Shown piece by piece: positions 1 to 64,000 of a DNA stretch of 64,000 nucleotides. Numbering within the stretch: position 1 is the stretch's first letter; each line of letters starts with the position of its first letter. The notes under the pieces were generated by a model, which was not told the origin of the DNA, made no database searches, and saw only the letters and a list, made by a program, of their open reading frames with translations. Source of the stretch: Chryseobacterium daecheongense. GTDB taxonomy: Bacteria; Bacteroidota; Bacteroidia; Flavobacteriales; Weeksellaceae. The stretch is taken from assembly GCA_027920525.1 (NCBI GenBank), contig CP115858.1:4154001-4218000 (forward strand), in the 5' to 3' direction. Both the position numbers and the translations under genes were made by a program.

Positions 1-1
1 A

Positions 2-754
2 GTAAAAACCTATTTTCCTGCGATAGCGCAAAATTTCAGACAGAGATATTTAATATTACACTATACTGCTTTACCGGATGATAAATCCATAACTGTGCTT
101 ACCCAGCAAGCGGTGAGTGCACATTATCTTGTTAATAATATAGGGGATAATCAGATTTATCAACTGGTAGATGAAAATAAACGGGCGTATCATGCAGGGA
201 TAAGCTCTTGGAGGAATGATAAAAACCTTAATGATAATTCGATTGGAATTGAAATTGTAAATACCGGATATACTACTGATGGGACCGGAAAAAGGATTTT
301 TGCCCCGTTTAGTGATGAACAAGTAAGAAAGGTAGCTGCATTAGCAAAAGATATTGCCACCAGATACCAGATTCCGGCGACCAATGTTTTGGCCCACTCC
401 GATATTGCACCAACCAGAAAACAGGATCCGGGACCAATGTTTCCATGGAAAAAATTATATGACGAATATCAGATAGGAATGTGGTACGATGAAGCAGCAA
501 AACAAAGTATCTTTGAACTGGCACAAACCGATTTTACAACCCGATATAATGAGCCGTCGTTTATCTTTTTAATTCAGACAGCACTTCAGAAGTTCGGGTA
601 TGGGATTGAGCCGAGCGGAAAATGGGATGATGCAACAAAGAAAACCATTGAGGCTTTTCAATATCATTTCCGCCCTCAGAATTATGATGGAATAATGGAT
701 GCCGAGACCTGGGCCATATTGCAGGCTCTCAATCAGAAGTATCCGGTAAAATAA
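2..754 (+). CDS. N-acetylmuramoyl-L-alanine amidase with peptidoglycan-binding domain (5' end outside window)
   Basis: The reading frame is open to the left edge, so the true start lies upstream and the gene is partial. The visible part begins inside an amidase_2 (AmiD-type) domain. The strand YLILHYTA carries a probable zinc-ligand His, SIGIEIVNTG follows, and the later segment NVLAHSDIAPTRKQDPG has the second His and the Asp-Pro-Gly typical of the family. The last ~80 residues (LIQTALQKFGYGIEPSG onward) form a PG_binding_1 repeat. Such enzymes cut the lactyl-L-Ala amide bond of peptidoglycan or recycled muropeptides. A signal or lipobox cannot be judged because the N-terminus is missing. 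A hairpin terminator follows. Confidence 0.9.
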   Translation, partial: VKTYFPAIAQNFRQRYLILHYTALPDDKSITVLTQQAVSAHYLVNNIGDNQIYQLVDENKRAYHAGISSWRNDKNLNDNSIGIEIVNTGYTTDGTGKRIFAPFSDEQVRKVAALAKDIATRYQIPATNVLAHSDIAPTRKQDPGPMFPWKKLYDEYQIGMWYDEAAKQSIFELAQTDFTTRYNEPSFIFLIQTALQKFGYGIEPSGKWDDATKKTIEAFQYHFRPQNYDGIMDAETWAILQALNQKYPVK

Positions 755-759
755 AATGA

Positions 760-790
760 AAAAAAGCGCATCTGTTAACGATGCGTTTTT
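760..790 (+). terminator. Rho-independent terminator after the amidase gene
   Basis: AAAAGCGCAT, a 9-nt loop, then ATGCGTTTTT form a stem ending in a T run. It separates the amidase from aspA. Confidence 0.75.
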
Positions 791-826
791 GCTATATTTA
801 AACGATAAAAAAATAGAAAATCTGTA

Positions 827-2227
827 ATGGAAAATTTCAGACAAGAAAGCGATTTGCTGGGAGAACTTAACGTGCCGGTGGACGCTTATTATGGAGTGCA
901 AACCCAGAGAGCGATCGATAACTTCAAAATTTCGGGACAGCTTCTGTCTTCATATCCTGATTTTATTAAAGGATTGGCTTTTGTAAAAAAAGCTGCGGCT
1001 AAGACTAATTATGAATTAGGGCTTTTGGAAGAAGATCTTTATTTCAAGATTGCAGAAACATGTGATGAGATCATTGATGGACAACTTCATGAACAGTTCC
1101 CTGTGGACATGATTCAGGGAGGAGCCGGTACTTCGATCAATATGAATGCGAATGAGGTAATCGCCAACAGGGTTTTAGAAAAGTTAGGAAAGAATAAAGG
1201 AGAATATCAGTATTGTTCGCCAAACGATCATATCAATCTTTCCCAATCTACCAACGATGCTTATCCTACAGCTATTAAAGTTGGGCTTTTACGTATGAAT
1301 GTACGATTGGTTGAAAAACTGGAAAAAATAGTAGCTGCTTTTCGTGCTAAAGGCGAGGAGTTTCACGATGTTATTAAAATGGGTAGAACTCAGCTTCAGG
1401 ATGCGGTTCCTATGACTTTAGGACAGGAATTTGAAGCATTTGCTGCTAATCTGGAAGAAGATATTTCTAAACTGAATAATAATGCCGATCTCTTTGTTGA
1501 GGTCAATATGGGAGCGACTGCTATTGGAACAGGGATTAATGCTCCGATCGGCTATGCCTCTCTTTGTGCTAAAAATCTGGCTCAGCTGACCGGTTTTCCG
1601 ATTGTTTCCGCACCAAATCTTGTGGAGGCAACTCCGGATACAGGATCTTATGTGATTTATTCTTCTGCTATGAAACGTCTTGCGGTAAAACTATCCAAGA
1701 TATGTAATGATTTAAGGTTGCTGACTTCAGGTCCGAGAGCGGGTCTTTTTGAAATTAATCTACCTCCGATGCAGCCGGGATCATCGATCATGCCGGGGAA
1801 AGTAAACCCTGTGATTCCTGAAGTGGTAAACCAGGTGTGCTTTAAGGTAATAGGAAATGATCTTACGGTAACTTTTGCTGCCGAAGCAGGACAGTTGCAG
1901 CTTAATGTAATGGAGCCGGTACTTTCGCATGCGATTATGGAAAACATTAATTTCCTTTCCAACGCTTTGGATACACTTCGTACAAAATGTATAGTTGGCA
2001 TTACCGCTAATAAGGAAGTTTGTTTGAATATGGTAAAACACAGCATTGGTATTGTGACTGCACTTAATCCTTATATTGGATACAAACAATCGACACAAAT
2101 CGCTAAAGAAGCATTGGAGACAGGAAAAAGTGTATACAACCTTGTACTCGAAAAAGGAGTGCTTACTCAGGAGAAGCTGGATGAAATTCTTGATCCTAAG
2201 AACATGCTGATGCCGCATAACAAGTAA
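827..2227 (+). CDS. aspA: Aspartate ammonia-lyase (aspartase)
   Basis: It converts L-aspartate to fumarate and ammonia in the cytoplasm. The 466 residues match the usual aspartase length of about 470. The fumarase/aspartase signature GSSIMPGKVNP sits at residues 318-328. Its surroundings (GRTQLQDAVPMTLGQEF earlier, VVNQVCFKVIGND and AAEAGQLQLNVMEPV after) follow aspartase rather than class II fumarase. The conserved N-terminal pattern LGELNVPVDAYYGVQTQRA is intact. The gene stands alone between a terminator and a glycosyltransferase gene that starts 85 bases later. The start ATG fits the family N-terminus. A fumarase cannot be excluded by eye but is less likely. Confidence 0.93.
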   Translation: MENFRQESDLLGELNVPVDAYYGVQTQRAIDNFKISGQLLSSYPDFIKGLAFVKKAAAKTNYELGLLEEDLYFKIAETCDEIIDGQLHEQFPVDMIQGGAGTSINMNANEVIANRVLEKLGKNKGEYQYCSPNDHINLSQSTNDAYPTAIKVGLLRMNVRLVEKLEKIVAAFRAKGEEFHDVIKMGRTQLQDAVPMTLGQEFEAFAANLEEDISKLNNNADLFVEVNMGATAIGTGINAPIGYASLCAKNLAQLTGFPIVSAPNLVEATPDTGSYVIYSSAMKRLAVKLSKICNDLRLLTSGPRAGLFEINLPPMQPGSSIMPGKVNPVIPEVVNQVCFKVIGNDLTVTFAAEAGQLQLNVMEPVLSHAIMENINFLSNALDTLRTKCIVGITANKEVCLNMVKHSIGIVTALNPYIGYKQSTQIAKEALETGKSVYNLVLEKGVLTQEKLDEILDPKNMLMPHNK

Positions 2228-2312
2228 AATTAGTTATTACCTAAGAATAAAATAATATAAGATCTTCATCTGAAAATATTCAGGTGGGGATCTGTTTAAT
2301 ACAACCCGAACA

Positions 2313-3161
2313 TTGAGGTTTTTAATAATAATTCCTGCACACAACGAAGAGGATCATCTTCCATTTACCCTGGATTCTTTACAGCAACAACGTTATAAGG
2401 ATTTCAAAGTTGTGGTTACCAATGATGGTTCCACAGACCATACCCCTGAAATTATTAAACGATATACGGATACAGATTCCCGTTTTGAAACAGTTAACCT
2501 GCAGAAGTCGACTCATCAGCCAGGTTCCAAAGTAGTTAATGCTTTTAAAAAAGGATTGGAGACTCAGGATTTGGATCATTTTGATATAATCTGCAAGTTT
2601 GATGCGGATATTATTTTGGACGAAAATTATCTTGAAACAATAGAAAAATCTTTCAGCAATAACCCCAAATACGGTTTGGTAGGTGGTCTGCTGTATGTAG
2701 AAAAAGAAGGAGATTGGGTGTATGAGGGAAATTCAAATAAAAATCATGTAAGGGGCCCGCTGAAGGCGTACCGCAAAGAATGCTTTCTTGAGATCGGTGG
2801 ATTAAGGGAAACATTGGGCTGGGATAATATAGACTCTATACTATTGGAGCATTTAGGATGGAAAGAAGTCGTTCTACCGGAATTAAAAGTAAAATTGATT
2901 AAAGTAAAAGGAGCTGATTATACAGTCAGGGAATCGGATTATTACGGACGTTATTTTTACTTTCTTGGGCTAAACAGATTTCTGGCATATGTTGCATCCT
3001 TAAAGGAAGCGATGAAAATCAGATCTGTTTCATTTTTTTTCTCTATCATTAAAGCCTATGAAAGCTGCAGGTCTAAAAAACTGGAACTGAAAATCAGCAA
3101 AGAAGAACAAAAGGTTATTAACAATAAACGATGGGAGACTTTAAAAAAGAAATGGCTTTGA
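2313..3161 (+). CDS. Family 2 glycosyltransferase
   Basis: This is a GT-A fold sugar transferase, probably acting on a lipid-linked glycan at the cytoplasmic membrane. The N-terminus LIIIPAHNEEDHLPFTLDSL and the motif TNDGSTDHTPEII are typical of GT2. The DxD metal and nucleotide-sugar motif is FDAD at about residues 96-99. There are no clear transmembrane helices. The only start that gives the full nucleotide-binding strand is TTG, an uncommon start shared with the next gene 22 bases downstream. Sugar and acceptor cannot be told from sequence. It belongs with the second transferase, flippase and FkbM methyltransferase up to 6.5 kb. Confidence 0.85.
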   Translation: MRFLIIIPAHNEEDHLPFTLDSLQQQRYKDFKVVVTNDGSTDHTPEIIKRYTDTDSRFETVNLQKSTHQPGSKVVNAFKKGLETQDLDHFDIICKFDADIILDENYLETIEKSFSNNPKYGLVGGLLYVEKEGDWVYEGNSNKNHVRGPLKAYRKECFLEIGGLRETLGWDNIDSILLEHLGWKEVVLPELKVKLIKVKGADYTVRESDYYGRYFYFLGLNRFLAYVASLKEAMKIRSVSFFFSIIKAYESCRSKKLELKISKEEQKVINNKRWETLKKKWL

Positions 3162-3183
3162 GGATAAAATAAATAAAAACATT

Positions 3184-4224
3184 TTGAAAAACATAGCTTA
3201 CATAGAAATAGATACACATGCTGAAATTGCCCGTGCTTTCATGGATATTATAAAAGGTTCGGAAGAGTTTACGGTAGACTATTATTTTTCAAAAAAAATC
3301 AAAGATCAAATTAAGGAAGATGGCGAAACGATTTTTTTGTCTGACAGTTCCATGATCAGTGATCAGCTGAAAGCAAAAAAGTATGATATCATTATCATCG
3401 GGACGGCACATCGTTATTTCAGTACTTTCCTCGCGATTGTTCAGAAATATAAAGCTGCTGTTATCACCCATAACCTGAATTTTCCTCAATCCTCAAAATT
3501 AAGCTTAATCAAAAGCATTTTCAAAGAAGACTTTATTTACAGGCTTAAATTATGGTGGAAAGAAGGTCTTTTCTATTCTTCAAAAGTTTACCAGGATGCA
3601 GGTTATCTTCTTGTGCTGGATAATGCACTCTGTACGGGTAAATATCAGTTTCTTCCCCTTTTTTATACTTCCAATTTTAATAGGGTTCAACAGGATGATG
3701 TTAATATTGTAATTCCCGGAGGAGTCTCTCAGAAAAGAAGGGATTATGATCATATTTTTAAAACAATCCGGACTTTAAAAACAGATCAAAGATTCACTTT
3801 TATATTTCTTGGGAAAGCTCAGGGTGAAGAATTAAAAGCGCTTGAAAAATTATCCGGGAATTTACCTGCCAATATTACCATACATTATTTTAAAGAAAGG
3901 GTTTCGGCAGAAGATTATGACCTATGGATGGCAAAAGCAGATGTATTATGGTGTCCTGTTCAGCAGCAAACTGAATTTTTCAGTCAGATAGAGATTTATG
4001 GAAAAACCAAAATGACCGGAAATGTAGGAGATGCGATCAAATATGGAAAATTGGCTGTTTTTCCTAAAAACTATTCCTCGCAATTGGATTTTATCATTCC
4101 GGAAAATGAGAACATTGCCGAGCAGTTTCAACAGCTTAAAAGACAGAGTTTTGACTTTCAGAAGAACTATAGCAAAGAAAGTATCCGGAAAAAGCTCGGG
4201 GATGTTTTAAATGGTCTTATTTAA
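3184..4224 (+). CDS. Probable GT-B type glycosyltransferase
   Basis: The 346-residue soluble protein has two Rossmann-like halves. The C-terminal half (INIVIPGGV near residue 180, FTFIFLGKAQG, ITIHYFKERVSAEDYDLWMAKADVLWCPV, then GNVGDAIKYGKLAVFPK) follows the glycosyl_transf_1 (GT4) plan, with a variable nucleotide-binding loop. The N-terminal half (KKYDIIIIGTAHRYF) is an acceptor-type domain. It starts with TTG 22 bases after the GT2 gene and is probably co-transcribed. Its 3' end overlaps the convergent flippase gene by 8 bases. Assignment to a glycosyltransferase is good; the specific family is less sure and no sugar can be named. Confidence 0.7.
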   Translation: MKNIAYIEIDTHAEIARAFMDIIKGSEEFTVDYYFSKKIKDQIKEDGETIFLSDSSMISDQLKAKKYDIIIIGTAHRYFSTFLAIVQKYKAAVITHNLNFPQSSKLSLIKSIFKEDFIYRLKLWWKEGLFYSSKVYQDAGYLLVLDNALCTGKYQFLPLFYTSNFNRVQQDDVNIVIPGGVSQKRRDYDHIFKTIRTLKTDQRFTFIFLGKAQGEELKALEKLSGNLPANITIHYFKERVSAEDYDLWMAKADVLWCPVQQQTEFFSQIEIYGKTKMTGNVGDAIKYGKLAVFPKNYSSQLDFIIPENENIAEQFQQLKRQSFDFQKNYSKESIRKKLGDVLNGLI

Positions 4225-5695
4225 ACTTAAATATCCCTTTGATGAAAGCTGCATTCAAATAATCCTCAACAGGGAATATTTTTGTGAAATAATTTCCGAT
4301 ATAAATAAGCACCAAAACTACGCTTGGTTTGTAGATCAGGTTAATGAAATTATTATTGAAAGTAGGCAATACAATAGCCACGGTAATTGCTAACGTACAG
4401 ATAATAGACACAAAGATCATCTCAATAGATAAGGGTGAAACCTTAAACACGAAATAATTAAAGGCTATTTTAATGACATTATAAGTAGTTAATGAAATGG
4501 CCGTCGACAAGGCAATTCCAATCAATTTCAAATCGGTATGCTTAATGAAATAATAGTTAAGTCCTATTGTTAAGCCTGCGAGAAGAAGCATAACTACGAT
4601 GTTGAAACGATAGTATTTTGAAAGAGAAATAATATTTCCGTTGAATCCTGTTGCGAGATCTATTAAAACCGCTGAACCCCAGATCCAGACTACGGGTTCA
4701 TATTCCCTGAGCATTGTTCCGTTCTTGGGCATGAACTGAGTAAGAAAGGGGAATCCTACCATAATGCAGGAAAATAATATGGCCCCTAGAAAATATAATG
4801 ATAATGAGGTTTTTTTATGAAATCTGTCCAGTTCTTCCATATTCCCTTCCGCTAATGTTTTGCTGATGATCGGAGCAGAAATATTAAATAATCCCAGTTG
4901 TGGAATAGAGATGAGCGAAATCAGCGCGTACAGGACAGCATAGATCCCATTCTCTTCCATTCCCATGAATTCGCCGATCATAAAACTGTTAATCGCCAGA
5001 TAATTTCCAAAGGTTCCTAAAAAACCGAAGAAACTGTAGTTCGTAAATTCTTTCCAGAAATTATTTTTTTTGAAATAGTCGGTACTGAAGTCGAGTTTGA
5101 TCTTTTCTAACCTGTTCGTATAATAAATATACCCTAAGAGCATCAATGCGAACATACCAAAGAAAAAGGCAAAAGCGATCTGCTGAGACAGAAGTAAATA
5201 TGAAAAAAGGCAGAAGGCTCCTAGGTTTGCTATTTTAGGGAAAATATTGTCGAAGATATTGGAGACAACAATTCTCTTATAATTTGAAGTGTATTTATTG
5301 AATAGGGCGCAGAGTGATAAAATCAAAACCATAGGTAAAATAATTTCCTTACTTTTCCAGGCTTCAAGCTTTGTAAACTTGGGATAAATCAACGGAATGA
5401 TGAAGAAAACAATAGCAAATACCGCAAAATTAATCAGAATGGTGAGCAGTGAGATGGAAAGCATATTTTGCTTTTTGCCATCCTTTTCTACCCTGTGGAA
5501 AAATTTAACGTTAGAATAAGAAATTCCCAATACAACAAAGGGAACAAGCATTTCTGCAGTAGGCAAAATGTAGCGAAGCTTTCCGTAAAATTCAAAATTG
5601 CTCGGAAAGATGAATATGGCTGATACGGTACCTAACAAGAAACCTATATAACCGATAATGGAATATTTGAATCCTTGTCTTGCTACTACACTCAT
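4217..5695 (-). CDS. Polysaccharide flippase (Wzx-like, MOP superfamily)
   Basis: This 492-residue integral membrane protein has about 12-14 hydrophobic segments spread over its length, typical of oligosaccharide or O-antigen flippases. The N-terminus ARQGFKYSIIGYIGFLLGT is characteristic of this family in Bacteroidota. It would move a lipid-linked glycan across the inner membrane. The gene lies 9 bases downstream of the FkbM methyltransferase on the same strand, so the two are likely one transcript. Its last 8 bases overlap the end of the convergent glycosyltransferase. No Wzy polymerase or initiating sugar-phosphate transferase is in view. Confidence 0.85.
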   Translation of the reverse strand: MSVVARQGFKYSIIGYIGFLLGTVSAIFIFPSNFEFYGKLRYILPTAEMLVPFVVLGISYSNVKFFHRVEKDGKKQNMLSISLLTILINFAVFAIVFFIIPLIYPKFTKLEAWKSKEIILPMVLILSLCALFNKYTSNYKRIVVSNIFDNIFPKIANLGAFCLFSYLLLSQQIAFAFFFGMFALMLLGYIYYTNRLEKIKLDFSTDYFKKNNFWKEFTNYSFFGFLGTFGNYLAINSFMIGEFMGMEENGIYAVLYALISLISIPQLGLFNISAPIISKTLAEGNMEELDRFHKKTSLSLYFLGAILFSCIMVGFPFLTQFMPKNGTMLREYEPVVWIWGSAVLIDLATGFNGNIISLSKYYRFNIVVMLLLAGLTIGLNYYFIKHTDLKLIGIALSTAISLTTYNVIKIAFNYFVFKVSPLSIEMIFVSIICTLAITVAIVLPTFNNNFINLIYKPSVVLVLIYIGNYFTKIFPVEDYLNAAFIKGIFKFK

Positions 5696-5704
5696 AAAGA
5701 TATT

Positions 5705-6499
5705 TTAAAAGGTTTTGGGTATAAAAATAATGTTGTTGATATATTCCGTTTTGTTTTTTTCGTCACTTGTATTTCGGACCAAAATTTCCTCCGTAAGCTT
5801 TTCAAGGCTGAAAAGGGATCGGTCTAAATAATGCGCTTCATAACCCCAGCTTTCTACATGGGAAATCTCTCCCCAAATAGGCTTGTCATGATGTCTTTGT
5901 TCCATTTCCACCATAAGGGTTGGTAGGAACTTTAGAATGGTTTTCTTTCCGCCGAATAGGGTTTTTATCTCATTTCCTTCAACATCTATCTTGATGAAAT
6001 CCAGTTTTTTAAGACCTTCTTTTTCTGCCCAGTCGTCCAATTTTGTGACTGTTACTTTTTCTGTGTAACTCTTTTCCTCACCTTTTTCCTTATAGGAAGT
6101 ATTCAGTGTCCCCCTTGAAGCTACCATTTTTCCATTGATGATGGGAACTTTAAATTCAGCAACTGTATTTTCATCCGAAAGGGCTAAAGAAAGAAGATTC
6201 ATAGAAGGAAACAACCTTTTTAAGCGGGTATACAATTTATGGTTAGGCTCAAAAGCATAAATATGCTGAGGTTTGAGTTTATGTTCCAGCTGGTATAAAA
6301 ATGTACCTACATTGGCACCAATATCAAGAATCACATCGTCTTCTGACAGATATTCTTTGATCCACACCAGCTCCGGTTCTACATTTCGTGCTGAAAAGTT
6401 ATCCTTTGAAAGGTGATGTAAACTTTTAAAATATCTGCTTTTATAAAAACTTGGACTGATGTACTGTAAGTTTTCTGCAATTCTTTGGTATAAAGACAT
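5705..6499 (-). CDS. FkbM family methyltransferase
   Basis: A SAM-dependent methyltransferase of 264 residues. Motif I is DIGANVGTF at residues 59-67, the acidic loop is AFEPN near 82-86, and the FkbM hallmark FIKIDVEGNE is at 168-177. Members O-methylate sugars or small metabolites. Next to the flippase and two glycosyltransferases, a sugar O-methyltransferase is the natural inference. A TATCTTTG -7 box lies 22 nt upstream of the ATG. It is first in a two-gene unit with the flippase. Confidence 0.87.
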   Translation of the reverse strand: MSLYQRIAENLQYISPSFYKSRYFKSLHHLSKDNFSARNVEPELVWIKEYLSEDDVILDIGANVGTFLYQLEHKLKPQHIYAFEPNHKLYTRLKRLFPSMNLLSLALSDENTVAEFKVPIINGKMVASRGTLNTSYKEKGEEKSYTEKVTVTKLDDWAEKEGLKKLDFIKIDVEGNEIKTLFGGKKTILKFLPTLMVEMEQRHHDKPIWGEISHVESWGYEAHYLDRSLFSLEKLTEEILVRNTSDEKNKTEYINNIIFIPKTF

Positions 6500-6520
6500 C
6501 CTTGATTATTTGACAGAAAG

Positions 6521-6528
6521 CAAAGATA
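6521..6528 (-). promoter_or_regulatory. -7 box (TATCTTTG) of the FkbM-flippase unit
   Basis: Minus-strand TATCTTTG matches the Bacteroidota consensus TAnnTTTG and sits 22 nt before the FkbM start. No convincing -33 TTTG was found at the usual distance. Confidence 0.5.
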
Positions 6529-6674
6529 ATCAAAAATGTTAAACTCATGTTAATTTTGTTTAAATCTAACGCATTGATTTTCAATTAATATATACATGTC
6601 TGTTTTATTTTAAAAGAATATGTAACTGGTTGTAATTCTTTTATTTCAGGCATGTTTAAAATAGATTCTTGTAG

Positions 6675-7340
6675 TTACAGAAAAGGGGTATTCAGAAAAT
6701 CATTGAATGGCTTCATAAGTTTGAAAACTTTGGTTAGCTCCTTAACGGCATTTTTATCCAAAACTGTTTCATCCTTGATGTTGTACACAACAATAAAATT
6801 TTTCAGTTTTAAATATTCTGCCATCGGATCTTCTTTCTCGAATCCCTGGGGTATCTTTTTTAATTGGTCACTTTGATCCAGTTCAGGAAAATGCTTTTTA
6901 AAATCTTTGTTATTAACAATTTTAATAAAGTCATCAGCATATAAGGAGATCTCTTTTCGTACTTCTTTTAAAACTGATGATTCAGGCATATAAATACCGC
7001 CTGCCAAAAAAGACTTTCCTGGTTCCAGGTGAAGATAGTAACCTCCTTTCTGGCTTCCTTTTCCCATTCCTAATGACGCTCCAAAGTTTGTTTTATAAGG
7101 TATTTTATCTTTTGAAAAACGGGTGTCCCTGTAAATCCGGAATAGAGCTTTTTTAGCATCTATTTTAGCAAGCTCTCCATCGAACGCCGACATTTCTTTT
7201 ATAAGGTCTTCCAGAAATGCAACCACATTTTCCTGCGATTCGGTGTAAAGATGTTTATTTTCATTAAACCACTCGCGGTTGTTATTTTTGGATAATTTTT
7301 TGAGAAAATCAAAGGTTTTTGTAGAAATGGTGGCGGACAT
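6675..7340 (-). CDS. DUF2461 family protein
   Basis: The 221 residues match DUF2461 (TIGR02453) closely. Key stretches are the N-terminal TFDFLKKLSKNNNREWFNENK, then DTRFSKDKIPYKTNFGA, and GGYYLHLEPGKSFLAGGIYMP in the middle. The family is widespread and cytoplasmic, and has no firmly established biochemical role. No signal peptide is visible. The start ATG gives a normal family N-terminus. It appears monocistronic. The stretch downstream toward the FkbM promoter carries nothing recognisable. Confidence 0.9.
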   Translation of the reverse strand: MSATISTKTFDFLKKLSKNNNREWFNENKHLYTESQENVVAFLEDLIKEMSAFDGELAKIDAKKALFRIYRDTRFSKDKIPYKTNFGASLGMGKGSQKGGYYLHLEPGKSFLAGGIYMPESSVLKEVRKEISLYADDFIKIVNNKDFKKHFPELDQSDQLKKIPQGFEKEDPMAEYLKLKNFIVVYNIKDETVLDKNAVKELTKVFKLMKPFNDFLNTPFL

Positions 7341-7828
7341 GTTTTTTAATTTTAACCAAATTTAAGTAAATCTATTCATATGTCAATGCCTCAATCCGAT
7401 CAGGATTTGAAGCATTAAAACAGGATGATGTCCAGAAACTATATTTTTTATGGCAAGACAGCAAATACGATAAAAAATCCTGTTGTGAAATGGCTAATGG
7501 TGTTTGCATAACAGAAAGTGTCACAACAATAATTGAAGATCTTTCTTTTACATATTTCATGCAATTTTCGGGAATATTAAAATAAAAAAATTATAATTCC
7601 TGATTTTATTTTTGAAAATTCATTAATCTCCACGAAAAAATCAATCCAATTTAACAAAAAAAAATATTGTTTAATATTTTTTTAACATAACGGTTTATTT
7701 TTTGCGGTTAATTTTTTAAAAATTAAAAATATATTAAAGTATTCTGAAATTAAGATTCGTTATTTAACACTTTATTCAAAATAAAGTCAAATATTAATTG
7801 TATCTTTGCAAAAATTTTAAAATATTTA
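7341..7828. other. AT-rich intergenic region with a start-less open frame
   Basis: This 488-base gap holds no convincing gene. Positions 7370-7585 on the plus strand form a 71-codon open frame that lacks any usable start before its 39th codon, preceded by a TAA. On the minus strand 7372-7560 encodes a 62-residue ORF with no recognisable domain or ribosome binding site. The remainder, 7586-7828, is extremely AT-rich and carries the helicase promoter, plus a second TAnnTTTG-like string (TATTTTTG) near 7606. The plus-strand frame could be a decayed gene. Confidence 0.4.
7801..7808 (+). promoter_or_regulatory. -7 box (TATCTTTG) for the DEAD-box helicase
   Basis: TATCTTTG matches TAnnTTTG exactly and ends 20 nt before the ATG at 7829, predicting a short leader. 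The -33 element is weak. Confidence 0.6.
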
Positions 7829-9523
7829 ATGAATTTATTTACGGAGTCCAATTTAAGTCCTGACATCCTTAAGGCTATTGGCGAAATGGGTTATGAAAGC
7901 CCGACAGAAATCCAAAAACAGACTATCCCTTTTATTCTTTCAGATATACGCGACTTGATCGCACTTGCGCAAACTGGGACAGGCAAAACAGCAGCTTTTT
8001 CGCTTCCGATTTTGGATATGATTGACGATACGAGTCGCAAAATCCAACTATTGGTGCTTTGTCCGACACGGGAATTATGTCTTCAGATTTCTAAAGACAT
8101 AAAGAATTACTCTAAGTACATGCAGAATATCAAATCTACAGCAGTGTACGGAGGTAGCAGTATTATGGACCAAATACGTTCTTTGAAGGAAAAACCACAA
8201 ATTATTGTAGGTACTCCTGGAAGAGTAATTGATTTGATTAACAGAAAAGCACTTGATTTTTCTGCGATCCATTGGTTGGTTTTAGATGAAGCTGACGAAA
8301 TGCTTTCAATGGGTTTCAAAGATGAATTGGAAACAATTTTAAGTGAAACTCCTGAAACAAAACAAACTTTCTTATTCTCTGCAACGATGAATAAAGAAGT
8401 GGAAAGAATTTCTAAAAATTATCTTACAAAACCTCACCGTATTTCAGTGGGTTCTATTAACGAAGTTAAAAAGAACATTAAGCACGAATACTATGTGGTA
8501 GGATATCGTAATAAAAAAGAAGCTCTAAAAAGATTAATTGACGCAAACCCTAATCAGTATTCCATTATTTTCTGTAGAACAAGAATGGAAACTCAGGAAG
8601 TGGCAGATTTCTTAATGCAGAACGGTTATGCAGCTGATGCACTTCATGGTGATCTTTCTCAGGCGCAGAGAGATACGGTAATGAAGAAATTCAGATTGAA
8701 AAATATCGACATTTTGGTGGCTACCGATGTAGCAGCAAGAGGTTTGGATGTGAACTCACTAACTCACGTTATCCATTACTCTCTACCTGATGATCCTGAA
8801 GTATTCGTTCACAGAAGTGGTAGAACGGGTAGAGCTGGAAAAGACGGTATTTCTATGGCTTTGATTAAGCCTGAAGAAAGCAGAAAGCTAAAACAGATTA
8901 AATCAACAACAAAGATTGATATTGTTGAAAAAACAATCCCTACAGGTGATGATATCATCAAAGCGCAGGTAGGAGGCGTTTTCGAAAAGCTATTTACGGA
9001 GCATGAAGACTTATTTGAGTTTGACGACAGCTTGATTCCGGATCTTAGCAAATTCACGAAAGAAGAATTGGTACATCAGTTACTGCAGTTCCAGTTGAAA
9101 GATCTTGCATTGTACTATAAAGATAAGCATGATCTTGCTGAACAGAAATTCAGTACCAGAGATGATGATTACTCAAGAAGAGACAGAGGAAGAGATCGTG
9201 ACCGAGACAGAGGAAGAGACCGTGATAGCAGAGGTGGAGACAGAAGAGATCGTGGAGGAAAACCTAGAAGAAAGAATGAAGATATGGTAAGATTCTTCTT
9301 CAACCTTGGAAAGAAAGATCAATTGAAAAAACTGGATGTTTTGGATATTATCAATAAAGCAACTGCCGGAAATGGTAAAAAGAGAGCTGAAATTGGTGAT
9401 ATTGAAATTTTAGAGAAATTCTCATTCTTTGAAATTGAGAAATCATTTAAGGGAGAGCTTTTGAATAATATTTCTTCAATGAAATTCAGAGGAAAAGATA
9501 TGAGAGCTGAAGAAGCTAATTAA
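7829..9523 (+). CDS. DEAD-box ATP-dependent RNA helicase with RD-rich linker and DbpA-type RNA-binding tail
   Basis: Helicase motifs are complete: Q motif (SPTEIQKQTIP), motif I AQTGTGKT at residues 47-54, DEAD at 153-156, SAT at 184-186, and the motif VI region HRSGRTGRAGK. After the two RecA folds comes an Arg/Asp/Gly-rich linker near residues 450-485, then a C-terminal domain (MVRFFFNLGKKDQLKK to GKDMRAE) resembling the DbpA RNA-binding domain. This is the CsdA/DeaD/DbpA type, which remodels rRNA during ribosome assembly, often at low temperature. The linker DNA carries a 24-base tandem duplication. A strong terminator follows. Confidence 0.93.
   Translation: MNLFTESNLSPDILKAIGEMGYESPTEIQKQTIPFILSDIRDLIALAQTGTGKTAAFSLPILDMIDDTSRKIQLLVLCPTRELCLQISKDIKNYSKYMQNIKSTAVYGGSSIMDQIRSLKEKPQIIVGTPGRVIDLINRKALDFSAIHWLVLDEADEMLSMGFKDELETILSETPETKQTFLFSATMNKEVERISKNYLTKPHRISVGSINEVKKNIKHEYYVVGYRNKKEALKRLIDANPNQYSIIFCRTRMETQEVADFLMQNGYAADALHGDLSQAQRDTVMKKFRLKNIDILVATDVAARGLDVNSLTHVIHYSLPDDPEVFVHRSGRTGRAGKDGISMALIKPEESRKLKQIKSTTKIDIVEKTIPTGDDIIKAQVGGVFEKLFTEHEDLFEFDDSLIPDLSKFTKEELVHQLLQFQLKDLALYYKDKHDLAEQKFSTRDDDYSRRDRGRDRDRDRGRDRDSRGGDRRDRGGKPRRKNEDMVRFFFNLGKKDQLKKLDVLDIINKATAGNGKKRAEIGDIEILEKFSFFEIEKSFKGELLNNISSMKFRGKDMRAEEAN
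9180..9227 (+). repeat. 24-bp tandem duplication inside the helicase linker
   Basis: Two adjacent copies of a 24-base unit beginning GAGACAGAGGAAGAGA are nearly identical (differences at the T/C before CGTGA and in the last bases). They encode the Arg-Asp repeats of the linker. Because 24 is divisible by 3, copy changes would keep the frame. Confidence 0.7.
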
Positions 9524-9544
9524 AACTCATTTTTATATAATATA

Positions 9545-9569
9545 AACCGGCTTATAGCCGGTTTTTTTG
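9545..9569 (+). terminator. Terminator after the DEAD-box helicase
   Basis: AACCGGC, a short loop, GCCGGTT and seven T form a classic intrinsic terminator 21 bases after the stop codon. Confidence 0.85.
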
Positions 9570-9674
9570 TTTGATAATCAGCACTTAAACCAATGTTAAC
9601 AAAACTTAATGTTATATACTTTTTGGTAAGGTGCTTTTTTAGGAAATTTGCAGACGAATTATAAATACTTAAAA

Positions 9675-10313
9675 ATGGGAATTGGTAATATTTTCCACGC
9701 TTTTCAGCCTAAAGATAAAATCTTCTTCGTGCTTTTCGAAAAAGTAACTGAAAATCTAGTAGCAATGTCTGAAGAGTTCAACAACGGGGTGAAAGATTTT
9801 GACCTTAATGACGACTCTATGTTGAAGAAAATGAGCGACTACGAACACAAAAATGATGAGCTTACGCACGAAATCTTTATTGAGCTTGGAAAAAACTTTA
9901 TAACTCCTTTTGACCGTGAAGATATTCACACTTTGGCCACAGGTTTAGATGATATCGCAGATTATATCTACGCTTCAACAAAATATATTTTCTTATATAA
10001 ATCGCCTTTAATGAAGGCATATGCAGACTTCTCATTGTTGATTCATAAAGCATGTCTTGAAATTCAGAATGCAATGAAAAACCTGAAAGGATTCAAAAAT
10101 ATGGATCAGGTGAAAGAAGCTTGTATCAAAGTAAACTCTATTGAGAATATTGCTGACGACTTACTTTCCAATTCAATGGTAGAATTGTTTGAAACAAACG
10201 ACGCTATCAATATCATCAAAGTTTCATCTGTACTTAATTATCTTGAAATAGTAACCGACAAAGCTGAAGATGTAGCTAATACTATTGAAAACATTATGAT
10301 CAAATACGCATAA
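9675..10313 (+). CDS. DUF47 family Pit-accessory protein (PhoU-like)
   Basis: The 212-residue, mainly helical protein matches DUF47 (PhoU_div). Such proteins are encoded beside low-affinity phosphate transporters and are thought to regulate them. The Pit gene follows 15 bases later. Typical stretches are YEHKNDELTHEIFIELGKNFITPFDREDIH and LATGLDDIADYIYAS, holding the acidic E/D clusters that bind metal in PhoU folds. An in-frame TTG lies 27 bases upstream, but it falls in a probable promoter box (GAAATTTG), and the ATG gives the usual N-terminus MGIGNIFHAFQPKD, so the ATG was chosen. Confidence 0.88.
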   Translation: MGIGNIFHAFQPKDKIFFVLFEKVTENLVAMSEEFNNGVKDFDLNDDSMLKKMSDYEHKNDELTHEIFIELGKNFITPFDREDIHTLATGLDDIADYIYASTKYIFLYKSPLMKAYADFSLLIHKACLEIQNAMKNLKGFKNMDQVKEACIKVNSIENIADDLLSNSMVELFETNDAINIIKVSSVLNYLEIVTDKAEDVANTIENIMIKYA

Positions 10314-10328
10314 ACAATATAACAAAAA

Positions 10329-11471
10329 ATGGAATTTCCGATTTTACTTACGGTTATTATTGCTTTAGCTTTAATTTTCGATTATATTAATGGTTTTCAT
10401 GATGCGGCCAATTCAATTGCTACTATTGTTTCTACAAAAGTTTTAACTCCTTTTCAGGCTGTGCTTTGGGCGGCACTATGGAATTTTGCAGCCTTTTTTA
10501 TCGCAGCATACATCATTGGAGAATTTAAAATTGGTAATACGATTGCCAAAACCGTTAATGAAAACTTTATTACCCTGGAGGTAATATTTTCAGGTCTTGT
10601 GGCAGCTATTGCCTGGAACCTTTTAACATGGTGGTTTGGTATACCATCTTCTTCATCACATACCCTAATTGGTGGTTTCTTAGGTGCGGCTTTAATGCAT
10701 GCTTTCATCCTGGATTATCATGATGTAGCAGCTGCTCAGCCCAATCTGGGTTTTATAGATACTTTCAAACAGGCATTTTATCAGGTTACAACACAAAGTG
10801 TGGTTAAATTTGATAAAGTAATTCCTATCTTCCTGTTTATTTTTATGGCACCCGTTATCGGGATGGTCATTTCAATCATTATCACATTGATTATCGTTCA
10901 TCTTTATAAGAGATCAAACCCTCATAAAGCAGATAAGTCCTTTAAAAGATTACAGCTTGTTTCTTCAGCCCTATTTAGTCTAGGACATGGTCTGAATGAT
11001 GCACAAAAAGTAATGGGAATTATCGGTGCGGCTTTAATTTATTACCATGTACAGATTTTACAGGATCCTGTATACTTAAATATACCTTCTGCCGGACGAT
11101 TTGATTATTTTGCAGAACATTATCTTTGGGTACCTCTGGTTTCTTTCCTGGCGATAGGTCTGGGAACAATGAGTGGTGGATGGAAGATCATCAAAACAAT
11201 GGGAACCAAGATTACAAAGGTAACTCCGCTGGAAGGTGTAAGTGCTGAAACTGCAGGAGCTATTACCTTATTTATTACCGATCATTTTGGTATTCCGGTA
11301 TCTACCACACATACGATTACAGGGTCTATTATTGGAGTTGGATTAACGAAGAGGATTTCAGCGGTAAGATGGGGGATTACAGTAAGCTTGCTTTGGGCTT
11401 GGGTATTAACGATTCCTATCTCTGCTATTGTAGCGGCAGTTACTTATCTTTTGGTCGCTTTTCTTTCCTAG
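10329..11471 (+). CDS. Inorganic phosphate transporter, PiT family
   Basis: This inner-membrane symporter takes up phosphate with protons or sodium. The 380 residues carry about ten hydrophobic segments and the two PiT signature repeats: FDYINGFHDAANSIAT near residues 17-32 and the matching SLGHGLNDAQKVMG in the second half. The IPSSSSHTLIGG and IPVSTTHTITGS motifs form the other inverted pair. It follows the DUF47 gene by 15 bases, a standard two-gene phosphate unit. A terminator lies about 25 bases after the stop. Confidence 0.93.
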   Translation: MEFPILLTVIIALALIFDYINGFHDAANSIATIVSTKVLTPFQAVLWAALWNFAAFFIAAYIIGEFKIGNTIAKTVNENFITLEVIFSGLVAAIAWNLLTWWFGIPSSSSHTLIGGFLGAALMHAFILDYHDVAAAQPNLGFIDTFKQAFYQVTTQSVVKFDKVIPIFLFIFMAPVIGMVISIIITLIIVHLYKRSNPHKADKSFKRLQLVSSALFSLGHGLNDAQKVMGIIGAALIYYHVQILQDPVYLNIPSAGRFDYFAEHYLWVPLVSFLAIGLGTMSGGWKIIKTMGTKITKVTPLEGVSAETAGAITLFITDHFGIPVSTTHTITGSIIGVGLTKRISAVRWGITVSLLWAWVLTIPISAIVAAVTYLLVAFLS

Positions 11472-11496
11472 ATATTAATTTAAAATTACAATACTG

Positions 11497-11526
11497 AACT
11501 TTGTCCAAATGGGCAAAGTTTTTTGT
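11497..11526 (+). terminator. Terminator after the phosphate transporter
   Basis: AACTTTGTCC, loop AAAT, GGGCAAAGTT and a T run form an intrinsic terminator with one G-T pair. Confidence 0.75.
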
Positions 11527-11556
11527 TTTATAAAGATTTGAAAAATCGTATTTTTG
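11522..11556 (+). promoter_or_regulatory. Promoter of the polyprenyl diphosphate synthase gene
   Basis: TTTG at 11522-11525, 23 nt spacing, then TATTTTTG at 11549-11556 match the Bacteroidota promoter. The -33 element overlaps the T tract of the preceding terminator. Confidence 0.5.
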
Positions 11557-11575
11557 TTGGAAATTATTGGATTTT

Positions 11576-12547
11576 ATGGAATTTTTAGACAAGTACCAAC
11601 AGCTGGTTGCTGACGCTATTACCAAGTACACTTTTAAAGACAAACCTGCGGAATTATATGAACCGATGAATTACATCATTTCACATGGTGGAAAACGTCT
11701 GCGACCTATTATGGTTCTGATGGCTTGTGACTTATTTGGTGGTGATCTTAAACAGGCTATTAAGCCGGCTTTGGCGATTGAATTTTTCCATAACTTCACA
11801 TTGATTCATGATGATATTATGGATGAAGCTCCTCTGAGAAGAAATAAGCCTACTATTCATACTTTACATGGAATTAATGTAGGGATCTTATCCGGAGACG
11901 GGCTGATGCTGAAGGCATATAAATTTTTTGAAGATCTTGAACCTGAAATATTTAAAGCCTGTATCCGAATATTTACCCATACCGGGCTCCTATTATGTGA
12001 AGGGCAGCAGTACGACATTAATTTCGAAACACAGGAAGATGTGACTTTCGATGATTACATCAGAATGATTACTTATAAGACCGGAGTATTAAGTGCTTCA
12101 TCTTTTGAGATCGGAGCTTTAATTGCTAAAGCTAATTTTAAAGATGCCAAGTCTATTTTTAATTTTGGAAAACATATAGGAATTGCTTTCCAGATCATGG
12201 ATGATTACCTGGACGTTTTTGGAGATCAGGCTCAGTTTGGAAAAAAACATGCAGGTGACATTTATGAAAATAAAAAGACTGTTCTTTATCTTTTGGCAAG
12301 AGAACACGCCACGGAGGAAGAAAGAAAAGAATTGGATCACTGGTACTCTAAAAAAACCGATAATATCGATAAGGTGTACGGAGTAGAAAAAATCTTCAGA
12401 AGAACAAAAGTAGATGAAAAAGCATTGCGTTTAATTGAAAAGCACAATGAAATAGGGCAGAGTTATCTTAAAAAAATTAATATTCCTGAAGAAAAGAAAA
12501 AGCCATTCATAGAACTCGCTAATTATCTTTTAAGAAGGGAAAGCTAA
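11576..12547 (+). CDS. Polyprenyl diphosphate synthase
   Basis: It condenses isopentenyl diphosphate with allylic diphosphates to make prenyl chains for quinones, carriers or pigments. The first Asp-rich motif is DDIMD at residues 79-83 (followed by EAPLRRNKPT) and the second is DDYLD at 209-213. The total is 323 residues, all normal for trans-prenyltransferases. The residue five before the first Asp is Phe, a position that limits chain length in some relatives, so farnesyl or geranylgeranyl products are possible; this is only a hint. An in-frame TTG nine bases earlier was rejected in favour of the ATG. Confidence 0.9.
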   Translation: MEFLDKYQQLVADAITKYTFKDKPAELYEPMNYIISHGGKRLRPIMVLMACDLFGGDLKQAIKPALAIEFFHNFTLIHDDIMDEAPLRRNKPTIHTLHGINVGILSGDGLMLKAYKFFEDLEPEIFKACIRIFTHTGLLLCEGQQYDINFETQEDVTFDDYIRMITYKTGVLSASSFEIGALIAKANFKDAKSIFNFGKHIGIAFQIMDDYLDVFGDQAQFGKKHAGDIYENKKTVLYLLAREHATEEERKELDHWYSKKTDNIDKVYGVEKIFRRTKVDEKALRLIEKHNEIGQSYLKKINIPEEKKKPFIELANYLLRRES

Positions 12548-12630
12548 TGAGTTTCTGATTATTAAAGGTTTTGCTAAGGAGTTGTTTAGGCTTCTTCTTC
12601 CACCTTTAGCTTTAGCCTCTTATATTTACA

Positions 12631-13584
12631 ATGAAATTCAGAACCGAAGTTGACATCAAAGAATCTGCAAAAAAGATTGAAATTGAAGATAAAATATTTT
12701 CAATAGGTTCCTGTTTTGCCTCAGAGATGTCGGATCTGCTTCACCAGGGACAGCTTCAGACGGTCAATAATCCGTTTGGAACCCTGTTTAATCCGTTTTC
12801 GATCAATAACGCAATACAAAGGCTTCATGATTCACACTTTTATGAAGAAGAAGATTTAATCACGTTTAATGACGAATTTATTTCCCTTGACCATCATACG
12901 AAATTCGATACAAGGTATATTCATCAGACACTGGATAAGATCAATGGCCATTTAGAAGAAGGGAATCTCTTTTTGCAGGATACTAATTGGGTTATTATAA
13001 CCTATGGAACCTCCTTTATTTATGAATTTCAGCCTAAAAACAAGCTGGTAGCCAATTGTCACAAAATTCCACAAAAATTCTTTAACAAAAGGTTGCTAAC
13101 CCATCAGGAAATCACAGATTCTATTTATCAGACCATTTTTAGCCTGAAAGATATCTGTAAAGAAGATGTTCAGATTTTGTTTACGGTTTCTCCCGTAAGA
13201 CATACCAAAGACGGTATGATGGAAAATCAGTTAAGCAAATCAAAATTGATATCTGCAGTACATGAAGCTATTTCAGGGATTGAGAACTGTCATTATTTAC
13301 CCGTTTATGAAATATTGATGGATGATTTAAGGGATTATCGTTTTTATAAAGAAGATATGATTCATCCCAATTCTCAGGCTGTTCAGTATATCTTTGATAA
13401 ATTTGGAGCTGCTTATTTTGCGGAAGACACAAAGGAGTTTATCAAAGAAAATTTTAAAATCCATAAAGCGCTGCAGCACAGGACAGCAGATGAAAAAGAT
13501 CCTAAATATGTTGATTTTAGAGAAAAATTAAAGCAAAGAATTGAAGCTCAACAGAAAAAGGTAAAACATAAGATATTCCAGTAA
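12631..13584 (+). CDS. GSCFA domain protein (putative SGNH-like hydrolase)
   Basis: The diagnostic motif GSCFA occurs at residues 26-30, followed by SEMSDLL. NPFGTLFNPFSI and DDLRDYRFYKEDMIHPNSQAV are further blocks of the GSCFA family (PF08885). In this family the N-terminal Ser and the late Asp-x-x-His (DMIHPN) suggest an SGNH-type esterase, but the substrate is unknown. No signal peptide is present. It begins a tight run with DUF4269 (1-base overlap at TAATG), TatD and a membrane glycosyltransferase. Confidence 0.85.
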   Translation: MKFRTEVDIKESAKKIEIEDKIFSIGSCFASEMSDLLHQGQLQTVNNPFGTLFNPFSINNAIQRLHDSHFYEEEDLITFNDEFISLDHHTKFDTRYIHQTLDKINGHLEEGNLFLQDTNWVIITYGTSFIYEFQPKNKLVANCHKIPQKFFNKRLLTHQEITDSIYQTIFSLKDICKEDVQILFTVSPVRHTKDGMMENQLSKSKLISAVHEAISGIENCHYLPVYEILMDDLRDYRFYKEDMIHPNSQAVQYIFDKFGAAYFAEDTKEFIKENFKIHKALQHRTADEKDPKYVDFREKLKQRIEAQQKKVKHKIFQ

Positions 13585-14108
13585 TGATAACAGACTTTAC
13601 AAAGATGGATTATTTGGAAAGCGGTAACCAGAGGCAGCAAAGGGCTCACGTATTGCTTACAAAATATCAGATTCTGGAAAAACTAAAAGATTTCTCACCC
13701 TTGCTTGCAGGAACTATTCCTATTGAAATTGATATTGACGGAAGCGATCTGGATATCATTTGTGAAGTTAAAGATGAAGATTTCTTTTTGGAAACGATCC
13801 GCCTTTCTCAACTTATTCCACCAGGAATTCATTCCAAAGTAGAAAAGATTAAGATAAAAGGGGAAAAATCTATTGTGATCAATTTTAATCTCGAAGAGTT
13901 TCCCATAGAGATTTTTGGTCAAGATAAACCGACGACGCAACAAAATGCTTATCGCCATATGATAGCAGAGTACACAATATTACAGGAGAAAGGAGAGGAA
14001 TTTAAACAACAGATTATAGAGCTTAAGAAGAAAGGGATAAAAACGGAACCGGCTTTCGGTGTATTAATGAATTTAGAAAACCCTTATGAAGATCTATTAA
14101 AATTTTAA
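13584..14108 (+). CDS. DUF4269 protein (nucleotidyltransferase-like)
   Basis: The 174-residue protein carries LLAGTIPIEIDIDGSDLDIIC, which places an acidic D-x-D pattern where nucleotidyltransferase-fold proteins hold their catalytic acids. QNAYRHMIAEYTIL is another DUF4269 block. The role is unknown; a nucleotide-transfer activity is inferred only from the fold pattern. The ATG overlaps the stop of the GSCFA gene in TAATG, indicating translational coupling. The TatD gene starts 4 bases after its stop. Confidence 0.82.
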   Translation: MITDFTKMDYLESGNQRQQRAHVLLTKYQILEKLKDFSPLLAGTIPIEIDIDGSDLDIICEVKDEDFFLETIRLSQLIPPGIHSKVEKIKIKGEKSIVINFNLEEFPIEIFGQDKPTTQQNAYRHMIAEYTILQEKGEEFKQQIIELKKKGIKTEPAFGVLMNLENPYEDLLKF

Positions 14109-14112
14109 AATT

Positions 14113-14877
14113 ATGATTGACACCCATACACATTTATACGCTGAAGAATTTGATGAAGATAGAAAAGAGGCTATTCAAAGGGCTTTAGACAAAGGAATTA
14201 CGGAATTTTATCTTCCTGCTATTGACTCTGAGTCTCATGAAAAAATGCTTCAATTGGAAGCTGAATATCCTGGACAGGTTTTTTCAATGATGGGATTGCA
14301 CCCTTGCTACGTAAAACCCGAATCCTGGGAAAAAGAACTGGCAATTGTTAAAGAATATCTTGATAAAAGAGCATTTCCTGCCATCGGGGAAATAGGAATT
14401 GATCTCTATTGGGATCAATCAACTCTAGATATCCAGGTAAAGGCTTTTGAACAACAAATCGACTGGGCTATTGAGATGGATCTGCCTATTGTAATCCATA
14501 CAAGGGAAAGTTTTGATGAAACTTTTGAAGTCTTGGAAAGAAAAAAGAATCCGAAATTGAGAGGAATATTTCATTGTTTTTCCGGTAACCTTGAACAAGC
14601 AAAACATGCTATTGATCTTAATTTTTTATTAGGAATTGGTGGAGTAGTGACCTTTAAAAACGGGAAAATAGATCAGTTCCTGCAAGAAATCCCATTAGAA
14701 AAGATTGTTCTGGAAACAGACTCTCCTTACCTGGCTCCGGTTCCTCACAGGGGTAAAAGAAATGAAAGTTCTTATCTTGATCTGGTGGTAGGAAAGCTGG
14801 TGAATATCTACAATAAAGATTTTTCTGAAATTGACAGAATCACAAGCCAGAATGCAAAACACATTTACAATTACTAG
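14113..14877 (+). CDS. tatD: TatD family metal-dependent hydrolase
   Basis: A cytoplasmic amidohydrolase-fold nuclease of 254 residues. The metal ligands are all visible: IDTHTHLY near the N-terminus (His5, His7), the catalytic Glu in IGEIGIDLYWD, His in PIVIHTRES, His in IFHCFSG, and Asp in LETDSPYLAP. The family acts as 3'-5' DNase or RNase and in some bacteria as a D-tyrosyl-tRNA or peptide deacylase-like enzyme. Length and motif order are normal. It sits 4 bases after DUF4269 and 6 bases before the membrane protein gene. Confidence 0.9.
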   Translation: MIDTHTHLYAEEFDEDRKEAIQRALDKGITEFYLPAIDSESHEKMLQLEAEYPGQVFSMMGLHPCYVKPESWEKELAIVKEYLDKRAFPAIGEIGIDLYWDQSTLDIQVKAFEQQIDWAIEMDLPIVIHTRESFDETFEVLERKKNPKLRGIFHCFSGNLEQAKHAIDLNFLLGIGGVVTFKNGKIDQFLQEIPLEKIVLETDSPYLAPVPHRGKRNESSYLDLVVGKLVNIYNKDFSEIDRITSQNAKHIYNY

Positions 14878-14883
14878 GCCTAT

Positions 14884-16416
14884 ATGAAGCTTTTAAAAGA
14901 AAATATCCATTATCTTCTTTTCCTTTCTGCTGTGTTTTTTCTATGGAATCCGGCGAAATTTCCGGTTGATGATGGTTATTTTTATCCACAGATAGCCTAT
15001 AATATAGTCAGAAATGGCTTTATGGGGTTTAATGATTTATACCTTACCAATGGCTTCCATCCTTTATGGATGGTATTCTGTGTTATTGCTGAAGCGATCA
15101 ATTTTTTGGGTAAAAGTTTCTCAGTATACATTCTATGGTTTTTTCAGGTTATCTTTATCATTGCGGGATACAGATTTTTTGAAAAAACCTTATTCAAAGA
15201 TTCAGTAAGTGGAAAAGTATTGAGCTTAGCATTGTATTGCTTAATTTTTTTCAGCCTTGGATCATTATATTTAACGGAAGCGCATCTTACCTTTTTCACC
15301 ATTGCCTGGCTGCTTTATTTTCTTTGTAAAAGATACACCAACGATTTTCTGTTCGGATTCATTTGTAGCCTCGTTTTTCTGGCAAGGCTGGATCATATTT
15401 TTATCATTATTCCTTTAGGCTTTCTTTATTGGAAACACCGGGACTGGAATTTTCAAAGCATTTCTAAAGTAATTTTAGGATTTTTACTTTTGGCGGGACC
15501 TTATTTATTTTCCAATCAGTATTTGTTCGGAGATATGGTTCCTGTCAGTGGCAGAATAAAAAGTTCCTTTCCTAAAGCTAATCTGGATGATCCTTTTGGT
15601 TTACTCCCTGATTTATTCTTATTTGTGGGTTCCGCATATTTGATATTTTTGATTTTTACTAAAAATATACACTACCGCTCTGTCAAAATTTTATTTATTA
15701 GCGGAAGCTTTATTCATTTATTGTATAATGTATTTTTCCAGTCATATACAGGACAGTGGTATTTTGTATCACAATTTATTTTTTGTGGCTTTTTTATCAA
15801 TGATATTGTTGAAAAATTTCAATTGAGAATAGTACCTGCGAGATCCAAGTTTATAATTTATTCTTTGGGTTCAACATTTTTCTTATGTACAATCGGGATT
15901 TTGAAGCTCAAGACCAACCTAAGCATATTTCATAACGTTTTTGATGACAAGTCAAAATTTGAAAAGAAAACAAAGGATCTGGTAAAGAATTTGGCAGAAG
16001 ATCTGGTTAAAGTAGTTCCCCGAAAGTCTCGAATATATGTTTATGATTTTCCGGGTAAATTTGCTTTCTACTCAGATTTTAATTTTATACCGGCAGATGC
16101 TTTGGTAGCCAACTCTACTTTTTTTAATGAAATAAATACGCTCCGTTTTAAAGATTATCTCAAAAAAAATAAAATTAACTATATGCTCTTTCCAAGTCAA
16201 CTGGAAAAAGGAAGGGATTCAATCACTTTTATGGGCATGGATGTTAAAAAGAAAAATAATCGTAATATGTTTTACTTTAGGAATACTTTAAGTAAGAAGG
16301 TCATAGACAGTCTTGATGAAAATGAGTTAATTAAAGTGAAAACGTATTTAAATCCTGCAAAGACCTGGCAGGCGCAGTATGACTCGGTGACGATTTATAA
16401 GCTAAAAGAAAAATAA
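14884..16416 (+). CDS. Predicted GT-C type membrane glycosyltransferase
   Basis: The 510-residue protein has about ten hydrophobic segments in its first 320 residues and a soluble C-terminal part. The first loop after the N-terminal helix contains FPVDDGYFY (Asp29, Asp30), the position and type of acidic motif used by GT-C enzymes that take polyprenyl-phosphate sugars. GFHPLWMV in the next loop also fits that fold. I cannot assign a named family. It would transfer a sugar on the periplasmic side of the inner membrane. It ends the four-gene run, and a bidirectional terminator follows. Confidence 0.6.
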   Translation: MKLLKENIHYLLFLSAVFFLWNPAKFPVDDGYFYPQIAYNIVRNGFMGFNDLYLTNGFHPLWMVFCVIAEAINFLGKSFSVYILWFFQVIFIIAGYRFFEKTLFKDSVSGKVLSLALYCLIFFSLGSLYLTEAHLTFFTIAWLLYFLCKRYTNDFLFGFICSLVFLARLDHIFIIIPLGFLYWKHRDWNFQSISKVILGFLLLAGPYLFSNQYLFGDMVPVSGRIKSSFPKANLDDPFGLLPDLFLFVGSAYLIFLIFTKNIHYRSVKILFISGSFIHLLYNVFFQSYTGQWYFVSQFIFCGFFINDIVEKFQLRIVPARSKFIIYSLGSTFFLCTIGILKLKTNLSIFHNVFDDKSKFEKKTKDLVKNLAEDLVKVVPRKSRIYVYDFPGKFAFYSDFNFIPADALVANSTFFNEINTLRFKDYLKKNKINYMLFPSQLEKGRDSITFMGMDVKKKNNRNMFYFRNTLSKKVIDSLDENELIKVKTYLNPAKTWQAQYDSVTIYKLKEK

Positions 16417-16424
16417 CGAGAATA

Positions 16425-16462
16425 AAAAAGCTTTCAGGAATAACCCTGAAAGCTTTTTTTTT
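16425..16462. terminator. Bidirectional terminator between the GT-C gene and rhlE-like gene
   Basis: AAAAAGCTTTCAGG, loop AATAA, CCCTGAAAGCTTTTTTTTT form a long stem flanked by A and T runs, usable by both converging genes. Confidence 0.85.
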
Positions 16463-17717
16463 ATTTTTTCCTAAAGAAACTTTTATTTTTTGGCTTTTTG
16501 AAACCAATGTCTTTCTTCTGAGTAGGTTTAGGTTTTCCCTGTCCCGGATTCATAGGTTTATTATTTGAATCCCTTTTTTGTGCAACCAGATTTTCGGTGT
16601 GGAACGGGTGGTCTTTAACCACCGGAATTTTAAGTCCGATAAGTTTTTCCGTATTTCTAAGGTTCAGTAAGTCCAGACCATCTACAAAAGATAAAGAAGT
16701 CCCTTCCGAACCCGCTCTTCCTGTTCTTCCGATTCTGTGAACATAGGTTTCGGAAACATCAGAAAGCTCGTAATTAATTACATATTTCAGCTCATCAATA
16801 TCAATTCCTCTTGCTGCAATATCTGTAGCAACCAATACTCTGGTCTTTCCGGATTTGAAGTTGTTTAGCGCATTTTGACGTGCATTTTGAGATTTATTCC
16901 CATGAATCGCTTCCGTTGAAATGCCATTTTTTTGTAATGTTCTTGCAATCTTATCAGCTCCGTGCTTGGTTCTTGAAAAAACCAAAACAGATTCAGAGAT
17001 ATGATTTTTAAGAATATGTGTAAGTAATCCCAATTTATCTTCTTTCTGAACAAAATAGACAGATTGTTTAATGGTTTCAGCTGTCGAAGAAACAGGCGTT
17101 ACTTCTACCTGTACCGGATTGCTAAGGATGGAATTGGCAAGCTTTTGTATTTCAGGAGGCATAGTTGCAGAGAAAAATAAAGTTTGCCTTCTCTGAGGTA
17201 AAAGCTTAATAATTCTTTTAACGTCATGTACAAATCCCATATCCAGCATTCTGTCAGCTTCATCCAGAACAAATATCTCCAGGTTTTTAAGACTGATAAT
17301 TCCTTGTGCAATGAAGTCAAGGAGTCTCCCCGGTGTTGCTACAAGAATGTCTACTCCTTTTCTTAAAGCTGCTTCTTGTGAGCCCTGTTTTACACCTCCG
17401 AAAATAACTAATTTTCTTAATGGAAGATTTCTTCCGTAAGCATTAAAGCTTTCTTCAATCTGAATAGCCAGTTCCCTTGTAGGCGTTAAAACCAAAGCTT
17501 TGATCTGATTAGTCTTTGGACGTTCCGAAAGGTTCTGGAGAATGGGAATAGCAAAAGCTGCAGTTTTACCGGTTCCGGTCTGCGCCGTTCCCAGTAGATC
17601 TTTTTTCTCTAAAATAGAGGGAATAGCCTTTTGCTGTATAGGAGTTGGTTTTTCATAACCTTCCTGTTGAAGCGCATCTAAAATGGGCTTGATGATTTTT
17701 AAATCTGTAAATAACAA
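16461..17717 (-). CDS. DEAD-box RNA helicase, RhlE-like
   Basis: A 418-residue helicase core with a short basic tail. Motifs: Q motif ([11 protein letters not shown]), AQTGTGKT at 45-52, PTRELA, DEAD ([13 protein letters not shown]), SAT (LFFSATMP), and [10 protein letters not shown]. The tail is Lys/Pro-rich ([18 protein letters not shown]), as in RhlE proteins that act in ribosome maturation and RNA decay. The best start is TTG; no ATG lies near it. A TACCTTTG -7 box about 140 nt upstream implies an unusually long leader, which in cold-responsive helicase mRNAs can regulate expression. Confidence 0.9.
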
Positions 17718-17853
17718 AATATATTGCGTATTAAAAATAATGCGGTCGAAGTAGTATACTTCATCATTTTTAGCGAATCTGCTAAAATTGATTAACAGAA
17801 TTTTTAAGTAAAATTAATTACCGAAAGGGCTGAGAATGCCGCGAAATATGCTA

Positions 17854-17861
17854 CAAAGGTA
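17854..17861 (-). promoter_or_regulatory. -7 box (TACCTTTG) predicted for the rhlE-like gene
   Basis: Minus-strand TACCTTTG matches TAnnTTTG and lies 136 nt before the TTG start. No clear -33 element is seen. Confidence 0.45.
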
Positions 17862-17983
17862 GTTAAAATATTTGAAGTTTATTATTTTACTTCCATACCT
17901 GCGCAATTAAGGTCTGTTATCGATATTTTTAATCTGTGAAATGCACAGAAATAGGATCAACGAGTATCAGATGATCATGGGAC

Positions 17984-19018
17984 TTAATGTTTTATCTTCT
18001 TCCATTCCTGATTGAATCTTAGGTCGAACAGGGTTTTATAAAGAGTTGTTAATCCATAACTTCCAACTAAACCATAATCTTTAATCTTTTTGATCTTCCC
18101 GTTGTCATAGGTAATTGTTAAAGTTGACAACTGATCATCGGTCCAACTTACGGAATAATCATCTTTAAGCTCCGGAAAATTAATATAGCCAAGAATTGTT
18201 TCAATTTTTTGAAAATCCGATGCTTTTATTTGGGTTGTAAATTTTCCTTCACCTTTTTCAAAAGTTTTACGGGATTTCCTTTCTATTTTTTCAAAGGAAT
18301 CATTACGGTTGATGAAATTGTAAGTCTTGGCAATAAATTGAGAGGTGCCGTTTTTACTCAATTCAAGCGTAAACACCGGACAGGTTCCAAAACAGGGTTC
18401 TGTTTCAAAAAATATTTTTTCAATAGTATACTTTTGAGGTTCCGGATTATACTCTATGAAATTATCAAATTTATAAGTCAGAATCTTATTGACGATTTTG
18501 TGGTAAAAATTGTATTTCTCAGAATTAAAATCTTCGGTAACTTCATCGTAGAAAACAGAGATATAATCTTTGCCATTTATAGTAGACAATTTCGGGATTA
18601 CAAAATCAAAATGATTCAGAAGTAAACTCCTGGTCATATACTTATTGTCTATATCGAAAATAACCTTTACAACTGCACTACAACTGCCTCTGGATGATTG
18701 ACAGCTGTTGTCATCCCCGATAAATAATAAATCCGTTTTTCCATTATGATCAAAGTCTCCTTTATAAAAACTTTTGTCAACACCCAGACTATCAGCAGTC
18801 CTTTTTATAAGGGGTGACAAATTATCATCTTCAAAGCTCCTGATCGTTTTTAACCTAAACTCAGATAAAAAATCATCTTTTGATTGTGAACATGACCGTA
18901 TAAAATTGACAGCCTCAATGTCTGTTTTGAGGCTGTCAATTTTTGATAAAGTCTTACTGCTTTGTGAAAAACAGGATTGGTAAAATAAAACTAATATGAA
19001 GAACAGTGTTCTATCCAT
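17984..19018 (-). CDS. Secreted protein with C-terminal DUF6438-like domain
   Basis: The chosen ATG gives 344 residues with a signal peptide ([19 protein letters not shown]) that could be a lipoprotein signal ending at Cys16 or a cleaved one. The middle contains [16 protein letters not shown], an FG-GAP/EF-hand-like loop. The C-terminal ~140 residues start at [20 protein letters not shown], a pattern characteristic of DUF6438, and end with [18 protein letters not shown]. Function is unknown. Its ATG overlaps the obgE stop by 8 bases (ATGGATAG), so it is probably translated from the hpt-adk-obgE transcript. A longer start inside obgE was rejected. Confidence 0.75.
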
Positions 19019-19994
19019 GTAGTTTTTTCCAGATAACATCCTTAAGTTCCGTAAGTCCTTCACCGGTTACACCCGAGAAGAACAGCGGCTGCCTGTTTTC
19101 AGGAAATTCTGCTGAAATTTCTTTTTTCAGTTCATCGTCCAGAAGGTCTGCTTTTGAAATGGAAATAATAAAGTCTTTATCCAATAATTCCGGATTGTAT
19201 TCTTTAAGCTCATTTTCAAGAATTTTAAACTCCTGGAAATGAGCTTCGGAATCTGCCGGAATAAGGAATAACAAAATTGAATTTCTCTCAATATGTCTTA
19301 GGAATCTATGGCCAAGGCCTTTTCCTTCAGCGGCTCCTTCTATAATCCCCGGGATATCAGCCATTACAAATGATTTGTAATTTCTGTAGTCTACGATTCC
19401 CAGGTTAGGCGTCAATGTTGTAAATGCGTAATTGGCAATTTTAGGTTTTGCCGCGGATACGGAAGCCAACAATGTGGATTTTCCGGCATTCGGGAAACCT
19501 ACAAGCCCTACGTCAGCTAAAATTTTAAGCTCAAAAACCACATAACCTTCCTGTCCCTCCATTCCCGGCTGTGCGTAACGTGGGGTCTGGTTCGTTGAAG
19601 ATTTAAAGTGCTCGTTACCAAGTCCTCCTTTTCCTCCTTCCATCAGGATGATTTCCTGACCATCTTCTAAAATTTCCCCGATGATTTCACCCTCTTCATT
19701 TTTGGCAATGGTTCCGATAGGTACCTCTATATAAACATCGGCACCATAAGCTCCTGTTAACTGATTTTTTCCTCCGTTTTCTCCACGCTCCGCTTTCACG
19801 TGACGGGTATAACGAAGTGGAAGTAAAGTCCATTCCTGAGCATTCCCCTTCATAATAACGTGGCCTCCACGACCTCCGTCTCCACCATCAGGGCCACCTT
19901 TGGGAATGTATTTTTCACGGCGAAGATGCGCAGAACCTGCACCTCCATGACCGCTTTTACAATGAATCTTTACGTAATCTACAAAATTTGACAT
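19011..19994 (-). CDS. obgE: GTPase Obg/CgtA
   Basis: An essential ribosome-assembly GTPase. The glycine-rich Obg domain covers residues 1-158 ([30 protein letters not shown]). The G domain has G1 GFPNAGKST at 166-174, the switch motif TLTPNLG, G3 DIPGIIEGA, and G4 SKADLLD. At 327 residues it lacks the C-terminal OCT domain found in some Obg proteins, as is common outside Firmicutes. It is third in hpt-adk-obgE on the minus strand. The 78-base spacer before it carries an inverted repeat. Confidence 0.95.
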
Positions 19995-20002
19995 AATTTT
20001 AA

Positions 20003-20064
20003 TTCAAGGTTTAATGTGTAAGGTCCAAAGTTTAAACCTTGAATATTTAACTTTGAACCTTGAA
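20003..20064. repeat. Inverted and degenerate repeat between adk and obgE
   Basis: TTCAAGGTTTAA at 20003-20014 is the exact reverse complement of TTAAACCTTGAA at 20032-20043. A third, related copy TTGAACCTTGAA lies at 20053-20064. The result is a run of CCTTGAA/TTCAAGG words that could form a 12-bp hairpin in the mRNA spacer. It may be a dispersed genomic repeat or an intra-operon processing site. Confidence 0.65.
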
Positions 20065-20072
20065 TCAAAAAT

Positions 20073-20654
20073 TTATTTTTGAATTTTTTCTACTTCAGCA
20101 AACAATTTCTCAGAAATCTCATTGATCTCACCAACTCCGTTTACCTCTACATATTTTCCTTGTTGCTTATATAATTCAGCTACTTCAGCTGTTTTCGCAT
20201 AATATTCTTTAATCCTGTTCTGGATGATTTCTTCGTTGCTGTCATCAGATCTTCCACTGGTTTCTCCTCTTTTCAGCAATCTTTCAACCAAAATTTTATC
20301 TTCAACGATTAATGAAAGACAAACATCAATCTCGTCATTCAGTTCCTCTTTAACGATTTTTTCCAAAGCCGCTGTCTGTACAGCTGTTCTTGGATATCCA
20401 TCGAAAATAAACCCTGCCGCATCGGTTGGTTTTCTCAATTCGTCCACCAACATGTCGATTGTCACCTGGTCCGGAACCAATTCTCCCTTATCGATGTAAG
20501 ATTTAGCTAATTTCCCAAGCTCCGTGTCGTTCTTCATATTGAATCTGAATAGATCACCTGTAGAGATTTGCTTTAAGTTAAATTTTTCGATGAGATTCTG
20601 AGCTTGTGTTCCTTTTCCACTTCCTGGAGGCCCGAACAGAACAATGTTTATCAT
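20073..20654 (-). CDS. adk: Adenylate kinase
   Basis: It interconverts ATP + AMP and 2 ADP. The P-loop is GPPGSGKGTQ at residues 8-17, with the AMP-binding segment STGDLFRFNM and FDGYPRTAVQ. The lid region (LLKRGETSGRSDDSNEEII) is short and lacks the four-Cys zinc site, so this is the short-lid, metal-free type; 193 residues fits. It lies between hpt (45 bases upstream) and obgE, in the same orientation, consistent with an operon. Confidence 0.95.
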   Translation of the reverse strand: MINIVLFGPPGSGKGTQAQNLIEKFNLKQISTGDLFRFNMKNDTELGKLAKSYIDKGELVPDQVTIDMLVDELRKPTDAAGFIFDGYPRTAVQTAALEKIVKEELNDEIDVCLSLIVEDKILVERLLKRGETSGRSDDSNEEIIQNRIKEYYAKTAEVAELYKQQGKYVEVNGVGEINEISEKLFAEVEKIQK

Positions 20655-20699
20655 TTTTATTTAATTAGATATTTTAAGTTTAAATTTCAGGTTTTGAAA

Positions 20700-21254
20700 T
20701 TAATGGTTGATTTTACCTTCTTCTAACTGATATAAATCCGAAAGATTTCTTCCCAATTCATCGTAATCTAATCCGTAACCCAGAACAAATTTATTTGGAA
20801 TTTCCTTTCCAATATAATCCAGTTTAAAATCCTTCTTGTAAACCTCAGGTTTTAGTAAGAAAGAAGCCAGTTTTACAGATTTTGGTCGTTGTGTTTCTTT
20901 GAAATATTTGAAAAGGCTTTCAACAGTATTTCCTGTATCTACGATATCTTCAACCAGAATAATATGACGGTCCTTAACATCTTTCGTCAGCTCCATCTTC
21001 TGGTAAACAATTCCCGTAGATTCCGTTCCTACATAAGAACTCATCTGGATAAAAGCAATCTCACAGTTTCCCGGATAATGCTTTAAAAGATCTGAGAAGA
21101 ACATGATAACTCCGTTCAAAACTCCTATGAAGACAGGAACTTCATCTTTGTAATCCTCATAAATTTTCAGCGCTGTCGCTTTTACTATTTCCTGAATTTC
21201 CGCGTCCTTTAGATAAGGAACAAAAGTTTTGTCGTGAACTTTAATGCTTTCCAT
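20700..21254 (-). CDS. hpt: Hypoxanthine phosphoribosyltransferase
   Basis: A purine-salvage enzyme making IMP or GMP from free bases and PRPP. The PRPP-binding motif is ILVEDIVDTGNTVESL, and VFIGVLNGVIMFFSDLL and the late YGLDYDELGRNLSDLY are typical of HPRT. The 184 residues are standard. It is the first gene of hpt-adk-obgE, with a TAACTTTG promoter box about 20 nt upstream. Its start ATG is divergent from the ABC-F leader. Confidence 0.95.
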   Translation of the reverse strand: MESIKVHDKTFVPYLKDAEIQEIVKATALKIYEDYKDEVPVFIGVLNGVIMFFSDLLKHYPGNCEIAFIQMSSYVGTESTGIVYQKMELTKDVKDRHIILVEDIVDTGNTVESLFKYFKETQRPKSVKLASFLLKPEVYKKDFKLDYIGKEIPNKFVLGYGLDYDELGRNLSDLYQLEEGKINH

Positions 21255-21273
21255 AAAAAAATTTAGTAGTTGG

Positions 21274-21281
21274 CAAAGTTA
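21274..21281 (-). promoter_or_regulatory. -7 box (TAACTTTG) for hpt-adk-obgE
   Basis: Minus-strand TAACTTTG matches TAnnTTTG and lies 19 nt before the hpt ATG. The -33 element is not clear. Confidence 0.5.
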
Positions 21282-21334
21282 CGGATTTTTGATTTTTGAT
21301 TAAAATGTTTTTATGTTTAATCTATTATTTGCAT

Positions 21335-21342
21335 TATATTTG
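21335..21342 (+). promoter_or_regulatory. -7 box (TATATTTG) for the ABC-F gene
   Basis: TATATTTG matches TAnnTTTG. With transcription starting near 21350, it leaves a leader of about 100 nt before the ATG at 21452. Confidence 0.5.
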
Positions 21343-21380
21343 CATACACAAAACCTAAAAATACGCTCATGTAGGATATA

Positions 21381-21450
21381 ATTTCTTTCAGATTTGATCA
21401 GATGATAATCCCCTTGGATTATTGATGTTTAACTTTAATTAGAAAGAAAT
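21381..21450 (+). promoter_or_regulatory. Structured leader with two tiny ORFs before the ABC-F gene (candidate attenuator)
   Basis: ATTTCTTTC at 21381-21389 pairs perfectly with GAAAGAAAT at 21442-21450, which ends 1 nt before the ATG and would cover the ribosome entry site. Inside lies a second perfect stem, ATAATCC at 21405-21411 with GGATTAT at 21416-21422, loop CCTT. Two short ORFs occupy the region: 21402-21425 (MIIPLDY) and 21425-21442 (MFNFN), coupled through TGATG. The second uORF ends inside the outer stem. This is the layout expected for ribosome-mediated induction; the regulation is inferred. Confidence 0.5.
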
Positions 21451-21451
21451 C

Positions 21452-23041
21452 ATGATTTTTCTACAAAATATATCCTATAGGTTTCCCAACAGAGACCTGC
21501 TTTTTAATCATATCAATGTAACGATCCCAACATCTTCAAAAACGGCTTTGGTCGGAAGTAATGGCATGGGAAAATCTACCCTGCTTAAAATTATAGCAAA
21601 TGAAATCCAACCTTTGGAAGGGAACTTACATATTGAAGGAAATTTATATTACGTTCCGCAAATGTTTGGAAACTTTAATCATCTTACCATTGCAGAAAGC
21701 CTGAAAATTGACCAAAAACTAAATGCTTTACAGAAGATTAGCAGTGGCGAAGTAGACGACATTTATTTTGATATTCTCAACGATGATTGGGATATTGAAG
21801 ATCGTTGCCAAATGGCTTTACAATACTGGCAGCTTGAGAACCTGGATTTAAATCAAAAACTAGAGGGCCTGAGCGGAGGACAGAAGACAAAAGTCTTTCT
21901 TGCATGTTTACAGATTCATCAGCCGGATATCATATTGCTGGATGAACCCACTAACCACCTCGATCTTGAAGGACGGAGTCTGTTATATGACTATATCGCG
22001 AAAACAAGTGCTACAATAGTTATTGTGAGTCACGACAGAACTTTATTAAATCTGGTTGATATAATTTACGAATTGAGCAATCAGGGCATTTCAACGTATG
22101 GTGGAAATTTTGATTTTTATGTTGAACAAAAGGAAGTAGAGGAGGAGGCATTGCATCATGATATTCATGCCAAGGAGCGGGCTTTGAAAAAGGCAAAGGA
22201 AAAAGAAAGGGAGACCTTGGAAAGAAAACAAAAATTAGATGCCCGGGGAAAGAAAAAGCAGGAAAAATCAGGAGTTGCAAGAATTATGATGAATACCCTC
22301 CGGAATAATGCTGAAAAGAATACCTCCAAACTCAAGAATATTCATGCCGAAAAGATTAGTGATCTTTCCGCAGGACTTAGGGGATTGCGTTCATCTGTGA
22401 AAAATACAGAACAAATGAAAGTAAATTTCAACGATTCTGATCTTCACACAGGGAAAATTCTTATGACAGCGGATGATATTAATTTCAGATATCATGAAAA
22501 ACTCTTATGGGCTAAAAATCTGGATCTCGAAATCAGAAGTGGGGATCGTATTTGTGTGAAAGGACCGAACGGCTCCGGAAAAACGACTTTAATTAAACTT
22601 TTAATTGGTGATTTGGATGCTTCCATTGGAACTATTTCAAGAACTGATTTTAATAGTATTTATATTGATCAGGAATATTCGTTAATTGCTCAGGAGGCAA
22701 CCATTTATGAATTTGCCCAAAGGTTTAATGATAATGCGTTACAGGAGTCCGAAGTAAAAACCATATTGTCCAGATTTTTATTTGGAAAAGAAACATGGGA
22801 TAAAAAAGGAGAAATGTTAAGTGGAGGAGAGCGCCTTAGGCTTTTATTGTGTGGGCTTTCCATCAGTAATAAGGCTCCCGATATCATTGTTCTCGATGAG
22901 CCCACAAATAATCTGGATTTGCAAAATGTAGAGATTCTTACCAATTCCATTAAAGATTATAAGGGGACGTTATTAGTGATTTCTCATGATGAAATCTTCC
23001 TGGATGAGATTGGTATAGAAAGTGAAATTGTGCTGGATTAA
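21452..23041 (+). CDS. ABC-F family ATPase (ribosome-associated, possible antibiotic-protection type)
   Basis: There are two nucleotide-binding domains and no membrane segments in 529 residues. NBD1: Walker A GSNGMGKST at 35-43, signature LSGGQ, Walker B IILLDEPTNHLD. NBD2: GPNGSGKTT, LSGGERLRL, IIVLDEPTNNLD. The charged linker between them (about residues 225-310) is the P-site tRNA interaction region of ABC-F proteins. Members act on the ribosome, either as translation factors or by dislodging antibiotics. The structured, uORF-bearing leader resembles those of inducible resistance ABC-F genes, but the sequence alone does not prove resistance. Confidence 0.9.
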   Translation: MIFLQNISYRFPNRDLLFNHINVTIPTSSKTALVGSNGMGKSTLLKIIANEIQPLEGNLHIEGNLYYVPQMFGNFNHLTIAESLKIDQKLNALQKISSGEVDDIYFDILNDDWDIEDRCQMALQYWQLENLDLNQKLEGLSGGQKTKVFLACLQIHQPDIILLDEPTNHLDLEGRSLLYDYIAKTSATIVIVSHDRTLLNLVDIIYELSNQGISTYGGNFDFYVEQKEVEEEALHHDIHAKERALKKAKEKERETLERKQKLDARGKKKQEKSGVARIMMNTLRNNAEKNTSKLKNIHAEKISDLSAGLRGLRSSVKNTEQMKVNFNDSDLHTGKILMTADDINFRYHEKLLWAKNLDLEIRSGDRICVKGPNGSGKTTLIKLLIGDLDASIGTISRTDFNSIYIDQEYSLIAQEATIYEFAQRFNDNALQESEVKTILSRFLFGKETWDKKGEMLSGGERLRLLLCGLSISNKAPDIIVLDEPTNNLDLQNVEILTNSIKDYKGTLLVISHDEIFLDEIGIESEIVLD

Positions 23042-23110
23042 TGCAGCGATAAGTATTTTAAGAATGATACTTTTTGAGTTGCGGGGATTTTAGGGTCGAT
23101 AATATTTTGG

Positions 23111-23180
23111 AATAATCATTCCGAAGGAATCTAACTGTTAAATGTGAATAATGGCTTTGGAATCCTTCGGAATGATTATT
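23111..23180. repeat. Imperfect 20-bp inverted repeat (REP/MITE-like)
   Basis: AATAATCATTCCGAAGGAAT at 23111-23130 mirrors 23161-23180 (AATCCTTCGG then AATGATTATT) with one mismatch, around a 30-nt loop. The CCGAAGGAAT core resembles intergenic palindromes that I recall from Chryseobacterium genomes. It lies between the convergent ABC-F and secreted-protein genes and could also end transcription. Confidence 0.65.
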
Positions 23181-23186
23181 TAGCAC

Positions 23187-23777
23187 CTATTTTATTTCAA
23201 TGTTCGGTAATTGATAATTTCCAACTACTTCTATTAATTTGGAAGAGTTATTTTTCAAATTATTGAAGAAACTTTCTATATTTTCTTTATATCCCCTTTC
23301 ACTAACGCCGAAAAGTAGGACTCCTTTACTTTTATTGTTTGAAATAAGTTTATAACGGTAAACATTTCTTTCTGCGATGAGTATTTCTTTCCCATCTTTC
23401 GAATTCTCAGTAATGAAAAAATCTAAGATATATTCTTCGCCGTTTTCATAGATTTTATAATTGACGACCGGATTGGATTTTTTCAGGTTCTCAAGTTCAG
23501 TTACTTTTCGATTAATTGCATCTTCAATTTTAAGAGTTCCCTGAATATAATCGATCATAACTAATGTGCCGTATTTTTCGATTTTCTCGGTTGGGCTTAG
23601 GTATTCTTGTTTGTAGTAATTCTCATTAGGATGAGAGCTCCAGATTAGATTATAGAATGTATTATCAATTTTAATAGGTCCGGGAATACTCAGATACTCA
23701 TTAATTTTATTTTGTGCGTCTAAAGAAAGGGAAGGGAATAGAAACAGGATAATAAGAAGGAGTGATTTTTTAGACAT
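23187..23777 (-). CDS. Hypothetical secreted protein
   Basis: The 196-residue protein starts with a clear signal peptide (KKSLLLIILFLFPSLSLDAQ). No lipobox follows, so it is probably periplasmic or exported. The mature part is mixed alpha/beta, with no motif that I recognise. One stretch (LLFGVSERGYKENIESFFNNLK) gives an amphipathic helix near the C-terminus. Spacing to both neighbours is loose, so it looks monocistronic. Function is unknown. Confidence 0.7.
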   Translation of the reverse strand: MSKKSLLLIILFLFPSLSLDAQNKINEYLSIPGPIKIDNTFYNLIWSSHPNENYYKQEYLSPTEKIEKYGTLVMIDYIQGTLKIEDAINRKVTELENLKKSNPVVNYKIYENGEEYILDFFITENSKDGKEILIAERNVYRYKLISNNKSKGVLLFGVSERGYKENIESFFNNLKNNSSKLIEVVGNYQLPNIEIK

Positions 23778-23863
23778 GTTTGCTTTTAATTTTTGTGTTG
23801 GTATTGATGATCAAATATACAATAATCAAAATGCCTAAAATGAAAGAGTTATAAGGATATTTG

Positions 23864-24799
23864 TTACAAAAGTTTCTCAATCCACTTGTAAATGTGATCC
23901 AGAACCTCTTCCCGGATTTCCTCATTCATAATTTCATGCCTCATTTCAGGGTAGATACTGTAATCCACCTTAATGAATCCATCCTGTTTTAAATTATTTA
24001 CTGTTTGCATAACTCCTTTTCCAAAATTCCCGATAGGATCGTTTTTTCCACTAACAAATAAAAAAGGGAAGGATTTGGAAATGGGATTTGCCCAGTTTCT
24101 TTTAGTTGCTTTTTTATACAGTTTGAATAATGCATAAAATGCATTGTTGGTAAAAGGAATTCCAGAAAGTTCATCCTGAGTAAAAGCATCTCTATTGGCT
24201 TCATTGAGGCTTAGCCAGCTTGTGTCGCCAAAATTTTTATCTTTTCTGAAATGGTTGTTGTTTACAAAATTAAAAAGTGAATTGAAAAATGTTTTTTGTT
24301 TGGGTGCTATTTTATTGGCGATTGAAAAATAGGTATTCAAAAGACAGATACCCGCTAAAGTACCTCCGGTGCCAACGATGACAGCTCCTGTAAGCCGGTT
24401 GCTAATTCTTTGAAGAAGACACCGTGTAACAAAAGAACCCATCGAATGACCGAGGACAAAATGGGGGACATCAGGATATTGATCGCTCAAGTGATCACTC
24501 ATCATTTCCGCATCATCGATCAATTTTTTATCCGGTCGGTTCAATTGAAAAAATCCGATATCTTTTTTTTCTTTCACTGATTTTCCATGTCCCAGATGAT
24601 CGTAAGTGATTACGGCTAATCCGTGACCGGCAAAATATTCTGCTATTTCTTTATACCTTCCGCTATGTTCCTGCATTCCATGGATAATTAAAAGACTTGC
24701 CTTTATCTCATTCGTCTCAGGGGTAAATACATTGTAAAAAAGTTTAGGCTGATCGCTGGTATTTTTAGACAAGTATCCTGTTTGATGTAATGTTCTCAT
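23864..24799 (-). CDS. Alpha/beta hydrolase, monoacylglycerol-lipase/lysophospholipase type
   Basis: A serine hydrolase of 311 residues. The oxyanion region IIHGMQEHSGRYKEIAEYFA and TYDHLGHGKS are typical of the Hydrolase_4 (monoglyceride lipase) family. The nucleophile elbow is GHSMG, the acid is in SGKNDPIGNFG, and the catalytic His is in MRHEIMNE near the C-terminus. No signal peptide is visible. An in-frame TTG 27 bases further upstream would add nine residues; the ATG was preferred. It probably cleaves acyl esters such as monoglycerides. Confidence 0.88.
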   Translation of the reverse strand: MRTLHQTGYLSKNTSDQPKLFYNVFTPETNEIKASLLIIHGMQEHSGRYKEIAEYFAGHGLAVITYDHLGHGKSVKEKKDIGFFQLNRPDKKLIDDAEMMSDHLSDQYPDVPHFVLGHSMGSFVTRCLLQRISNRLTGAVIVGTGGTLAGICLLNTYFSIANKIAPKQKTFFNSLFNFVNNNHFRKDKNFGDTSWLSLNEANRDAFTQDELSGIPFTNNAFYALFKLYKKATKRNWANPISKSFPFLFVSGKNDPIGNFGKGVMQTVNNLKQDGFIKVDYSIYPEMRHEIMNEEIREEVLDHIYKWIEKLL

Positions 24800-24947
24800 A
24801 TCATAAACTATCTTTATTATTCTCAAACGCTACTCAAATATACACATAAATAAAAGATTTTTGGTTTGATGATAGATCAATGATGTCGTAAAAAATGCCT
24901 GTAATTCTATGATTTTAAACTAGAATGAAAATAAATTTTCCACATAA

Positions 24948-24979
24948 TTTGCCCACCCTATTTTTTCAGAGTAATTTTG
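24948..24979 (+). promoter_or_regulatory. purA promoter
   Basis: TTTG at 24948-24951, exactly 20 nt, then TAATTTTG at 24972-24979: a full match to the Bacteroidota promoter, 26 nt before the ATG. Confidence 0.75.
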
Positions 24980-25005
24980 CATGAATCTAAAAACAATAGT
25001 AAAAT

Positions 25006-26292
25006 ATGTCAACTTACGTAGTTGTAGGTCTTCAGTACGGAGATGAAGGTAAAGGGAAAATCACGGATGTTTTATCCGCTAAATCGGATTATGTAGTACG
25101 TTTCCAGGGTGGAGACAATGCAGGTCATACGGTTTATGTGGGTGATGAAAAATTTGTTTTACACCTTCTTCCTTCAGGAGTTTTGCAGTGCAAAGGAAAA
25201 TGCATCATTGCCAATGGAGTAGTGGTGAATCCTAAATCTTTCATCAAAGAAGTTAGCCAGATTGAGAGCAAAGGTTTAAGAACCGACCACATCTTTATCA
25301 GCAGAAGAGCGCATGTGATCATGCCTTACCACATTCTTTTGGATACTTACCGTGAAGAAGAGCATGGAGGAACTCAGATCGGGACCACTAAAAAAGGAAT
25401 CGGCCCTTGTTACGAAGATAAAATTGCAAGAGTTGGAATCAGAATGATTGATCTTCTGAATCCTGAGATTTTAAGAGAGAAAATAGAGAAAAACCTTAAA
25501 ATTAAAAATTCTCTTTTTGAAAAATACTACGGAAAACCGACTTTAGACGTAGAAGAAATTTACAACGAATTTTTAGAGATAGGAAAACAGCTTCAGGACA
25601 GAATTGTAGATACAGAAGTTGAATTGAATGAGGCGATCAGAGATGGTAAAAACGTTCTTTTTGAAGGGGCTCAGGCATTGATGTTGGATATTGATTTCGG
25701 AACGTATCCATACGTTACTTCATCTTCTCCATCTACAGGAGGAGTTTGTACGGGAGCTGGTGTTCCGCCAACTTCACTTCAGAACCTTATTGGAGTTGCC
25801 AAAGCATACTGCACAAGGGTTGGAAACGGACCTTTCCCATCTGAATTGGATAACGAATTAGGAGAAAAAATCAGACAGATCGGTGGTGAATTCGGAGCGA
25901 CTACCGGAAGACCAAGAAGAACCGGATGGTTGGATCTTGTTTCGTTGAAACATGCTTGTATGATCAATGGTATCAATAACCTTGTAATTACTAAACTTGA
26001 CGTTCTTACAGGAATTGAAAACCTAAAAATTGTAACTCAGTATAAAACAGAAGATGGTAAAGTAATCGATTACTTCACTTCTTCTACAGAAAAGTTATAC
26101 AATTATGAGCCTATCTACCAGGATTTACCAGGATGGAGTGAAGATCTTACGAAGGTAAGAAGCTATGATGAACTTCCTGATAATGCTCAGAAATATATCG
26201 AATTTATCGAGCAGTATTTAGGAATCAATGTGTACTTGGTTTCTGTTGGACCGGAAAGAAGTCAGAACATTATCAGAAAAGAATTATTCTAA
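25006..26292 (+). CDS. purA: Adenylosuccinate synthetase
   Basis: It makes adenylosuccinate from IMP, aspartate and GTP, the first committed step to AMP. The P-loop-like motif YGDEGKGKITD lies at residues 11-21. Other signature blocks are FQGGDNAGHTV, GTTKKGIGPCYEDK, FEGAQALMLDIDFGTYPYVTSS, and TGRPRRTGWLD. The 428 residues are normal and complete. It is monocistronic between its own promoter and terminator. Confidence 0.97.
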   Translation: MSTYVVVGLQYGDEGKGKITDVLSAKSDYVVRFQGGDNAGHTVYVGDEKFVLHLLPSGVLQCKGKCIIANGVVVNPKSFIKEVSQIESKGLRTDHIFISRRAHVIMPYHILLDTYREEEHGGTQIGTTKKGIGPCYEDKIARVGIRMIDLLNPEILREKIEKNLKIKNSLFEKYYGKPTLDVEEIYNEFLEIGKQLQDRIVDTEVELNEAIRDGKNVLFEGAQALMLDIDFGTYPYVTSSSPSTGGVCTGAGVPPTSLQNLIGVAKAYCTRVGNGPFPSELDNELGEKIRQIGGEFGATTGRPRRTGWLDLVSLKHACMINGINNLVITKLDVLTGIENLKIVTQYKTEDGKVIDYFTSSTEKLYNYEPIYQDLPGWSEDLTKVRSYDELPDNAQKYIEFIEQYLGINVYLVSVGPERSQNIIRKELF

Positions 26293-26312
26293 TATTATAG
26301 AATATCATTTAT

Positions 26313-26350
26313 AAAAAAAGAGACTGTCAGATGTGATGGTCTCTTTTTTT
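26313..26350 (+). terminator. purA terminator
   Basis: AAAAAAAGAGAC, a 14-nt loop, GTCTCTTTTTTT form an intrinsic terminator 20 bases after the stop. Confidence 0.85.
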
Positions 26351-26448
26351 GATCCATAAGGTTTATTCTTCTCGCTGTGAGGATTATTTGTGGTAAAAAT
26401 AGTTAGTCAATCCATGTATTAATGTAAATTGGGCTATATATTAAAAAA

Positions 26449-26495
26449 ACTCCCACAGATTTCATCGATTAATCCAATTTTTTTTCTGTGAGAGT
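26449..26495. repeat. Imperfect inverted repeat downstream of the muramidase gene
   Basis: ACTCCCACAGA at 26449-26459 and TCTGTGAGAGT at 26485-26495 are inverted copies with one mismatch around a 25-nt AT-rich loop. It may act as terminator for the minus-strand module or be a copy of an intergenic repeat. Confidence 0.5.
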
Positions 26496-26548
26496 CTTAA
26501 TTGCAGAACAAAGGGAACTTTTGAAATCAGTGCACTGCTTTTAACCCT

Positions 26549-27373
26549 CTAATTCAAATATTTTGTATAAGCCTTAGCAAGCTTTTCATCGTATTTATTT
26601 TGCTTATAACCCGTACCATTATAGCCTTTTGCAAAATTGCCCCAGTTTTTATTTCTCAAATGAACCAAAAGTCCATTCTTTTCTAAAAACTTTCCAAAAG
26701 CTTTCAGGTGTTCTCCTTCATTGATCTCCATTTTGGACACAAAATCATTAACATCGGTATAACCTAAATTTTTAGCATGGAATCCCATGATCTGAAAGCT
26801 TCCCCAGGATGCTGAAGATAATGCGGCGTCTTTAAATTTAACATCAGTCCCTAAACTTATAGCCTCATTTAATCGGTCATATTCTCTCACCCCACCCAGG
26901 TAATAGGTTCTGGTCCATTTAGGATAAAGAATGTCTTTACTTGAGTCGTTGTAATAAGAGTTTGGATTAATTCCTCGCTTTTCGAGTTCATTCCAGAAAA
27001 TATGCCCTTCAAAAAGAATTTTAGGTTTATTGTTGATTAAAAAACCTTTTCCACTGCTTTCAATTTCATTAACGGCTTTTACAGCTGCTAATTCAAGATC
27101 GTACTGGTCAGCAAACGAGATAAGGTCACTTTCTTTAAGGAATTTATCCGTTGAGATAATCGGATTAGAATTTTTCTGCAGTAATACTGCCCATGTTTTT
27201 ATTCCGACAATTCCGTCTATTACTAAAGCATTTTTGCTTTGGAAATCTTTAACTGCCGCATCTACTTCCAGGCTGAAAGAATCTGAAATTTTAATTGGAT
27301 ATCCCAGCTTATAAAGAAGTTCACATAATGTGAGAACTTCAGGCGCTTTCGTATTGTATTTTAAGAGTTTCAT
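26549..27373 (-). CDS. Endolysin-like N-acetylmuramidase with N-terminal peptidoglycan-binding domain
   Basis: Residues 1-65 form a PG_binding_1 repeat (LLYKLGYPIKISDSFSLE, DGIVGIKTWAVLL). Residues ~85-274 match the N-acetylmuramidase family (DUF3380, PF11860): AVNEIESSGKGFL holds the acidic residues expected at the active site, then KPKILFEGHIFWNEL, SSASWGSFQIMGFH, and KGYNGTGY. It would cut MurNAc-GlcNAc bonds. No signal peptide or membrane helix is visible, as in phage endolysins, so it needs lysis, a holin or another export route to reach its substrate. It is last in a three-gene minus-strand unit, 66 bases after the 609-residue protein gene. No phage structural genes surround it. Confidence 0.88.
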   Translation of the reverse strand: MKLLKYNTKAPEVLTLCELLYKLGYPIKISDSFSLEVDAAVKDFQSKNALVIDGIVGIKTWAVLLQKNSNPIISTDKFLKESDLISFADQYDLELAAVKAVNEIESSGKGFLINNKPKILFEGHIFWNELEKRGINPNSYYNDSSKDILYPKWTRTYYLGGVREYDRLNEAISLGTDVKFKDAALSSASWGSFQIMGFHAKNLGYTDVNDFVSKMEINEGEHLKAFGKFLEKNGLLVHLRNKNWGNFAKGYNGTGYKQNKYDEKLAKAYTKYLN

Positions 27374-27439
27374 GGTGCTTTTTGTTTATTAAAAGATTAA
27401 ACTATTTTTGAGTAGGGTTCGTCCATATATTCACGAAAG

Positions 27440-29269
27440 TTAGCTAACGGGAATCTTTGGCATCTTCTCACAAATCATTCCGATAAGAAAAAATGACTTG
27501 AATTTAACTTCCTCTCTCTGAAGTTTGTATTGTAAATTAATAGGAGTTGTACTTGTTACACTGAAGTTTTGGTTCAAAACTGAGTAATCATCTATTCTCA
27601 GCTCAATACTGTATTCGCCTAATGCGATAACCTGATTGACAATTCCTGCTTCGTTTGTTTCTATTTCATAAATCCTGCTGTTGTTGGTTCCTTTAATGGA
27701 GATTGAACATTTATAAACAGGATCGTTATTGATTTTATCCAGGACCCTGAATTGTATATTTGCTCCTGATGATGGAACCTGAATAGGGTATTTTATGGGG
27801 ACAAAGATTCCTGTATTTCTAATGGGGATTACAGGTTTTACTGGTGGAGCCGGAGTTACGGGTTGTGGTGTTGAAACGGGAGTAACCGATCTTACATTCC
27901 TTACACTATTGAGAACATTCATATTAATCCTGTTGAATGCAGGGATCGGATGTACTTTGGCTGTTTCCGCAACAGGTTCAGATTCAGGTTTTGTTATGAA
28001 TTCTGTGGCAGTAATCTTTGAGTTTTCATAAAGGGCTGTTTTTCTGGTTAAGTTGCTGAGCTGGTCGGATTTAATGGTTTTTACATTTGTAATGGCCTTT
28101 AAGAACTTTTGATTATTGTTTTTATTGACAAAAAGCTGCTGCTTCATGATCAGAGGACCAAAATAAATAAGTTGATCCGGGTTGTTGATTGCATCATTTG
28201 TAATTGAAGGATCTAAAATTATTTTCAGATTCTTTATTAAAATCATGGTCTTGGGAAAAGCGGGTAGTTTAAAATCACTGGAAATTGTTTGTCCGTCCGA
28301 TATTTTTTTTGGCTCATTCCATTCAAATAGTTGCGAAAGCATAAAGTTTTTGCTGAACCAGTTTCTTTTTAAATGCACAAAAGAATAATCCAGTTCGACC
28401 GCCTGAATAACGCCCTCGTCATAGTCAATCGAAAGAATTTCTGAGGGGAGGTTTTCGTGGGAGCTTTTTGCTTCCGTATATAAGGTTTCGAGTTCCTTTT
28501 TTTCAATTCTTATATTGTTCCATCCTGATTCATTTTCCATGAAATCATACGGGATAAAATTAATATCATGAATAGAGGCATTAGTGATTACGTCGGTTTT
28601 CTCAGCAGCTTCAAAGGTGTTTTTAGCATTTTGGGCCATTGCGAGATAGACATCTGCATCAGAAGCTTTGTTGATTCTTGTCAATTCTTTATCGATGTTA
28701 TCTTTATTTCCTTTTATTTTCCAATCTGAAAAGGCGATCTCTTTTGTTCCGTTTAAATGAGTAAGCTGATCATTCCAATTGTTTCTTTCCTCATCGCTGT
28801 CCAGACCGTCAAAAAGCTCGAGATGAGCTGTGATCTTATCAATTACCTGCTCATGAGCCAGTCTGTATTTTTTGTAAGCTTTAAATTCTTTAGTGTCATT
28901 CTTTTTAGCATCGAAAAGGATGGAACTTTCAATTGCCAATGTCTTATCAAGGCTTTCTTCAAGATTTTTTAAATTGTTTTTATCTAGAATATCACGATAA
29001 ATGTCAAACAGGGAATTGTTAGGATTCAGGTCCCAGAACTGAGAAGATATAGGAACTGAATTAAGTTCGTAGGCCATATTCTGCTTTTTAATAATAGAAA
29101 GGGCTTTTTTCTGATCATCGTTGAGCTGGTTTTGTGGCTTTAAAAGCTCAAGTTCTTCATTTTCATATACCCTGAGGGAAGGACATATCATGGGAAGGTC
29201 ATTTTCCATCGAGCTTTGGGATAGATAAGTGTTTTTAAGTTTCTGGTAGACGGCAATAAAATATTTCAT
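27440..29269 (-). CDS. Uncharacterised 609-residue protein with C-terminal Ig-like domain; shares a domain with its neighbour
   Basis: No family is recognised. Residues 40-290 are mostly helical and polar. Residues ~295-375 (LKRNWFSKNF at 300-309, KKISDGQ at 321-327, LPAFPKTMILIKNLKIILD at 335-353, FGPLI at 370-374) line up with residues ~395-480 of the upstream 536-residue protein. The match seems to extend into the helical part. A Thr/Pro-rich linker at 463-485 leads to a carboxypeptidase-regulatory or Ig-like beta domain at about 500-583. There is no signal peptide. It is the middle gene of the unit, with 67- and 66-base spacers. A secreted, released or surface-binding role is only an inference. 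Confidence 0.75.
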   Translation of the reverse strand: MKYFIAVYQKLKNTYLSQSSMENDLPMICPSLRVYENEELELLKPQNQLNDDQKKALSIIKKQNMAYELNSVPISSQFWDLNPNNSLFDIYRDILDKNNLKNLEESLDKTLAIESSILFDAKKNDTKEFKAYKKYRLAHEQVIDKITAHLELFDGLDSDEERNNWNDQLTHLNGTKEIAFSDWKIKGNKDNIDKELTRINKASDADVYLAMAQNAKNTFEAAEKTDVITNASIHDINFIPYDFMENESGWNNIRIEKKELETLYTEAKSSHENLPSEILSIDYDEGVIQAVELDYSFVHLKRNWFSKNFMLSQLFEWNEPKKISDGQTISSDFKLPAFPKTMILIKNLKIILDPSITNDAINNPDQLIYFGPLIMKQQLFVNKNNNQKFLKAITNVKTIKSDQLSNLTRKTALYENSKITATEFITKPESEPVAETAKVHPIPAFNRINMNVLNSVRNVRSVTPVSTPQPVTPAPPVKPVIPIRNTGIFVPIKYPIQVPSSGANIQFRVLDKINNDPVYKCSISIKGTNNSRIYEIETNEAGIVNQVIALGEYSIELRIDDYSVLNQNFSVTSTTPINLQYKLQREEVKFKSFFLIGMICEKMPKIPVS

Positions 29270-29336
29270 GGCATTAGTTTTTGTTTTTTAAATAACCGAC
29301 AGAAAAAATCTGCCGGCTATTCTTGATGAGAAGATA

Positions 29337-30947
29337 TTATGATTTTCCGTCAGTCCATTTTTTGATCTCCGGATTTGGATCCGGTGATTTCGGAATCACA
29401 TGGCATTTATAACCGATAATGTAGATTCCGTCAGAATTCAGTTTCTTTCCATTCCATTTGGCATTGGATTGTACATCCTGGTTATCGTAACTATAGCTTC
29501 CGCCGAAAACGAACGGTCCTATTCCAACTGCAGCCCCCGCACTGACAGAGTTTTTAACATCTGTAAAAGCAGTACTGTTGTTTGTAAAATCAAGGCAAAC
29601 GTCTTTAGCAATGATAAGCTCGGTAATGATAGAAGGCATTAATCCTTTTCCTTTTCCGTCGCTGATGACATCGCCACTTAAAGTTTGAGGAGATTGCTCA
29701 TGTAATTTCCAGTATTTGGATTCAATAAAGTTCTGATTAAGCCATCCTCTTTCCACTCTTACTTTTCCAAGCTTGAAAGAGACCTTCATATTCGTATAAT
29801 CTGTATTGATCTTTGTTTTTTCGTGCTTTCCGCCACCTTTTGCACCGATAGAGAAAATGCCCATGCTAAATCCTGCGGCTGCACCCCAGTTGTGAACTGA
29901 TTTTGAATAATCATAATTAGATTCACCTTCTACGATGGTAACTGTGGGCCATCCTTTAGACTCTTTTAATGCATTAGCGGCAACCGGAACGGATGGTGAA
30001 TAATTTGTATAGTCCAGAACCCTTGTTCTCTGACTGTTTCTGAACTCAGATTCCATCCTTTTTTTGATGACGAGCATGTTTTTCTGCTCTACTTCACTTA
30101 AATAATTTTGTATTTTCTCGACGGCTTCTTTGTATCCAAGAGATTGCCACGCTTTAAGGGATGCATCTTCTCTTTTTTTCATGTTCTTGCCATCGATCGA
30201 TAATTTGGCCATTGCTTCCGCATCTCCGTTATCGGCAGCAGTTCTGATTTCATTATTGGCGTCTACGATATCGTAATATTTCATCTGATATTCTACATAT
30301 TTAGAATACATCGGAGAAACGAAAGTGTGGAAGATCTCAGGTTTGTTTGTGTCGTCTATAGGTGAATTAGGATCAAAGTCTGTGTTTTTTACCTTCTTAA
30401 TTTTGAAAAGCTTATCCCTTAACGTATTCAGCTTTTTTTCAACTTTTTCATCGAATTGAGTATCAACGACTACGGACCATTGTAAAAGATCTTCATATAC
30501 TTTAGATACTCTTTTCTGGGAATCGTTCATAATGCTCATGATCGACATTACCCTTCCGTTGCCTGAACTGGTAAGTGGAGGAAGCTGAGAAGGAATGACA
30601 TCCACCATTGCAGCAAATTGCTCCATTTGAAGATATTTTCTGAATTTACTGTTTGACAGGGCGTTCTGGTAAGCCTCCATGTCAATTTTCGGATTTCCGT
30701 TAGCATCCAGGATAGGTTCTCCTTTAGCGTCCAGCATTGGTTTTGGTGACGGGGCGTCCCCAAATAGTCCGTTGAGTGCGTAATCAAAGGTGTCTTCCGA
30801 TAGAGTAATCCCTACCGGGTCAAATGAAATGAAATCATTAGGTCCCAGAGAGTCGGGGTCTCCACCATTGGTTACGGTGTCATACACTTGTTTTAAAAGC
30901 ATGCTCATTAATGAGTTTGATTTTGCTTCTTGAGTTAAAGTTGGCAT
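29337..30947 (-). CDS. Uncharacterised 536-residue protein with Gly-rich beta C-terminal region
   Basis: No family is recognised. Residues 1-330 are largely helical, with long polar helices (KVYEDLLQWSVVVDTQFDEK near 149-168, DASLKAWQSLGYKEAVEKI near 261-279). Residues 340-520 are beta-rich with glycine runs (AAAGFSMGIFSIGAKGGGK, VSAGAAVGIGPFVFGGSYS). Motifs VRVERGWLNQNF, ISDGKGKG and LMPSIITELIIAKDVCLDF recur in altered form in the next gene product. There is no signal peptide. A longer TTG start was rejected because it falls inside a TACATTTG promoter box. The architecture recalls membrane-inserting toxins, but I have no motif that proves it. Confidence 0.75.
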   Translation of the reverse strand: MPTLTQEAKSNSLMSMLLKQVYDTVTNGGDPDSLGPNDFISFDPVGITLSEDTFDYALNGLFGDAPSPKPMLDAKGEPILDANGNPKIDMEAYQNALSNSKFRKYLQMEQFAAMVDVIPSQLPPLTSSGNGRVMSIMSIMNDSQKRVSKVYEDLLQWSVVVDTQFDEKVEKKLNTLRDKLFKIKKVKNTDFDPNSPIDDTNKPEIFHTFVSPMYSKYVEYQMKYYDIVDANNEIRTAADNGDAEAMAKLSIDGKNMKKREDASLKAWQSLGYKEAVEKIQNYLSEVEQKNMLVIKKRMESEFRNSQRTRVLDYTNYSPSVPVAANALKESKGWPTVTIVEGESNYDYSKSVHNWGAAAGFSMGIFSIGAKGGGKHEKTKINTDYTNMKVSFKLGKVRVERGWLNQNFIESKYWKLHEQSPQTLSGDVISDGKGKGLMPSIITELIIAKDVCLDFTNNSTAFTDVKNSVSAGAAVGIGPFVFGGSYSYDNQDVQSNAKWNGKKLNSDGIYIIGYKCHVIPKSPDPNPEIKKWTDGKS

Positions 30948-31013
30948 AATTATTAAGTTTTTGTTTTTTTGCTTACTCTTTTCGGTTTTCAGCATCCCCG
31001 GTTTGGTATGGTA

Positions 31014-31021
31014 CAAATGTA
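31014..31021 (-). promoter_or_regulatory. -7 box (TACATTTG) of the three-gene module
   Basis: Minus-strand TACATTTG matches TAnnTTTG. A TTG lies 15-16 nt upstream as a weak -33 element. The predicted leader to the ATG at 30947 is about 60 nt. The box supports the shorter start of the 536-residue protein. Confidence 0.55.
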
Positions 31022-31265
31022 TTTTGACTCTGGGTTCAATATCTCAGTATTTTTCCTGTTTTAAGATGTGGTTTTTACTATTTTTAAAATATTAATGAAT
31101 TTAATTAGTTAAAAATATAATATTGTTGAATAATTTTAATATCTATAATGGTGTTTTTAATACTTTACTATTGCTTGCGTAGTTAATTTTATCGATTGTC
31201 ATAAATTTTTTTAAAATATTAGTGTTTTGTTAATAAAATGGCAAATGTTTTGATGGTGTAACATT

Positions 31266-31279
31266 ACTTATCGATAAGT
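31266..31279. promoter_or_regulatory. Perfect 14-bp palindrome, candidate operator
   Basis: ACTTATCGATAAGT is its own reverse complement. It lies 54 nt before the tonB ATG, where a dimeric regulator could bind. Confidence 0.4.
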
Positions 31280-31332
31280 GCTATAAAAACTAATAATCAG
31301 ATTTTTTATTAACCGTTTAAATCTTTTAAGTG

Positions 31333-32172
31333 ATGAAACACCTACACACTAATCAGGAATTTCGCTTCAATGAAGTTCTTTTCGAGCATCGTAACAAGGA
31401 ATATGGCGCTTATGTTTTAAGAAATGAGTCAGACAAAATACTAACAAAAGCACTGTTCGTAGGTGTAAGTTTGTTGGCAGCTATTTCAATTACTCCGATA
31501 GTTATATCGGCTTTTAAAAGTGAGGCACCGATAAAAGCGCCTATTGCACCAGTTTATCATCCTATGGATATTCCAAATGATCCTCCAGTAAAAGACCCAC
31601 CAGCTCAAATTAAGCCAGAACCTCCTCGGGGTGAAAAGGTAAAAACTTATGATGATAGACTACCAGAGCCAAAAGCAATTGTTAGAAATGAGAAAAAAGA
31701 AATAATAGACAAGGAGAATGCGTTAGCAAGTACACAGACCTCTCCTGGTAAAGAAATTGAGAATACAAAGTATATTCCGGCTCTTCCTCAGAATATTGGG
31801 ACAGGAACTATACCACAGGTAAAATCTGAAATTCCTGCAGAGAAACCAGCGAATTCAGTTTTGGATTCTGGAGAACTTAGCGTTGAAGCTAATTTCGTAG
31901 GTGGAATCGATTCCTTCAGAAATAAAGTAATGAATAACTTTGATAGTTCCGGATTTGAGAGCGACGGAGTAGTAAAAACAACGATCACTTTTATTGTTGA
32001 AATTGATGGAACTATTTCCGGTATCAAAGCCAATGGAGGAAATGCAGATTTCAATAGTGAAGCAATCAGAACAGTAAAATCGATCAGAGGAAAATGGATT
32101 CCTGGAAAAAATAAAAAAGGTGAAGCCGTAAGAAGTTATTTCAAATTTCCGATTTCTATGAAGTTTGAATAA
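31333..32172 (+). CDS. TonB family energy transducer
   Basis: A single transmembrane helix at about residues 38-60 follows the Bacteroidota-type N-terminus (RFNEVLFEHRNKEYGAYVLR). A Pro-rich periplasmic spacer (IAPVYHPMDIPNDPP, KDPPAQIKPEPP) leads to the C-terminal TonB fold at ~190-279 (VKTTITFIVEIDGTISGIKA, SIRGKWIPGKNKKGEAVRSYF). It links inner-membrane ExbB/ExbD energy to outer-membrane receptors; neither partner gene is in view. ATG was chosen over the GTG three bases upstream. 279 residues. Confidence 0.9.
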   Translation: MKHLHTNQEFRFNEVLFEHRNKEYGAYVLRNESDKILTKALFVGVSLLAAISITPIVISAFKSEAPIKAPIAPVYHPMDIPNDPPVKDPPAQIKPEPPRGEKVKTYDDRLPEPKAIVRNEKKEIIDKENALASTQTSPGKEIENTKYIPALPQNIGTGTIPQVKSEIPAEKPANSVLDSGELSVEANFVGGIDSFRNKVMNNFDSSGFESDGVVKTTITFIVEIDGTISGIKANGGNADFNSEAIRTVKSIRGKWIPGKNKKGEAVRSYFKFPISMKFE

Positions 32173-32196
32173 TCTATATCAAACAAATCTTGACAG

Positions 32197-32235
32197 TTAT
32201 CCACAAAATACTATTTTTTGTGGATAATTTTTTTT
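32197..32235. other. Two perfect inverted DnaA boxes; also a hairpin with T tract
   Basis: TTATCCACA at 32197-32205 and TGTGGATAA at 32219-32227 are both exact matches to the DnaA-box consensus TTATnCACA in opposite orientation, 13 nt apart. The longer arms (TTATCCACAAAA and TTTTTTGTGGATAA) also make a hairpin followed by an eight-T run, so a tonB terminator is an equally simple reading. They lie 111 bases before parA, with an AT-rich stretch after them. Confidence 0.5.
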
Positions 32236-32311
32236 AGGGTTAATTTCCTTATTAACAATATTTTAACTCATTTTTACTTTTCATCATTCATTCAGAGCAA
32301 AGAAAAATGTG

Positions 32312-32319
32312 TATTTTTG
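32312..32319 (+). promoter_or_regulatory. -7 box (TATTTTTG) for parA
   Basis: TATTTTTG fits TAnnTTTG and lies 18 nt before the parA ATG. The -33 region is not conserved. Confidence 0.45.
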
Positions 32320-32337
32320 AGGCTTAAAGTTCTAATA

Positions 32338-33111
32338 ATGGGAAAAATCATAGGTATCGCTAATCAGAAAGGGGGAGTTGGAAAAACGACAACAGCTGTA
32401 AATCTTGCTGCGGCATTAGGGGTATTGGAAAAGAAAATATTAATCATCGATGCCGATCCTCAGGCTAATGCTACTTCAGGATTGGGTGTGGAAGATGTCC
32501 AGTATTCTACGTACAATCTTTTAGAACACAGTGTGGATACTGCCACTTGTATTAAAAAGACAGCAACACCAAATCTAGATATCGTACCGTCTCATATAGA
32601 CCTTGTAGCAGCTGAAATTGAATTGGTAGACAAGGAAGATCGTGAGTATATGCTGAAAAAAGCATTGGAAAGCGTAAAAAATGAGTATGATTTTATCATT
32701 ATTGACTGTGCTCCGAGTTTGGGATTGATTACTGTAAATGCGCTTACAGCCGCTGATTCTGTAATCATTCCGATCCAATGTGAATATTTTGCATTGGAAG
32801 GTTTAGGAAAACTTTTGAATACCATCAAAAATGTTCAAAAGATTCATAACAAAGATCTGGACATTGAAGGTTTACTTCTAACGATGTATGATAGCAGGTT
32901 AAGATTATCCAATCAGGTGGTAGAAGAAGTAAATGCACACTTCCCGGAAATGGTTTTTGAAACCATCATCAGCAGAAATGTGAGATTAAGTGAAGCACCA
33001 AGTTTCGGAGAAAGCATCCTGAATTATGATGCCGAAAGTAAAGGAGCAATTCAGTATATTCAGTTAGCAGAAGAAGTTCTGTTGAAAAATGAAAATTTAG
33101 TAAAGAATTAA
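32338..33111 (+). CDS. parA: Chromosome partitioning ATPase ParA/Soj
   Basis: The deviant Walker A motif KGGVGKTT is at residues 11-18, with IIDADPQANAT (Walker A') and FIIIDCAPSLG (Walker B) after it. IPIQCEYFALEGLGKLL and LTMYDSRLRLSNQVVEEV are typical ParA blocks. The 257-residue length is that of chromosomal Soj proteins without an N-terminal DNA-binding domain. It works with ParB, encoded 78 bases downstream. The open frame extends 120 bases further upstream, but the ATG directly before GKIIGIANQKGG is the family start. Confidence 0.95.
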   Translation: MGKIIGIANQKGGVGKTTTAVNLAAALGVLEKKILIIDADPQANATSGLGVEDVQYSTYNLLEHSVDTATCIKKTATPNLDIVPSHIDLVAAEIELVDKEDREYMLKKALESVKNEYDFIIIDCAPSLGLITVNALTAADSVIIPIQCEYFALEGLGKLLNTIKNVQKIHNKDLDIEGLLLTMYDSRLRLSNQVVEEVNAHFPEMVFETIISRNVRLSEAPSFGESILNYDAESKGAIQYIQLAEEVLLKNENLVKN

Positions 33112-33189
33112 TTAAGAGTAAATAATAGATAATTGCAATGTGGATCAGCTGATCTTGGTTGTAATTGTCATCATTTATCAAAAATATCT

Positions 33190-34080
33190 ATGAAGGACAA
33201 AAAAAGAGCTATGGGACGTGGTTTGGGGGCTATTTTAAGTGCTGAATCCAAAGCTACAGTGAACTCTGCTACTGATGAAGGAGCAGATAAGTTTGTTGGA
33301 AATATCGTAGAAGTAGCGATTGAAGATATTTATCCCAACCCAACCCAGCCAAGAACTTATTTTGACGAAAAAGCACTCAATGAACTCGCTCAGTCTATAG
33401 AAAATTTAGGGGTGATCCAACCGATCACTCTTAGAAAAGAAGGCGAGAGATTTGAAATTATATCAGGGGAAAGACGTTTCAGAGCGAGTAAAATTGCCGG
33501 ACTAACTTCTGTTCCTGCTTATATCCGTTTGGTAAACGATCAGGAGCTTTTAGAAATGGCTCTTGTTGAAAATATCCAGAGGGAAGATCTTGATTCTATT
33601 GAGATTGCATTGACGTATCAAAGACTTTTGGACGAAATCGGAATGACTCAGGAAAACCTTAGCCAGAGAGTAGGAAAAGACAGAAGTACGATTACCAATT
33701 CTATCAGATTATTGAGACTAAGCCCGGATATTCAGAATGCTATCAGAAGTGGTGAGATTTCTGCAGGACATGGCCGTGCTATTATCAGTATGGAAAATGA
33801 GGAGCTACAACAAATTTTGTTTGACCTTATCATTAAAGAACAGTTGAATGTACGTCAGGCTGAACAGGCTGCTACAGCTTTAAAAAATCCAAAATCACCT
33901 GCTGCCAAAAAGGTAAAAGCTGAACTTTCCAATAACTATAAAAGAGCTCAGAAAACAATTGCTGACATTTTAGATGTAAAAGTGGAGATCAAAACCACCG
34001 GAAATGGTAAAAAAGGTAAAATTGTTCTTGACTTTAAGAATGAGGATGAATTGGAATATATTCTATCCCACATTAAATAA
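33190..34080 (+). CDS. parB: Chromosome partitioning protein ParB/Spo0J
   Basis: N-terminal MKDKKRAMGRGLGAIL is the ParA-interacting type. The CTP-binding ParB/Srx domain shows YPNPTQPRTYF, ISGERRFRA and ALVENIQREDL. A helix-turn-helix follows (MTQENLSQRVGKDRSTITNSIRLLRL) and a C-terminal dimerisation region. 296 residues. It would bind parS near the origin; I found no good parS site in this window. ParB is followed directly, without gap, by the DUF5683 gene. Confidence 0.95.
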   Translation: MKDKKRAMGRGLGAILSAESKATVNSATDEGADKFVGNIVEVAIEDIYPNPTQPRTYFDEKALNELAQSIENLGVIQPITLRKEGERFEIISGERRFRASKIAGLTSVPAYIRLVNDQELLEMALVENIQREDLDSIEIALTYQRLLDEIGMTQENLSQRVGKDRSTITNSIRLLRLSPDIQNAIRSGEISAGHGRAIISMENEELQQILFDLIIKEQLNVRQAEQAATALKNPKSPAAKKVKAELSNNYKRAQKTIADILDVKVEIKTTGNGKKGKIVLDFKNEDELEYILSHIK

Positions 34081-34719
34081 ATGAAGAAATTATTGTTCAC
34101 TTTTTTCTTGTGCCTGTATGCTGCTGCTTACTCACAAGTAAATCCTAATGATACCATTCGGGTAGAGCACTACCCGAAGGATAGTATCCCTGCCGCAAAG
34201 CCTCAAAAGTCTGAAGCTAAAGTGGTGGCTGATCTGGAAAAGGCCAACGGTCCCACAGCAAAAACATTAAAATTAAATCCAACAAAAGCGGGTTTATACT
34301 CAGCTGTTTTCCCTGGACTAGGGCAATTTTACAACAAAAAATACTGGAAAATTCCTATCGTTTGGGGTGCTGTAGGTACCGGAGTAGGAATAGCCATGTG
34401 GAATGATAAACAATACAAGAAGTACAGAGAGTACTATATTGCTAAATTGAACGGAACTCCCAATGAATTTATCGATAGTCGTCCATGGCTTGATAAAGTT
34501 GCACTGGCGAACGTTCAGGACAGAGCGAAAAGACAAAGGGACTATGCAATCGCAATTACCGGGCTGATCTATATCCTGAGTATAGTAGATGCTGTTGTAG
34601 ATGCACACCTTTATGAAAGCCGCCATGACCCTGATTTAACTTTTAAACCTACAGTTATTCAGGACCAGTTTAGTACAGAACCTCCAAAGACCGGATTAAG
34701 TCTGAGCTACAGGTTCTAG
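34081..34719 (+). CDS. DUF5683 domain protein, exported
   Basis: A signal peptide ([18 protein letters not shown]) starts the 212-residue protein. The central part [24 protein letters not shown]-type segment (here [20 protein letters not shown]) and the two hydrophobic stretches ([34 protein letters not shown]) match DUF5683. Function is unknown; the gene is habitually found between parB and dapB in Flavobacteriia. Its ATG immediately follows the parB stop, implying co-translation. Confidence 0.85.
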   Translation: [212 protein letters not shown]

Positions 34720-34750
34720 ATCGTAAGTAGGTATATCTAAAATAAATTAC

Positions 34751-35452
34751 ATGAAAATAGCATTAGTTGGATATGGAAAAATGGGCAAGATCATTGATGA
34801 GATTGCAACAAATAGAGGACATGAAGTAGTTGCCCGCCTTAAAGAAACTCCAACTGCTGAAAACCTTAATAATCCCGATGTTGTTATCGAGTTTTCGTTA
34901 CCTGAAGTAGCTTTTAATAATATAAAAGCATGTCTGGAAAATAAAATTCCGGTGATTTGCGGTACAACAGGATGGTTAGAGAAAAAGGCTGAAGTAGAAA
35001 GAATTGCGGTGGAAAATCAGACGGCATTTTTATATGGTTCCAATTTTAGTTTAGGCGTTAATTTATTCTTTGCTTTAAATGAAAAGCTGGCTGATCTGAT
35101 GAAAAATGTTAACGAATATTCTTGTCAGTTGGAAGAAATTCACCACATTCATAAACTGGATGCTCCAAGCGGAACGGCAATTTCTCTGGCAGAAGGAATT
35201 TTTAGAAATAATCCCAAATTTGATGCCTGGAAGCTTGAAGAAACTCAGGGGAATCAGCTGGGTATTTTCGCTATTCGTGAAGATGAAGTTCCGGGAACGC
35301 ACAGTGTCTTTTACAGAAGTGAAGTGGATGAAATTGAAATAAAGCATACCGCATTTAACAGAAACGGTTTTGCATTAGGGGCCGTAGTAGCTGCGGAATG
35401 GATTAAAGACAAGAAAGGAAACTTTACAATGAAAGATGTTTTAGGGCTTTAA
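34751..35452 (+). CDS. dapB: 4-hydroxy-tetrahydrodipicolinate reductase
   Basis: A lysine and diaminopimelate pathway enzyme. The NAD(P)-binding motif is VGYGKMGK near the N-terminus, followed by ICGTTGW and the catalytic block EIHHIHKLDAPSGTA. At 233 residues it is slightly shorter than the ~270 of E. coli, as is normal in Bacteroidota. It sits 31 bases after the DUF5683 gene, in the same run as lepB. Confidence 0.93.
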   Translation: MKIALVGYGKMGKIIDEIATNRGHEVVARLKETPTAENLNNPDVVIEFSLPEVAFNNIKACLENKIPVICGTTGWLEKKAEVERIAVENQTAFLYGSNFSLGVNLFFALNEKLADLMKNVNEYSCQLEEIHHIHKLDAPSGTAISLAEGIFRNNPKFDAWKLEETQGNQLGIFAIREDEVPGTHSVFYRSEVDEIEIKHTAFNRNGFALGAVVAAEWIKDKKGNFTMKDVLGL

Positions 35453-35530
35453 CTTGTAACAAATGCTCCAAATAGTAAACTAATAAAAACAGTTGCTCAA
35501 CACAAATCAATAGAATAAGGCACGAAATTT

Positions 35531-37186
35531 ATGAATTATTTTTTAACTTATACAGTATACGTTCTCATTTTATCCGTATTAATGGGGATCTCAACATGGA
35601 AGCTGTTCAAAAAATTAGGGTATAGCCCTTTATTTGCTTTTATACCTTTTTACAATTATTTTATTGTTTTAAAAGAGACCAAACACCCTAAATGGTGGGC
35701 TATTTTATCATATTTGCCGATCGTAGGTCCGATTATGATGTCGGTTTTTCATATTTATCTTATGAAAAAGTTTGGAAAAAATCTTTTCCAGCACCAGCTT
35801 CTAACTGTTATTTTGCCGTTCATATACATGGCTACGGTCAATTATTCTAAAGATACAGAGGTAGAAGACGAAAATGAGCTATTCCTTACGGATGAAGAGA
35901 AAAATGCTAAAAAGAAAGATTCCTTCATAGGTTCAGTGACTTTTGCTGTTGTATTTGCAACGATTATTCACGTTTTTGTAACACAACCTTTCGGTATCCC
36001 TACAGGATCCATGGAAAGAACCCTTTTAGTAGGAGATTTCCTTTTTGTAAATAAATGGAGCTATGGATACAGATTGCCGATGCGTCCGCTTGCAATTCCT
36101 TTCTTACAGGGAACAATCTTTGATTCCGGAGAAAAAGGAAACCCGAAGGATGATCCCAAATCTTATGTTGATGGAGTGAAGCTACCTTACGCCAGAATAA
36201 TGCAATTCAGCAAACCTCAGAAAAATGATGTTCTTGTTTTCAACTATCCTCAGGATTCAGTGCATACAGCTATTGACAGGAAAGACCCTTATGTAAAAAG
36301 ATGTGTGGCAACTGCCGGCGATACTTTTGAAATGAGAGCTGGAAGACTTTTTGTAAACGGAAAACCAGAAACGGTTTTAGGGGATCAGGAAGTTCAGCAC
36401 GCATATACAGTTAACACAGGTACTCAATTGGATATTCCAGGATTATACAATACATATGGATTCTTGCCCGTAAGAGAAATGCAGACGGATAAAGGATTTG
36501 TATACATGTTCCAGGGATTAACCGATAAAACGGCTAAAGAGATCAAAGCATTGCCGAACGTAATTGATATGGAAGAAAGTATTTTTCCTAAGGATTCAGC
36601 TACGGTTCAGCACAAGCTTAACGCCGACAGAACGGCTTACACAAAAAGTATCGATACCACTCAATCTATATTTCCTATCAATAAGCCTTGGAATCAGGAC
36701 TGGTACGGACCTCTTAGAATACCTAAGAAAGGTGATGTGGTCGCAATTAATAAAGAAACGCTTCCGATGTATCAGTGGATTATTTCGGAGTATGAACACA
36801 ATAGCCTGGAAAATAAAGACGGAAAAATTCTAATCAATGGTAAAGAAGCCAATCAGTATACAATCCAACAGGATTATTATATGATGGTTGGAGATAACAG
36901 AGATGCTTCACTTGATGCAAGATTCTTTGGTTTTGTTCCTGAAGAAAATATTGTAGGAAAGCCAATGTTTACATGGATGAGTCTGCAAGGTGTTTTCAAA
37001 GATGCCAGCTCTACATATCAGGCGCCTTTCAAGATCCGATGGGAGAGAATGTTTAAAGCTACAAATACAGGAGAAGCCAATAAAACTTCATACTGGTGGA
37101 TTGCAGCGATGATTCTTATTCTATTCTTCGGATGGGACTATTTTGTTAAACTATTCAGAAAGAAAAAAACTGAGGAGGATTTATAA
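35531..37186 (+). CDS. lepB: Signal peptidase I, Bacteroidota long form
   Basis: Four N-terminal hydrophobic segments (residues 1-103, DUF5684-like) precede the catalytic domain. The Ser-Lys dyad is Ser160 in PTGSMERT and Lys256 in YVKRCVATAGD. Box E, VGDNRDASLDARFFGFV, comes only near residue 455, because about 180 residues are inserted between boxes D and E. A final transmembrane helix (WIAAMILILFFGWDYFV) ends the 551-residue protein. It cleaves signal peptides at the inner membrane. The long form is normal for this phylum. Confidence 0.92.
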   Translation: MNYFLTYTVYVLILSVLMGISTWKLFKKLGYSPLFAFIPFYNYFIVLKETKHPKWWAILSYLPIVGPIMMSVFHIYLMKKFGKNLFQHQLLTVILPFIYMATVNYSKDTEVEDENELFLTDEEKNAKKKDSFIGSVTFAVVFATIIHVFVTQPFGIPTGSMERTLLVGDFLFVNKWSYGYRLPMRPLAIPFLQGTIFDSGEKGNPKDDPKSYVDGVKLPYARIMQFSKPQKNDVLVFNYPQDSVHTAIDRKDPYVKRCVATAGDTFEMRAGRLFVNGKPETVLGDQEVQHAYTVNTGTQLDIPGLYNTYGFLPVREMQTDKGFVYMFQGLTDKTAKEIKALPNVIDMEESIFPKDSATVQHKLNADRTAYTKSIDTTQSIFPINKPWNQDWYGPLRIPKKGDVVAINKETLPMYQWIISEYEHNSLENKDGKILINGKEANQYTIQQDYYMMVGDNRDASLDARFFGFVPEENIVGKPMFTWMSLQGVFKDASSTYQAPFKIRWERMFKATNTGEANKTSYWWIAAMILILFFGWDYFVKLFRKKKTEEDL

Positions 37187-37209
37187 AGTAAAATAAATTT
37201 TAAAATAGA

Positions 37210-37240
37210 ATGAAGTATTTGAAAAAATACTTCATTTTTG
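37210..37240 (+). terminator. Hairpin with GAAA tetraloop between lepB and wbqC-like gene
   Basis: ATGAAGTATTT at 37210-37220 and AAATACTTCAT at 37225-37235 pair perfectly over 11 bp around a GAAA loop, followed by TTTTG. It ends 4 nt before the next ATG. It works as a lepB terminator in form, but its 3' arm also overlaps a CATTTTTG promoter-like box. Confidence 0.6.
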
Positions 37241-37244
37241 TATT

Positions 37245-37868
37245 ATGAATATGAAGAATGTATTATTACCGGTGTTTTATTTACCACCGATTTCCTGGTT
37301 TTCAGTGTTTTTAGATCCTGAAAATGAGGTTACTTTTGAACAATTCGAAAATTTTCCCAAACAGACGTACCGAAACCGGGCGAATATTTATGGGGCAAAC
37401 GGAAAACTTTCTTTGATCATCCCGATCAGTCATACGGGTAAAAGACAATTCAAAGAAATAGAGATCTCCAACAGGGAAGATTGGAGAAAGCTCCACTGGA
37501 AATCTATCAAGACAGCTTATCAAAGTTCTCCTTATTTCGAATTTTATGAAGATAAACTGATCAGATTATTTGAATTAAAAGAAAACTATCTTTTGGATTT
37601 CAATCTTAAAGGTTTAGAGATCATACAACAAATCCTAAAAACGGAAAAGGCATACTCTTTGAATGAAGAGTATATCAAAAATCCTGAAGAAGTAAATTTC
37701 AGAGAAAAATTTTCTGCAAAATTTGCTTCCGAATATAAAATGGATGATTACTATCAGACATTTTCTGATAAAATGGGATTTTTAAGTGATCTGTCAATTT
37801 TGGACCTTATTTGTAACAAAGGGCCTGAATCTTTGACTTATATAAAAAATATTAAACAATCATACTAG
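37245..37868 (+). CDS. WbqC family protein
   Basis: The 207-residue protein opens with LLPVFYLPPISWFSVFL and contains YRNRANIYGANGKLSLIIPI and WRKLHWKSIKTAYQSSPYF, the conserved blocks of the WbqC (PF08889) family. Members are linked to polysaccharide biosynthesis but lack a defined reaction. There is no signal peptide. A second ATG two codons later is an equally possible start. It closes the parA-to-wbqC run, and its stop is 1 base from the subtilase ATG. Confidence 0.88.
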   Translation: MNMKNVLLPVFYLPPISWFSVFLDPENEVTFEQFENFPKQTYRNRANIYGANGKLSLIIPISHTGKRQFKEIEISNREDWRKLHWKSIKTAYQSSPYFEFYEDKLIRLFELKENYLLDFNLKGLEIIQQILKTEKAYSLNEEYIKNPEEVNFREKFSAKFASEYKMDDYYQTFSDKMGFLSDLSILDLICNKGPESLTYIKNIKQSY

Positions 37869-37869
37869 C

Positions 37870-39552
37870 ATGAAAAAGGTATTATTAGCTGCTGTCTTTT
37901 TAGCAGGCTTTAATTCTGCTTTTGCACAGGAAGCACAGGCGAAGAGCGTTGACCCGAAAGAAAATAAAGATTTAATGACCTGGTACCATAAAGATTTTGG
38001 AACAACCAAAGTATATGGTGTCAATACAGAAAATGCATATAAATATTTAGAATCTAAAGGTCTGAAGCCTAAGACTGTTGTTGTAGGTGTTCTGGACAGT
38101 GGAGTGCAGGTGGATCATCCGGGACTGATCAAAAATATCTGGTCAAACCCGAATGAAGTTCCGGGTAACGGAAAAGATGATGACGGTAATGGCTATATCG
38201 ATGATGTTCACGGATGGAATTTTATCGGAGGAAAGAATGGTGATGTAGACGTTGATAATATGGAGGTGACAAGGGTCGTAGCTAAATATAAGCCTGTATT
38301 CGAAGGAGATGATTCTACTAAGAATAAAGCCAATCAAGCTAAAATGCCTGAAGAGTTTGCCATGTATATGAAGGCTAAAGAACTTTTCACAAAGAAAAGT
38401 GTTGAAGCTAAGCAAAGTCTCCAGCAATACACAATGATCAATGATCTGATTCCGAACATGATTAAATTGTTAGGAGGGAAATCAGTGACTTCTGAAAATA
38501 TTGCTGCTATAAAGGCTCCAACAGAACAAAAAGATGCAATTGCACTTAATATTCTGACTCAGGTTGCCCATAGTCCTGAATTTGCAGGGAAATCTTCTGC
38601 AGATTTCGAAACTTCAATGAAGAAAGAAATGAAAGGCGCTATCGATCATTTTGCTCCCGCAGCAAAACAATATGATCTAAGCTATGATACAAGAGCCGAA
38701 ATTGTTGGAGATAACTATGATGATTATTCTCAAAAAAATTACGGTAATAATCATTATGAGGGGCCTGATGCAGAACACGGCACTCACGTTGCCGGTATTA
38801 TTGCTGGATTACCTCAAGGGAAAGAAGTTCAGTACGGGGTAGCTTCAAGAGTAGCAAAAATTATGTCTGTGAGAACTGTTCCTAATGGAGATGAGAGAGA
38901 TAAGGATGTTGCTAACGCCATCAGATATGCTGTAGATAATGGAGCTAAAGTATTAAATATGAGCTTTGGAAAACCAGTGTCTCCGGGTAAAAATGTTGTT
39001 TGGGATGCATTCAAATATGCCGAAGATAAAGGAGTTCTCCTTGTAAAGGCAGCCGGAAATGAAAATGAAGATGTTGCTGAGCACCTTGCATATCCTACCA
39101 ACTTTAAAAATATTACAGACGAAAAACCTTTCGTAAATAACGTGATTGTTGTAGGAGCAAGTACTAATAGAAACAATGAGTTGAGAGCGAGCTTCTCTAA
39201 CTTTAATAAGAAAATGGTAAATGTTTTTGCTCCGGGTGAAGAGATTTATTCTACGGTTCCAACAAGTGAATATGAATATCTTCAGGGAACTTCAATGGCA
39301 TCACCTGTTGTTGCCGGTGCTGCTGCGGTTTTATTAGCTTATATGCCTAATTTAAGACCTGACCAGATTATTGAAGCTCTTGTAAAGTCAAGTAATCCAA
39401 GTACGGAAAATGGATTTGCTGATCTTTCTCAAGCCGGAGGTGTTATCGATCTAAAGAAGGCTGCTGAATATGCTTATACTAACTTCTATAACGGTAAGAT
39501 ATCATCTGTAAAAAAGGCTACGAAATCCGTAAAAAAGGCCGTTAAAAAATAA
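37870..39552 (+). CDS. Secreted subtilisin-like serine protease (S8)
   Basis: The signal peptide (KKVLLAAVFLAGFNSAFAQ) is followed by a short pro-region. The triad is Asp near residue 76 (VLDSGVQVDHP), His near 303 (EHGTHVAG) and Ser near 475 (GTSMASPVVAGAAA). The Asp-to-His distance of about 227 residues is far larger than the 30-40 of classic subtilisins, owing to a mostly helical insertion (residues ~115-290). There is no C-terminal Por sorting domain; the tail is Lys-rich. 560 residues. Confidence 0.92.
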   Translation: MKKVLLAAVFLAGFNSAFAQEAQAKSVDPKENKDLMTWYHKDFGTTKVYGVNTENAYKYLESKGLKPKTVVVGVLDSGVQVDHPGLIKNIWSNPNEVPGNGKDDDGNGYIDDVHGWNFIGGKNGDVDVDNMEVTRVVAKYKPVFEGDDSTKNKANQAKMPEEFAMYMKAKELFTKKSVEAKQSLQQYTMINDLIPNMIKLLGGKSVTSENIAAIKAPTEQKDAIALNILTQVAHSPEFAGKSSADFETSMKKEMKGAIDHFAPAAKQYDLSYDTRAEIVGDNYDDYSQKNYGNNHYEGPDAEHGTHVAGIIAGLPQGKEVQYGVASRVAKIMSVRTVPNGDERDKDVANAIRYAVDNGAKVLNMSFGKPVSPGKNVVWDAFKYAEDKGVLLVKAAGNENEDVAEHLAYPTNFKNITDEKPFVNNVIVVGASTNRNNELRASFSNFNKKMVNVFAPGEEIYSTVPTSEYEYLQGTSMASPVVAGAAAVLLAYMPNLRPDQIIEALVKSSNPSTENGFADLSQAGGVIDLKKAAEYAYTNFYNGKISSVKKATKSVKKAVKK

Positions 39553-39582
39553 TATATTTCACTGTATTACAGTGTATGTGAT

Positions 39583-39610
39583 AAAAAGTCCGAATTTTTC
39601 GGACTTTTTT
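39583..39610 (+). terminator. Terminator after the subtilase gene
   Basis: AAAAAGTCCGAA, loop, TTCGGACTTTTTT form an intrinsic terminator. Confidence 0.85.
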
Positions 39611-39675
39611 GTTTTTATTTTTCAATTTTGGCACGGTTTTTTGTAACTTTAATGTAACAAAAAATAAACGACAAA

Positions 39676-40167
39676 ATGAAAAAGTTACTACTTGCAGGAA
39701 TGTTGGGAACATCACTTTTTGCAGTGTCTTGTTCCTCAGTGAAAAATGCACAAACATCACAAAACCAAAAATCTGATTTTTTAAAGATTAAAGGAGATTG
39801 GGAGATTGTTAGTATCGATTATGATAAAGGATTTAAAATTAAACCGTTTGATGAAGGAGCAGATGCACAATGTTTCGTAGGAAGTCATTGGAGATTGATT
39901 CCCAATAACTATACCGGAGCGTATACTCTAAGCGGAGGTGGTTCATGCCCTAGCCTTACACAGCCAATTAAGTTTGAAGTAAAGAACGGAAATACCTTTA
40001 TGTTCAAAAAGATTGCTACAGGAACAAAAGCTAAGCAAAATACAGTAGGATATTCTTTAAACCTGATCAACCAATCAACAGATCAGTTTTCCCTTGAACA
40101 GAATGTTCCTTTTGACGGAAGCACAGTAAGAGTTGTGTATAATTTCCAGAGAACAGGAGTAAAATAA
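39676..40167 (+). CDS. Lipocalin-like lipoprotein
   Basis: A lipoprotein signal (LLLAGMLGTSLFAVSC, Cys19) precedes a 140-residue beta-rich domain. KIKGDWEIVSIDYDKGFKIKPF and the following CFVGSHWRLIPNN resemble the lipocalin-like domains of Bacteroidota lipoproteins; SVRVVYNFQR-type strands end it. It is probably anchored in the outer membrane facing the periplasm. A ligand is unknown. The OmpA family gene follows 25 bases downstream, so the two may be co-expressed. Confidence 0.75.
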   Translation: MKKLLLAGMLGTSLFAVSCSSVKNAQTSQNQKSDFLKIKGDWEIVSIDYDKGFKIKPFDEGADAQCFVGSHWRLIPNNYTGAYTLSGGGSCPSLTQPIKFEVKNGNTFMFKKIATGTKAKQNTVGYSLNLINQSTDQFSLEQNVPFDGSTVRVVYNFQRTGVK

Positions 40168-40192
40168 TTTAAGTAACAAAAAAAATAAAAAG

Positions 40193-40882
40193 ATGAAATT
40201 TAATAAAACATATATCGCAGGTCTTTTCCTATCATCAACATTATTGTTGTCTAGTTGTGAAGCAGTTCAGAATTCTAACCACCAGCAAAGAGGTACAGCA
40301 GTAGGTGTTGCATCGGGAGCTGTACTTGGAGGTATCTTAGGTAACAACGTAGGTAAAGGAGGAAACGGAGCTTTAGGAGCTGTATTAGGTGGTATTATTG
40401 GTGGTGTTGCAGGTAACGTTATCGGTAACAAAATGGATAAGCAGGCTAAAGAAATTAAAGAAACTTTACCTGGTGCTGAAGTAGAAAGAGTAGGAGATGG
40501 TATTAAAGTGACGATGAATGAAAGTATAGTAAACTTTGCATTCGATTCATCTAACCTTACCTCTGTAGCTCAGACCAACCTTGATAAATTAGCTCAGGTA
40601 TTGGCCAATAACCCAGACACGAACATCAATATCTACGGACACACAGATAGCGTTGGTAAAGATGCTTATAATATGGCCCTTTCTCAGAGAAGAGCAGATG
40701 CGGTTAAAGCATATTTAGCAGGTAAAGGAATCGCTTCAGGCAGAATGTTTACGAAAGGAGAAGGTAAAAATATGCCTGTAGCTAGCAATGATACAGAAGA
40801 AGGAAGAGCTAAAAACAGAAGGGTAGAGTTTGCCATTACAGCCAATGAAAAAATGATTAATGAAGCCAAACAAGGCAAGTAA
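40193..40882 (+). CDS. OmpA family lipoprotein with glycine-zipper segment
   Basis: A lipoprotein signal (LFLSSTLLLSSC) anchors the 229-residue protein. Residues ~40-80 are a glycine-zipper region (AVGVASGAVLGGILG, ALGAVLGGIIGGVAG). The C-terminal ~115 residues form a peptidoglycan-binding OmpA domain with NFAFDSSNLT, IYGHTDSVGKDAYNMALSQRRA and AKNRRVEFAI, including the Asp and Arg that bind diaminopimelate. It tethers the outer membrane to peptidoglycan. A terminator follows. Confidence 0.93.
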   Translation: MKFNKTYIAGLFLSSTLLLSSCEAVQNSNHQQRGTAVGVASGAVLGGILGNNVGKGGNGALGAVLGGIIGGVAGNVIGNKMDKQAKEIKETLPGAEVERVGDGIKVTMNESIVNFAFDSSNLTSVAQTNLDKLAQVLANNPDTNINIYGHTDSVGKDAYNMALSQRRADAVKAYLAGKGIASGRMFTKGEGKNMPVASNDTEEGRAKNRRVEFAITANEKMINEAKQGK

Positions 40883-40911
40883 TTAATTTATTATATAAAT
40901 ATTTTCTTAAA

Positions 40912-40934
40912 AGACCGCCACGGCGGTTTTTTTT
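40912..40934 (+). terminator. Terminator after the OmpA family gene
   Basis: ACCGC, loop CACG, GCGGT and eight T form a compact intrinsic terminator. Confidence 0.8.
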
Positions 40935-40989
40935 GTATTTTTATGCTGCTCATCTTGAAATTACTATTTTTGCAATTGAAATAACATAA

Positions 40990-41877
40990 ATGAAGAAATA
41001 TCTTAAACTGCTGCGTGTAGAACAATGGGTAAAAAATTTATTTGTTTTTGTGCCATTATTTTTTTCCGGCAATATCAAAAACCTTGACCTGCTTACCAAG
41101 AGTATTTTTGCTTTTGTTATCTTTTCCCTTGCTGCCAGCATGGTTTATATTCTGAATGATTACAATGATATAGAGGCAGATCGAAGGCATCCTGAAAAAA
41201 GAAGAAGACCGCTGGCGAGTGGTGCTATCTCTAAATCAAAAGCTATAGGAATTTTAATAGGGCTCGCAATCACAGATATTTTCCTTGTTCTTTTTGCTCA
41301 GTTCTATTTCGAGCAGCTTCTCTGGAAATTTGCAACCATTATTGCATTTTATTTTGTAATGAATCTTGCTTATACATTCAGGTTGAAGCATGTTCCTATT
41401 ATTGATATTTTTATCATAGCCACAGGGTTTGTATTAAGGGTTCTTGCAGGAGGTTACATTACCGGAATCAGTATTTCACAGTGGGCTATACTGCTTACAT
41501 TTGTTCTGGCATTGGTATTGGCGATAGGAAAAAGAAGAGGTGAATTAATCAATGCGCAGGTTTCGGGTAAGACGAGACGTGCTCTGGACGGTTATAACGT
41601 ACAGTTTGCCGATATAGCACTGTCTATTTCTGTTACATTGGCCATTATGTGTTATTTAATGTTTACACTGTCACCGGAGGTACAGGCAAAATTTCATGAA
41701 AGGGTTTTTTATACCGTTATTTTTGTAGTATTTGCCTTTCTCAGATACCTGCAGCAGACTCTAGTGTATAACAGAACGGAATCCCCTACAAAAATAGTGT
41801 ACAGGGACAGGTATATACAGGTTACCTTACTATTGTGGGTTGCAACATTTTTAATTCAAATTTATTTTAAAAAATGA
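40990..41877 (+). CDS. UbiA-family polyprenyl-phosphate phosphoribosyltransferase (DPPR synthase-like)
   Basis: A nine-helix inner-membrane prenyltransferase of 295 residues. The first Asp-rich motif NDYNDIEAD at residues 56-64, followed by RRHPEKRRRPLASG, is the form used by decaprenyl-phosphate 5-phosphoribosyltransferase rather than quinone-type UbiA. It would join PRPP to polyprenyl phosphate. The stop overlaps the DprE1-like start by 4 bases (ATGA), and the DprE2-like and HAD genes follow, which strongly supports this role. Confidence 0.85.
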   Translation: MKKYLKLLRVEQWVKNLFVFVPLFFSGNIKNLDLLTKSIFAFVIFSLAASMVYILNDYNDIEADRRHPEKRRRPLASGAISKSKAIGILIGLAITDIFLVLFAQFYFEQLLWKFATIIAFYFVMNLAYTFRLKHVPIIDIFIIATGFVLRVLAGGYITGISISQWAILLTFVLALVLAIGKRRGELINAQVSGKTRRALDGYNVQFADIALSISVTLAIMCYLMFTLSPEVQAKFHERVFYTVIFVVFAFLRYLQQTLVYNRTESPTKIVYRDRYIQVTLLLWVATFLIQIYFKK

Positions 41878-43193
41878 AGCCGAATTTCATACAAAAAGTT
41901 ACCAATTGGGGCAATTTTCCTGTAGTGGAAAAAGAAATGAAGTCTGAAGACAGCTTCAGAAATATAAGGGAATTTGTATTGAACCATAATGAAGTGATCG
42001 CGAGAGGGAATGGGAGATGTTATGGAGATGCTTCATTAGGGGAACATATATTTTCGACAAAAAAACTCAATAAATTTATCAGCTTTGACCGGTTGAATGG
42101 TATTATAGAATGCGAATCCGGAGTGCTGCTTTCAGATGTTTTGGAAATAGCTGTTCCGCAAGGATACTTTCTTTATGTAACTCCGGGAACCAAGTTTGTT
42201 ACTGTTGGAGGTGCCATCGCATCAGATGTACATGGTAAAAACCATCATTCAGAAGGTTGTTTTTCAGAATATGTCATTGAGTTTAAACTCATGAATGAAA
42301 ATGGGGAGATCATAACATGTTCAAGAGAGACGAATTCAGATAAATTCTGGGCAACTATCGGCGGAATGGGACTTACGGGCATTATTCTGACGGCAAAGTT
42401 TAAGCTTAAAAATATAGAATCAGCTTATATTCGCCAGGAAAGTATTAAAGCTGAAAACCTTGATGAAATATTCAGGCTTTTTGAAGAAAGTGAAAACTGG
42501 ACATATACTGTTGCCTGGATCGATTGCTTACAAAAGGGTAAAAATATTGGAAGGAGCATTTTGATGAGGGGAGAACATGCTTTTCAGCATGAACTTCCTC
42601 AGAATATGGCAAAAAGCCCTCTACGGCTTAAGAAAAAGTTTCAACCAACTGTCCCTTTTTATTTTCCGGGCTTTGTTCTGAATGCTTTAACGGTAAAAAT
42701 ATTTAATCTGCTGTATTATAAAAAGCAGTCTAAAAAAGAAGTTAAAAGCTTTATAGATTATGAAACATACTTTTACCCTCTGGATTTTGTTACTGATTGG
42801 AATAAAATTTATGGTAAATCAGGTTTTATCCAATATCAGATGGTAATTCCTAAAGACTCCGGAAAGGAGGGGATGAAGAAGATCCTGGAAACCATTGCCA
42901 ATAGCGGAAACGGATCCTTTCTGGCTGTTTTAAAACTCTTTGGAAAGAATAACGAGGAAGCTTACAACTCATTTCCTATAGAAGGGTACACTTTGGCACT
43001 TGATTTTAAAGTAAATTCGAAACTTAAAAAGTTGGTAAAACAGCTTGATGATATTGTTCAGGAATTCGGAGGTAGAATTTATTTGACCAAAGACAGCATG
43101 AGTAAATCTTCTTTGACGAATTACCTTAAAAATATTCAAAATCCTAAATTTGTGTCGTTACAGCACAAAAGAATCATAAATAATAATTCATAA
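41874..43193 (+). CDS. DprE1-like FAD-dependent decaprenylphosphoryl-ribose oxidase
   Basis: The FAD-binding PCMH domain carries ARGNGRCYGDAS at residues 43-54 and VTPGTKFVTVGGAIASDVHGKN, matching DprE1; the C-terminal part resembles the ALO-type substrate domain, ending LKNIQNPKFVSLQHKRI. It would oxidise the 2'-OH of polyprenyl-phospho-ribose to a keto intermediate. 439 residues, slightly under the mycobacterial 461. It overlaps the DPPR synthase gene by 4 bases, and the DprE2-like ATG directly follows its stop. Confidence 0.85.
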   Translation: MKPNFIQKVTNWGNFPVVEKEMKSEDSFRNIREFVLNHNEVIARGNGRCYGDASLGEHIFSTKKLNKFISFDRLNGIIECESGVLLSDVLEIAVPQGYFLYVTPGTKFVTVGGAIASDVHGKNHHSEGCFSEYVIEFKLMNENGEIITCSRETNSDKFWATIGGMGLTGIILTAKFKLKNIESAYIRQESIKAENLDEIFRLFEESENWTYTVAWIDCLQKGKNIGRSILMRGEHAFQHELPQNMAKSPLRLKKKFQPTVPFYFPGFVLNALTVKIFNLLYYKKQSKKEVKSFIDYETYFYPLDFVTDWNKIYGKSGFIQYQMVIPKDSGKEGMKKILETIANSGNGSFLAVLKLFGKNNEEAYNSFPIEGYTLALDFKVNSKLKKLVKQLDDIVQEFGGRIYLTKDSMSKSSLTNYLKNIQNPKFVSLQHKRIINNNS

Positions 43194-43919
43194 ATGATAG
43201 TTCTGGGAAGTACCTCTGAAGTAGCACAAGCCTTTGTTGAAAAGGCTCTGCAGGAAGGTGAAAAATATGAGAAAATCTATCTTCTGACCTCAAATAAGGA
43301 AACCACGGAAAGGTTCGCAAGACATATTGATGTTAAATTTCTGCAACAGGCTGAGGTGATTGAGTTGGATTTAATGAAAGAAATAGATTACACCCGATTT
43401 GATCATGTCAATTCAAATGTATTATTTTGTGCAACGGGATATTTAGGAGATGGAACAGAAGAAGGTTTGTATGATAATAAAAATACGGAAAGAATAATTA
43501 ATATCAATTATTCAAAACTGGTTCCTGTGATGAATTATTTTGCCCAGAAATTTGAAAGCAGAAGATCAGGTACAATCATAGGATTGTCATCTGTGGCAGG
43601 AGATCGAGGGAGGCAGAGTAACTTCATTTATGGAAGTGCAAAAGCAGCTTTTACAGCCTATTTAAGCGGGCTACGGAATTATCTGTTTGATAAGAAAGTG
43701 CATGTGCTGACGATTAAACCAGGGTTTATGGAAACTAAAATGACAGAAGGGCTTCCGTTAAATCCAAGGTTAACGGCCAAGCCAAAACAGGCTGCAGCTT
43801 CCATTTACAATGCGTATAAAAAACAAAAAAATGTAGCTTATGTATTGCCTGTCTGGGGGATTATTATGATGATTATCAGGAATATTCCTGAATTTGTATT
43901 TAAAAAATTAAAGCTCTGA
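43194..43919 (+). CDS. DprE2-like SDR reductase
   Basis: A short-chain dehydrogenase of 241 residues. It lacks the classic TGxxxGxG and instead begins MIVLGSTSEVAQAF, as DprE2 does. The catalytic Ser is in GLSSVAGDRG and the YxxxK pair in YGSAKAAF. It would reduce the 2-keto intermediate from the DprE1-like enzyme to the arabino form. The gene starts on the base after the previous stop and is followed 4 bases later by the HAD gene. Confidence 0.85.
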   Translation: MIVLGSTSEVAQAFVEKALQEGEKYEKIYLLTSNKETTERFARHIDVKFLQQAEVIELDLMKEIDYTRFDHVNSNVLFCATGYLGDGTEEGLYDNKNTERIININYSKLVPVMNYFAQKFESRRSGTIIGLSSVAGDRGRQSNFIYGSAKAAFTAYLSGLRNYLFDKKVHVLTIKPGFMETKMTEGLPLNPRLTAKPKQAAASIYNAYKKQKNVAYVLPVWGIIMMIIRNIPEFVFKKLKL

Positions 43920-43923
43920 TAAA

Positions 43924-44511
43924 ATGAAAAAATTGTATTGTTTTGATTTTGATGGAACGATTACCTATAAGGATACAATGTTTATGTATCTGAAATTTTA
44001 TGATTCTACGAAATACCATATACAATTTTTGAGACATGTTCCTCTGTTTATTTTATTGAAATTAAAACTGGCGGAAACGGAAAAGGTCAAAAAAAGCTTC
44101 ATCGGTTCAATACTGAAAGGACAATCACAAGAAAAAATAGAACGAAAATCGAGACAGTTTTTTGAGCAGCACTATCCTAAGATTGTGCGTGAAAATGCAC
44201 TCGACTTTATTAAAAATATAGATCGTAATAATACTCAGAGTCTATTAGTTACGGCTTCTCTGGATATCTGGGTAAAACCATTTGCAGAGGAATTGAAAAT
44301 GCAGCTGGTTTCCACGCGTGCAGAGTTTAAAAACGGTATTTTTACAGGGAATTTTATAGGGAAAAACTGTAACGGAAAAGAAAAACTCATAAGAATCCAG
44401 GAGCAGATCAACAATTCAAAATACGATAAAATAATCGCTTTTGGCGATACTTCAGGAGATAAGCAAATGCTGAAATGGGCAAATGAAGGACATTACCAAT
44501 TTTTTCACTAA
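43924..44511 (+). CDS. HAD-IB family phosphatase
   Basis: The nucleophile motif DFDGTITYKDT lies at residues 8-18, with VTASLDIW as motif II and AFGDTSGDKQML as motif IV. The size (195 residues) and helical cap (PLFILLKLKLAETEKVKKSF) place it with phosphoserine-phosphatase-like HAD-IB enzymes. Its position inside the DprE-like operon suggests that it removes the 5-phosphate from polyprenyl-phospho-ribose-phosphate, a step that the other three genes do not cover; this is an inference. Confidence 0.8.
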   Translation: MKKLYCFDFDGTITYKDTMFMYLKFYDSTKYHIQFLRHVPLFILLKLKLAETEKVKKSFIGSILKGQSQEKIERKSRQFFEQHYPKIVRENALDFIKNIDRNNTQSLLVTASLDIWVKPFAEELKMQLVSTRAEFKNGIFTGNFIGKNCNGKEKLIRIQEQINNSKYDKIIAFGDTSGDKQMLKWANEGHYQFFH

Positions 44512-44534
44512 TTTTGGGAGGTAAAAATGTAACA

Positions 44535-44999
44535 ATGAATAAACTGTTTATTTGGTTCCTTGCTTTTTTCATGAGCTGTACAAGTGCACCGTCTTCAGTA
44601 TCTAATGATACACAAAAAGGAGGTGAAATCCTTGTTTCTGAATCTCAGGGTGGCACTGAAACCGCTGGCTTCAAAATTCTTAAAAGTGAAGAAGAGCTTC
44701 AGAAAATTATAAAAGGTAATTCCAGCCTTGCTGAACTAGGACAGGATGCAGCAATTAAATACCCTGCCTTTCCAAAAAATCAAAAAGCTGTTTTATACAA
44801 CCTTGGAACTTTTAGGTCAGGAGACCATAAGATCAGTGAGATAAAAAGTCTTTCTGTGAAGGATAATATTTTGTATGTAGAAGTTCCACAGCGTGAGTCC
44901 GGAGGAATGGAGATCCAGGTGATATCCAATCCTTGGGTGGTTTTTACAGTTCCTTCCAATTATCAATTCAATTCCGTCGTATTAAAATATTCAAAATAA
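44535..44999 (+). CDS. Lipoprotein with PrcB C-terminal-like domain
   Basis: The ATG gives a 154-residue protein with a lipoprotein-like signal (LFIWFLAFFMSC). The C-terminal part, AVLYNLGTFRSGDHKIS to SNPWVVFTVP, fits the PrcB_C domain (first seen in a Treponema protease complex subunit). A GGGAGG lies 13-18 nt upstream. A TTG start 21 bases earlier was rejected. It follows the HAD gene by 23 bases and precedes cysteine desulfurase by 1 base, so it may be in the same transcript. Confidence 0.7.
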   Translation: MNKLFIWFLAFFMSCTSAPSSVSNDTQKGGEILVSESQGGTETAGFKILKSEEELQKIIKGNSSLAELGQDAAIKYPAFPKNQKAVLYNLGTFRSGDHKISEIKSLSVKDNILYVEVPQRESGGMEIQVISNPWVVFTVPSNYQFNSVVLKYSK

Positions 45000-45000
45000 A

Positions 45001-46176
45001 ATGAATAAAGTATATTTAGATAACGCAGCAACAACACCCCTTTCAGAAGAAGTTATTGATGCAATGGTAGGTACCATGAAGGTAAACTTTGGAAATCCTT
45101 CTTCTACACATAGCTTTGGGCAGGAAGCTAAAATCCTGATCGAAAATGTGAGAAGGCAGGTGGCTGATTATCTTCATGTAACGCCCGCTGAGATTATTTT
45201 TACATCATGTGGGACAGAGTCCAACAATATGATCATTAAATCCAGTGTGGAACACCTTGGAGTACAAAGAATCATCAGCTCTCCACTGGAACACAAATGT
45301 GTTTCAGAGAGTATAATCGATATGAAGGCAAGAAAAGGGGTAGAGGTTGTTTATATCCGTCCGAATGAAAAAGGAGATATCGATCTTAATAAATTGGAAG
45401 AACTTTTAAAGGCATCAGATAAAAAGACCCTTGTAAGCTTAATGCATGCCAATAATGAGATCGGAAATATCACCAACCTTAAAAAGATGGCTGAAATATG
45501 CAAAGTAAATAATGCACTTCTACATTCTGATACTGTTCAGACCATGGCGCATATCGATCTTGATTTCTCTGACATTCCGGTTGATTTTGCTTCATGCAGT
45601 GCACATAAATTCCATGGACCAAAAGGAGTAGGTTTTGCCTTTATCAGAAAAGCGACAGGTCTTAAGGGGATTATCACAGGAGGACCTCAGGAAAGAAGTC
45701 TTAGAGCAGGTACTGAGAATGTTGCGGGTATTGTGGGGCTTGGAAAAGCTTTAGAGCTTTCTCTTAATCATATGGAAGCATATACCCATCATATTCAGGA
45801 AATAAAAAATTATACCATTGAAAGATTATCTGCTGAAATAGCAGGGATTAAGTTCAATGGAAGAAGTGCTGAAACTGAAAATAGTTTATACACTGTTTTA
45901 AGTGCCCTTTTACCATATAAAAATCCGCTAATAGGTTTGCAGTTGGATATGAAAGGGATCGCCATTTCTCAGGGTAGTGCTTGCTCGTCAGGAGCATCAA
46001 AACCTTCAATGGTTATGATGATGGTTCTTTCAGAAGATGAAATGGATAATTGTACACCTTTACGTATTTCATTTAGCCATATGACCACAAAAGCGGATAT
46101 TGATGTTTTCGTAAATGCCCTGAAAGAAATTTCAGATGATTTGGTTATAGAAAAAACAAATGTTCAGCATAGATAA
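45001..46176 (+). CDS. Cysteine desulfurase (IscS/NifS type)
   Basis: A PLP enzyme that removes sulfur from cysteine for Fe-S clusters or thiolation. The PLP lysine is Lys203 in CSAHKFHGPKGVG; other blocks are YLDNAATTPLSEEV, FGNPSSTH, MHANNEIG and HSDTVQ. The catalytic Cys lies in SQGSACSSGASKPS. 391 residues. No iscU or iscR is nearby, so a tRNA-thiolation or general role is as likely as Fe-S assembly. Confidence 0.93.
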   Translation: MNKVYLDNAATTPLSEEVIDAMVGTMKVNFGNPSSTHSFGQEAKILIENVRRQVADYLHVTPAEIIFTSCGTESNNMIIKSSVEHLGVQRIISSPLEHKCVSESIIDMKARKGVEVVYIRPNEKGDIDLNKLEELLKASDKKTLVSLMHANNEIGNITNLKKMAEICKVNNALLHSDTVQTMAHIDLDFSDIPVDFASCSAHKFHGPKGVGFAFIRKATGLKGIITGGPQERSLRAGTENVAGIVGLGKALELSLNHMEAYTHHIQEIKNYTIERLSAEIAGIKFNGRSAETENSLYTVLSALLPYKNPLIGLQLDMKGIAISQGSACSSGASKPSMVMMMVLSEDEMDNCTPLRISFSHMTTKADIDVFVNALKEISDDLVIEKTNVQHR

Positions 46177-46261
46177 CCTTATTGCTGAAAAGTAGTAATT
46201 TTGATGATCCAATTAAGGATTAAAAAAACAATAGAATATTAATTTAAATAAAATAAAAAAA

Positions 46262-46579
46262 ATGGCTTTAGAAATTACGGATAGCTCATTTCAGGAAACG
46301 GTTTTGAAATCTGATAAACCAGTATTGGTAGACTTTTGGGCGGTATGGTGTGGACCTTGTAGAACACTGGGACCAATCATTGAAGAAGTAGCAACAGATT
46401 TTGAAGGAAAAGCTGTAGTAGGAAAAGTAGATGTAGACAACAACCAGGAAATTTCTATGCAGTATGGCATCAGAAATATCCCTACAGTTCTTATTTTTAA
46501 GAATGGTGAAGTTGTTGATAAATTAGTTGGAGTAACACCAAAAGAAGTGATCGCAGAAAAATTAAGCGCACACTTATAA
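46262..46579 (+). CDS. trxA: Thioredoxin
   Basis: A 105-residue dithiol reductant. The active site is WAVWCGPCRTLGP, with the conserved DFWA strand before it, the cis-proline in IRNIPTVLIF and Gly in KLVGVTPKE. The length and pattern match TrxA closely. An intrinsic terminator follows. Confidence 0.95.
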   Translation: MALEITDSSFQETVLKSDKPVLVDFWAVWCGPCRTLGPIIEEVATDFEGKAVVGKVDVDNNQEISMQYGIRNIPTVLIFKNGEVVDKLVGVTPKEVIAEKLSAHL

Positions 46580-46599
46580 AAAAAATAACTTTGATAATG

Positions 46600-46630
46600 A
46601 ATGCCTTCCGCTTTTGGGAGGCATTTTTTT
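46600..46630 (+). terminator. trxA terminator
   Basis: AATGCCTTCC, loop GCTTTT, GGGAGGCATT and T run. Confidence 0.85.
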
Positions 46631-46639
46631 AACAAATAA

Positions 46640-46670
46640 TTTGCAGGTAATTAAAAAAGGTGTAATTTTG
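46640..46670 (+). promoter_or_regulatory. Promoter of the tRNA-Asp cluster
   Basis: TTTG at 46640-46643, 19 nt, then TAATTTTG at 46663-46670: a complete Bacteroidota promoter 37 nt before the first tRNA. Confidence 0.7.
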
Positions 46671-46707
46671 CAATCACAAAAAAGAAACAAGTTCTTTAAC
46701 AAAATTT

Positions 46708-46781
46708 GATCCGGTAGTTCAGTTGGTTAGAATGCCGCCCTGTCACGGCGGAGGTCGCGGGTTCGAGTCCCGTCCGGATCG
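46708..46781 (+). tRNA. tRNA-Asp (anticodon GTC), copy 1
   Basis: 74 nt with acceptor GATCCGG/CCGGATC and discriminator G, D arm, anticodon loop CTGTCAC with GTC, and T arm GCGGGTTCGAGTCCCGT. It differs from copies 2 and 3 by T for C in the D loop region (CAGTTGG versus CAGCTGG). CCA is not encoded. Confidence 0.96.
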
Positions 46782-46813
46782 CAATCAAATTTATTTGAAA
46801 TTATAGAACTACT

Positions 46814-46887
46814 GATCCGGTAGTTCAGCTGGTTAGAATGCCGCCCTGTCACGGCGGAGGTCGCGGGTTCGAGTCCCGTCCGGATCG
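46814..46887 (+). tRNA. tRNA-Asp (anticodon GTC), copy 2
   Basis: Identical to copy 3 and one base different from copy 1. The spacer to copy 1 is 32 nt and contains AGAACTACT, which recurs before copy 3. Confidence 0.96.
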
Positions 46888-46921
46888 CATATCAAATTTG
46901 ATTAAAAAACTCAGAACTACT

Positions 46922-46995
46922 GATCCGGTAGTTCAGCTGGTTAGAATGCCGCCCTGTCACGGCGGAGGTCGCGGGTTCGAGTCCCGTCCGGATCG
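46922..46995 (+). tRNA. tRNA-Asp (anticodon GTC), copy 3
   Basis: Same 74-nt cloverleaf as copy 2. The preceding spacer repeats AGAACTACT, so a whole tRNA-plus-spacer unit was probably duplicated. A terminator follows. Confidence 0.96.
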
Positions 46996-47001
46996 CAATA
47001 T

Positions 47002-47036
47002 AAAATGCTGTAAATATTATTTACAGCATTTTTTGT
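47002..47036 (+). terminator. Terminator of the tRNA-Asp cluster
   Basis: AAAATGCTGTAAA, loop, TTTACAGCATTTTTT: a 13-bp stem with T run. Confidence 0.85.
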
Positions 47037-47838
47037 TTTTAAAGTAAATATAATCGGAAAGATTTCCTTTTTACTTTTGATTTACTTTATAGATATTTGT
47101 GGTTGGCATAAAGAAAGAATGTGAGCTTATAATGGAGTTCTACACACAAAAACTACTTCCCTGTCAATAATCAGAAATTTCATCTTTTGTGATAGATTGA
47201 TCATGCTATCTAAGTATAATTACTTTTTAATTTATCCTTACTCGAAGTAATATCAAATATACATGAGCATTTTTTTACTTTTCTTTTTAAAGGATAGTAT
47301 TAGCATAAATTTCAGCCTTACTTTATTTATGTAAAGTTTTTTTATCATTCAATTCCGTTTATAAAGAATCATGTAAATGAAACCTATTTTATACGGTGCG
47401 AAAAACAAAAAATATTGAAATAAATCAGGAGATAAGTAACAGTTTCTTTTGAACTTTATGCTTTAAAAAGCAAAATACATATTTTAAACTCCTTCCTAAT
47501 TATATGATTAGTTTGTGTTTATAAATTATTGATAATCATATGGCTAAATCTTTATCGCATTATCCGTACGTATAAATTTCTTATAATAACTTACCCCAGA
47601 TTTATAAATCTAGATATGCTTTAGTTGTTACCTGTGTAAAGCTAATGCATCTTTGCTCTACAGATAGAAGAATTGTGACCATATCTACTAACGTTTTATT
47701 TTTCATGGTAAGGAAAAGTAGAAGTACTGCAAATGTCTTTTTCTGTTATTTCATGTCCCTTATAGTTTTCAAGAAAAATTTAAGTTAACAGGTGTGACTT
47801 GAAAGGAGAAGATGTAAAATGATTATAATTATATAGAA
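47037..47838. other. About 0.8 kb without recognisable genes after the tRNA cluster
   Basis: Stop codons break all frames into short pieces and no domain is visible. A perfect 9-bp inverted repeat (AAAGTAAAT at 47041-47049, ATTTACTTT at 47080-47088) lies at its left end. At its right end, AAGGAG at 47803-47808 precedes a start-stop ATGTAA at 47812 and a six-codon ORF at 47819-47836. It may be a long leader of the antiterminator gene, or the scar of a lost insertion beside the tRNA genes. Confidence 0.5.
47819..47836 (+). promoter_or_regulatory. Six-codon upstream ORF (MIIII) before the upxY-like gene
   Basis: ATG ATT ATA ATT ATA TAG has a Shine-Dalgarno-like AAGGAG ten bases before it and ends 2 nt before the antiterminator ATG. 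Strong SD sequences are unusual in Flavobacteriia. Translation of the uORF could set re-initiation at the gene. Confidence 0.4.
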
Positions 47839-48339
47839 ATGAATTTCATGAAAGGATGGTATGTTATTTATACCAAATCACGTTACGAAAAAAAAACTGC
47901 TCAAATCCTAACTGAGCAAAATTTCAAAGTGTATTTACCTCTCAATAAAACAATCTCTCAATGGAGTGATCGTAAAAAGAAGGTTGAAAAACCGCTTTTT
48001 AGTTCTTACGTTTTTATTTATTTAGAAACAATAAAAGATTACTTACGAGCTCTTGCGATTGAAGGTGTGGTCATATTTATCAAGTTTGGAAACCGACTGG
48101 TTCGTGTTCTTGATGAAGAAATAGATAGAATAAGAGTATTTCTTAATGAATTCTCAGATGTTGAACTTAGAAATTCATTAGATATTAAAGTTGGGGAGAA
48201 GAGGAGAATCACTTCAGGGCCTTTTGAAAATTATGACTGTGAAATAATAAAAATAGATAACAAGAAAAAAATCTGTGTAAGAATTGAATCATTAAAGTAT
48301 AGTATTTTAGCTGAAATGCATTCTTATCATTTAATTTAA
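47839..48339 (+). CDS. UpxY/NusG-like transcription antiterminator
   Basis: The 166 residues begin KGWYVIYTKSRYEKKTAQILTEQ, the NusG N-terminal (NGN) pattern, with FKVYLPL and KPLFSSYVFIYLE typical of UpxY/RfaH-type specialised NusG paralogues. The C-terminal third (GEKRRITSGPFENYDCEIIKI) is a KOW domain. Relatives in Bacteroides switch on capsule operons by binding their leaders. Here no polysaccharide genes follow; a convergent metalloprotease gene does. The ATG three codons later is an alternative start. Confidence 0.85.
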   Translation: MNFMKGWYVIYTKSRYEKKTAQILTEQNFKVYLPLNKTISQWSDRKKKVEKPLFSSYVFIYLETIKDYLRALAIEGVVIFIKFGNRLVRVLDEEIDRIRVFLNEFSDVELRNSLDIKVGEKRRITSGPFENYDCEIIKIDNKKKICVRIESLKYSILAEMHSYHLI

Positions 48340-48387
48340 GATCTATAATGGAATTATAAGGATATTAGCTTAATTATTAGAGAAATA

Positions 48388-48429
48388 AAATACATTGTAT
48401 GGTATATTCTTATACTATACAATGTATTT
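48388..48429. terminator. 19-bp hairpin between converging genes
   Basis: AAATACATTGTAT at 48388-48400 and ATACAATGTATTT at 48417-48429 pair perfectly. The stem continues through one G-T pair and five more pairs to a TTCT loop. It probably ends transcription from both sides. Confidence 0.65.
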
Positions 48430-48452
48430 ATATAATGTTATCCTTTTGTTAT

Positions 48453-49205
48453 TTACTTTCCGCCATTTGCCTTAAGGTCAGCTTTACAATTATTATCCAG
48501 TTGAGGAACATTTCCATTTATAATAAAGCCTAAAATATCTGTGGTTTCAGAAGCGTAGTACATCAGACAATTTTGATTATTACAATGGTTTCCATTGGAA
48601 GAATCTTTGTGATCTGTCTGCATCGGTGATCCTAGATTTACTAATCCCATCAAATGTCCCAGTTCATGCTCAAGCACTGTAGCTTCAAGTTTTGTTCTGC
48701 TGGTCTGCCCAAATCCTCCGGAATTTTCCTGAATTGTTTTTCCGAATAAAGCAATTGAGGTATTGCGGTATGCAATTCCTAACGTATTAGAATTGCCGCT
48801 ATATTTCCCGTTGGTATATAGAATGTTTACTGCAAGAGTTGATCCGTTGGTAAATACAGTTCGGTTTGTATTCTCAATTTGTCTTATATCATCCGCAGAT
48901 AAAGTGGAGGAGGACGTTCCTGGAATTTCTCTTTGAATAACGGTTATACCACCATCTTTGCGGAGAAAAGTGGATAGGAAATTTTTCAAATGATCAACAG
49001 CTTGCGAATTCGGGGCATATCCCGGCATATACTGAATTTCGATCAATAATGAATTATACCGGTTATTGCTTAAAAGGTCGTTGGCTGACGCTCCAACAGG
49101 ACGTGTGTGGTTGTAATCTGATGAATCATTGCTGAATTCATTATCTCTGCTGCAGGATATTGTACATAGCAAGGCTAGAAACGGAATAATTAGTTTTTTA
49201 ATCAT
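48453..49205 (-). CDS. Zinc metalloprotease lipoprotein
   Basis: A lipoprotein signal (KLIIPFLALLCTISC, Cys18) leads a 250-residue protein. The zinc motif HELGH is at 180-184, followed by LMGLVNLGSPMQTDH with a third His at 199, and a later NCLMYY can serve as the Met-turn. The spacing of the third His differs from the classic HExxHxxGxxH metzincins, where that position is Asn190. It resembles Bacteroidota membrane metalloproteases of unknown substrate. It is monocistronic, convergent with the antiterminator. Confidence 0.82.
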   Translation of the reverse strand: MIKKLIIPFLALLCTISCSRDNEFSNDSSDYNHTRPVGASANDLLSNNRYNSLLIEIQYMPGYAPNSQAVDHLKNFLSTFLRKDGGITVIQREIPGTSSSTLSADDIRQIENTNRTVFTNGSTLAVNILYTNGKYSGNSNTLGIAYRNTSIALFGKTIQENSGGFGQTSRTKLEATVLEHELGHLMGLVNLGSPMQTDHKDSSNGNHCNNQNCLMYYASETTDILGFIINGNVPQLDNNCKADLKANGGK

Positions 49206-49521
49206 AGGTTTTGTGTCTTTTGTTAAATATTTAATAATGCAATATTAGTAAAAATAAGTTTTGTGGTAGCAATATCACAGTAATGTATTTTTTTTATATC
49301 TGTTTTTATGTTGAATTCATTTCTCAAACCCGGTAGGTTTGTTTTTATTAATGAAAACAAATTGATTTTTCATAGATAATAATAGTGTCACTCAGCTTTT
49401 ATACTGATACTTTAATCGTTCTTAACCGTATTTTTACGATATTTTTAACCATCATTATGATTATTCCGTTTTAGGTCTGATATTTGTACTGAGTAGCAAA
49501 ACTAATCGACCTTTTAAATTT
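49206..49521. other. Divergent intergenic region, metalloprotease / L,D-transpeptidase
   Basis: This 316-base AT-rich gap has no gene. Promoter-like boxes are GATATTTG at 49479-49486 for the transpeptidase (one mismatch to TAnnTTTG) and minus-strand TAATATTG at 49240-49247 for the metalloprotease (one mismatch). I see nothing else in it. Confidence 0.5.
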
Positions 49522-50553
49522 ATGAACGTAATTGTGAAAAAATCTTTTTTATACAGTCTTATACTGGTTTTATTTTTAGTATCATGTAAAAAGGAAATTG
49601 AAAAAATAAATGATACTTTAGGAACCGATACAACTACCACAGAAAGTCCAAAGGAAAAAACTGATTCAATAAAAAAAGATTCAGTGGTTAAAAAGGAATC
49701 TGTACCTCCGGCAATGCAGGAAACCGGCTTTTATAATGCTTTTGTACTTCCAAAAGATAAAAAGCTTAGAGATTCTGTATATGCTGCATTCAGCAAAAAA
49801 TATAATGAAAGAGAACGGTATGCTATTTTAGCACTGAACAGATTGGATTCTAAAAATAAATGGAATTCTGATACATTGGTAGTTCCTGCCAAAATAGATA
49901 CCACATTGATGGCTTATTCACCTTTTCCAATGCAATTGGATGTATTGAGTAATGTAAAGAAATTTGTTATTTTTTCATATCCGATTCAGGCGTATGGAGT
50001 GTATTCCAACGGGAGTCTTGTAAAGTGGGGGCCAACCAGTATGGGAAAAAAAACCGCACAGACCACAAGAGGATTAACTTTTGCCAACTGGAAAAAGAAG
50101 CTTTCCATTTCAACGGTTAGTAGTGAATGGAAATTACCTTATAATTTCAATATTTTTAACACAGGAGGAATCGGATGGCATCAATATGACCTACCCGGCT
50201 ATCCGGCATCGCATTCTTGCTTACGGCTATTGAAAAATGATGCCCAATGGTTATATTCTTATGCAGATACCTGGATCCTGAATCCGGGAGGAGCCACCAC
50301 TAAAGCAAAAGGAACTGCAGTAATGGTTTTTGGCGATTACAAATGGGGGCACAGGAAACCGTGGAGAAATCTGTTGGATGATCCTAATGCAAATAATATT
50401 TCTGTAGAAGAAATGAATAAGCTCATAGAGCCCCATATTGAAAAAATAATAAAAGAGCAGGAGAACAGGGAAAAAGTAGCAGATTCTATCAAGGCGGCGA
50501 AGGCTGTTGAGATTCAGGAACCTGCAGTGAAGCCACAAGTGCTTGCTCCTTAA
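49522..50553 (+). CDS. L,D-transpeptidase (YkuD) lipoprotein
   Basis: It cross-links peptidoglycan (3-3) or attaches proteins to it in the periplasm. A lipoprotein signal (SLILVLFLVSC) is followed by a Lys/Thr-rich linker and a YkuD domain. The catalytic block WHQYDLPGYPASHSCLRLL holds Cys233, with His231 two residues before. FVIFSYPIQAYGVYSNGSLV and SMGKKTAQT are earlier YkuD strands. 343 residues, with a Lys/Glu-rich tail. It overlaps the convergent membrane protein gene by 4 bases. Confidence 0.92.
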   Translation: MNVIVKKSFLYSLILVLFLVSCKKEIEKINDTLGTDTTTTESPKEKTDSIKKDSVVKKESVPPAMQETGFYNAFVLPKDKKLRDSVYAAFSKKYNERERYAILALNRLDSKNKWNSDTLVVPAKIDTTLMAYSPFPMQLDVLSNVKKFVIFSYPIQAYGVYSNGSLVKWGPTSMGKKTAQTTRGLTFANWKKKLSISTVSSEWKLPYNFNIFNTGGIGWHQYDLPGYPASHSCLRLLKNDAQWLYSYADTWILNPGGATTKAKGTAVMVFGDYKWGHRKPWRNLLDDPNANNISVEEMNKLIEPHIEKIIKEQENREKVADSIKAAKAVEIQEPAVKPQVLAP

Positions 50554-51074
50554 GACTTCTTTTCAAATTGTAAAGTAGATTCTTCTGCAAATTTTCTGAG
50601 TTTCTGCATTTCATCTTTAGCTTTACTTTGTCCGAATCTGGCCGCAGCATATGTTGCGGCAATACAAAGCAGCATGATAAACGAGGCATTGAGTGCCCAA
50701 GGAAATTCATTGCTTTTGATTTGTTTTTCTACATAGTACATGGTGAAAAAGGTCATCCATAAAATCGAAAAAGAGAAATAAAGAAACATAAAGAAGGTCC
50801 ACACAGCCGAGCTTGGCCCGAATACCCCACGGATCACAATATCATCATCTTCTGCCTCCACGCGAAGAGAAAGTCTGGGTTTCCAGTAATTATCATAAGG
50901 TGTTTCTACACAGATGGTAGCTACCTCCTTATTGACATTGCCGGAAAATTCTCCTTTGTGTTCCTTGAGGTATTTGTTAAGGTTTTCAGCATATTCTTCC
51001 TTACTGAGATGGGTAAACATTTTAAACCTCGGTCGTGTGCGTATCTTATCTAATGTGGTTTCTTCTGTTTTCAT
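50550..51074 (-). CDS. Hypothetical membrane protein
   Basis: The 174-residue protein has a soluble N-terminal ~95 residues and two adjacent transmembrane helices (WTFFMFLYFSFSILWMTFFTMYY near 92-114 and ALNASFIMLLCIAATYAAA near 127-145), with a charged C-terminal tail. No family is recognised. It lies 1 base after the stop of the aspartyl-protease gene on the same strand, so the two are probably co-translated. Confidence 0.75.
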   Translation of the reverse strand: MKTEETTLDKIRTRPRFKMFTHLSKEEYAENLNKYLKEHKGEFSGNVNKEVATICVETPYDNYWKPRLSLRVEAEDDDIVIRGVFGPSSAVWTFFMFLYFSFSILWMTFFTMYYVEKQIKSNEFPWALNASFIMLLCIAATYAAARFGQSKAKDEMQKLRKFAEESTLQFEKKS

Positions 51075-51075
51075 A

Positions 51076-52398
51076 TTATTCCTGATAGGGGATTGGGTCT
51101 TCCAGAGTAAAGCTCAGTGTAAGTTGCTGGTCTTTCCTTTTTATAAGCATGGTAATGGTTTTTCCTTCTTCAGATTTCATCAGTTCCATAATGTATTCCA
51201 AAGTCATATCAAGGGTTTTTCTACCATTGATTGTAATAATCCGGTCGTCTTTTTTTAGTCCTGCTCTATCTGCGGGAGAATCTTTACGTACACCTGCAAT
51301 AGAAAATAAAGGCTTAAGTACAAATTTGTACTGTAAGTTATTATTAATCACCTCGATTTCGTTACTTGCCTTTTTTGCACCGGTTTCAAGGGCTACAAAA
51401 TCTTTTTCCCAGGATAATCCATCTTGTTGAAAATCAAGACCACTCATATTAAAGTGGAAGGGGTCGTCATAATTTTTATTTTTCTTTAAGTAGATTTTCT
51501 GGTCAGGATAATCAAAAATGATAGTAAATCGGCGGAGAATTTCTCCTCCCACTGAACCCCTTCTGTTTTCAACAAGATTTACATGCTGAATAGAAAACTC
51601 ATCCGGCATCGCAGTAAGAGGCTTTTCAAACTTAAAATCCCCCAGATAAAAGTTGTGAATACGGCTTCTTTTTCCGTATACATCTCCGTTAAATCCTCTG
51701 CCTAAAAAATCATCAATATTGGGACGGTTGTACACAAAATTCTTTATAAGAGTAGGAAAGAGCCATATGGGATCGCTGTTTCCTAAGTCTATAAGGAGTT
51801 TGGATGTCTTTTTTTCATTGGTCATTTCAACCTCTGCTTCAATATACGGTTTATTTTTTTCAATAGAAATGGGAAACTCCTCAAATCTTTTGGTTTTTTT
51901 CCTAAGCAGTTCAATATCGTTGTAGATGGTAATCTTTTTGGAAACGTAATCTATAGAAACAGCATGATCTTTAAAAAAATGATATCCTATGATGCCGTTA
52001 ACAGGGATTCCTACATGAGAAGAAATATTAAATTCCTGATTAACGATAATAAAAAGGCTCAGAGATTTATTGATGAAATTTTTTCCTATTGTACCTGTAT
52101 TATTATCAGAACGAAATCCATCTATACTTGCGTTCCCACCCAAACCTGAAAATTTGATCTTTTCAAGTGTTGTTAGTTTTACTTCTTTGTTTTCGAGGCT
52201 GAAAATTGATGTTTCAGCAACTCCTGTATCTAACAAAAAGGTTAGATCTGCTCCATTAATATTGACCGGAATGAAAATCAGATTATTAATCAGCTTAAAT
52301 GGAACTACCGTCTTTTTAGCATCTTTAATCTCAAAAGAGTTCTGAGCATTGATAAAAATGCTAATCAATAAAAGCCAGATAAAACATCGATATTTCAT
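51076..52398 (-). CDS. Exported retropepsin-like aspartyl protease with PDZ domain
   Basis: The signal peptide (FIWLLLISIFINAQ) precedes a duplicated aspartyl-protease fold: first Asp57 in LTFLLDTGVAETSIF, second in KLLIDLGNSDPIW (LG in place of the usual TG). The C-terminal ~75 residues are a PDZ domain (IAGVRKDSPADRAGLKKDDRIITI). 440 residues. It is probably periplasmic or surface located; the substrate is unknown. The membrane protein gene follows with a 1-base gap. Confidence 0.85.
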   Translation of the reverse strand: MKYRCFIWLLLISIFINAQNSFEIKDAKKTVVPFKLINNLIFIPVNINGADLTFLLDTGVAETSIFSLENKEVKLTTLEKIKFSGLGGNASIDGFRSDNNTGTIGKNFINKSLSLFIIVNQEFNISSHVGIPVNGIIGYHFFKDHAVSIDYVSKKITIYNDIELLRKKTKRFEEFPISIEKNKPYIEAEVEMTNEKKTSKLLIDLGNSDPIWLFPTLIKNFVYNRPNIDDFLGRGFNGDVYGKRSRIHNFYLGDFKFEKPLTAMPDEFSIQHVNLVENRRGSVGGEILRRFTIIFDYPDQKIYLKKNKNYDDPFHFNMSGLDFQQDGLSWEKDFVALETGAKKASNEIEVINNNLQYKFVLKPLFSIAGVRKDSPADRAGLKKDDRIITINGRKTLDMTLEYIMELMKSEEGKTITMLIKRKDQQLTLSFTLEDPIPYQE

Positions 52399-52507
52399 TT
52401 ACTGAATATAAGCAATTTATCGCTATGCAAAATAAAAAACATTCTCTATTTTGAGAATGTTTATGTAATTTTTAGTGTTTTGTCTGATATGTTTTATTAT
52501 CCGTAAA

Positions 52508-53146
52508 TTATTTCGAAAAGAAATCCATGAGGTCAATATAATTTTTTTGATTTACTCCATGTCCACTCATGTATTCTCTGAAAGTAAAATAACAACTCAA
52601 TTCATACAGCAGATCTGCAGCCTTTCTTCCCCATTCTAATGGAATTACAGCGTCATCGGTTCCATGGGAGACAAAAAATCTAAGCTTTTCCAACTTCTTT
52701 TTATCTCTAACGATATCACCTAAGATTTTCTCTTCAGGATAGCTGCTCAAACACGCTACATAATTAAACAAATCAGGATATTGTAATGCCAGCGCATAGC
52801 ATAAAATCCCACCCTGACTGAAGCCGCATAAATGAGCCCTGCTTTCAGTAATTCCGTATTGATTAATTATTTTTAGAATATTCTCCAGAACACTGTTCAG
52901 AGATTCTTTTGCCTGATGGACATCTATAAAGTTTTCTGGATTATTAAAATCAATGTCATACCATGAATATCCTTCGAATTGAGTATTCTTTGGAGCCCTG
53001 AAACTAACGATGATCCAGTCGGCTGGGAGGGTTTCCCTGAAACTAAAAAGATCCTGTTCATTGCTTCCATAGCCATGAAGCATAAAAAGTATTGGAGTAG
53101 AAGAAGTAATATGTTCTGGTTCTCTTACAATATAATCTAAATTCAT
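52508..53146 (-). CDS. Carboxylesterase/phospholipase family alpha/beta hydrolase
   Basis: A cytoplasmic esterase of 212 residues. LHGYGSNEQDLF forms the oxyanion hole, GFSQGG holds nucleophile Ser110, HGTDDAVIPL the acid Asp near 165, and SGHGVNQKN the catalytic His. This is the Abhydrolase_2 pattern (EstA/YpfH-like). A TATCTTTG -7 box ends only 4 nt before the ATG, so its mRNA is probably leaderless. Confidence 0.9.
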   Translation of the reverse strand: MNLDYIVREPEHITSSTPILFMLHGYGSNEQDLFSFRETLPADWIIVSFRAPKNTQFEGYSWYDIDFNNPENFIDVHQAKESLNSVLENILKIINQYGITESRAHLCGFSQGGILCYALALQYPDLFNYVACLSSYPEEKILGDIVRDKKKLEKLRFFVSHGTDDAVIPLEWGRKAADLLYELSCYFTFREYMSGHGVNQKNYIDLMDFFSK

Positions 53147-53150
53147 ACTA

Positions 53151-53158
53151 CAAAGATA
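53151..53158 (-). promoter_or_regulatory. -7 box (TATCTTTG) abutting the esterase start
   Basis: Minus-strand TATCTTTG is followed by TAGT and then ATG. Transcription would begin at or next to the start codon. Confidence 0.5.
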
Positions 53159-53336
53159 AGTAATAAATCAAATTGCTGAATTTTTATGTTTTGAATAATC
53201 ACGGCTTTAATTTTAACTATAAAATATGAATAATGCTTAAAATCAGACATAAATATTGTTTTTGTTGATTTGATATTGTTTGGAAATCTTTATTGGAAAT
53301 TTTTCATAAAAGTTATTTTTATATTGATAAAAAACC

Positions 53337-53344
53337 TATATTTG
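53337..53344 (+). promoter_or_regulatory. -7 box (TATATTTG) for the small lipoprotein gene
   Basis: TATATTTG matches TAnnTTTG and ends 26 nt before the ATG at 53371, which argues against a longer start upstream. Confidence 0.5.
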
Positions 53345-53370
53345 AAACATTAAAAAATCTATTTGGAGAA

Positions 53371-53805
53371 ATGAAGCAATTTTACAAATCAAAAAGTTTA
53401 TTAAGACTTTCTTTTTTATTCATCGTATTATTTTCGGTAATTTCTATATTAAATTCTTGTAAAAAAGATGACGACGATGAAGACTTTAAAGATCATATCG
53501 TACAATTTGAAGTAAAGGGGAGTACAGGTGTTATTTCAAAAACCATCGTTACTCAGGTTGGAACTACGGTAAATAATATGTATAATACTACATTGACTCC
53601 CATTACCCTTCCTTGGTCAAGCGGTGAATTTTTTGTTAACTCCAGCCAGGCCCAGTTAAATCTTTCAGCTAATGCAACGATGCCTGACGATGATTCTAAA
53701 CTTATTGTAAGCATTTGGATTGATGGAGAAGTGGCAAAGAGTGATACCGTTGTTGGTAAAGGTGTTTTAAGTGCTGCTGTTTTTCACAGCTTCTTGGAAT
53801 TATAA
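53371..53805 (+). CDS. Small lipoprotein with acidic surface-export signal
   Basis: The ATG at 53371 gives 144 residues with a lipoprotein signal (FLFIVLFSVISILNSC). The Cys is followed by KKDDDDEDF, which fits the Lys/acidic lipoprotein export signal known from Bacteroidota surface lipoproteins. The ~100-residue mature domain is beta-rich (IVQFEVKGSTGVISKTIVTQ) and loosely resembles MmpS-type accessory domains; I would not name it. A terminator follows. Function is unknown. Confidence 0.75.
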   Translation: MKQFYKSKSLLRLSFLFIVLFSVISILNSCKKDDDDEDFKDHIVQFEVKGSTGVISKTIVTQVGTTVNNMYNTTLTPITLPWSSGEFFVNSSQAQLNLSANATMPDDDSKLIVSIWIDGEVAKSDTVVGKGVLSAAVFHSFLEL

Positions 53806-53826
53806 AAGTATAAATTATAAATAAAG

Positions 53827-53858
53827 AAAAGACCGCTTATACCAGGCGGTCTTTTTTT
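53827..53858 (+). terminator. Terminator after the small lipoprotein gene
   Basis: AAAGACCGC, loop, GCGGTCTTT and further T residues. Confidence 0.85.
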
Positions 53859-53942
53859 GATATATTCTGTTGATGGCAAGTGTAATAGGTTCTGTTGAAT
53901 TTTTCGTAGGAACGTCTAGTCAAAGTTTAAAAATTTTGTTGT

Positions 53943-53982
53943 AAAAGAAAAACACTTTGGCAAGCCAAAGTGTTTTTCTTTT
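53943..53982 (-). terminator. tyrS terminator, perfect 19-base arms
   Basis: AAAAGAAAAACACTTTGGC and its exact reverse complement are separated by two bases and lie 14 bases beyond the tyrS stop. A and T runs on both sides allow bidirectional use. Confidence 0.85.
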
Positions 53983-53995
53983 ATTTGAAATGTTA

Positions 53996-55291
53996 TTATT
54001 GAACTTTAATAATGAAGTAACTTTTCTTTCCTTTTTGCAGTAATAAAAATTTACCATCGATCAGGTCACTTTCGTTTGCTGTAAAGGTATCATTTATTTT
54101 TTGCTTGTTTACGGAAATTGAATTTCCTTTGATCTCTCTTTGGGCCTCACTTTTAGATTTTAGAAATCCTGATTTTTCTGAAAGAAGATCAATAATGTTG
54201 ATTCCCAATACATCTGCTTTTGCTACTTCTTTTTGTGGAACTCCGTCAAAAACTTCAAGAAAAGTTTCCTCATCCAGACTTACCAAATCTTCAGCAGTGG
54301 AGCGGCCGAAAAGAATTTCTGAAGCCTTTAAAGCCTTTTCATATTCTTCTCTTCCATGAACCCATACGGTTACTTCTTCTGCTAATTTCTTTTGAAGTTT
54401 TCTTTCATGTGGAGCTGTTTTGTGCTCTTCTATTAATGCTTCAATTTCTTCTTTACCCAGAAATGTATAAAATTTAATAAATCTTTCGGCATCAGCATCG
54501 GTTGCATTCAGCCAGAATTGGTAGAATTTATACGGTGATGTTTTCTTCTTATCTAACCAGTAATTTTCACCACTCTCGGATTTTCCGAATTTGGAGCCAT
54601 CTGCTTTCGTGATCAAAGGAACCGTTAATGCAAAAGCTTCTCCTTGTGCCTTTCTGCGGATCAGTTCTGTCCCTGTGGTGATATTTCCCCACTGATCAGA
54701 ACCTCCCATTTGTAACTTTACATTATTATTCTGGTACAAGTGCAGGAAATCATACCCCTGAATCAGCTGATAAGTAAATTCAGTAAAACTCATCCCTTCA
54801 GCTCCGGCTTCCCCTGAGAATCTCTTCTTTACGGAATCTTTAGCCATCATATAGTTTACAGTAATGTTTTTTCCCACATTTTTGGCAAAGTCTAAAAACG
54901 AGATGTTTTTCATCCAGTCGTAATTGTTTACCAACTCAGCCTTATTGGCTCCATCTCCATCAAAATTCAGAAACTGAGAAAGCTGATTTTTCAAACAGTC
55001 GACATAATGTAAAAGTGTTTCCTCATCCAGAAGATTTCTCTCTGCAGACTTTCCTGAAGGATCCCCGATCATCCCGGTAGCACCTCCTACTAATGCAATA
55101 GGCTTGTGGCCATGCTGTTGAAAATGAGCTAAAATTTTAATTTGAATAAGACTTCCAATATGCAAAGAATCAGCAGTTGGATCAAAACCGATATACGCAG
55201 TAGTTACCTCTTTATTCAGTTGTTCATCGGTTCCTGGCATCATATCAGCAAAAAGACCACGCCATTTTAATTCTTCAATAAAGGAATTCAT
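53996..55291 (-). CDS. tyrS: Tyrosyl-tRNA synthetase
   Basis: A class I synthetase of 431 residues. The HIGH-type motif is [14 protein letters not shown], and [45 protein letters not shown] and the KMSKS-type loop KFGKSESG follow in order. A C-terminal S4 RNA-binding domain ([19 protein letters not shown]) is present. A TATCTTTG box lies about 30 nt upstream of the ATG. Confidence 0.96.
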
Positions 55292-55321
55292 ATTATAATT
55301 TTTCTTTAAAATTTAACTGTG

Positions 55322-55329
55322 CAAAGATA
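55322..55329 (-). promoter_or_regulatory. -7 box (TATCTTTG) for tyrS
   Basis: Minus-strand TATCTTTG matches TAnnTTTG and lies 30 nt before the tyrS ATG. Confidence 0.55.
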
Positions 55330-55529
55330 GTAAATTCAGAAGTACGGATGGTAAAGTGTGAGGGCTAAAAAGCGAAAAGCCAAAAAACTGAAAGACAAGA
55401 ATCCCATACTATATTGGTCAATTTACCTTTCATGATTTCTTGGTGACGGCATAATCATTTTATCATATAAAAGCTGTCGAGTAACTGTTTTACTAAACCT
55501 GGATTTTGCGATTTTGCCATTCAGCGTTA

Positions 55530-55560
55530 TTGTCATTTCCCTGAAAATAAATTATATTTG
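55530..55560 (+). promoter_or_regulatory. Promoter of the sigma factor gene, nearly leaderless
   Basis: TTG at 55530-55532, 20 nt, TATATTTG at 55553-55560. The ATG follows after six bases, so the transcript would begin at or just before the start codon. Confidence 0.6.
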
Positions 55561-55566
55561 TTACTA

Positions 55567-56127
55567 ATGAACGACGAACAGTTATTTTCACTTATTCAGA
55601 AAGCTAAAGAAAAAGACCAGAAGGCCCAGACAAAACTCATTAATGTTTTTTGGGTGGATGTCTTTTCTTTTGTGATGAAAAAAGTCCGTGACGAAAATGA
55701 TACAGATGAAATTACGGTCAATGTTTTTTCAAAGGTTTTGTCTAAACTGGATATGTACGATCCTCATTTTCAGTTTAAAACATGGATACTGACAATTGCT
55801 CAGAATACGGTTATTGATTTTTGGAGGAAGAGAAGCCGTGAAAATCAGGATCCGACAGAAAACCTGGATGAAGTGAAGAACCAGTTTGCCAAATCTCCGG
55901 AAGAACTGATGATTTCTGATGAAGAGCAAAAGAAAATCATTAAAACAATTGAATCCTTAGATGCCAATTATCAGGATATCATAAAACTCAGATTTTTTGA
56001 AGAGAAAAGCATAAAAGAAATAGCTGAAGAGTTGGGAATTTCCGTTGCAAATACCAAAGTAAGGGTAATGCGTGCTAAAAAAGTCCTGGCTGAGCTTCTC
56101 AAAAACAATGAGTTTGATGAGGATTGA
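55567..56127 (+). CDS. ECF-type RNA polymerase sigma factor
   Basis: A two-domain sigma factor of 186 residues. Region 2 (DVFSFVMKKVRDENDTDEITVNVFSKVLSKLDMYDPHFQFKTWILTIAQN in pieces: NVFSKVLSKL, FKTWILTIAQNTVIDFWRK) and region 4 (DIIKLRFFEEKSIKEIAEEL, VANTKVRVMRAKKVL) are clear. No anti-sigma gene adjoins it; the next gene is convergent. The TTG nine bases upstream lies in the promoter box, so the ATG was chosen. Confidence 0.9.
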   Translation: MNDEQLFSLIQKAKEKDQKAQTKLINVFWVDVFSFVMKKVRDENDTDEITVNVFSKVLSKLDMYDPHFQFKTWILTIAQNTVIDFWRKRSRENQDPTENLDEVKNQFAKSPEELMISDEEQKKIIKTIESLDANYQDIIKLRFFEEKSIKEIAEELGISVANTKVRVMRAKKVLAELLKNNEFDED

Positions 56128-56172
56128 TAAGCCTTAAGCATTACAATATCTCTGAAGTTTCAAAAGATATGA

Positions 56173-56808
56173 CTACAAATGAAACTCAGCTTTTGTTTTT
56201 GGAAACTTAAAAGTTCTTTCTTCTGAATTTCTGTTTTGTAAATTAATCTTCCAGTCTTTTTTAATAACGGTTTCTTTTTCAGATTTTCCGTTGTCTGGAT
56301 TATCTTTACCTTCTACTTCTTTAGAATATACCAATTGTCCGGTGGAAAGATTATAATCAATATCCGCCCAATAGTCTCCCGGTCTTCCGTAGCTTAGGGA
56401 ATGACCAATCAGTTCAAAATGTCCGTTCTGAAAACGGTATTTATCCGTGTATCCCCATTTCCAGCTGCTCCCACCAGCCTGAGTAATTTCTAAAATTCCT
56501 TTGTTAATGGCCATACTCTGATAAGGATCTCCCATCATTCCTCCATGATTGCTTTCGAGGATGGCTTTTCTTGATTTTTCTAAAATGCCCCACTTACCAT
56601 TTGTTTTTTTTAGGATCTGGATTTCACGGATATTTCCCATATCCGTTGTATCTTTTGTATTGTAGATAATTACTTTTTCTGGGATTTTATCACCGTCAAG
56701 ATCGCCATCTACGGTTTCTATAATCTCAGATCCCACCGGTTGAAATTCTTTTTGGGCAGAACAAATGATACTGAAGAATAGAGATAAAAGGAAGAAGGTT
56801 GTTTTCAT
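56173..56808 (-). CDS. Hypothetical secreted protein with calcium-loop-like motif
   Basis: The signal peptide (TTFFLLSLFFSIICSAQ) starts a 211-residue protein. Near residue 35 VDGDLDGDKIPEKVIIY has the Asp/Gly spacing of FG-GAP or EF-hand-like calcium loops. The rest (ILEITQAGGSSWKWGYTDKYRF, YWADIDYNLSTGQLVYSK) is beta-rich and fits no family that I recognise. It is monocistronic and convergent with the sigma factor gene. Confidence 0.7.
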   Translation of the reverse strand: MKTTFFLLSLFFSIICSAQKEFQPVGSEIIETVDGDLDGDKIPEKVIIYNTKDTTDMGNIREIQILKKTNGKWGILEKSRKAILESNHGGMMGDPYQSMAINKGILEITQAGGSSWKWGYTDKYRFQNGHFELIGHSLSYGRPGDYWADIDYNLSTGQLVYSKEVEGKDNPDNGKSEKETVIKKDWKINLQNRNSEERTFKFPKTKAEFHL

Positions 56809-56922
56809 GGAAAAAATTTGGTGATCTAAATTACAATTATATTTTTAATTATGTGTTCCATCAATTTCTGCATTAGATGGTTTCCATTAAAAATTCCTTA
56901 ACTTTGAAGTTCAATTTTAGAA

Positions 56923-57789
56923 ATGGAAAATTTAGTTCAAGACACTACCGTTCAAAAACCAAAGTGGATTCGTGTAAAACTGCCTACCGGAAAGAATTAC
57001 AGAGAACTGAGAACCTTGGTTGATAAATATAAATTAAATACAATTTGCCAGAGCGGGAGCTGCCCGAATATGGGGGAATGTTGGGGTGAGGGAACTGCGA
57101 CTTTCATGATCCTGGGTAATATCTGTACGCGGAGCTGTGGATTTTGTGGTGTAAAAACCGGAAAACCCATGGATGTAAACTGGGATGAGCCCGAGAAGGT
57201 AGCACGTTCGATCAAATTAATGAAAATTAAGCACGCAGTACTTACTTCAGTGGACCGCGATGATCTGAAGGATATGGGATCCATTCTGTGGGGGGAAACT
57301 GTAAATGCGGTACGAAGAATTTCTCCGGGAACTACCATGGAAACATTGATTCCTGATTTCCAGGGAATAACAAAGCACCTTGATCGATTGGTGGATGTTG
57401 CTCCGGAAGTGATTTCTCATAACATGGAAACAGTAAAACGTTTAACAAGGGAAGTGAGAATTCAGGCTAAATATGAAAGAAGCCTTGAAGTATTAAGATA
57501 CCTGAAAGAAGCAGGACAGAGAAGAACCAAAACGGGTGTTATGCTTGGTTTGGGAGAAACAAGAGATGAAGTTTTCCAGACGATTGAGGACATCAGAAAT
57601 GCCAACGTGGATGTGATTACCTTGGGTCAGTATCTTCAGCCTACTAAAAAACATCTTCCTGTAAAAAAATTCATTACACCGGAAGAGTTTGATGAATTCG
57701 GTGATTTTGCAAGAAGCTTAGGTTTCAGACATGTTGAAAGTTCACCACTTGTAAGAAGTTCTTATCACGCAGAAAAACATATTCACTAA
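56923..57789 (+). CDS. lipA: Lipoyl synthase
   Basis: A radical-SAM enzyme inserting two sulfurs into octanoyl groups. The auxiliary cluster cysteines are in [12 protein letters not shown], the radical-SAM CxxxCxxC is in CTRSCGFC, and the C-terminal Ser of RSSYHAE serves as the auxiliary-cluster ligand. 288 residues, normal. A terminator follows; no lipB is in view. Confidence 0.96.
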
Positions 57790-57795
57790 AAATAT

Positions 57796-57825
57796 AAATC
57801 GCTCCAACACGGAGCGATTTTTTTT
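57796..57825 (+). terminator. lipA terminator
   Basis: AAATCGCTCC, loop AACAC, GGAGCGATTT and T run. Confidence 0.85.
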
Positions 57826-57883
57826 ATTAGAAAAGGATGTTGATTTGTAAATAAGCAAACCTCAATTTAGCTATTAGCCACCA

Positions 57884-58738
57884 TCAACCTTCAATTTTAG
57901 CCAAATGCTTTTTCCTGAACTCTGATGGTGTTTCACCTACATGCTGTTTGAATAGCTTATTAAAATACGACAGACTTTCAAAACCTACCTGAAAACAAAC
58001 TTCCGTTACGGACGAATCTTTTAACAAAAATATCTTTGCCTGATTGATCCTGTAGTTGTTTACAAAATCAGTAAATGTCATATTGGTTTGCTTTTTAAAA
58101 TACCGGCAGAAAGCTGCAGTACTCAGATTTACTGTTGCTGCAATGTGATTGACATTCGTTTTTTTATCATAGTTTTCATGAATGTAATCGTAAATTGTTC
58201 CCATTCTTATTTTATCGTTAAGAAACCATTTGATTCGGGTATCTTCGTTATTCAGTTCTTTTACTTCATTTGAGTTGGCAAGGATCTGTAGGATTTCAAT
58301 TAATCCGATGAGGGAATCAAAATTTCCTGTAGTCATGAGGCTATGCATTTTTTCAACGACGATCCGCTTTGTGTCTCCGGAGAAAGATAGTCCAAGATAG
58401 GAACGTTCCAGAAGTTGTCTGATATCATCAAATTCGGGAACCGGATCAATAATATCCTGTAGAAAATTTTCTCTCATTTGGAGAACCATCTGTCTGCACT
58501 CCGTTTGGATTTTGTAATCGAAATTGAGATGTGGAACATTAGAGCCAATCAGTAAAAGGTCACTATTAGTAAAACCGGAAATATCTTTTCCTATATGGCG
58601 GATTCCATTTATGGCTTCAACATAAACCAATTCTATTTCAGGATGATAATGCCAGAAAAAGCAGTCTTTCAAGGAAGGAGAAAAAAGCTTGAATGACTTT
58701 CCTTTTTCGAAGTCAATAATTTCTTTCTGGATTTTCAT
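57884..58738 (-). CDS. AraC family transcriptional regulator
   Basis: An N-terminal cupin-like sensor (CFFWHYHPEIELVYVEAINGIRHIGKDI split near residue 27) is followed by two helix-turn-helix motifs at ~185-284, with HIAATVNLSTAAFCRYFKK and VTEVCFQVGFESLSYFNKLFK as the recognition parts. 284 residues. The gene is divergent from an MFS transporter gene 179 bases away, which it is likely to control. The effector is unknown. Confidence 0.9.
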   Translation of the reverse strand: MKIQKEIIDFEKGKSFKLFSPSLKDCFFWHYHPEIELVYVEAINGIRHIGKDISGFTNSDLLLIGSNVPHLNFDYKIQTECRQMVLQMRENFLQDIIDPVPEFDDIRQLLERSYLGLSFSGDTKRIVVEKMHSLMTTGNFDSLIGLIEILQILANSNEVKELNNEDTRIKWFLNDKIRMGTIYDYIHENYDKKTNVNHIAATVNLSTAAFCRYFKKQTNMTFTDFVNNYRINQAKIFLLKDSSVTEVCFQVGFESLSYFNKLFKQHVGETPSEFRKKHLAKIEG

Positions 58739-58917
58739 TTGGTTCTATCTTGATTATTTTAAGATTTAAAATTAAATAAAAAGGTCAATATGGAGCAAAT
58801 TTTTATCATTTGAGTGGAAGCAAAATTGAAAATTTCTATCGATTTTTGCACTTTCAAATAATAGGATTGCTTTTATTATCTCTAAAACAAAGAAGCAATT
58901 AAAAGAAACAAAATGAT

Positions 58918-60123
58918 ATGGGAATGATAGATAAGAGGATTATACCACTGGCCATTGGTGGTTTGGGGATTGGAACAACAGAATTCACCATTATGGGCTT
59001 ACTGCCCGATATTGCTAAAACTTTACAGGTAAGTATTCCCGAAGCCGGGCATCTTATTTCTGCATATGCACTAGGAGTCGTTATTGGGGCTCCGATATTA
59101 ATCGGTTACTCTGTGAAGTTTCCACCTAAAAAAGTATTGATTGTTTTAATGATGATTTTTACTTTGTTTAACGGTTTATCAGCGATAGCACCAGATTACA
59201 CATCAATGCTCATTATCCGGTTTCTGTCTGGCCTGCCACATGGAGCATTTTTCGGAGTAGGGACCGTAGTGGCATCTCGGCTGGCAGGAAAAGGCAAGGA
59301 GGCATTCTATATTTCTTTAATGTTCACCGGGCTTACTATAGCGAACCTGGCAATGGTGCCCCTGGTCACTTATATAGGGCATACCTTCCACTGGAGATGG
59401 TATTTCGTGATTGTCGCGGTAATTGGATTATTTGCCTTATTGTTTTTAAAGTTCTGGCTTCCTACCATGGAAACAAAGCAGGATACACACTTTCTGGAGG
59501 AATTAAAATTTCTAAAACATAAACAATCCTGGCTGGTATTATTGATTACTGCAATAGGATTTGGCGGACTATTTACCTGGTTTAGTTATATTACACCACT
59601 AATGACCATCATTGCGGGCATTAAGGCAAGTCAGATGGCATATGTTATGATTTTGGCGGGAGCAGGAATGGTAGTGGGAAATCTGGCTGGAGGTTTTTTA
59701 TCAGATAAGTTAGGGCCCGAAAAAACATGTTCTCTTTTATTACTTCTCATGATGTCGTCATTGGCAGGTGTATTTTTCTTTTCAGAAAACAGTATTATTG
59801 CTCTGGTACTTACTTTTGTATGTGGTGCGTTATCAATGTCTGTGGCTGCCCCGATTAATATTATGATGATGAAAGCCGCTCCAAGAAGCGAAATGATGGC
59901 TGCTGCCTTTATGCAGGCTGCTTTTAATATTGCCAATGCAATGGGAGCATTTTTAGGTGGAATTCCTTTAGAACATGGATTTTCGTTTAAATATCCTTCT
60001 TTGGTGGGTGTCGGAATGACGTTTATAGGACTGATGATCAGTATACGGTATATGTATTTATACAGATCTTCAAAACTTATAACAGAAGAAATAACAGTGG
60101 AATGTATTCCGGGAGATCAATAA
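58918..60123 (+). CDS. MFS transporter (AraJ/arabinose-efflux-like)
   Basis: A 12-helix inner-membrane transporter of 401 residues. GIGTTEFTIMGLLPDIAKTL in helix 1 and the loop with PKKVLIVLM match the AraJ/DHA1 group. GNLAGGFLSDKLGPEK in the second half is the MFS motif A repeat. Drug or sugar efflux is typical; the substrate is unknown. It is divergent from the AraC gene and ends in a terminator. Confidence 0.9.
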   Translation: MGMIDKRIIPLAIGGLGIGTTEFTIMGLLPDIAKTLQVSIPEAGHLISAYALGVVIGAPILIGYSVKFPPKKVLIVLMMIFTLFNGLSAIAPDYTSMLIIRFLSGLPHGAFFGVGTVVASRLAGKGKEAFYISLMFTGLTIANLAMVPLVTYIGHTFHWRWYFVIVAVIGLFALLFLKFWLPTMETKQDTHFLEELKFLKHKQSWLVLLITAIGFGGLFTWFSYITPLMTIIAGIKASQMAYVMILAGAGMVVGNLAGGFLSDKLGPEKTCSLLLLLMMSSLAGVFFFSENSIIALVLTFVCGALSMSVAAPINIMMMKAAPRSEMMAAAFMQAAFNIANAMGAFLGGIPLEHGFSFKYPSLVGVGMTFIGLMISIRYMYLYRSSKLITEEITVECIPGDQ

Positions 60124-60150
60124 AAAAAAAGAGGCATTTGCCTCTTTTTT
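60122..60150. terminator. Bidirectional terminator after the MFS gene
   Basis: AAAAAAGAGGC, loop ATTT, GCCTCTTTTTT, flanked by A and T runs, between converging genes. Confidence 0.85.
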
Positions 60151-60156
60151 ACCCCT

Positions 60157-60537
60157 TTATGCTTCAACTTCATTACCGTTCTTACACCAGTAAAGGGCAT
60201 TGTATACATTTTCTTTAGGAAAAGACTTGAATTCACCGGGCATCAGGACACTGAATATATCGGTGAAATTCTGAACACCTTTGCTATCCGTGACAATAGC
60301 TGTACGATTCCATTTAGCAAGGTTTTTTAGTCCCAAAAGTGCGTCTTGTAACCAGGCTCCCATGGTAAAATTCTCCAGATCCGTATCTAAATACAATAAA
60401 TAATTAAGTTCATCAAACTGATCAACCTTTTGTTTTACATGGGGAATAACAAGGTTTTCAAAGTCCTCTCGGGTCACTTCTCCCGTTGCACTGAACGCCG
60501 CAACATTCTCCGGGGCATCTGGAATAATAGTAATCAT
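60157..60537 (-). CDS. SpoIIAA-like (STAS) protein
   Basis: The 126-residue cytoplasmic protein matches SpoIIAA-like proteins (PF11964): AFSATGEVTREDFENLVIPHV, LYLDTDLENFTMGAWLQDAL, and RTAIVTDSKGVQNFT. Members have a lipid-binding or STAS-like fold, with an unclear role. It stands alone and convergent with the MFS gene. Confidence 0.85.
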   Translation of the reverse strand: MITIIPDAPENVAAFSATGEVTREDFENLVIPHVKQKVDQFDELNYLLYLDTDLENFTMGAWLQDALLGLKNLAKWNRTAIVTDSKGVQNFTDIFSVLMPGEFKSFPKENVYNALYWCKNGNEVEA

Positions 60538-60648
60538 AGTATATTTTTTATGGTTTGGTGGTATTTCACCAACAATAATTACACCAATAATCGTCTGAAA
60601 ATCGTTAAAATACTCACAAATATTAGTATTTTAGTTTAAAATATTAAT

Positions 60649-61854
60649 ATGGATTTAAAATCGAATGAACCATTTTGGTTATTAAAGAATGGATTGACAG
60701 CCTCTTATCCTTCTTTAAAATCAGATGAAGAATGTGATGTATTGATTATCGGGGGTGGAATAACGGGAAGTCTGATTGCCCACCAGATGGTAAAAGATGG
60801 ATACAGGACGATCCTTATTGATAAACGGGAGATTTGTAACGGAAGCACCTCAGCCACTACTTCTATGCTGCAATATGAAATTGATATTCCACTTTTTAAA
60901 CTGATTGATCAGATCGGGGAAAAAGGAGCTGTTGAAAGCTACAAAGCCTGTTCAGATGCTATTGATATAATAGAACAGCTTACAAAAGAATTAAAATCAA
61001 AGGCCGGTTTTAAAAGAAAAAGATCTCTGTATTATGCGTCAAGAAAAAAAGATATACAGTGGTTGCAGCAGGAATTTGAAGCCAGAAAAAAATACGGATT
61101 CGAAGTGGAATGGCTTGATGCTGAAGAAATTCAAAAAGAATTCGGATTTCAAAATACATTTGGAGGAATTGTTTCTAAGCAGGGAGCAAGCGTAGATGCA
61201 TTCAAATTGGCCCATGAATTATTGGAATTTAATCATAAGAAAGGACTTCTTGTATTTGATAAGACAGAGATGAAAGCGGCAAAGAGTTACAGAGGATATA
61301 ATCTTGTAAGCACAATAAACGGACCTCAGATCAAAGCTAAAAAGATCATTTATTGTATAGGCTATGAGAGTAAAAGTCTGATCAAAGAAAATTTTGTGGA
61401 TCTCAAAAGCACATATGCTCTAGTTTCCGAGATTGATGATGATAAATTTAAAAATATCTCCAGTACACTGGTCTGGAATACAGATGAACCTTATATGTAT
61501 ATGAGGACTACTGATGACGGAAGGTTACTGATCGGAGGAGGGGATGAGGATTTTTATGACGCGAAAAAGCGGGATGCATTGCTGGATAAAAAAGAAAAAC
61601 AGATTCTGAAAACATTAAAAAAGATCAGGCCCGATTACCATTTTTATACAGATTTTGTATGGGCTGGAACCTTCGGGGAAACTAAAGACGGGTTACCTTA
61701 TATAGGTGAACATGAGAAATTCAATAATTCCTATTTTGTGCTTGGTTTTGGTGGAAACGGGATTACTTTTTCAGTTACAGGAATGGAAATGACATCCCTT
61801 TTTATGAAAAATAAAAAACATCCCTTATCGAGATATTTTAAGTTTGAAAGATAA
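60649..61854 (+). CDS. FAD-dependent oxidoreductase (DAO family)
   Basis: The Rossmann FAD motif LIIGGGITGSLIAHQM lies near residue 32, and GSTSATTSMLQYEID binds the cofactor further on. The C-terminal part has LLIGGGDED and GLPYIGEHEKF with GFGGNGITFS, a DAO/gamma-glutamylputrescine-oxidase-like pattern. 401 residues, no signal peptide. It oxidises an amine or amino acid; the substrate is unknown. It is monocistronic. Confidence 0.9.
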   Translation: MDLKSNEPFWLLKNGLTASYPSLKSDEECDVLIIGGGITGSLIAHQMVKDGYRTILIDKREICNGSTSATTSMLQYEIDIPLFKLIDQIGEKGAVESYKACSDAIDIIEQLTKELKSKAGFKRKRSLYYASRKKDIQWLQQEFEARKKYGFEVEWLDAEEIQKEFGFQNTFGGIVSKQGASVDAFKLAHELLEFNHKKGLLVFDKTEMKAAKSYRGYNLVSTINGPQIKAKKIIYCIGYESKSLIKENFVDLKSTYALVSEIDDDKFKNISSTLVWNTDEPYMYMRTTDDGRLLIGGGDEDFYDAKKRDALLDKKEKQILKTLKKIRPDYHFYTDFVWAGTFGETKDGLPYIGEHEKFNNSYFVLGFGGNGITFSVTGMEMTSLFMKNKKHPLSRYFKFER

Positions 61855-61927
61855 AACCAGATGGTTATGAAACATCATCCACCTGGTTTTATCATTACTA
61901 TATTGGTGGCTTCCAAGCTGCCAATAT
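61853..61927. terminator. Two adjacent hairpins between converging genes
   Basis: AAAACCAGATGG and CCACCTGGTTTT (one mismatch) form the first stem just past the oxidoreductase stop. ATATTGGTGGCTT and AAGCTGCCAATAT form the second, with two G-T pairs, reaching the stop of the opposite gene. Each probably serves one strand. Confidence 0.65.
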
Positions 61928-63126
61928 TATATAGTATATCCGCTTTTTCTGGCCAATTCCAAGATTGAAGTTTCGATAGCTTTGCCCAGATCATCAGAGT
62001 CTGCATTTCCTCTTTTTTTCATTTCGTTATCGATATAGTCCTGTCTTTTTTTGGATAGCCCCTCAATTTCTTTTTGAATCTTTTCCCGTTCGGCAGATTT
62101 CTCCGTTACCAGCCTTTTTACTTCTTCTTTAGTTTTGCCTTTTAATTCAGCGGGGAGTTCACTTTCTTTAACAGTTGTTATAAAGTTGACATCCTTTTCC
62201 GCTTTGTCTACAAGGTCCCAATGATCATTCTTATATGCATTCTTTTTACTTTTGGCTACCGTTCTTTCCACCGCATTGGAAACAGACTGAACTGCTGCAT
62301 TTTTATCCTGCATGATCTGTTTGCTCTTGTATTCGGAACCATGGCTTCCGTAATATACATAAGTGTCATTGAGTTTCGTGTTATACTCTGAAATTTTAGC
62401 ATCATATGGTGTTTCCACATAGATTACCTTTCTGTCACTATCGATATTAAAGTACTTTCCATCACCTGTAACAGCTCCATTTTGCCAGAATGACTGGATA
62501 CCTTCATTTCTGTCACCACAAAATATAGTATTGGTATAGATTTTTTTTGCCTTAGCAGATGAAATAACTTCCTTGTAGTTAATTCTTCCCTGATCAAACG
62601 GCTCATTACCGGCAATGTAGATAAGTTTCATACTCTTATCATTTTTATCCCAGTTCAGATTCATAGCCGCATCCCGGATCACGGCACCGCAGTATTCACT
62701 TCCACCATTGGTTCTTAATCCAAATAATTTTTCTGAAACCAGATCCAGATCCTGTGTTAGGGGAGTTACCTGGCGGATGAAATTTTCATCGCGAATTCCG
62801 TCATTGCCATATTCGTATAATGCAATTTCTATTTGTGGTGCTTTTCCTTCATACTTTAATGTAGTCAGCGTATTTACAATATTCCAGAGTCTGGATTTAG
62901 CCTGATCGATTAATCCATCCATGCTGTTCGAAGTATCCAGTAAAAGGGCAACCTGAATTTTGTTATCCCCTGATGATGGTTGTGCAGTATACAAAGAAGG
63001 TCTTTGTGTTGTAATGTGCTCAATTACCGAAGGATTGCTTTTTCCCATACAACGTGTCTCTGTAAGGCTATTAGAACTTAAAAAAGCAGCACCTATACTC
63101 AATGTTAAAATTTTTAAAGTTGTCAT
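61927..63126 (-). CDS. Exported von Willebrand factor A domain protein
   Basis: An N-terminal signal region (LKILTLSIGAAFLSSNSLT) leads to a vWA domain beginning VALLLDTSNSMDGLIDQAK, which holds the DxSxS MIDAS motif. LRTNGGSEYCGAVIRDA carries the second metal-binding Thr/Asp region. The last ~120 residues are a long charged helix rich in Lys/Glu. 399 residues. It probably binds proteins or metal in the periplasm. It is followed upstream by a SIMPL gene on the same strand 129 bases away. Confidence 0.87.
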   Translation of the reverse strand: MTTLKILTLSIGAAFLSSNSLTETRCMGKSNPSVIEHITTQRPSLYTAQPSSGDNKIQVALLLDTSNSMDGLIDQAKSRLWNIVNTLTTLKYEGKAPQIEIALYEYGNDGIRDENFIRQVTPLTQDLDLVSEKLFGLRTNGGSEYCGAVIRDAAMNLNWDKNDKSMKLIYIAGNEPFDQGRINYKEVISSAKAKKIYTNTIFCGDRNEGIQSFWQNGAVTGDGKYFNIDSDRKVIYVETPYDAKISEYNTKLNDTYVYYGSHGSEYKSKQIMQDKNAAVQSVSNAVERTVAKSKKNAYKNDHWDLVDKAEKDVNFITTVKESELPAELKGKTKEEVKRLVTEKSAEREKIQKEIEGLSKKRQDYIDNEMKKRGNADSDDLGKAIETSILELARKSGYTI

Positions 63127-63255
63127 TATTTATATTTTTAATTGTTTATTTTCTATACTAATGAATTTGCAATGTTTTGGATTTTACCTTAAAGGAAAAA
63201 TTGATGACCCTTTAGTTTGAACAAAGGCAACTGCGGATAGCTGCCTTTAGCATTT

Positions 63256-63930
63256 TTAAAGTATCTCGTATCTGGTTTTAATGCTGTATTTCAATTTGAT
63301 ATTTTCAATATTGTCAAATGAATAATCAACTCCTGCATCAGCTTCCATTTGTACATTACTGGATTTTCTCATGTAGGCAGACATTGGCATAATAGTGTCA
63401 CTTGTATAATCCTCGATCTCTATAATTTCTAAAGGAGCTCCGGTTTTTTTACCCATGCTTTCCAGTAAATAATCCGCTTTTTCTTTAGCTGCCTTTAATG
63501 CATTTATTTTTACGGTTTTTCTGAAATCTGCAATTTTGGTATTTTTTACCTCTGCAATATTCAGGTTGCTTACCCACTTTTGATTTAACCCTTCGAATAC
63601 CTTACTGAGGTTGGTCTTAGCATTTACCTTAAACTGAAAACTTTTGGTGAACTTGGTTGTTTTTGAGTAAAGATTCTGATACATTGATTTGAAGGTGATA
63701 TCCTCATTCTTTACCCCATTACTTTTTAAAGTTTCGAATAATTTCTTTTCATTGTCTGCCAGTTCATTTTTGTTATCGGCCTTTATTCCGATGTTGAAGA
63801 TGATTTCGTCCGGCTCTACTTCCATTTCAGCAACTCCCGTTACCTCAATTGCATTTTTCTTTACTTCCTGTGCGTTTATTAAACTTCCTGCTGTAAGGAA
63901 TCCGATTAATAAAAAATGTCTCAATTTCAT
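63256..63930 (-). CDS. SIMPL (DUF541) domain periplasmic protein
   Basis: The signal peptide (RHFLLIGFLTAGSLINAQ) precedes a SIMPL domain: IEVTGVAEMEVEPDEIIFNIGIKADNK in pieces (VTGVAEMEVEPDE, NIGIKADNK), then LEIIEIEDYTS. 224 residues. Relatives include YggE of E. coli, linked to oxidative-stress tolerance; the exact role is not known. No neighbour points to a partner. The 70 bases upstream to the window end hold no gene. Confidence 0.88.
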   Translation of the reverse strand: MKLRHFLLIGFLTAGSLINAQEVKKNAIEVTGVAEMEVEPDEIIFNIGIKADNKNELADNEKKLFETLKSNGVKNEDITFKSMYQNLYSKTTKFTKSFQFKVNAKTNLSKVFEGLNQKWVSNLNIAEVKNTKIADFRKTVKINALKAAKEKADYLLESMGKKTGAPLEIIEIEDYTSDTIMPMSAYMRKSSNVQMEADAGVDYSFDNIENIKLKYSIKTRYEIL

Positions 63931-64000
63931 AATTTCTTGTTTTAAATTCTGAAGTAAAATTAGCCCGATTGTAAACCTGAAATGGAGAGACTTGGTGAAA

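Follow-up and report, generated by a model that had tools for sequence, protein, structure and literature searches.

Lysozymes and amidases are encoded near canonical bacterial gasdermins, for which mimicry of the holin-endolysin pair has been proposed (PMC9612521). The same review gives bacterial gasdermin pores an inner diameter of 130-330 angstrom, which is ample for a 30-kDa enzyme, and describes proteins of about N-domain length with a ~20-aa C-terminal inhibitory peptide and, in most bacterial gasdermins, an N-terminal cysteine for palmitoylation (PMC9612521). The two-component CDC-like toxins (CDCLs), according to PMC11952106, are antibacterial toxins for which activation at the target membrane and C11-type proteases as activators have been proposed. 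The fungal proteins RCD-1-1 and RCD-1-2 are related to each other, gasdermin-like, and act as a pair (PMC11760362). In Caulobacter, a CARD-NLR-like system without a gasdermin is reported in a 2026 study to control lysis for the release of gene-transfer agents, and that study leaves the final lytic effectors open (PMC13236601). This report implies that host-encoded lysis executors are being looked for. The RCD-1 pair are allelic fungal incompatibility proteins, and we know of no gene cluster that joins them to an endolysin.

The locus described here (genes A, B and M) lies in a 64,000-nt stretch of the Chryseobacterium daecheongense chromosome (contig CP115858.1, positions 4,154,001 to 4,218,000), hereafter the window. 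We read the trio as a host-encoded lysis cassette that would work like a holin-endolysin pair, a reading to which we give slightly less than an even chance. It resembles bacterial gasdermin operons in a tentative fold match of A, in its wall hydrolase partner and in the proposed holin-endolysin logic, and Flavobacterium relatives likewise have an adjacent caspase-fold or trypsin-like protein. Unlike bacterial gasdermins, A (536 aa) and B (609 aa) are large, belong to a family that usually comes as a homologous pair, and have a coiled-coil region, and the N-terminal region of A has no cysteine. We did not file them as bacterial gasdermins because size and cysteine both disagree; no sequence match of A or B to a gasdermin was found, nor any match in Pfam, NCBIfam or PADLOC, whose models may not cover the known bacterial gasdermins.

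Like the long and short CDCLs of Elizabethkingia, A and B are a homologous pair in Bacteroidota of which one has an extra domain, and the likeness would extend to the giant-pore class. No CDC or MACPF signature was found in A by Pfam or PDB-sequence matches and, in contrast to CDCLs, none of A, B and M shows a signal peptide, and the pair is accompanied by a muramidase. M, itself lacking an apparent signal peptide, matches the endolysin-type hydrolases of phage holin-endolysin cassettes, and PF11860 phage endolysins (5nm7, 7rum, 7q4s) in particular. Those cassettes include a small transmembrane holin, whereas none was recognised near the trio and A and B are large and encoded at a host chromosomal site. 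Endolysins near bacterial gasdermins are already published. Among the papers listed from the open-licence PMC literature, titles and opening lines of abstracts gave no description of the trio, the two-component family, the hairpin or the leader.

Gene layout, protein family and the hydrolase partnership

The coding features of the locus are as follows.

29337..30947, minus strand: gene A, 536 aa; N-terminal half helical and including a long coiled-coil region, followed by a beta domain and a conserved C-terminal tail
27440..29269, minus strand: gene B, 609 aa; homologue of A without A's candidate hairpin 1; a transthyretin/CarboxypepD_reg-like domain precedes its last strand
27512..27763, minus strand: transthyretin-like (CarboxypepD_reg) domain of B, residues 503-586; sub-threshold by sequence, clear by fold
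26549..27373, minus strand: gene M, 274 aa; PG_binding_1 and PF11860 N-acetylmuramidase, endolysin type
26313..26351, strand not given: terminator-like inverted repeat between purA and M, found by eye, ends approximate

An earlier note on this DNA had described three genes on one strand, evenly spaced, behind one promoter box, without signal peptides and without phage, T6SS or eCIS genes nearby. All three ORFs lie on one strand as stated there, the minus strand, with spacers of 67 nt (A-B) and 66 nt (B-M). No phage, T6SS or eCIS gene was recognised by eye among the ORFs between 21.4 and 37.2 kb, where the neighbours, also named by eye, were purA, a TonB-like gene, parA/parB, dapB, lepB and others. 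Judged by N-terminal hydrophobicity alone, no signal peptide was apparent on A, B or M (top 12-mer mean KD, starting within the first 30 residues: 0.51, 0.62 and 1.33, respectively). Even spacing did not hold as a general feature: across 36 loci the A-B spacer was 59-403 nt and the B-M spacer 7-283 nt, the latter merely 7-21 nt in Kaistella and four MAGs. Gene A starts at a conserved ATG at 30947; the ORF list instead opens it at an upstream TTG at 31016.

The assignment of M as a phage-type muramidase is borne out by PF11860 and PG_binding_1 matches and by near-full-length alignments with endolysins (PHROG 1224, E 5.2e-84; PDB endolysin 5nm7_G, E 4.3e-46), and M is the only PF11860 match in its own genome. 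A and B, which the note had called related, are homologues. The BLASTP match between them was marginal (E 0.003), hhalign aligned them over 285 columns (Prob 95, E 4e-8; both single comparisons), and a profile of the A family recovered B in its own genome (E 2.4e-10). Single-sequence searches found no second copy of either gene in that genome. The note could name no family for them, and neither could we: direct assignment through Pfam, PHROGs, NCBIfam and PADLOC gave no match above cut-off or otherwise convincing, and PDB sequence searches returned chance-level matches only. A Porin_4 match on A (E 0.0018, below cut-off, residues 460-496, on candidate hairpin 2) was set aside as reflecting barrel-like composition only.

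On this comparative sequence evidence, A and B belong to an unnamed family of homologous, often paired genes. Its members are about 440-760 aa long, and many share R-x-W following one strand, S-x-G at a turn, G-P-F/L in the final hairpin and P-x-S-P-N-P in the tail at the C-terminus. The A-family profile matched 8 of 296 genomes of the phylum, and family searches matched 8 of 199 genomes of the Flavobacterium group, 3 of 92 in the family and 2 of 145 in the class of genome G171, and 1 of 8 in the family of genome G212. Genome G852 belongs to the same family as G171. Beyond the 38-locus scan described below, these members comprise 13 loci with an A+B pair (L092, L094, L095, L112, L113, L114, L117, L137-L140, L142 and L143) and four single genes (L093, L115, L116 and L141); a fragmentary match from the Flavobacterium-group search (G785) was left out of the loci inspected. 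The family also occurs in Flavobacterium, Balneolaceae and rhizobial plasmids, and a protein search added entries named Fodinibius, Balneolaceae and Kangiella (two from Kangiella). Tried on 11 proteins, a profile built from Bacteroidota A proteins alone matched the rhizobial members at E 2e-38 to 2e-7 and the first gene of L117 at E 7.5e-5. L117's other gene is a weak member (E 1.8e-8 with a profile built without it). A phage origin was considered and found no support: A, B and the Sinorhizobium relative had no match in phage records, and no copy of A, B or the Fodinibius relative was confirmed in scans of viral contigs, which rely on short conserved patterns and could miss distant copies.

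Scanning genome contigs with A gave 38 loci. Two of these, L036 and L040 (the latter holding the end of A, then B and M), are the two halves of a single C. carnipullorum copy, each at the end of a contig. The three genes stand complete and in the order A-B-M in each of the 36 others, which comprise 29 from Chryseobacterium, 3 from Kaistella and 4 from MAGs labelled Petrimonas, Proteiniphilum, Porphyromonadaceae and Bacteroidetes. One relative, Chryseobacterium sp. LAM-KRS1 (L003), has 100% identity in A and 99% in B and M. Searches that used B alone located it at full length in 3 of 395 genomes of the phylum and 5 of 296 of the order (own genome counted in both), that is, in five distinct genomes, four besides its own, and A and M adjoined B in all of them. 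Within the genus sample, full-length B was present in 4 of 29 genomes, own included. Many weak B matches elsewhere covered essentially the CarboxypepD_reg-like part alone. The earlier note had named rare co-occurrence in other genomes as evidence against its three-gene module; instead, the trio was found in 36/36 complete loci and in 4/4 genomes located through B. These counts show it to be patchy yet tightly linked. Its site recurs as well, with a TonB-like gene in 34 and purA in 18 of 39 clustered loci (the 38 scan loci plus L092).

A wall hydrolase was adjacent or one gene away in 7 of the 13 further pair loci. At L092, L138, L139 and L140 this was an M homologue (59-63% identity). The slot was filled by an Amidase_2 + SH3_3 protein at L137, by CHAP + PG_binding_1 at L114, and at L143 by SH3_3 with a sub-threshold GH19 match (E 7.7e-5, 23.0 against a 25.5-bit cut-off). 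None of these three non-muramidase enzymes has an obvious signal peptide. No hydrolase was recognised next door at L142, L112, L113, L094, L095 or L117, where several neighbours match no family and may include an unrecognised hydrolase, and the single A gene at L093 stands before an OmpA-domain protein. The case for joint action of A/B and a wall hydrolase rests most strongly on this change of enzyme family while the partnership stays.

The RNA leader and the A-B hairpin

Three elements flank or separate the genes.

31014..31021, minus strand: TAnnTTTG promoter-like box, no exact -33 box; weak
30970..31002, minus strand: leader RNA immediately preceding A, Rfam RF02914 DUF805b; may form an H-type pseudoknot
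29290..29322, minus strand: hairpin in the A-B spacer, 14-bp stem; proposed partial terminator or attenuator

The promoter box of the earlier note survives in part. A TAnnTTTG box is present at 31021, one of 32 on the same strand in the 64 kb, and in 28 of 36 loci the roughly 350 nt preceding A contain such a box. A clean -33 box was sought and rejected, being absent in the window and present in loose form in just 7 of the 36.

The window leader scores 36.4 bits against a gathering threshold of 35.6 for RF02914 DUF805b. The threshold was reached before A in L138 alone of eight relatives scanned; the other leaders were recognised by pattern. In this way a leader ending about 20-28 nt before A was found in 42 of 42 loci (37 scan loci including L036, plus L092 and L137-L140). 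It can be read as two interleaved helices. Helix 2 (GCU/AGC, GCA/UGC or UCC/GGA) was fully complementary in 41 of 42 loci. Helix 1 varies from CGG/CCG to CAG/CUG to AGGC/GCCU, and had at least two pairs in 42/42 and at least three in 29/42, counted with register and G-U pairs free and without a chance control. In Flavobacterium the leader lies inside the cluster, directly before A.

At E 0.001 or better, at least 26 of 30 related genomes contained DUF805b elements, which scored over the cut-off in at least 25, with at least four copies in the own genome; the survey scored 150 candidates per genome, so that all counts are lower bounds. We looked at 17 copies (3 others in this genome and 14 in seven relatives), chosen as strong or clustered rather than at random. 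By eye, 15 of the 17 precede short peptides with a bacteriocin-type leader: a GG pattern gave 14, from which a 182-aa collar-like protein was excluded, and two peptides ending in AG/GS were added. The other two copies precede this collar-like protein and an 89-aa protein. Three of six small proteins scanned had a model match, two to leader_Chryseo of NCBIfam and one to a class I lanthipeptide leader. In L183, leader_Chryseo was matched by a neighbouring peptide as well. The three small proteins of the own genome matched no bacteriocin model, although behind one of their genes lies that of a grasp-with-spasm maturase (TIGR04192, above cut-off). No usable literature account of DUF805b was found. 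From these surveys, the trio probably shares its leader type with a competition-like regulon.

The hairpin fold of the window A-B spacer had a predicted energy of -20 kcal/mol (z -5.7), which none of 200 shuffles equalled. In 36/36 loci this spacer contained a hairpin of -16.8 kcal/mol or lower, and hairpins were also found in L092 and L137-L140. The whole-fold z fell below -2 in 26 of the 36; the 10 others were missed by the 100-nt cut, their hairpin lying further down. Uninterrupted stems of at least 11 bp occurred in 30/36 loci, compared with 18/1000 random 68-nt pieces of the window (the L037 stem has 10 bp; those of L009 and L031-L034 are interrupted). Covariation was counted on 32 sequences (28 distinct) with L031-L034 left out and with hairpin ends set by hand for L007, L009, L017, L024, L025, L037 and L039, of which L009 came out cut short. 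Paired cells made up 97.5% of the total vs. 92.4% in shuffled and 26-64% in slid alignments; the slid control favours the structure, because it was derived from the same sequences. Both sides had changed at 7 of 15 pairs, compared with 2.6 in shuffles. We infer that the hairpin is an attenuator keeping B and M below A.

Predicted fold, membrane segments and protease neighbours

Two segments of A were picked out as candidates for membrane insertion.

29835..29897, minus strand: candidate transmembrane hairpin 1 of A, residues 351-371, uncharged, beta-amphipathic
29487..29549, minus strand: candidate transmembrane hairpin 2 of A, residues 467-487, uncharged, beta-amphipathic

In a Foldseek search of the A model against the PDB, two bacterial gasdermins ranked first (best E 0.03). 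The gasdermin-like fold of A is only tentative, because the model is poor (pLDDT 58). No MACPF, CDC or CDCL was among the best 50 fold matches listed for A, an absence that is no evidence either way, and the matches listed for B were all taken up by its transthyretin-like domain. Neither protein has a strongly hydrophobic 19-mer (maximum mean KD 1.32 in A and 0.90 in B). A has the two uncharged, beta-amphipathic segments listed above, of which the first is missing from B. In the A alignment, residues 351-371 rank with the least charged 21-mers and have the highest beta moment; both hairpins were called without a shuffle control. A is a possible pore former, and as such would supply M's missing way out of the cell.

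Protease genes precede A in four of the five close Flavobacterium loci. L092, L138 and L139 encode a caspase-fold protein (PF00656) and a trypsin-like protein, the latter above the Pfam cut-off in L138, below it in L092, and in L139 assigned via 89% identity to L092. L140 encodes a papain-family protease with a chagasin-type inhibitor. No protease was found among the neighbours of A at L137, and none was recognised next to the window trio. At L092 the caspase-fold protein was matched by PADLOC's caspase model (E 3.7e-22). L092, L137 and L139 have, ahead of A, a short gene that encodes a piece of A's coiled-coil region and could be a regulator. Two rhizobial members (L095) have signal-peptide-like N-termini, so some family members may act outside the cell.

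Readings of the trio

A host lysis cassette is the most economical account of the trio. In it, A would be the principal subunit of the pore, the two amphipathic segments of its gasdermin-like beta domain unfolding into membrane hairpins, and B, its rarer homologue, would serve to start, gate or target the pore. M, or its substitute in some relatives, would be a cytoplasmic endolysin that reaches the wall only after A/B pores open the inner membrane; it would then cut the glycan strands, and the cell would lyse. Expression would be set by the RNA leader before A and by the A-B hairpin keeping B and M below A. In Flavobacterium the caspase, trypsin-like or papain-type neighbours would cleave and activate the pore; in Chryseobacterium the activator would be encoded elsewhere or be non-proteolytic. 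The structural evidence behind this mechanism is weak and the comparative evidence good. The purpose of lysis may be defence, as abortive infection, or the release of bacteriocins or cytoplasmic goods. The earlier note had also proposed self-lysis. This part is strengthened by the unrelated hydrolases, none with an evident signal peptide, that take M's place in some relatives, and by A as a possible pore former. Its variants of a matrix protein, or a toxin freed by the muramidase, fared worse: the evidence favours A/B as a pore letting the muramidase out, which we consider the more likely function.

A and B could alternatively be a two-component, CDCL-like pore-forming toxin acting on other cells, with M entering the prey periplasm through the pore and release occurring by lysis of a few producers. 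We hold this, the main rival, to be rather unlikely. Pairing with an extra domain does recall the CDCL long/short pairs (PMC11952106), the L095 N-termini resemble signal peptides, and a leader type that among the copies looked at stands mostly before bacteriocin-like peptides suggests a competition regulon; however, A, B and M of the window show no apparent signal peptide, no sorting domain is among the NCBIfam matches, inspection by eye of the conserved stretch of the loci recognised no immunity or export gene, and caspase and trypsin-like neighbours suit intracellular activation better.

Strict anti-phage abortive infection, in which infection triggers the protease and the pore and M speeds lysis before phage maturation, is improbable. 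No PADLOC model matched A, B or M, no sensor gene was identified, and in Chryseobacterium and Kaistella the trio recurs at a housekeeping site (TonB-like 34/39, purA 18/39), all of which count against it despite gasdermin-defence-like neighbours in Flavobacterium (the L092 caspase, E 3.7e-22) and a patchy spread (B in 4/29 genus and 3/395 phylum genomes). Least probable is a mere accessory cassette of structural or adhesive A/B proteins and a wall-remodelling M: the functions of A and B are predicted only and the transthyretin-like fold seen in B is common in surface proteins, but no export signal is apparent, unrelated hydrolases stand at the same place in three loci, and protease neighbours and amphipathic segments fit it poorly.

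The lysis cassette reading can be carried further, to a stage that we regard as unlikely as a whole, and whose odds are lowered slightly by the lack of any bacteriocin-model match for the three other small proteins that follow DUF805b copies in this genome. A and B would then represent a second, two-component class of bacterial gasdermin-like pores across Bacteroidota, Balneolaceae and Proteobacteria. Together with interchangeable endolysins they would form a host holin-endolysin machine in which the conserved attenuator hairpin sets the A:B ratio and the leader shared with bacteriocin-like peptide genes times a lysis that frees cytoplasmic weapons.

Should the trio prove to be a lysis cassette, a large unnamed two-subunit pore family would be added to the gasdermin-type death machinery, and a pore pair co-conserved with an endolysin across families would provide a natural test of the holin-endolysin mimicry proposal. 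It would also offer a candidate exit route for signal-less cytoplasmic hydrolases and toxins in Bacteroidota, and would link a cis-regulatory RNA element known from Rfam with a lysis cassette and, among the copies examined, mostly with bacteriocin-like peptides.

Small genes flanking the trio in Flavobacterium

Upstream of the gene for A, a candidate pore former, three Flavobacterium loci carry a short gene whose product corresponds to a coiled-coil piece of A only; it is possibly a decoy or regulator of the putative A pore. Downstream of the PF11860 muramidase gene M, a conserved protein of 124-148 aa with no family assigned is encoded in four Flavobacterium loci, and Pfam searches with the L138 and L092 copies returned no match. 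This protein is a candidate immunity protein or regulator.

Short coiled-coil gene before A
L092:5862-6215
L137:7711-8163
L139:7925-8278

Gene for the 124-148 aa protein after M
L138:12816-13190
L139:13328-13702
L140:5937-6311
L092:11175-11621

Other neighbours

On a Sinorhizobium conjugative plasmid, a run of genes annotated as TIR-domain (L095:10662-13565) lies ~5 kb from the A/B pair. The Flavo-1 sRNA (RF01705) was located close to the trio locus in two relatives (L007:16962-17031 and L037:1733-1810). The window itself holds a tandem array of three almost identical tRNA genes (46708-46995, + strand; Rfam tRNA match).

DUF805b leader and peptide genes

Window 30970-31002, - strand, DUF805b leader element (Rfam); further copies in loci L179-L188

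Bacteriocin-like leader peptides were found downstream of most of the 17 Chryseobacterium DUF805b elements inspected, a non-random sample. A regulon of secreted competition peptides may be hidden behind the family name DUF805.
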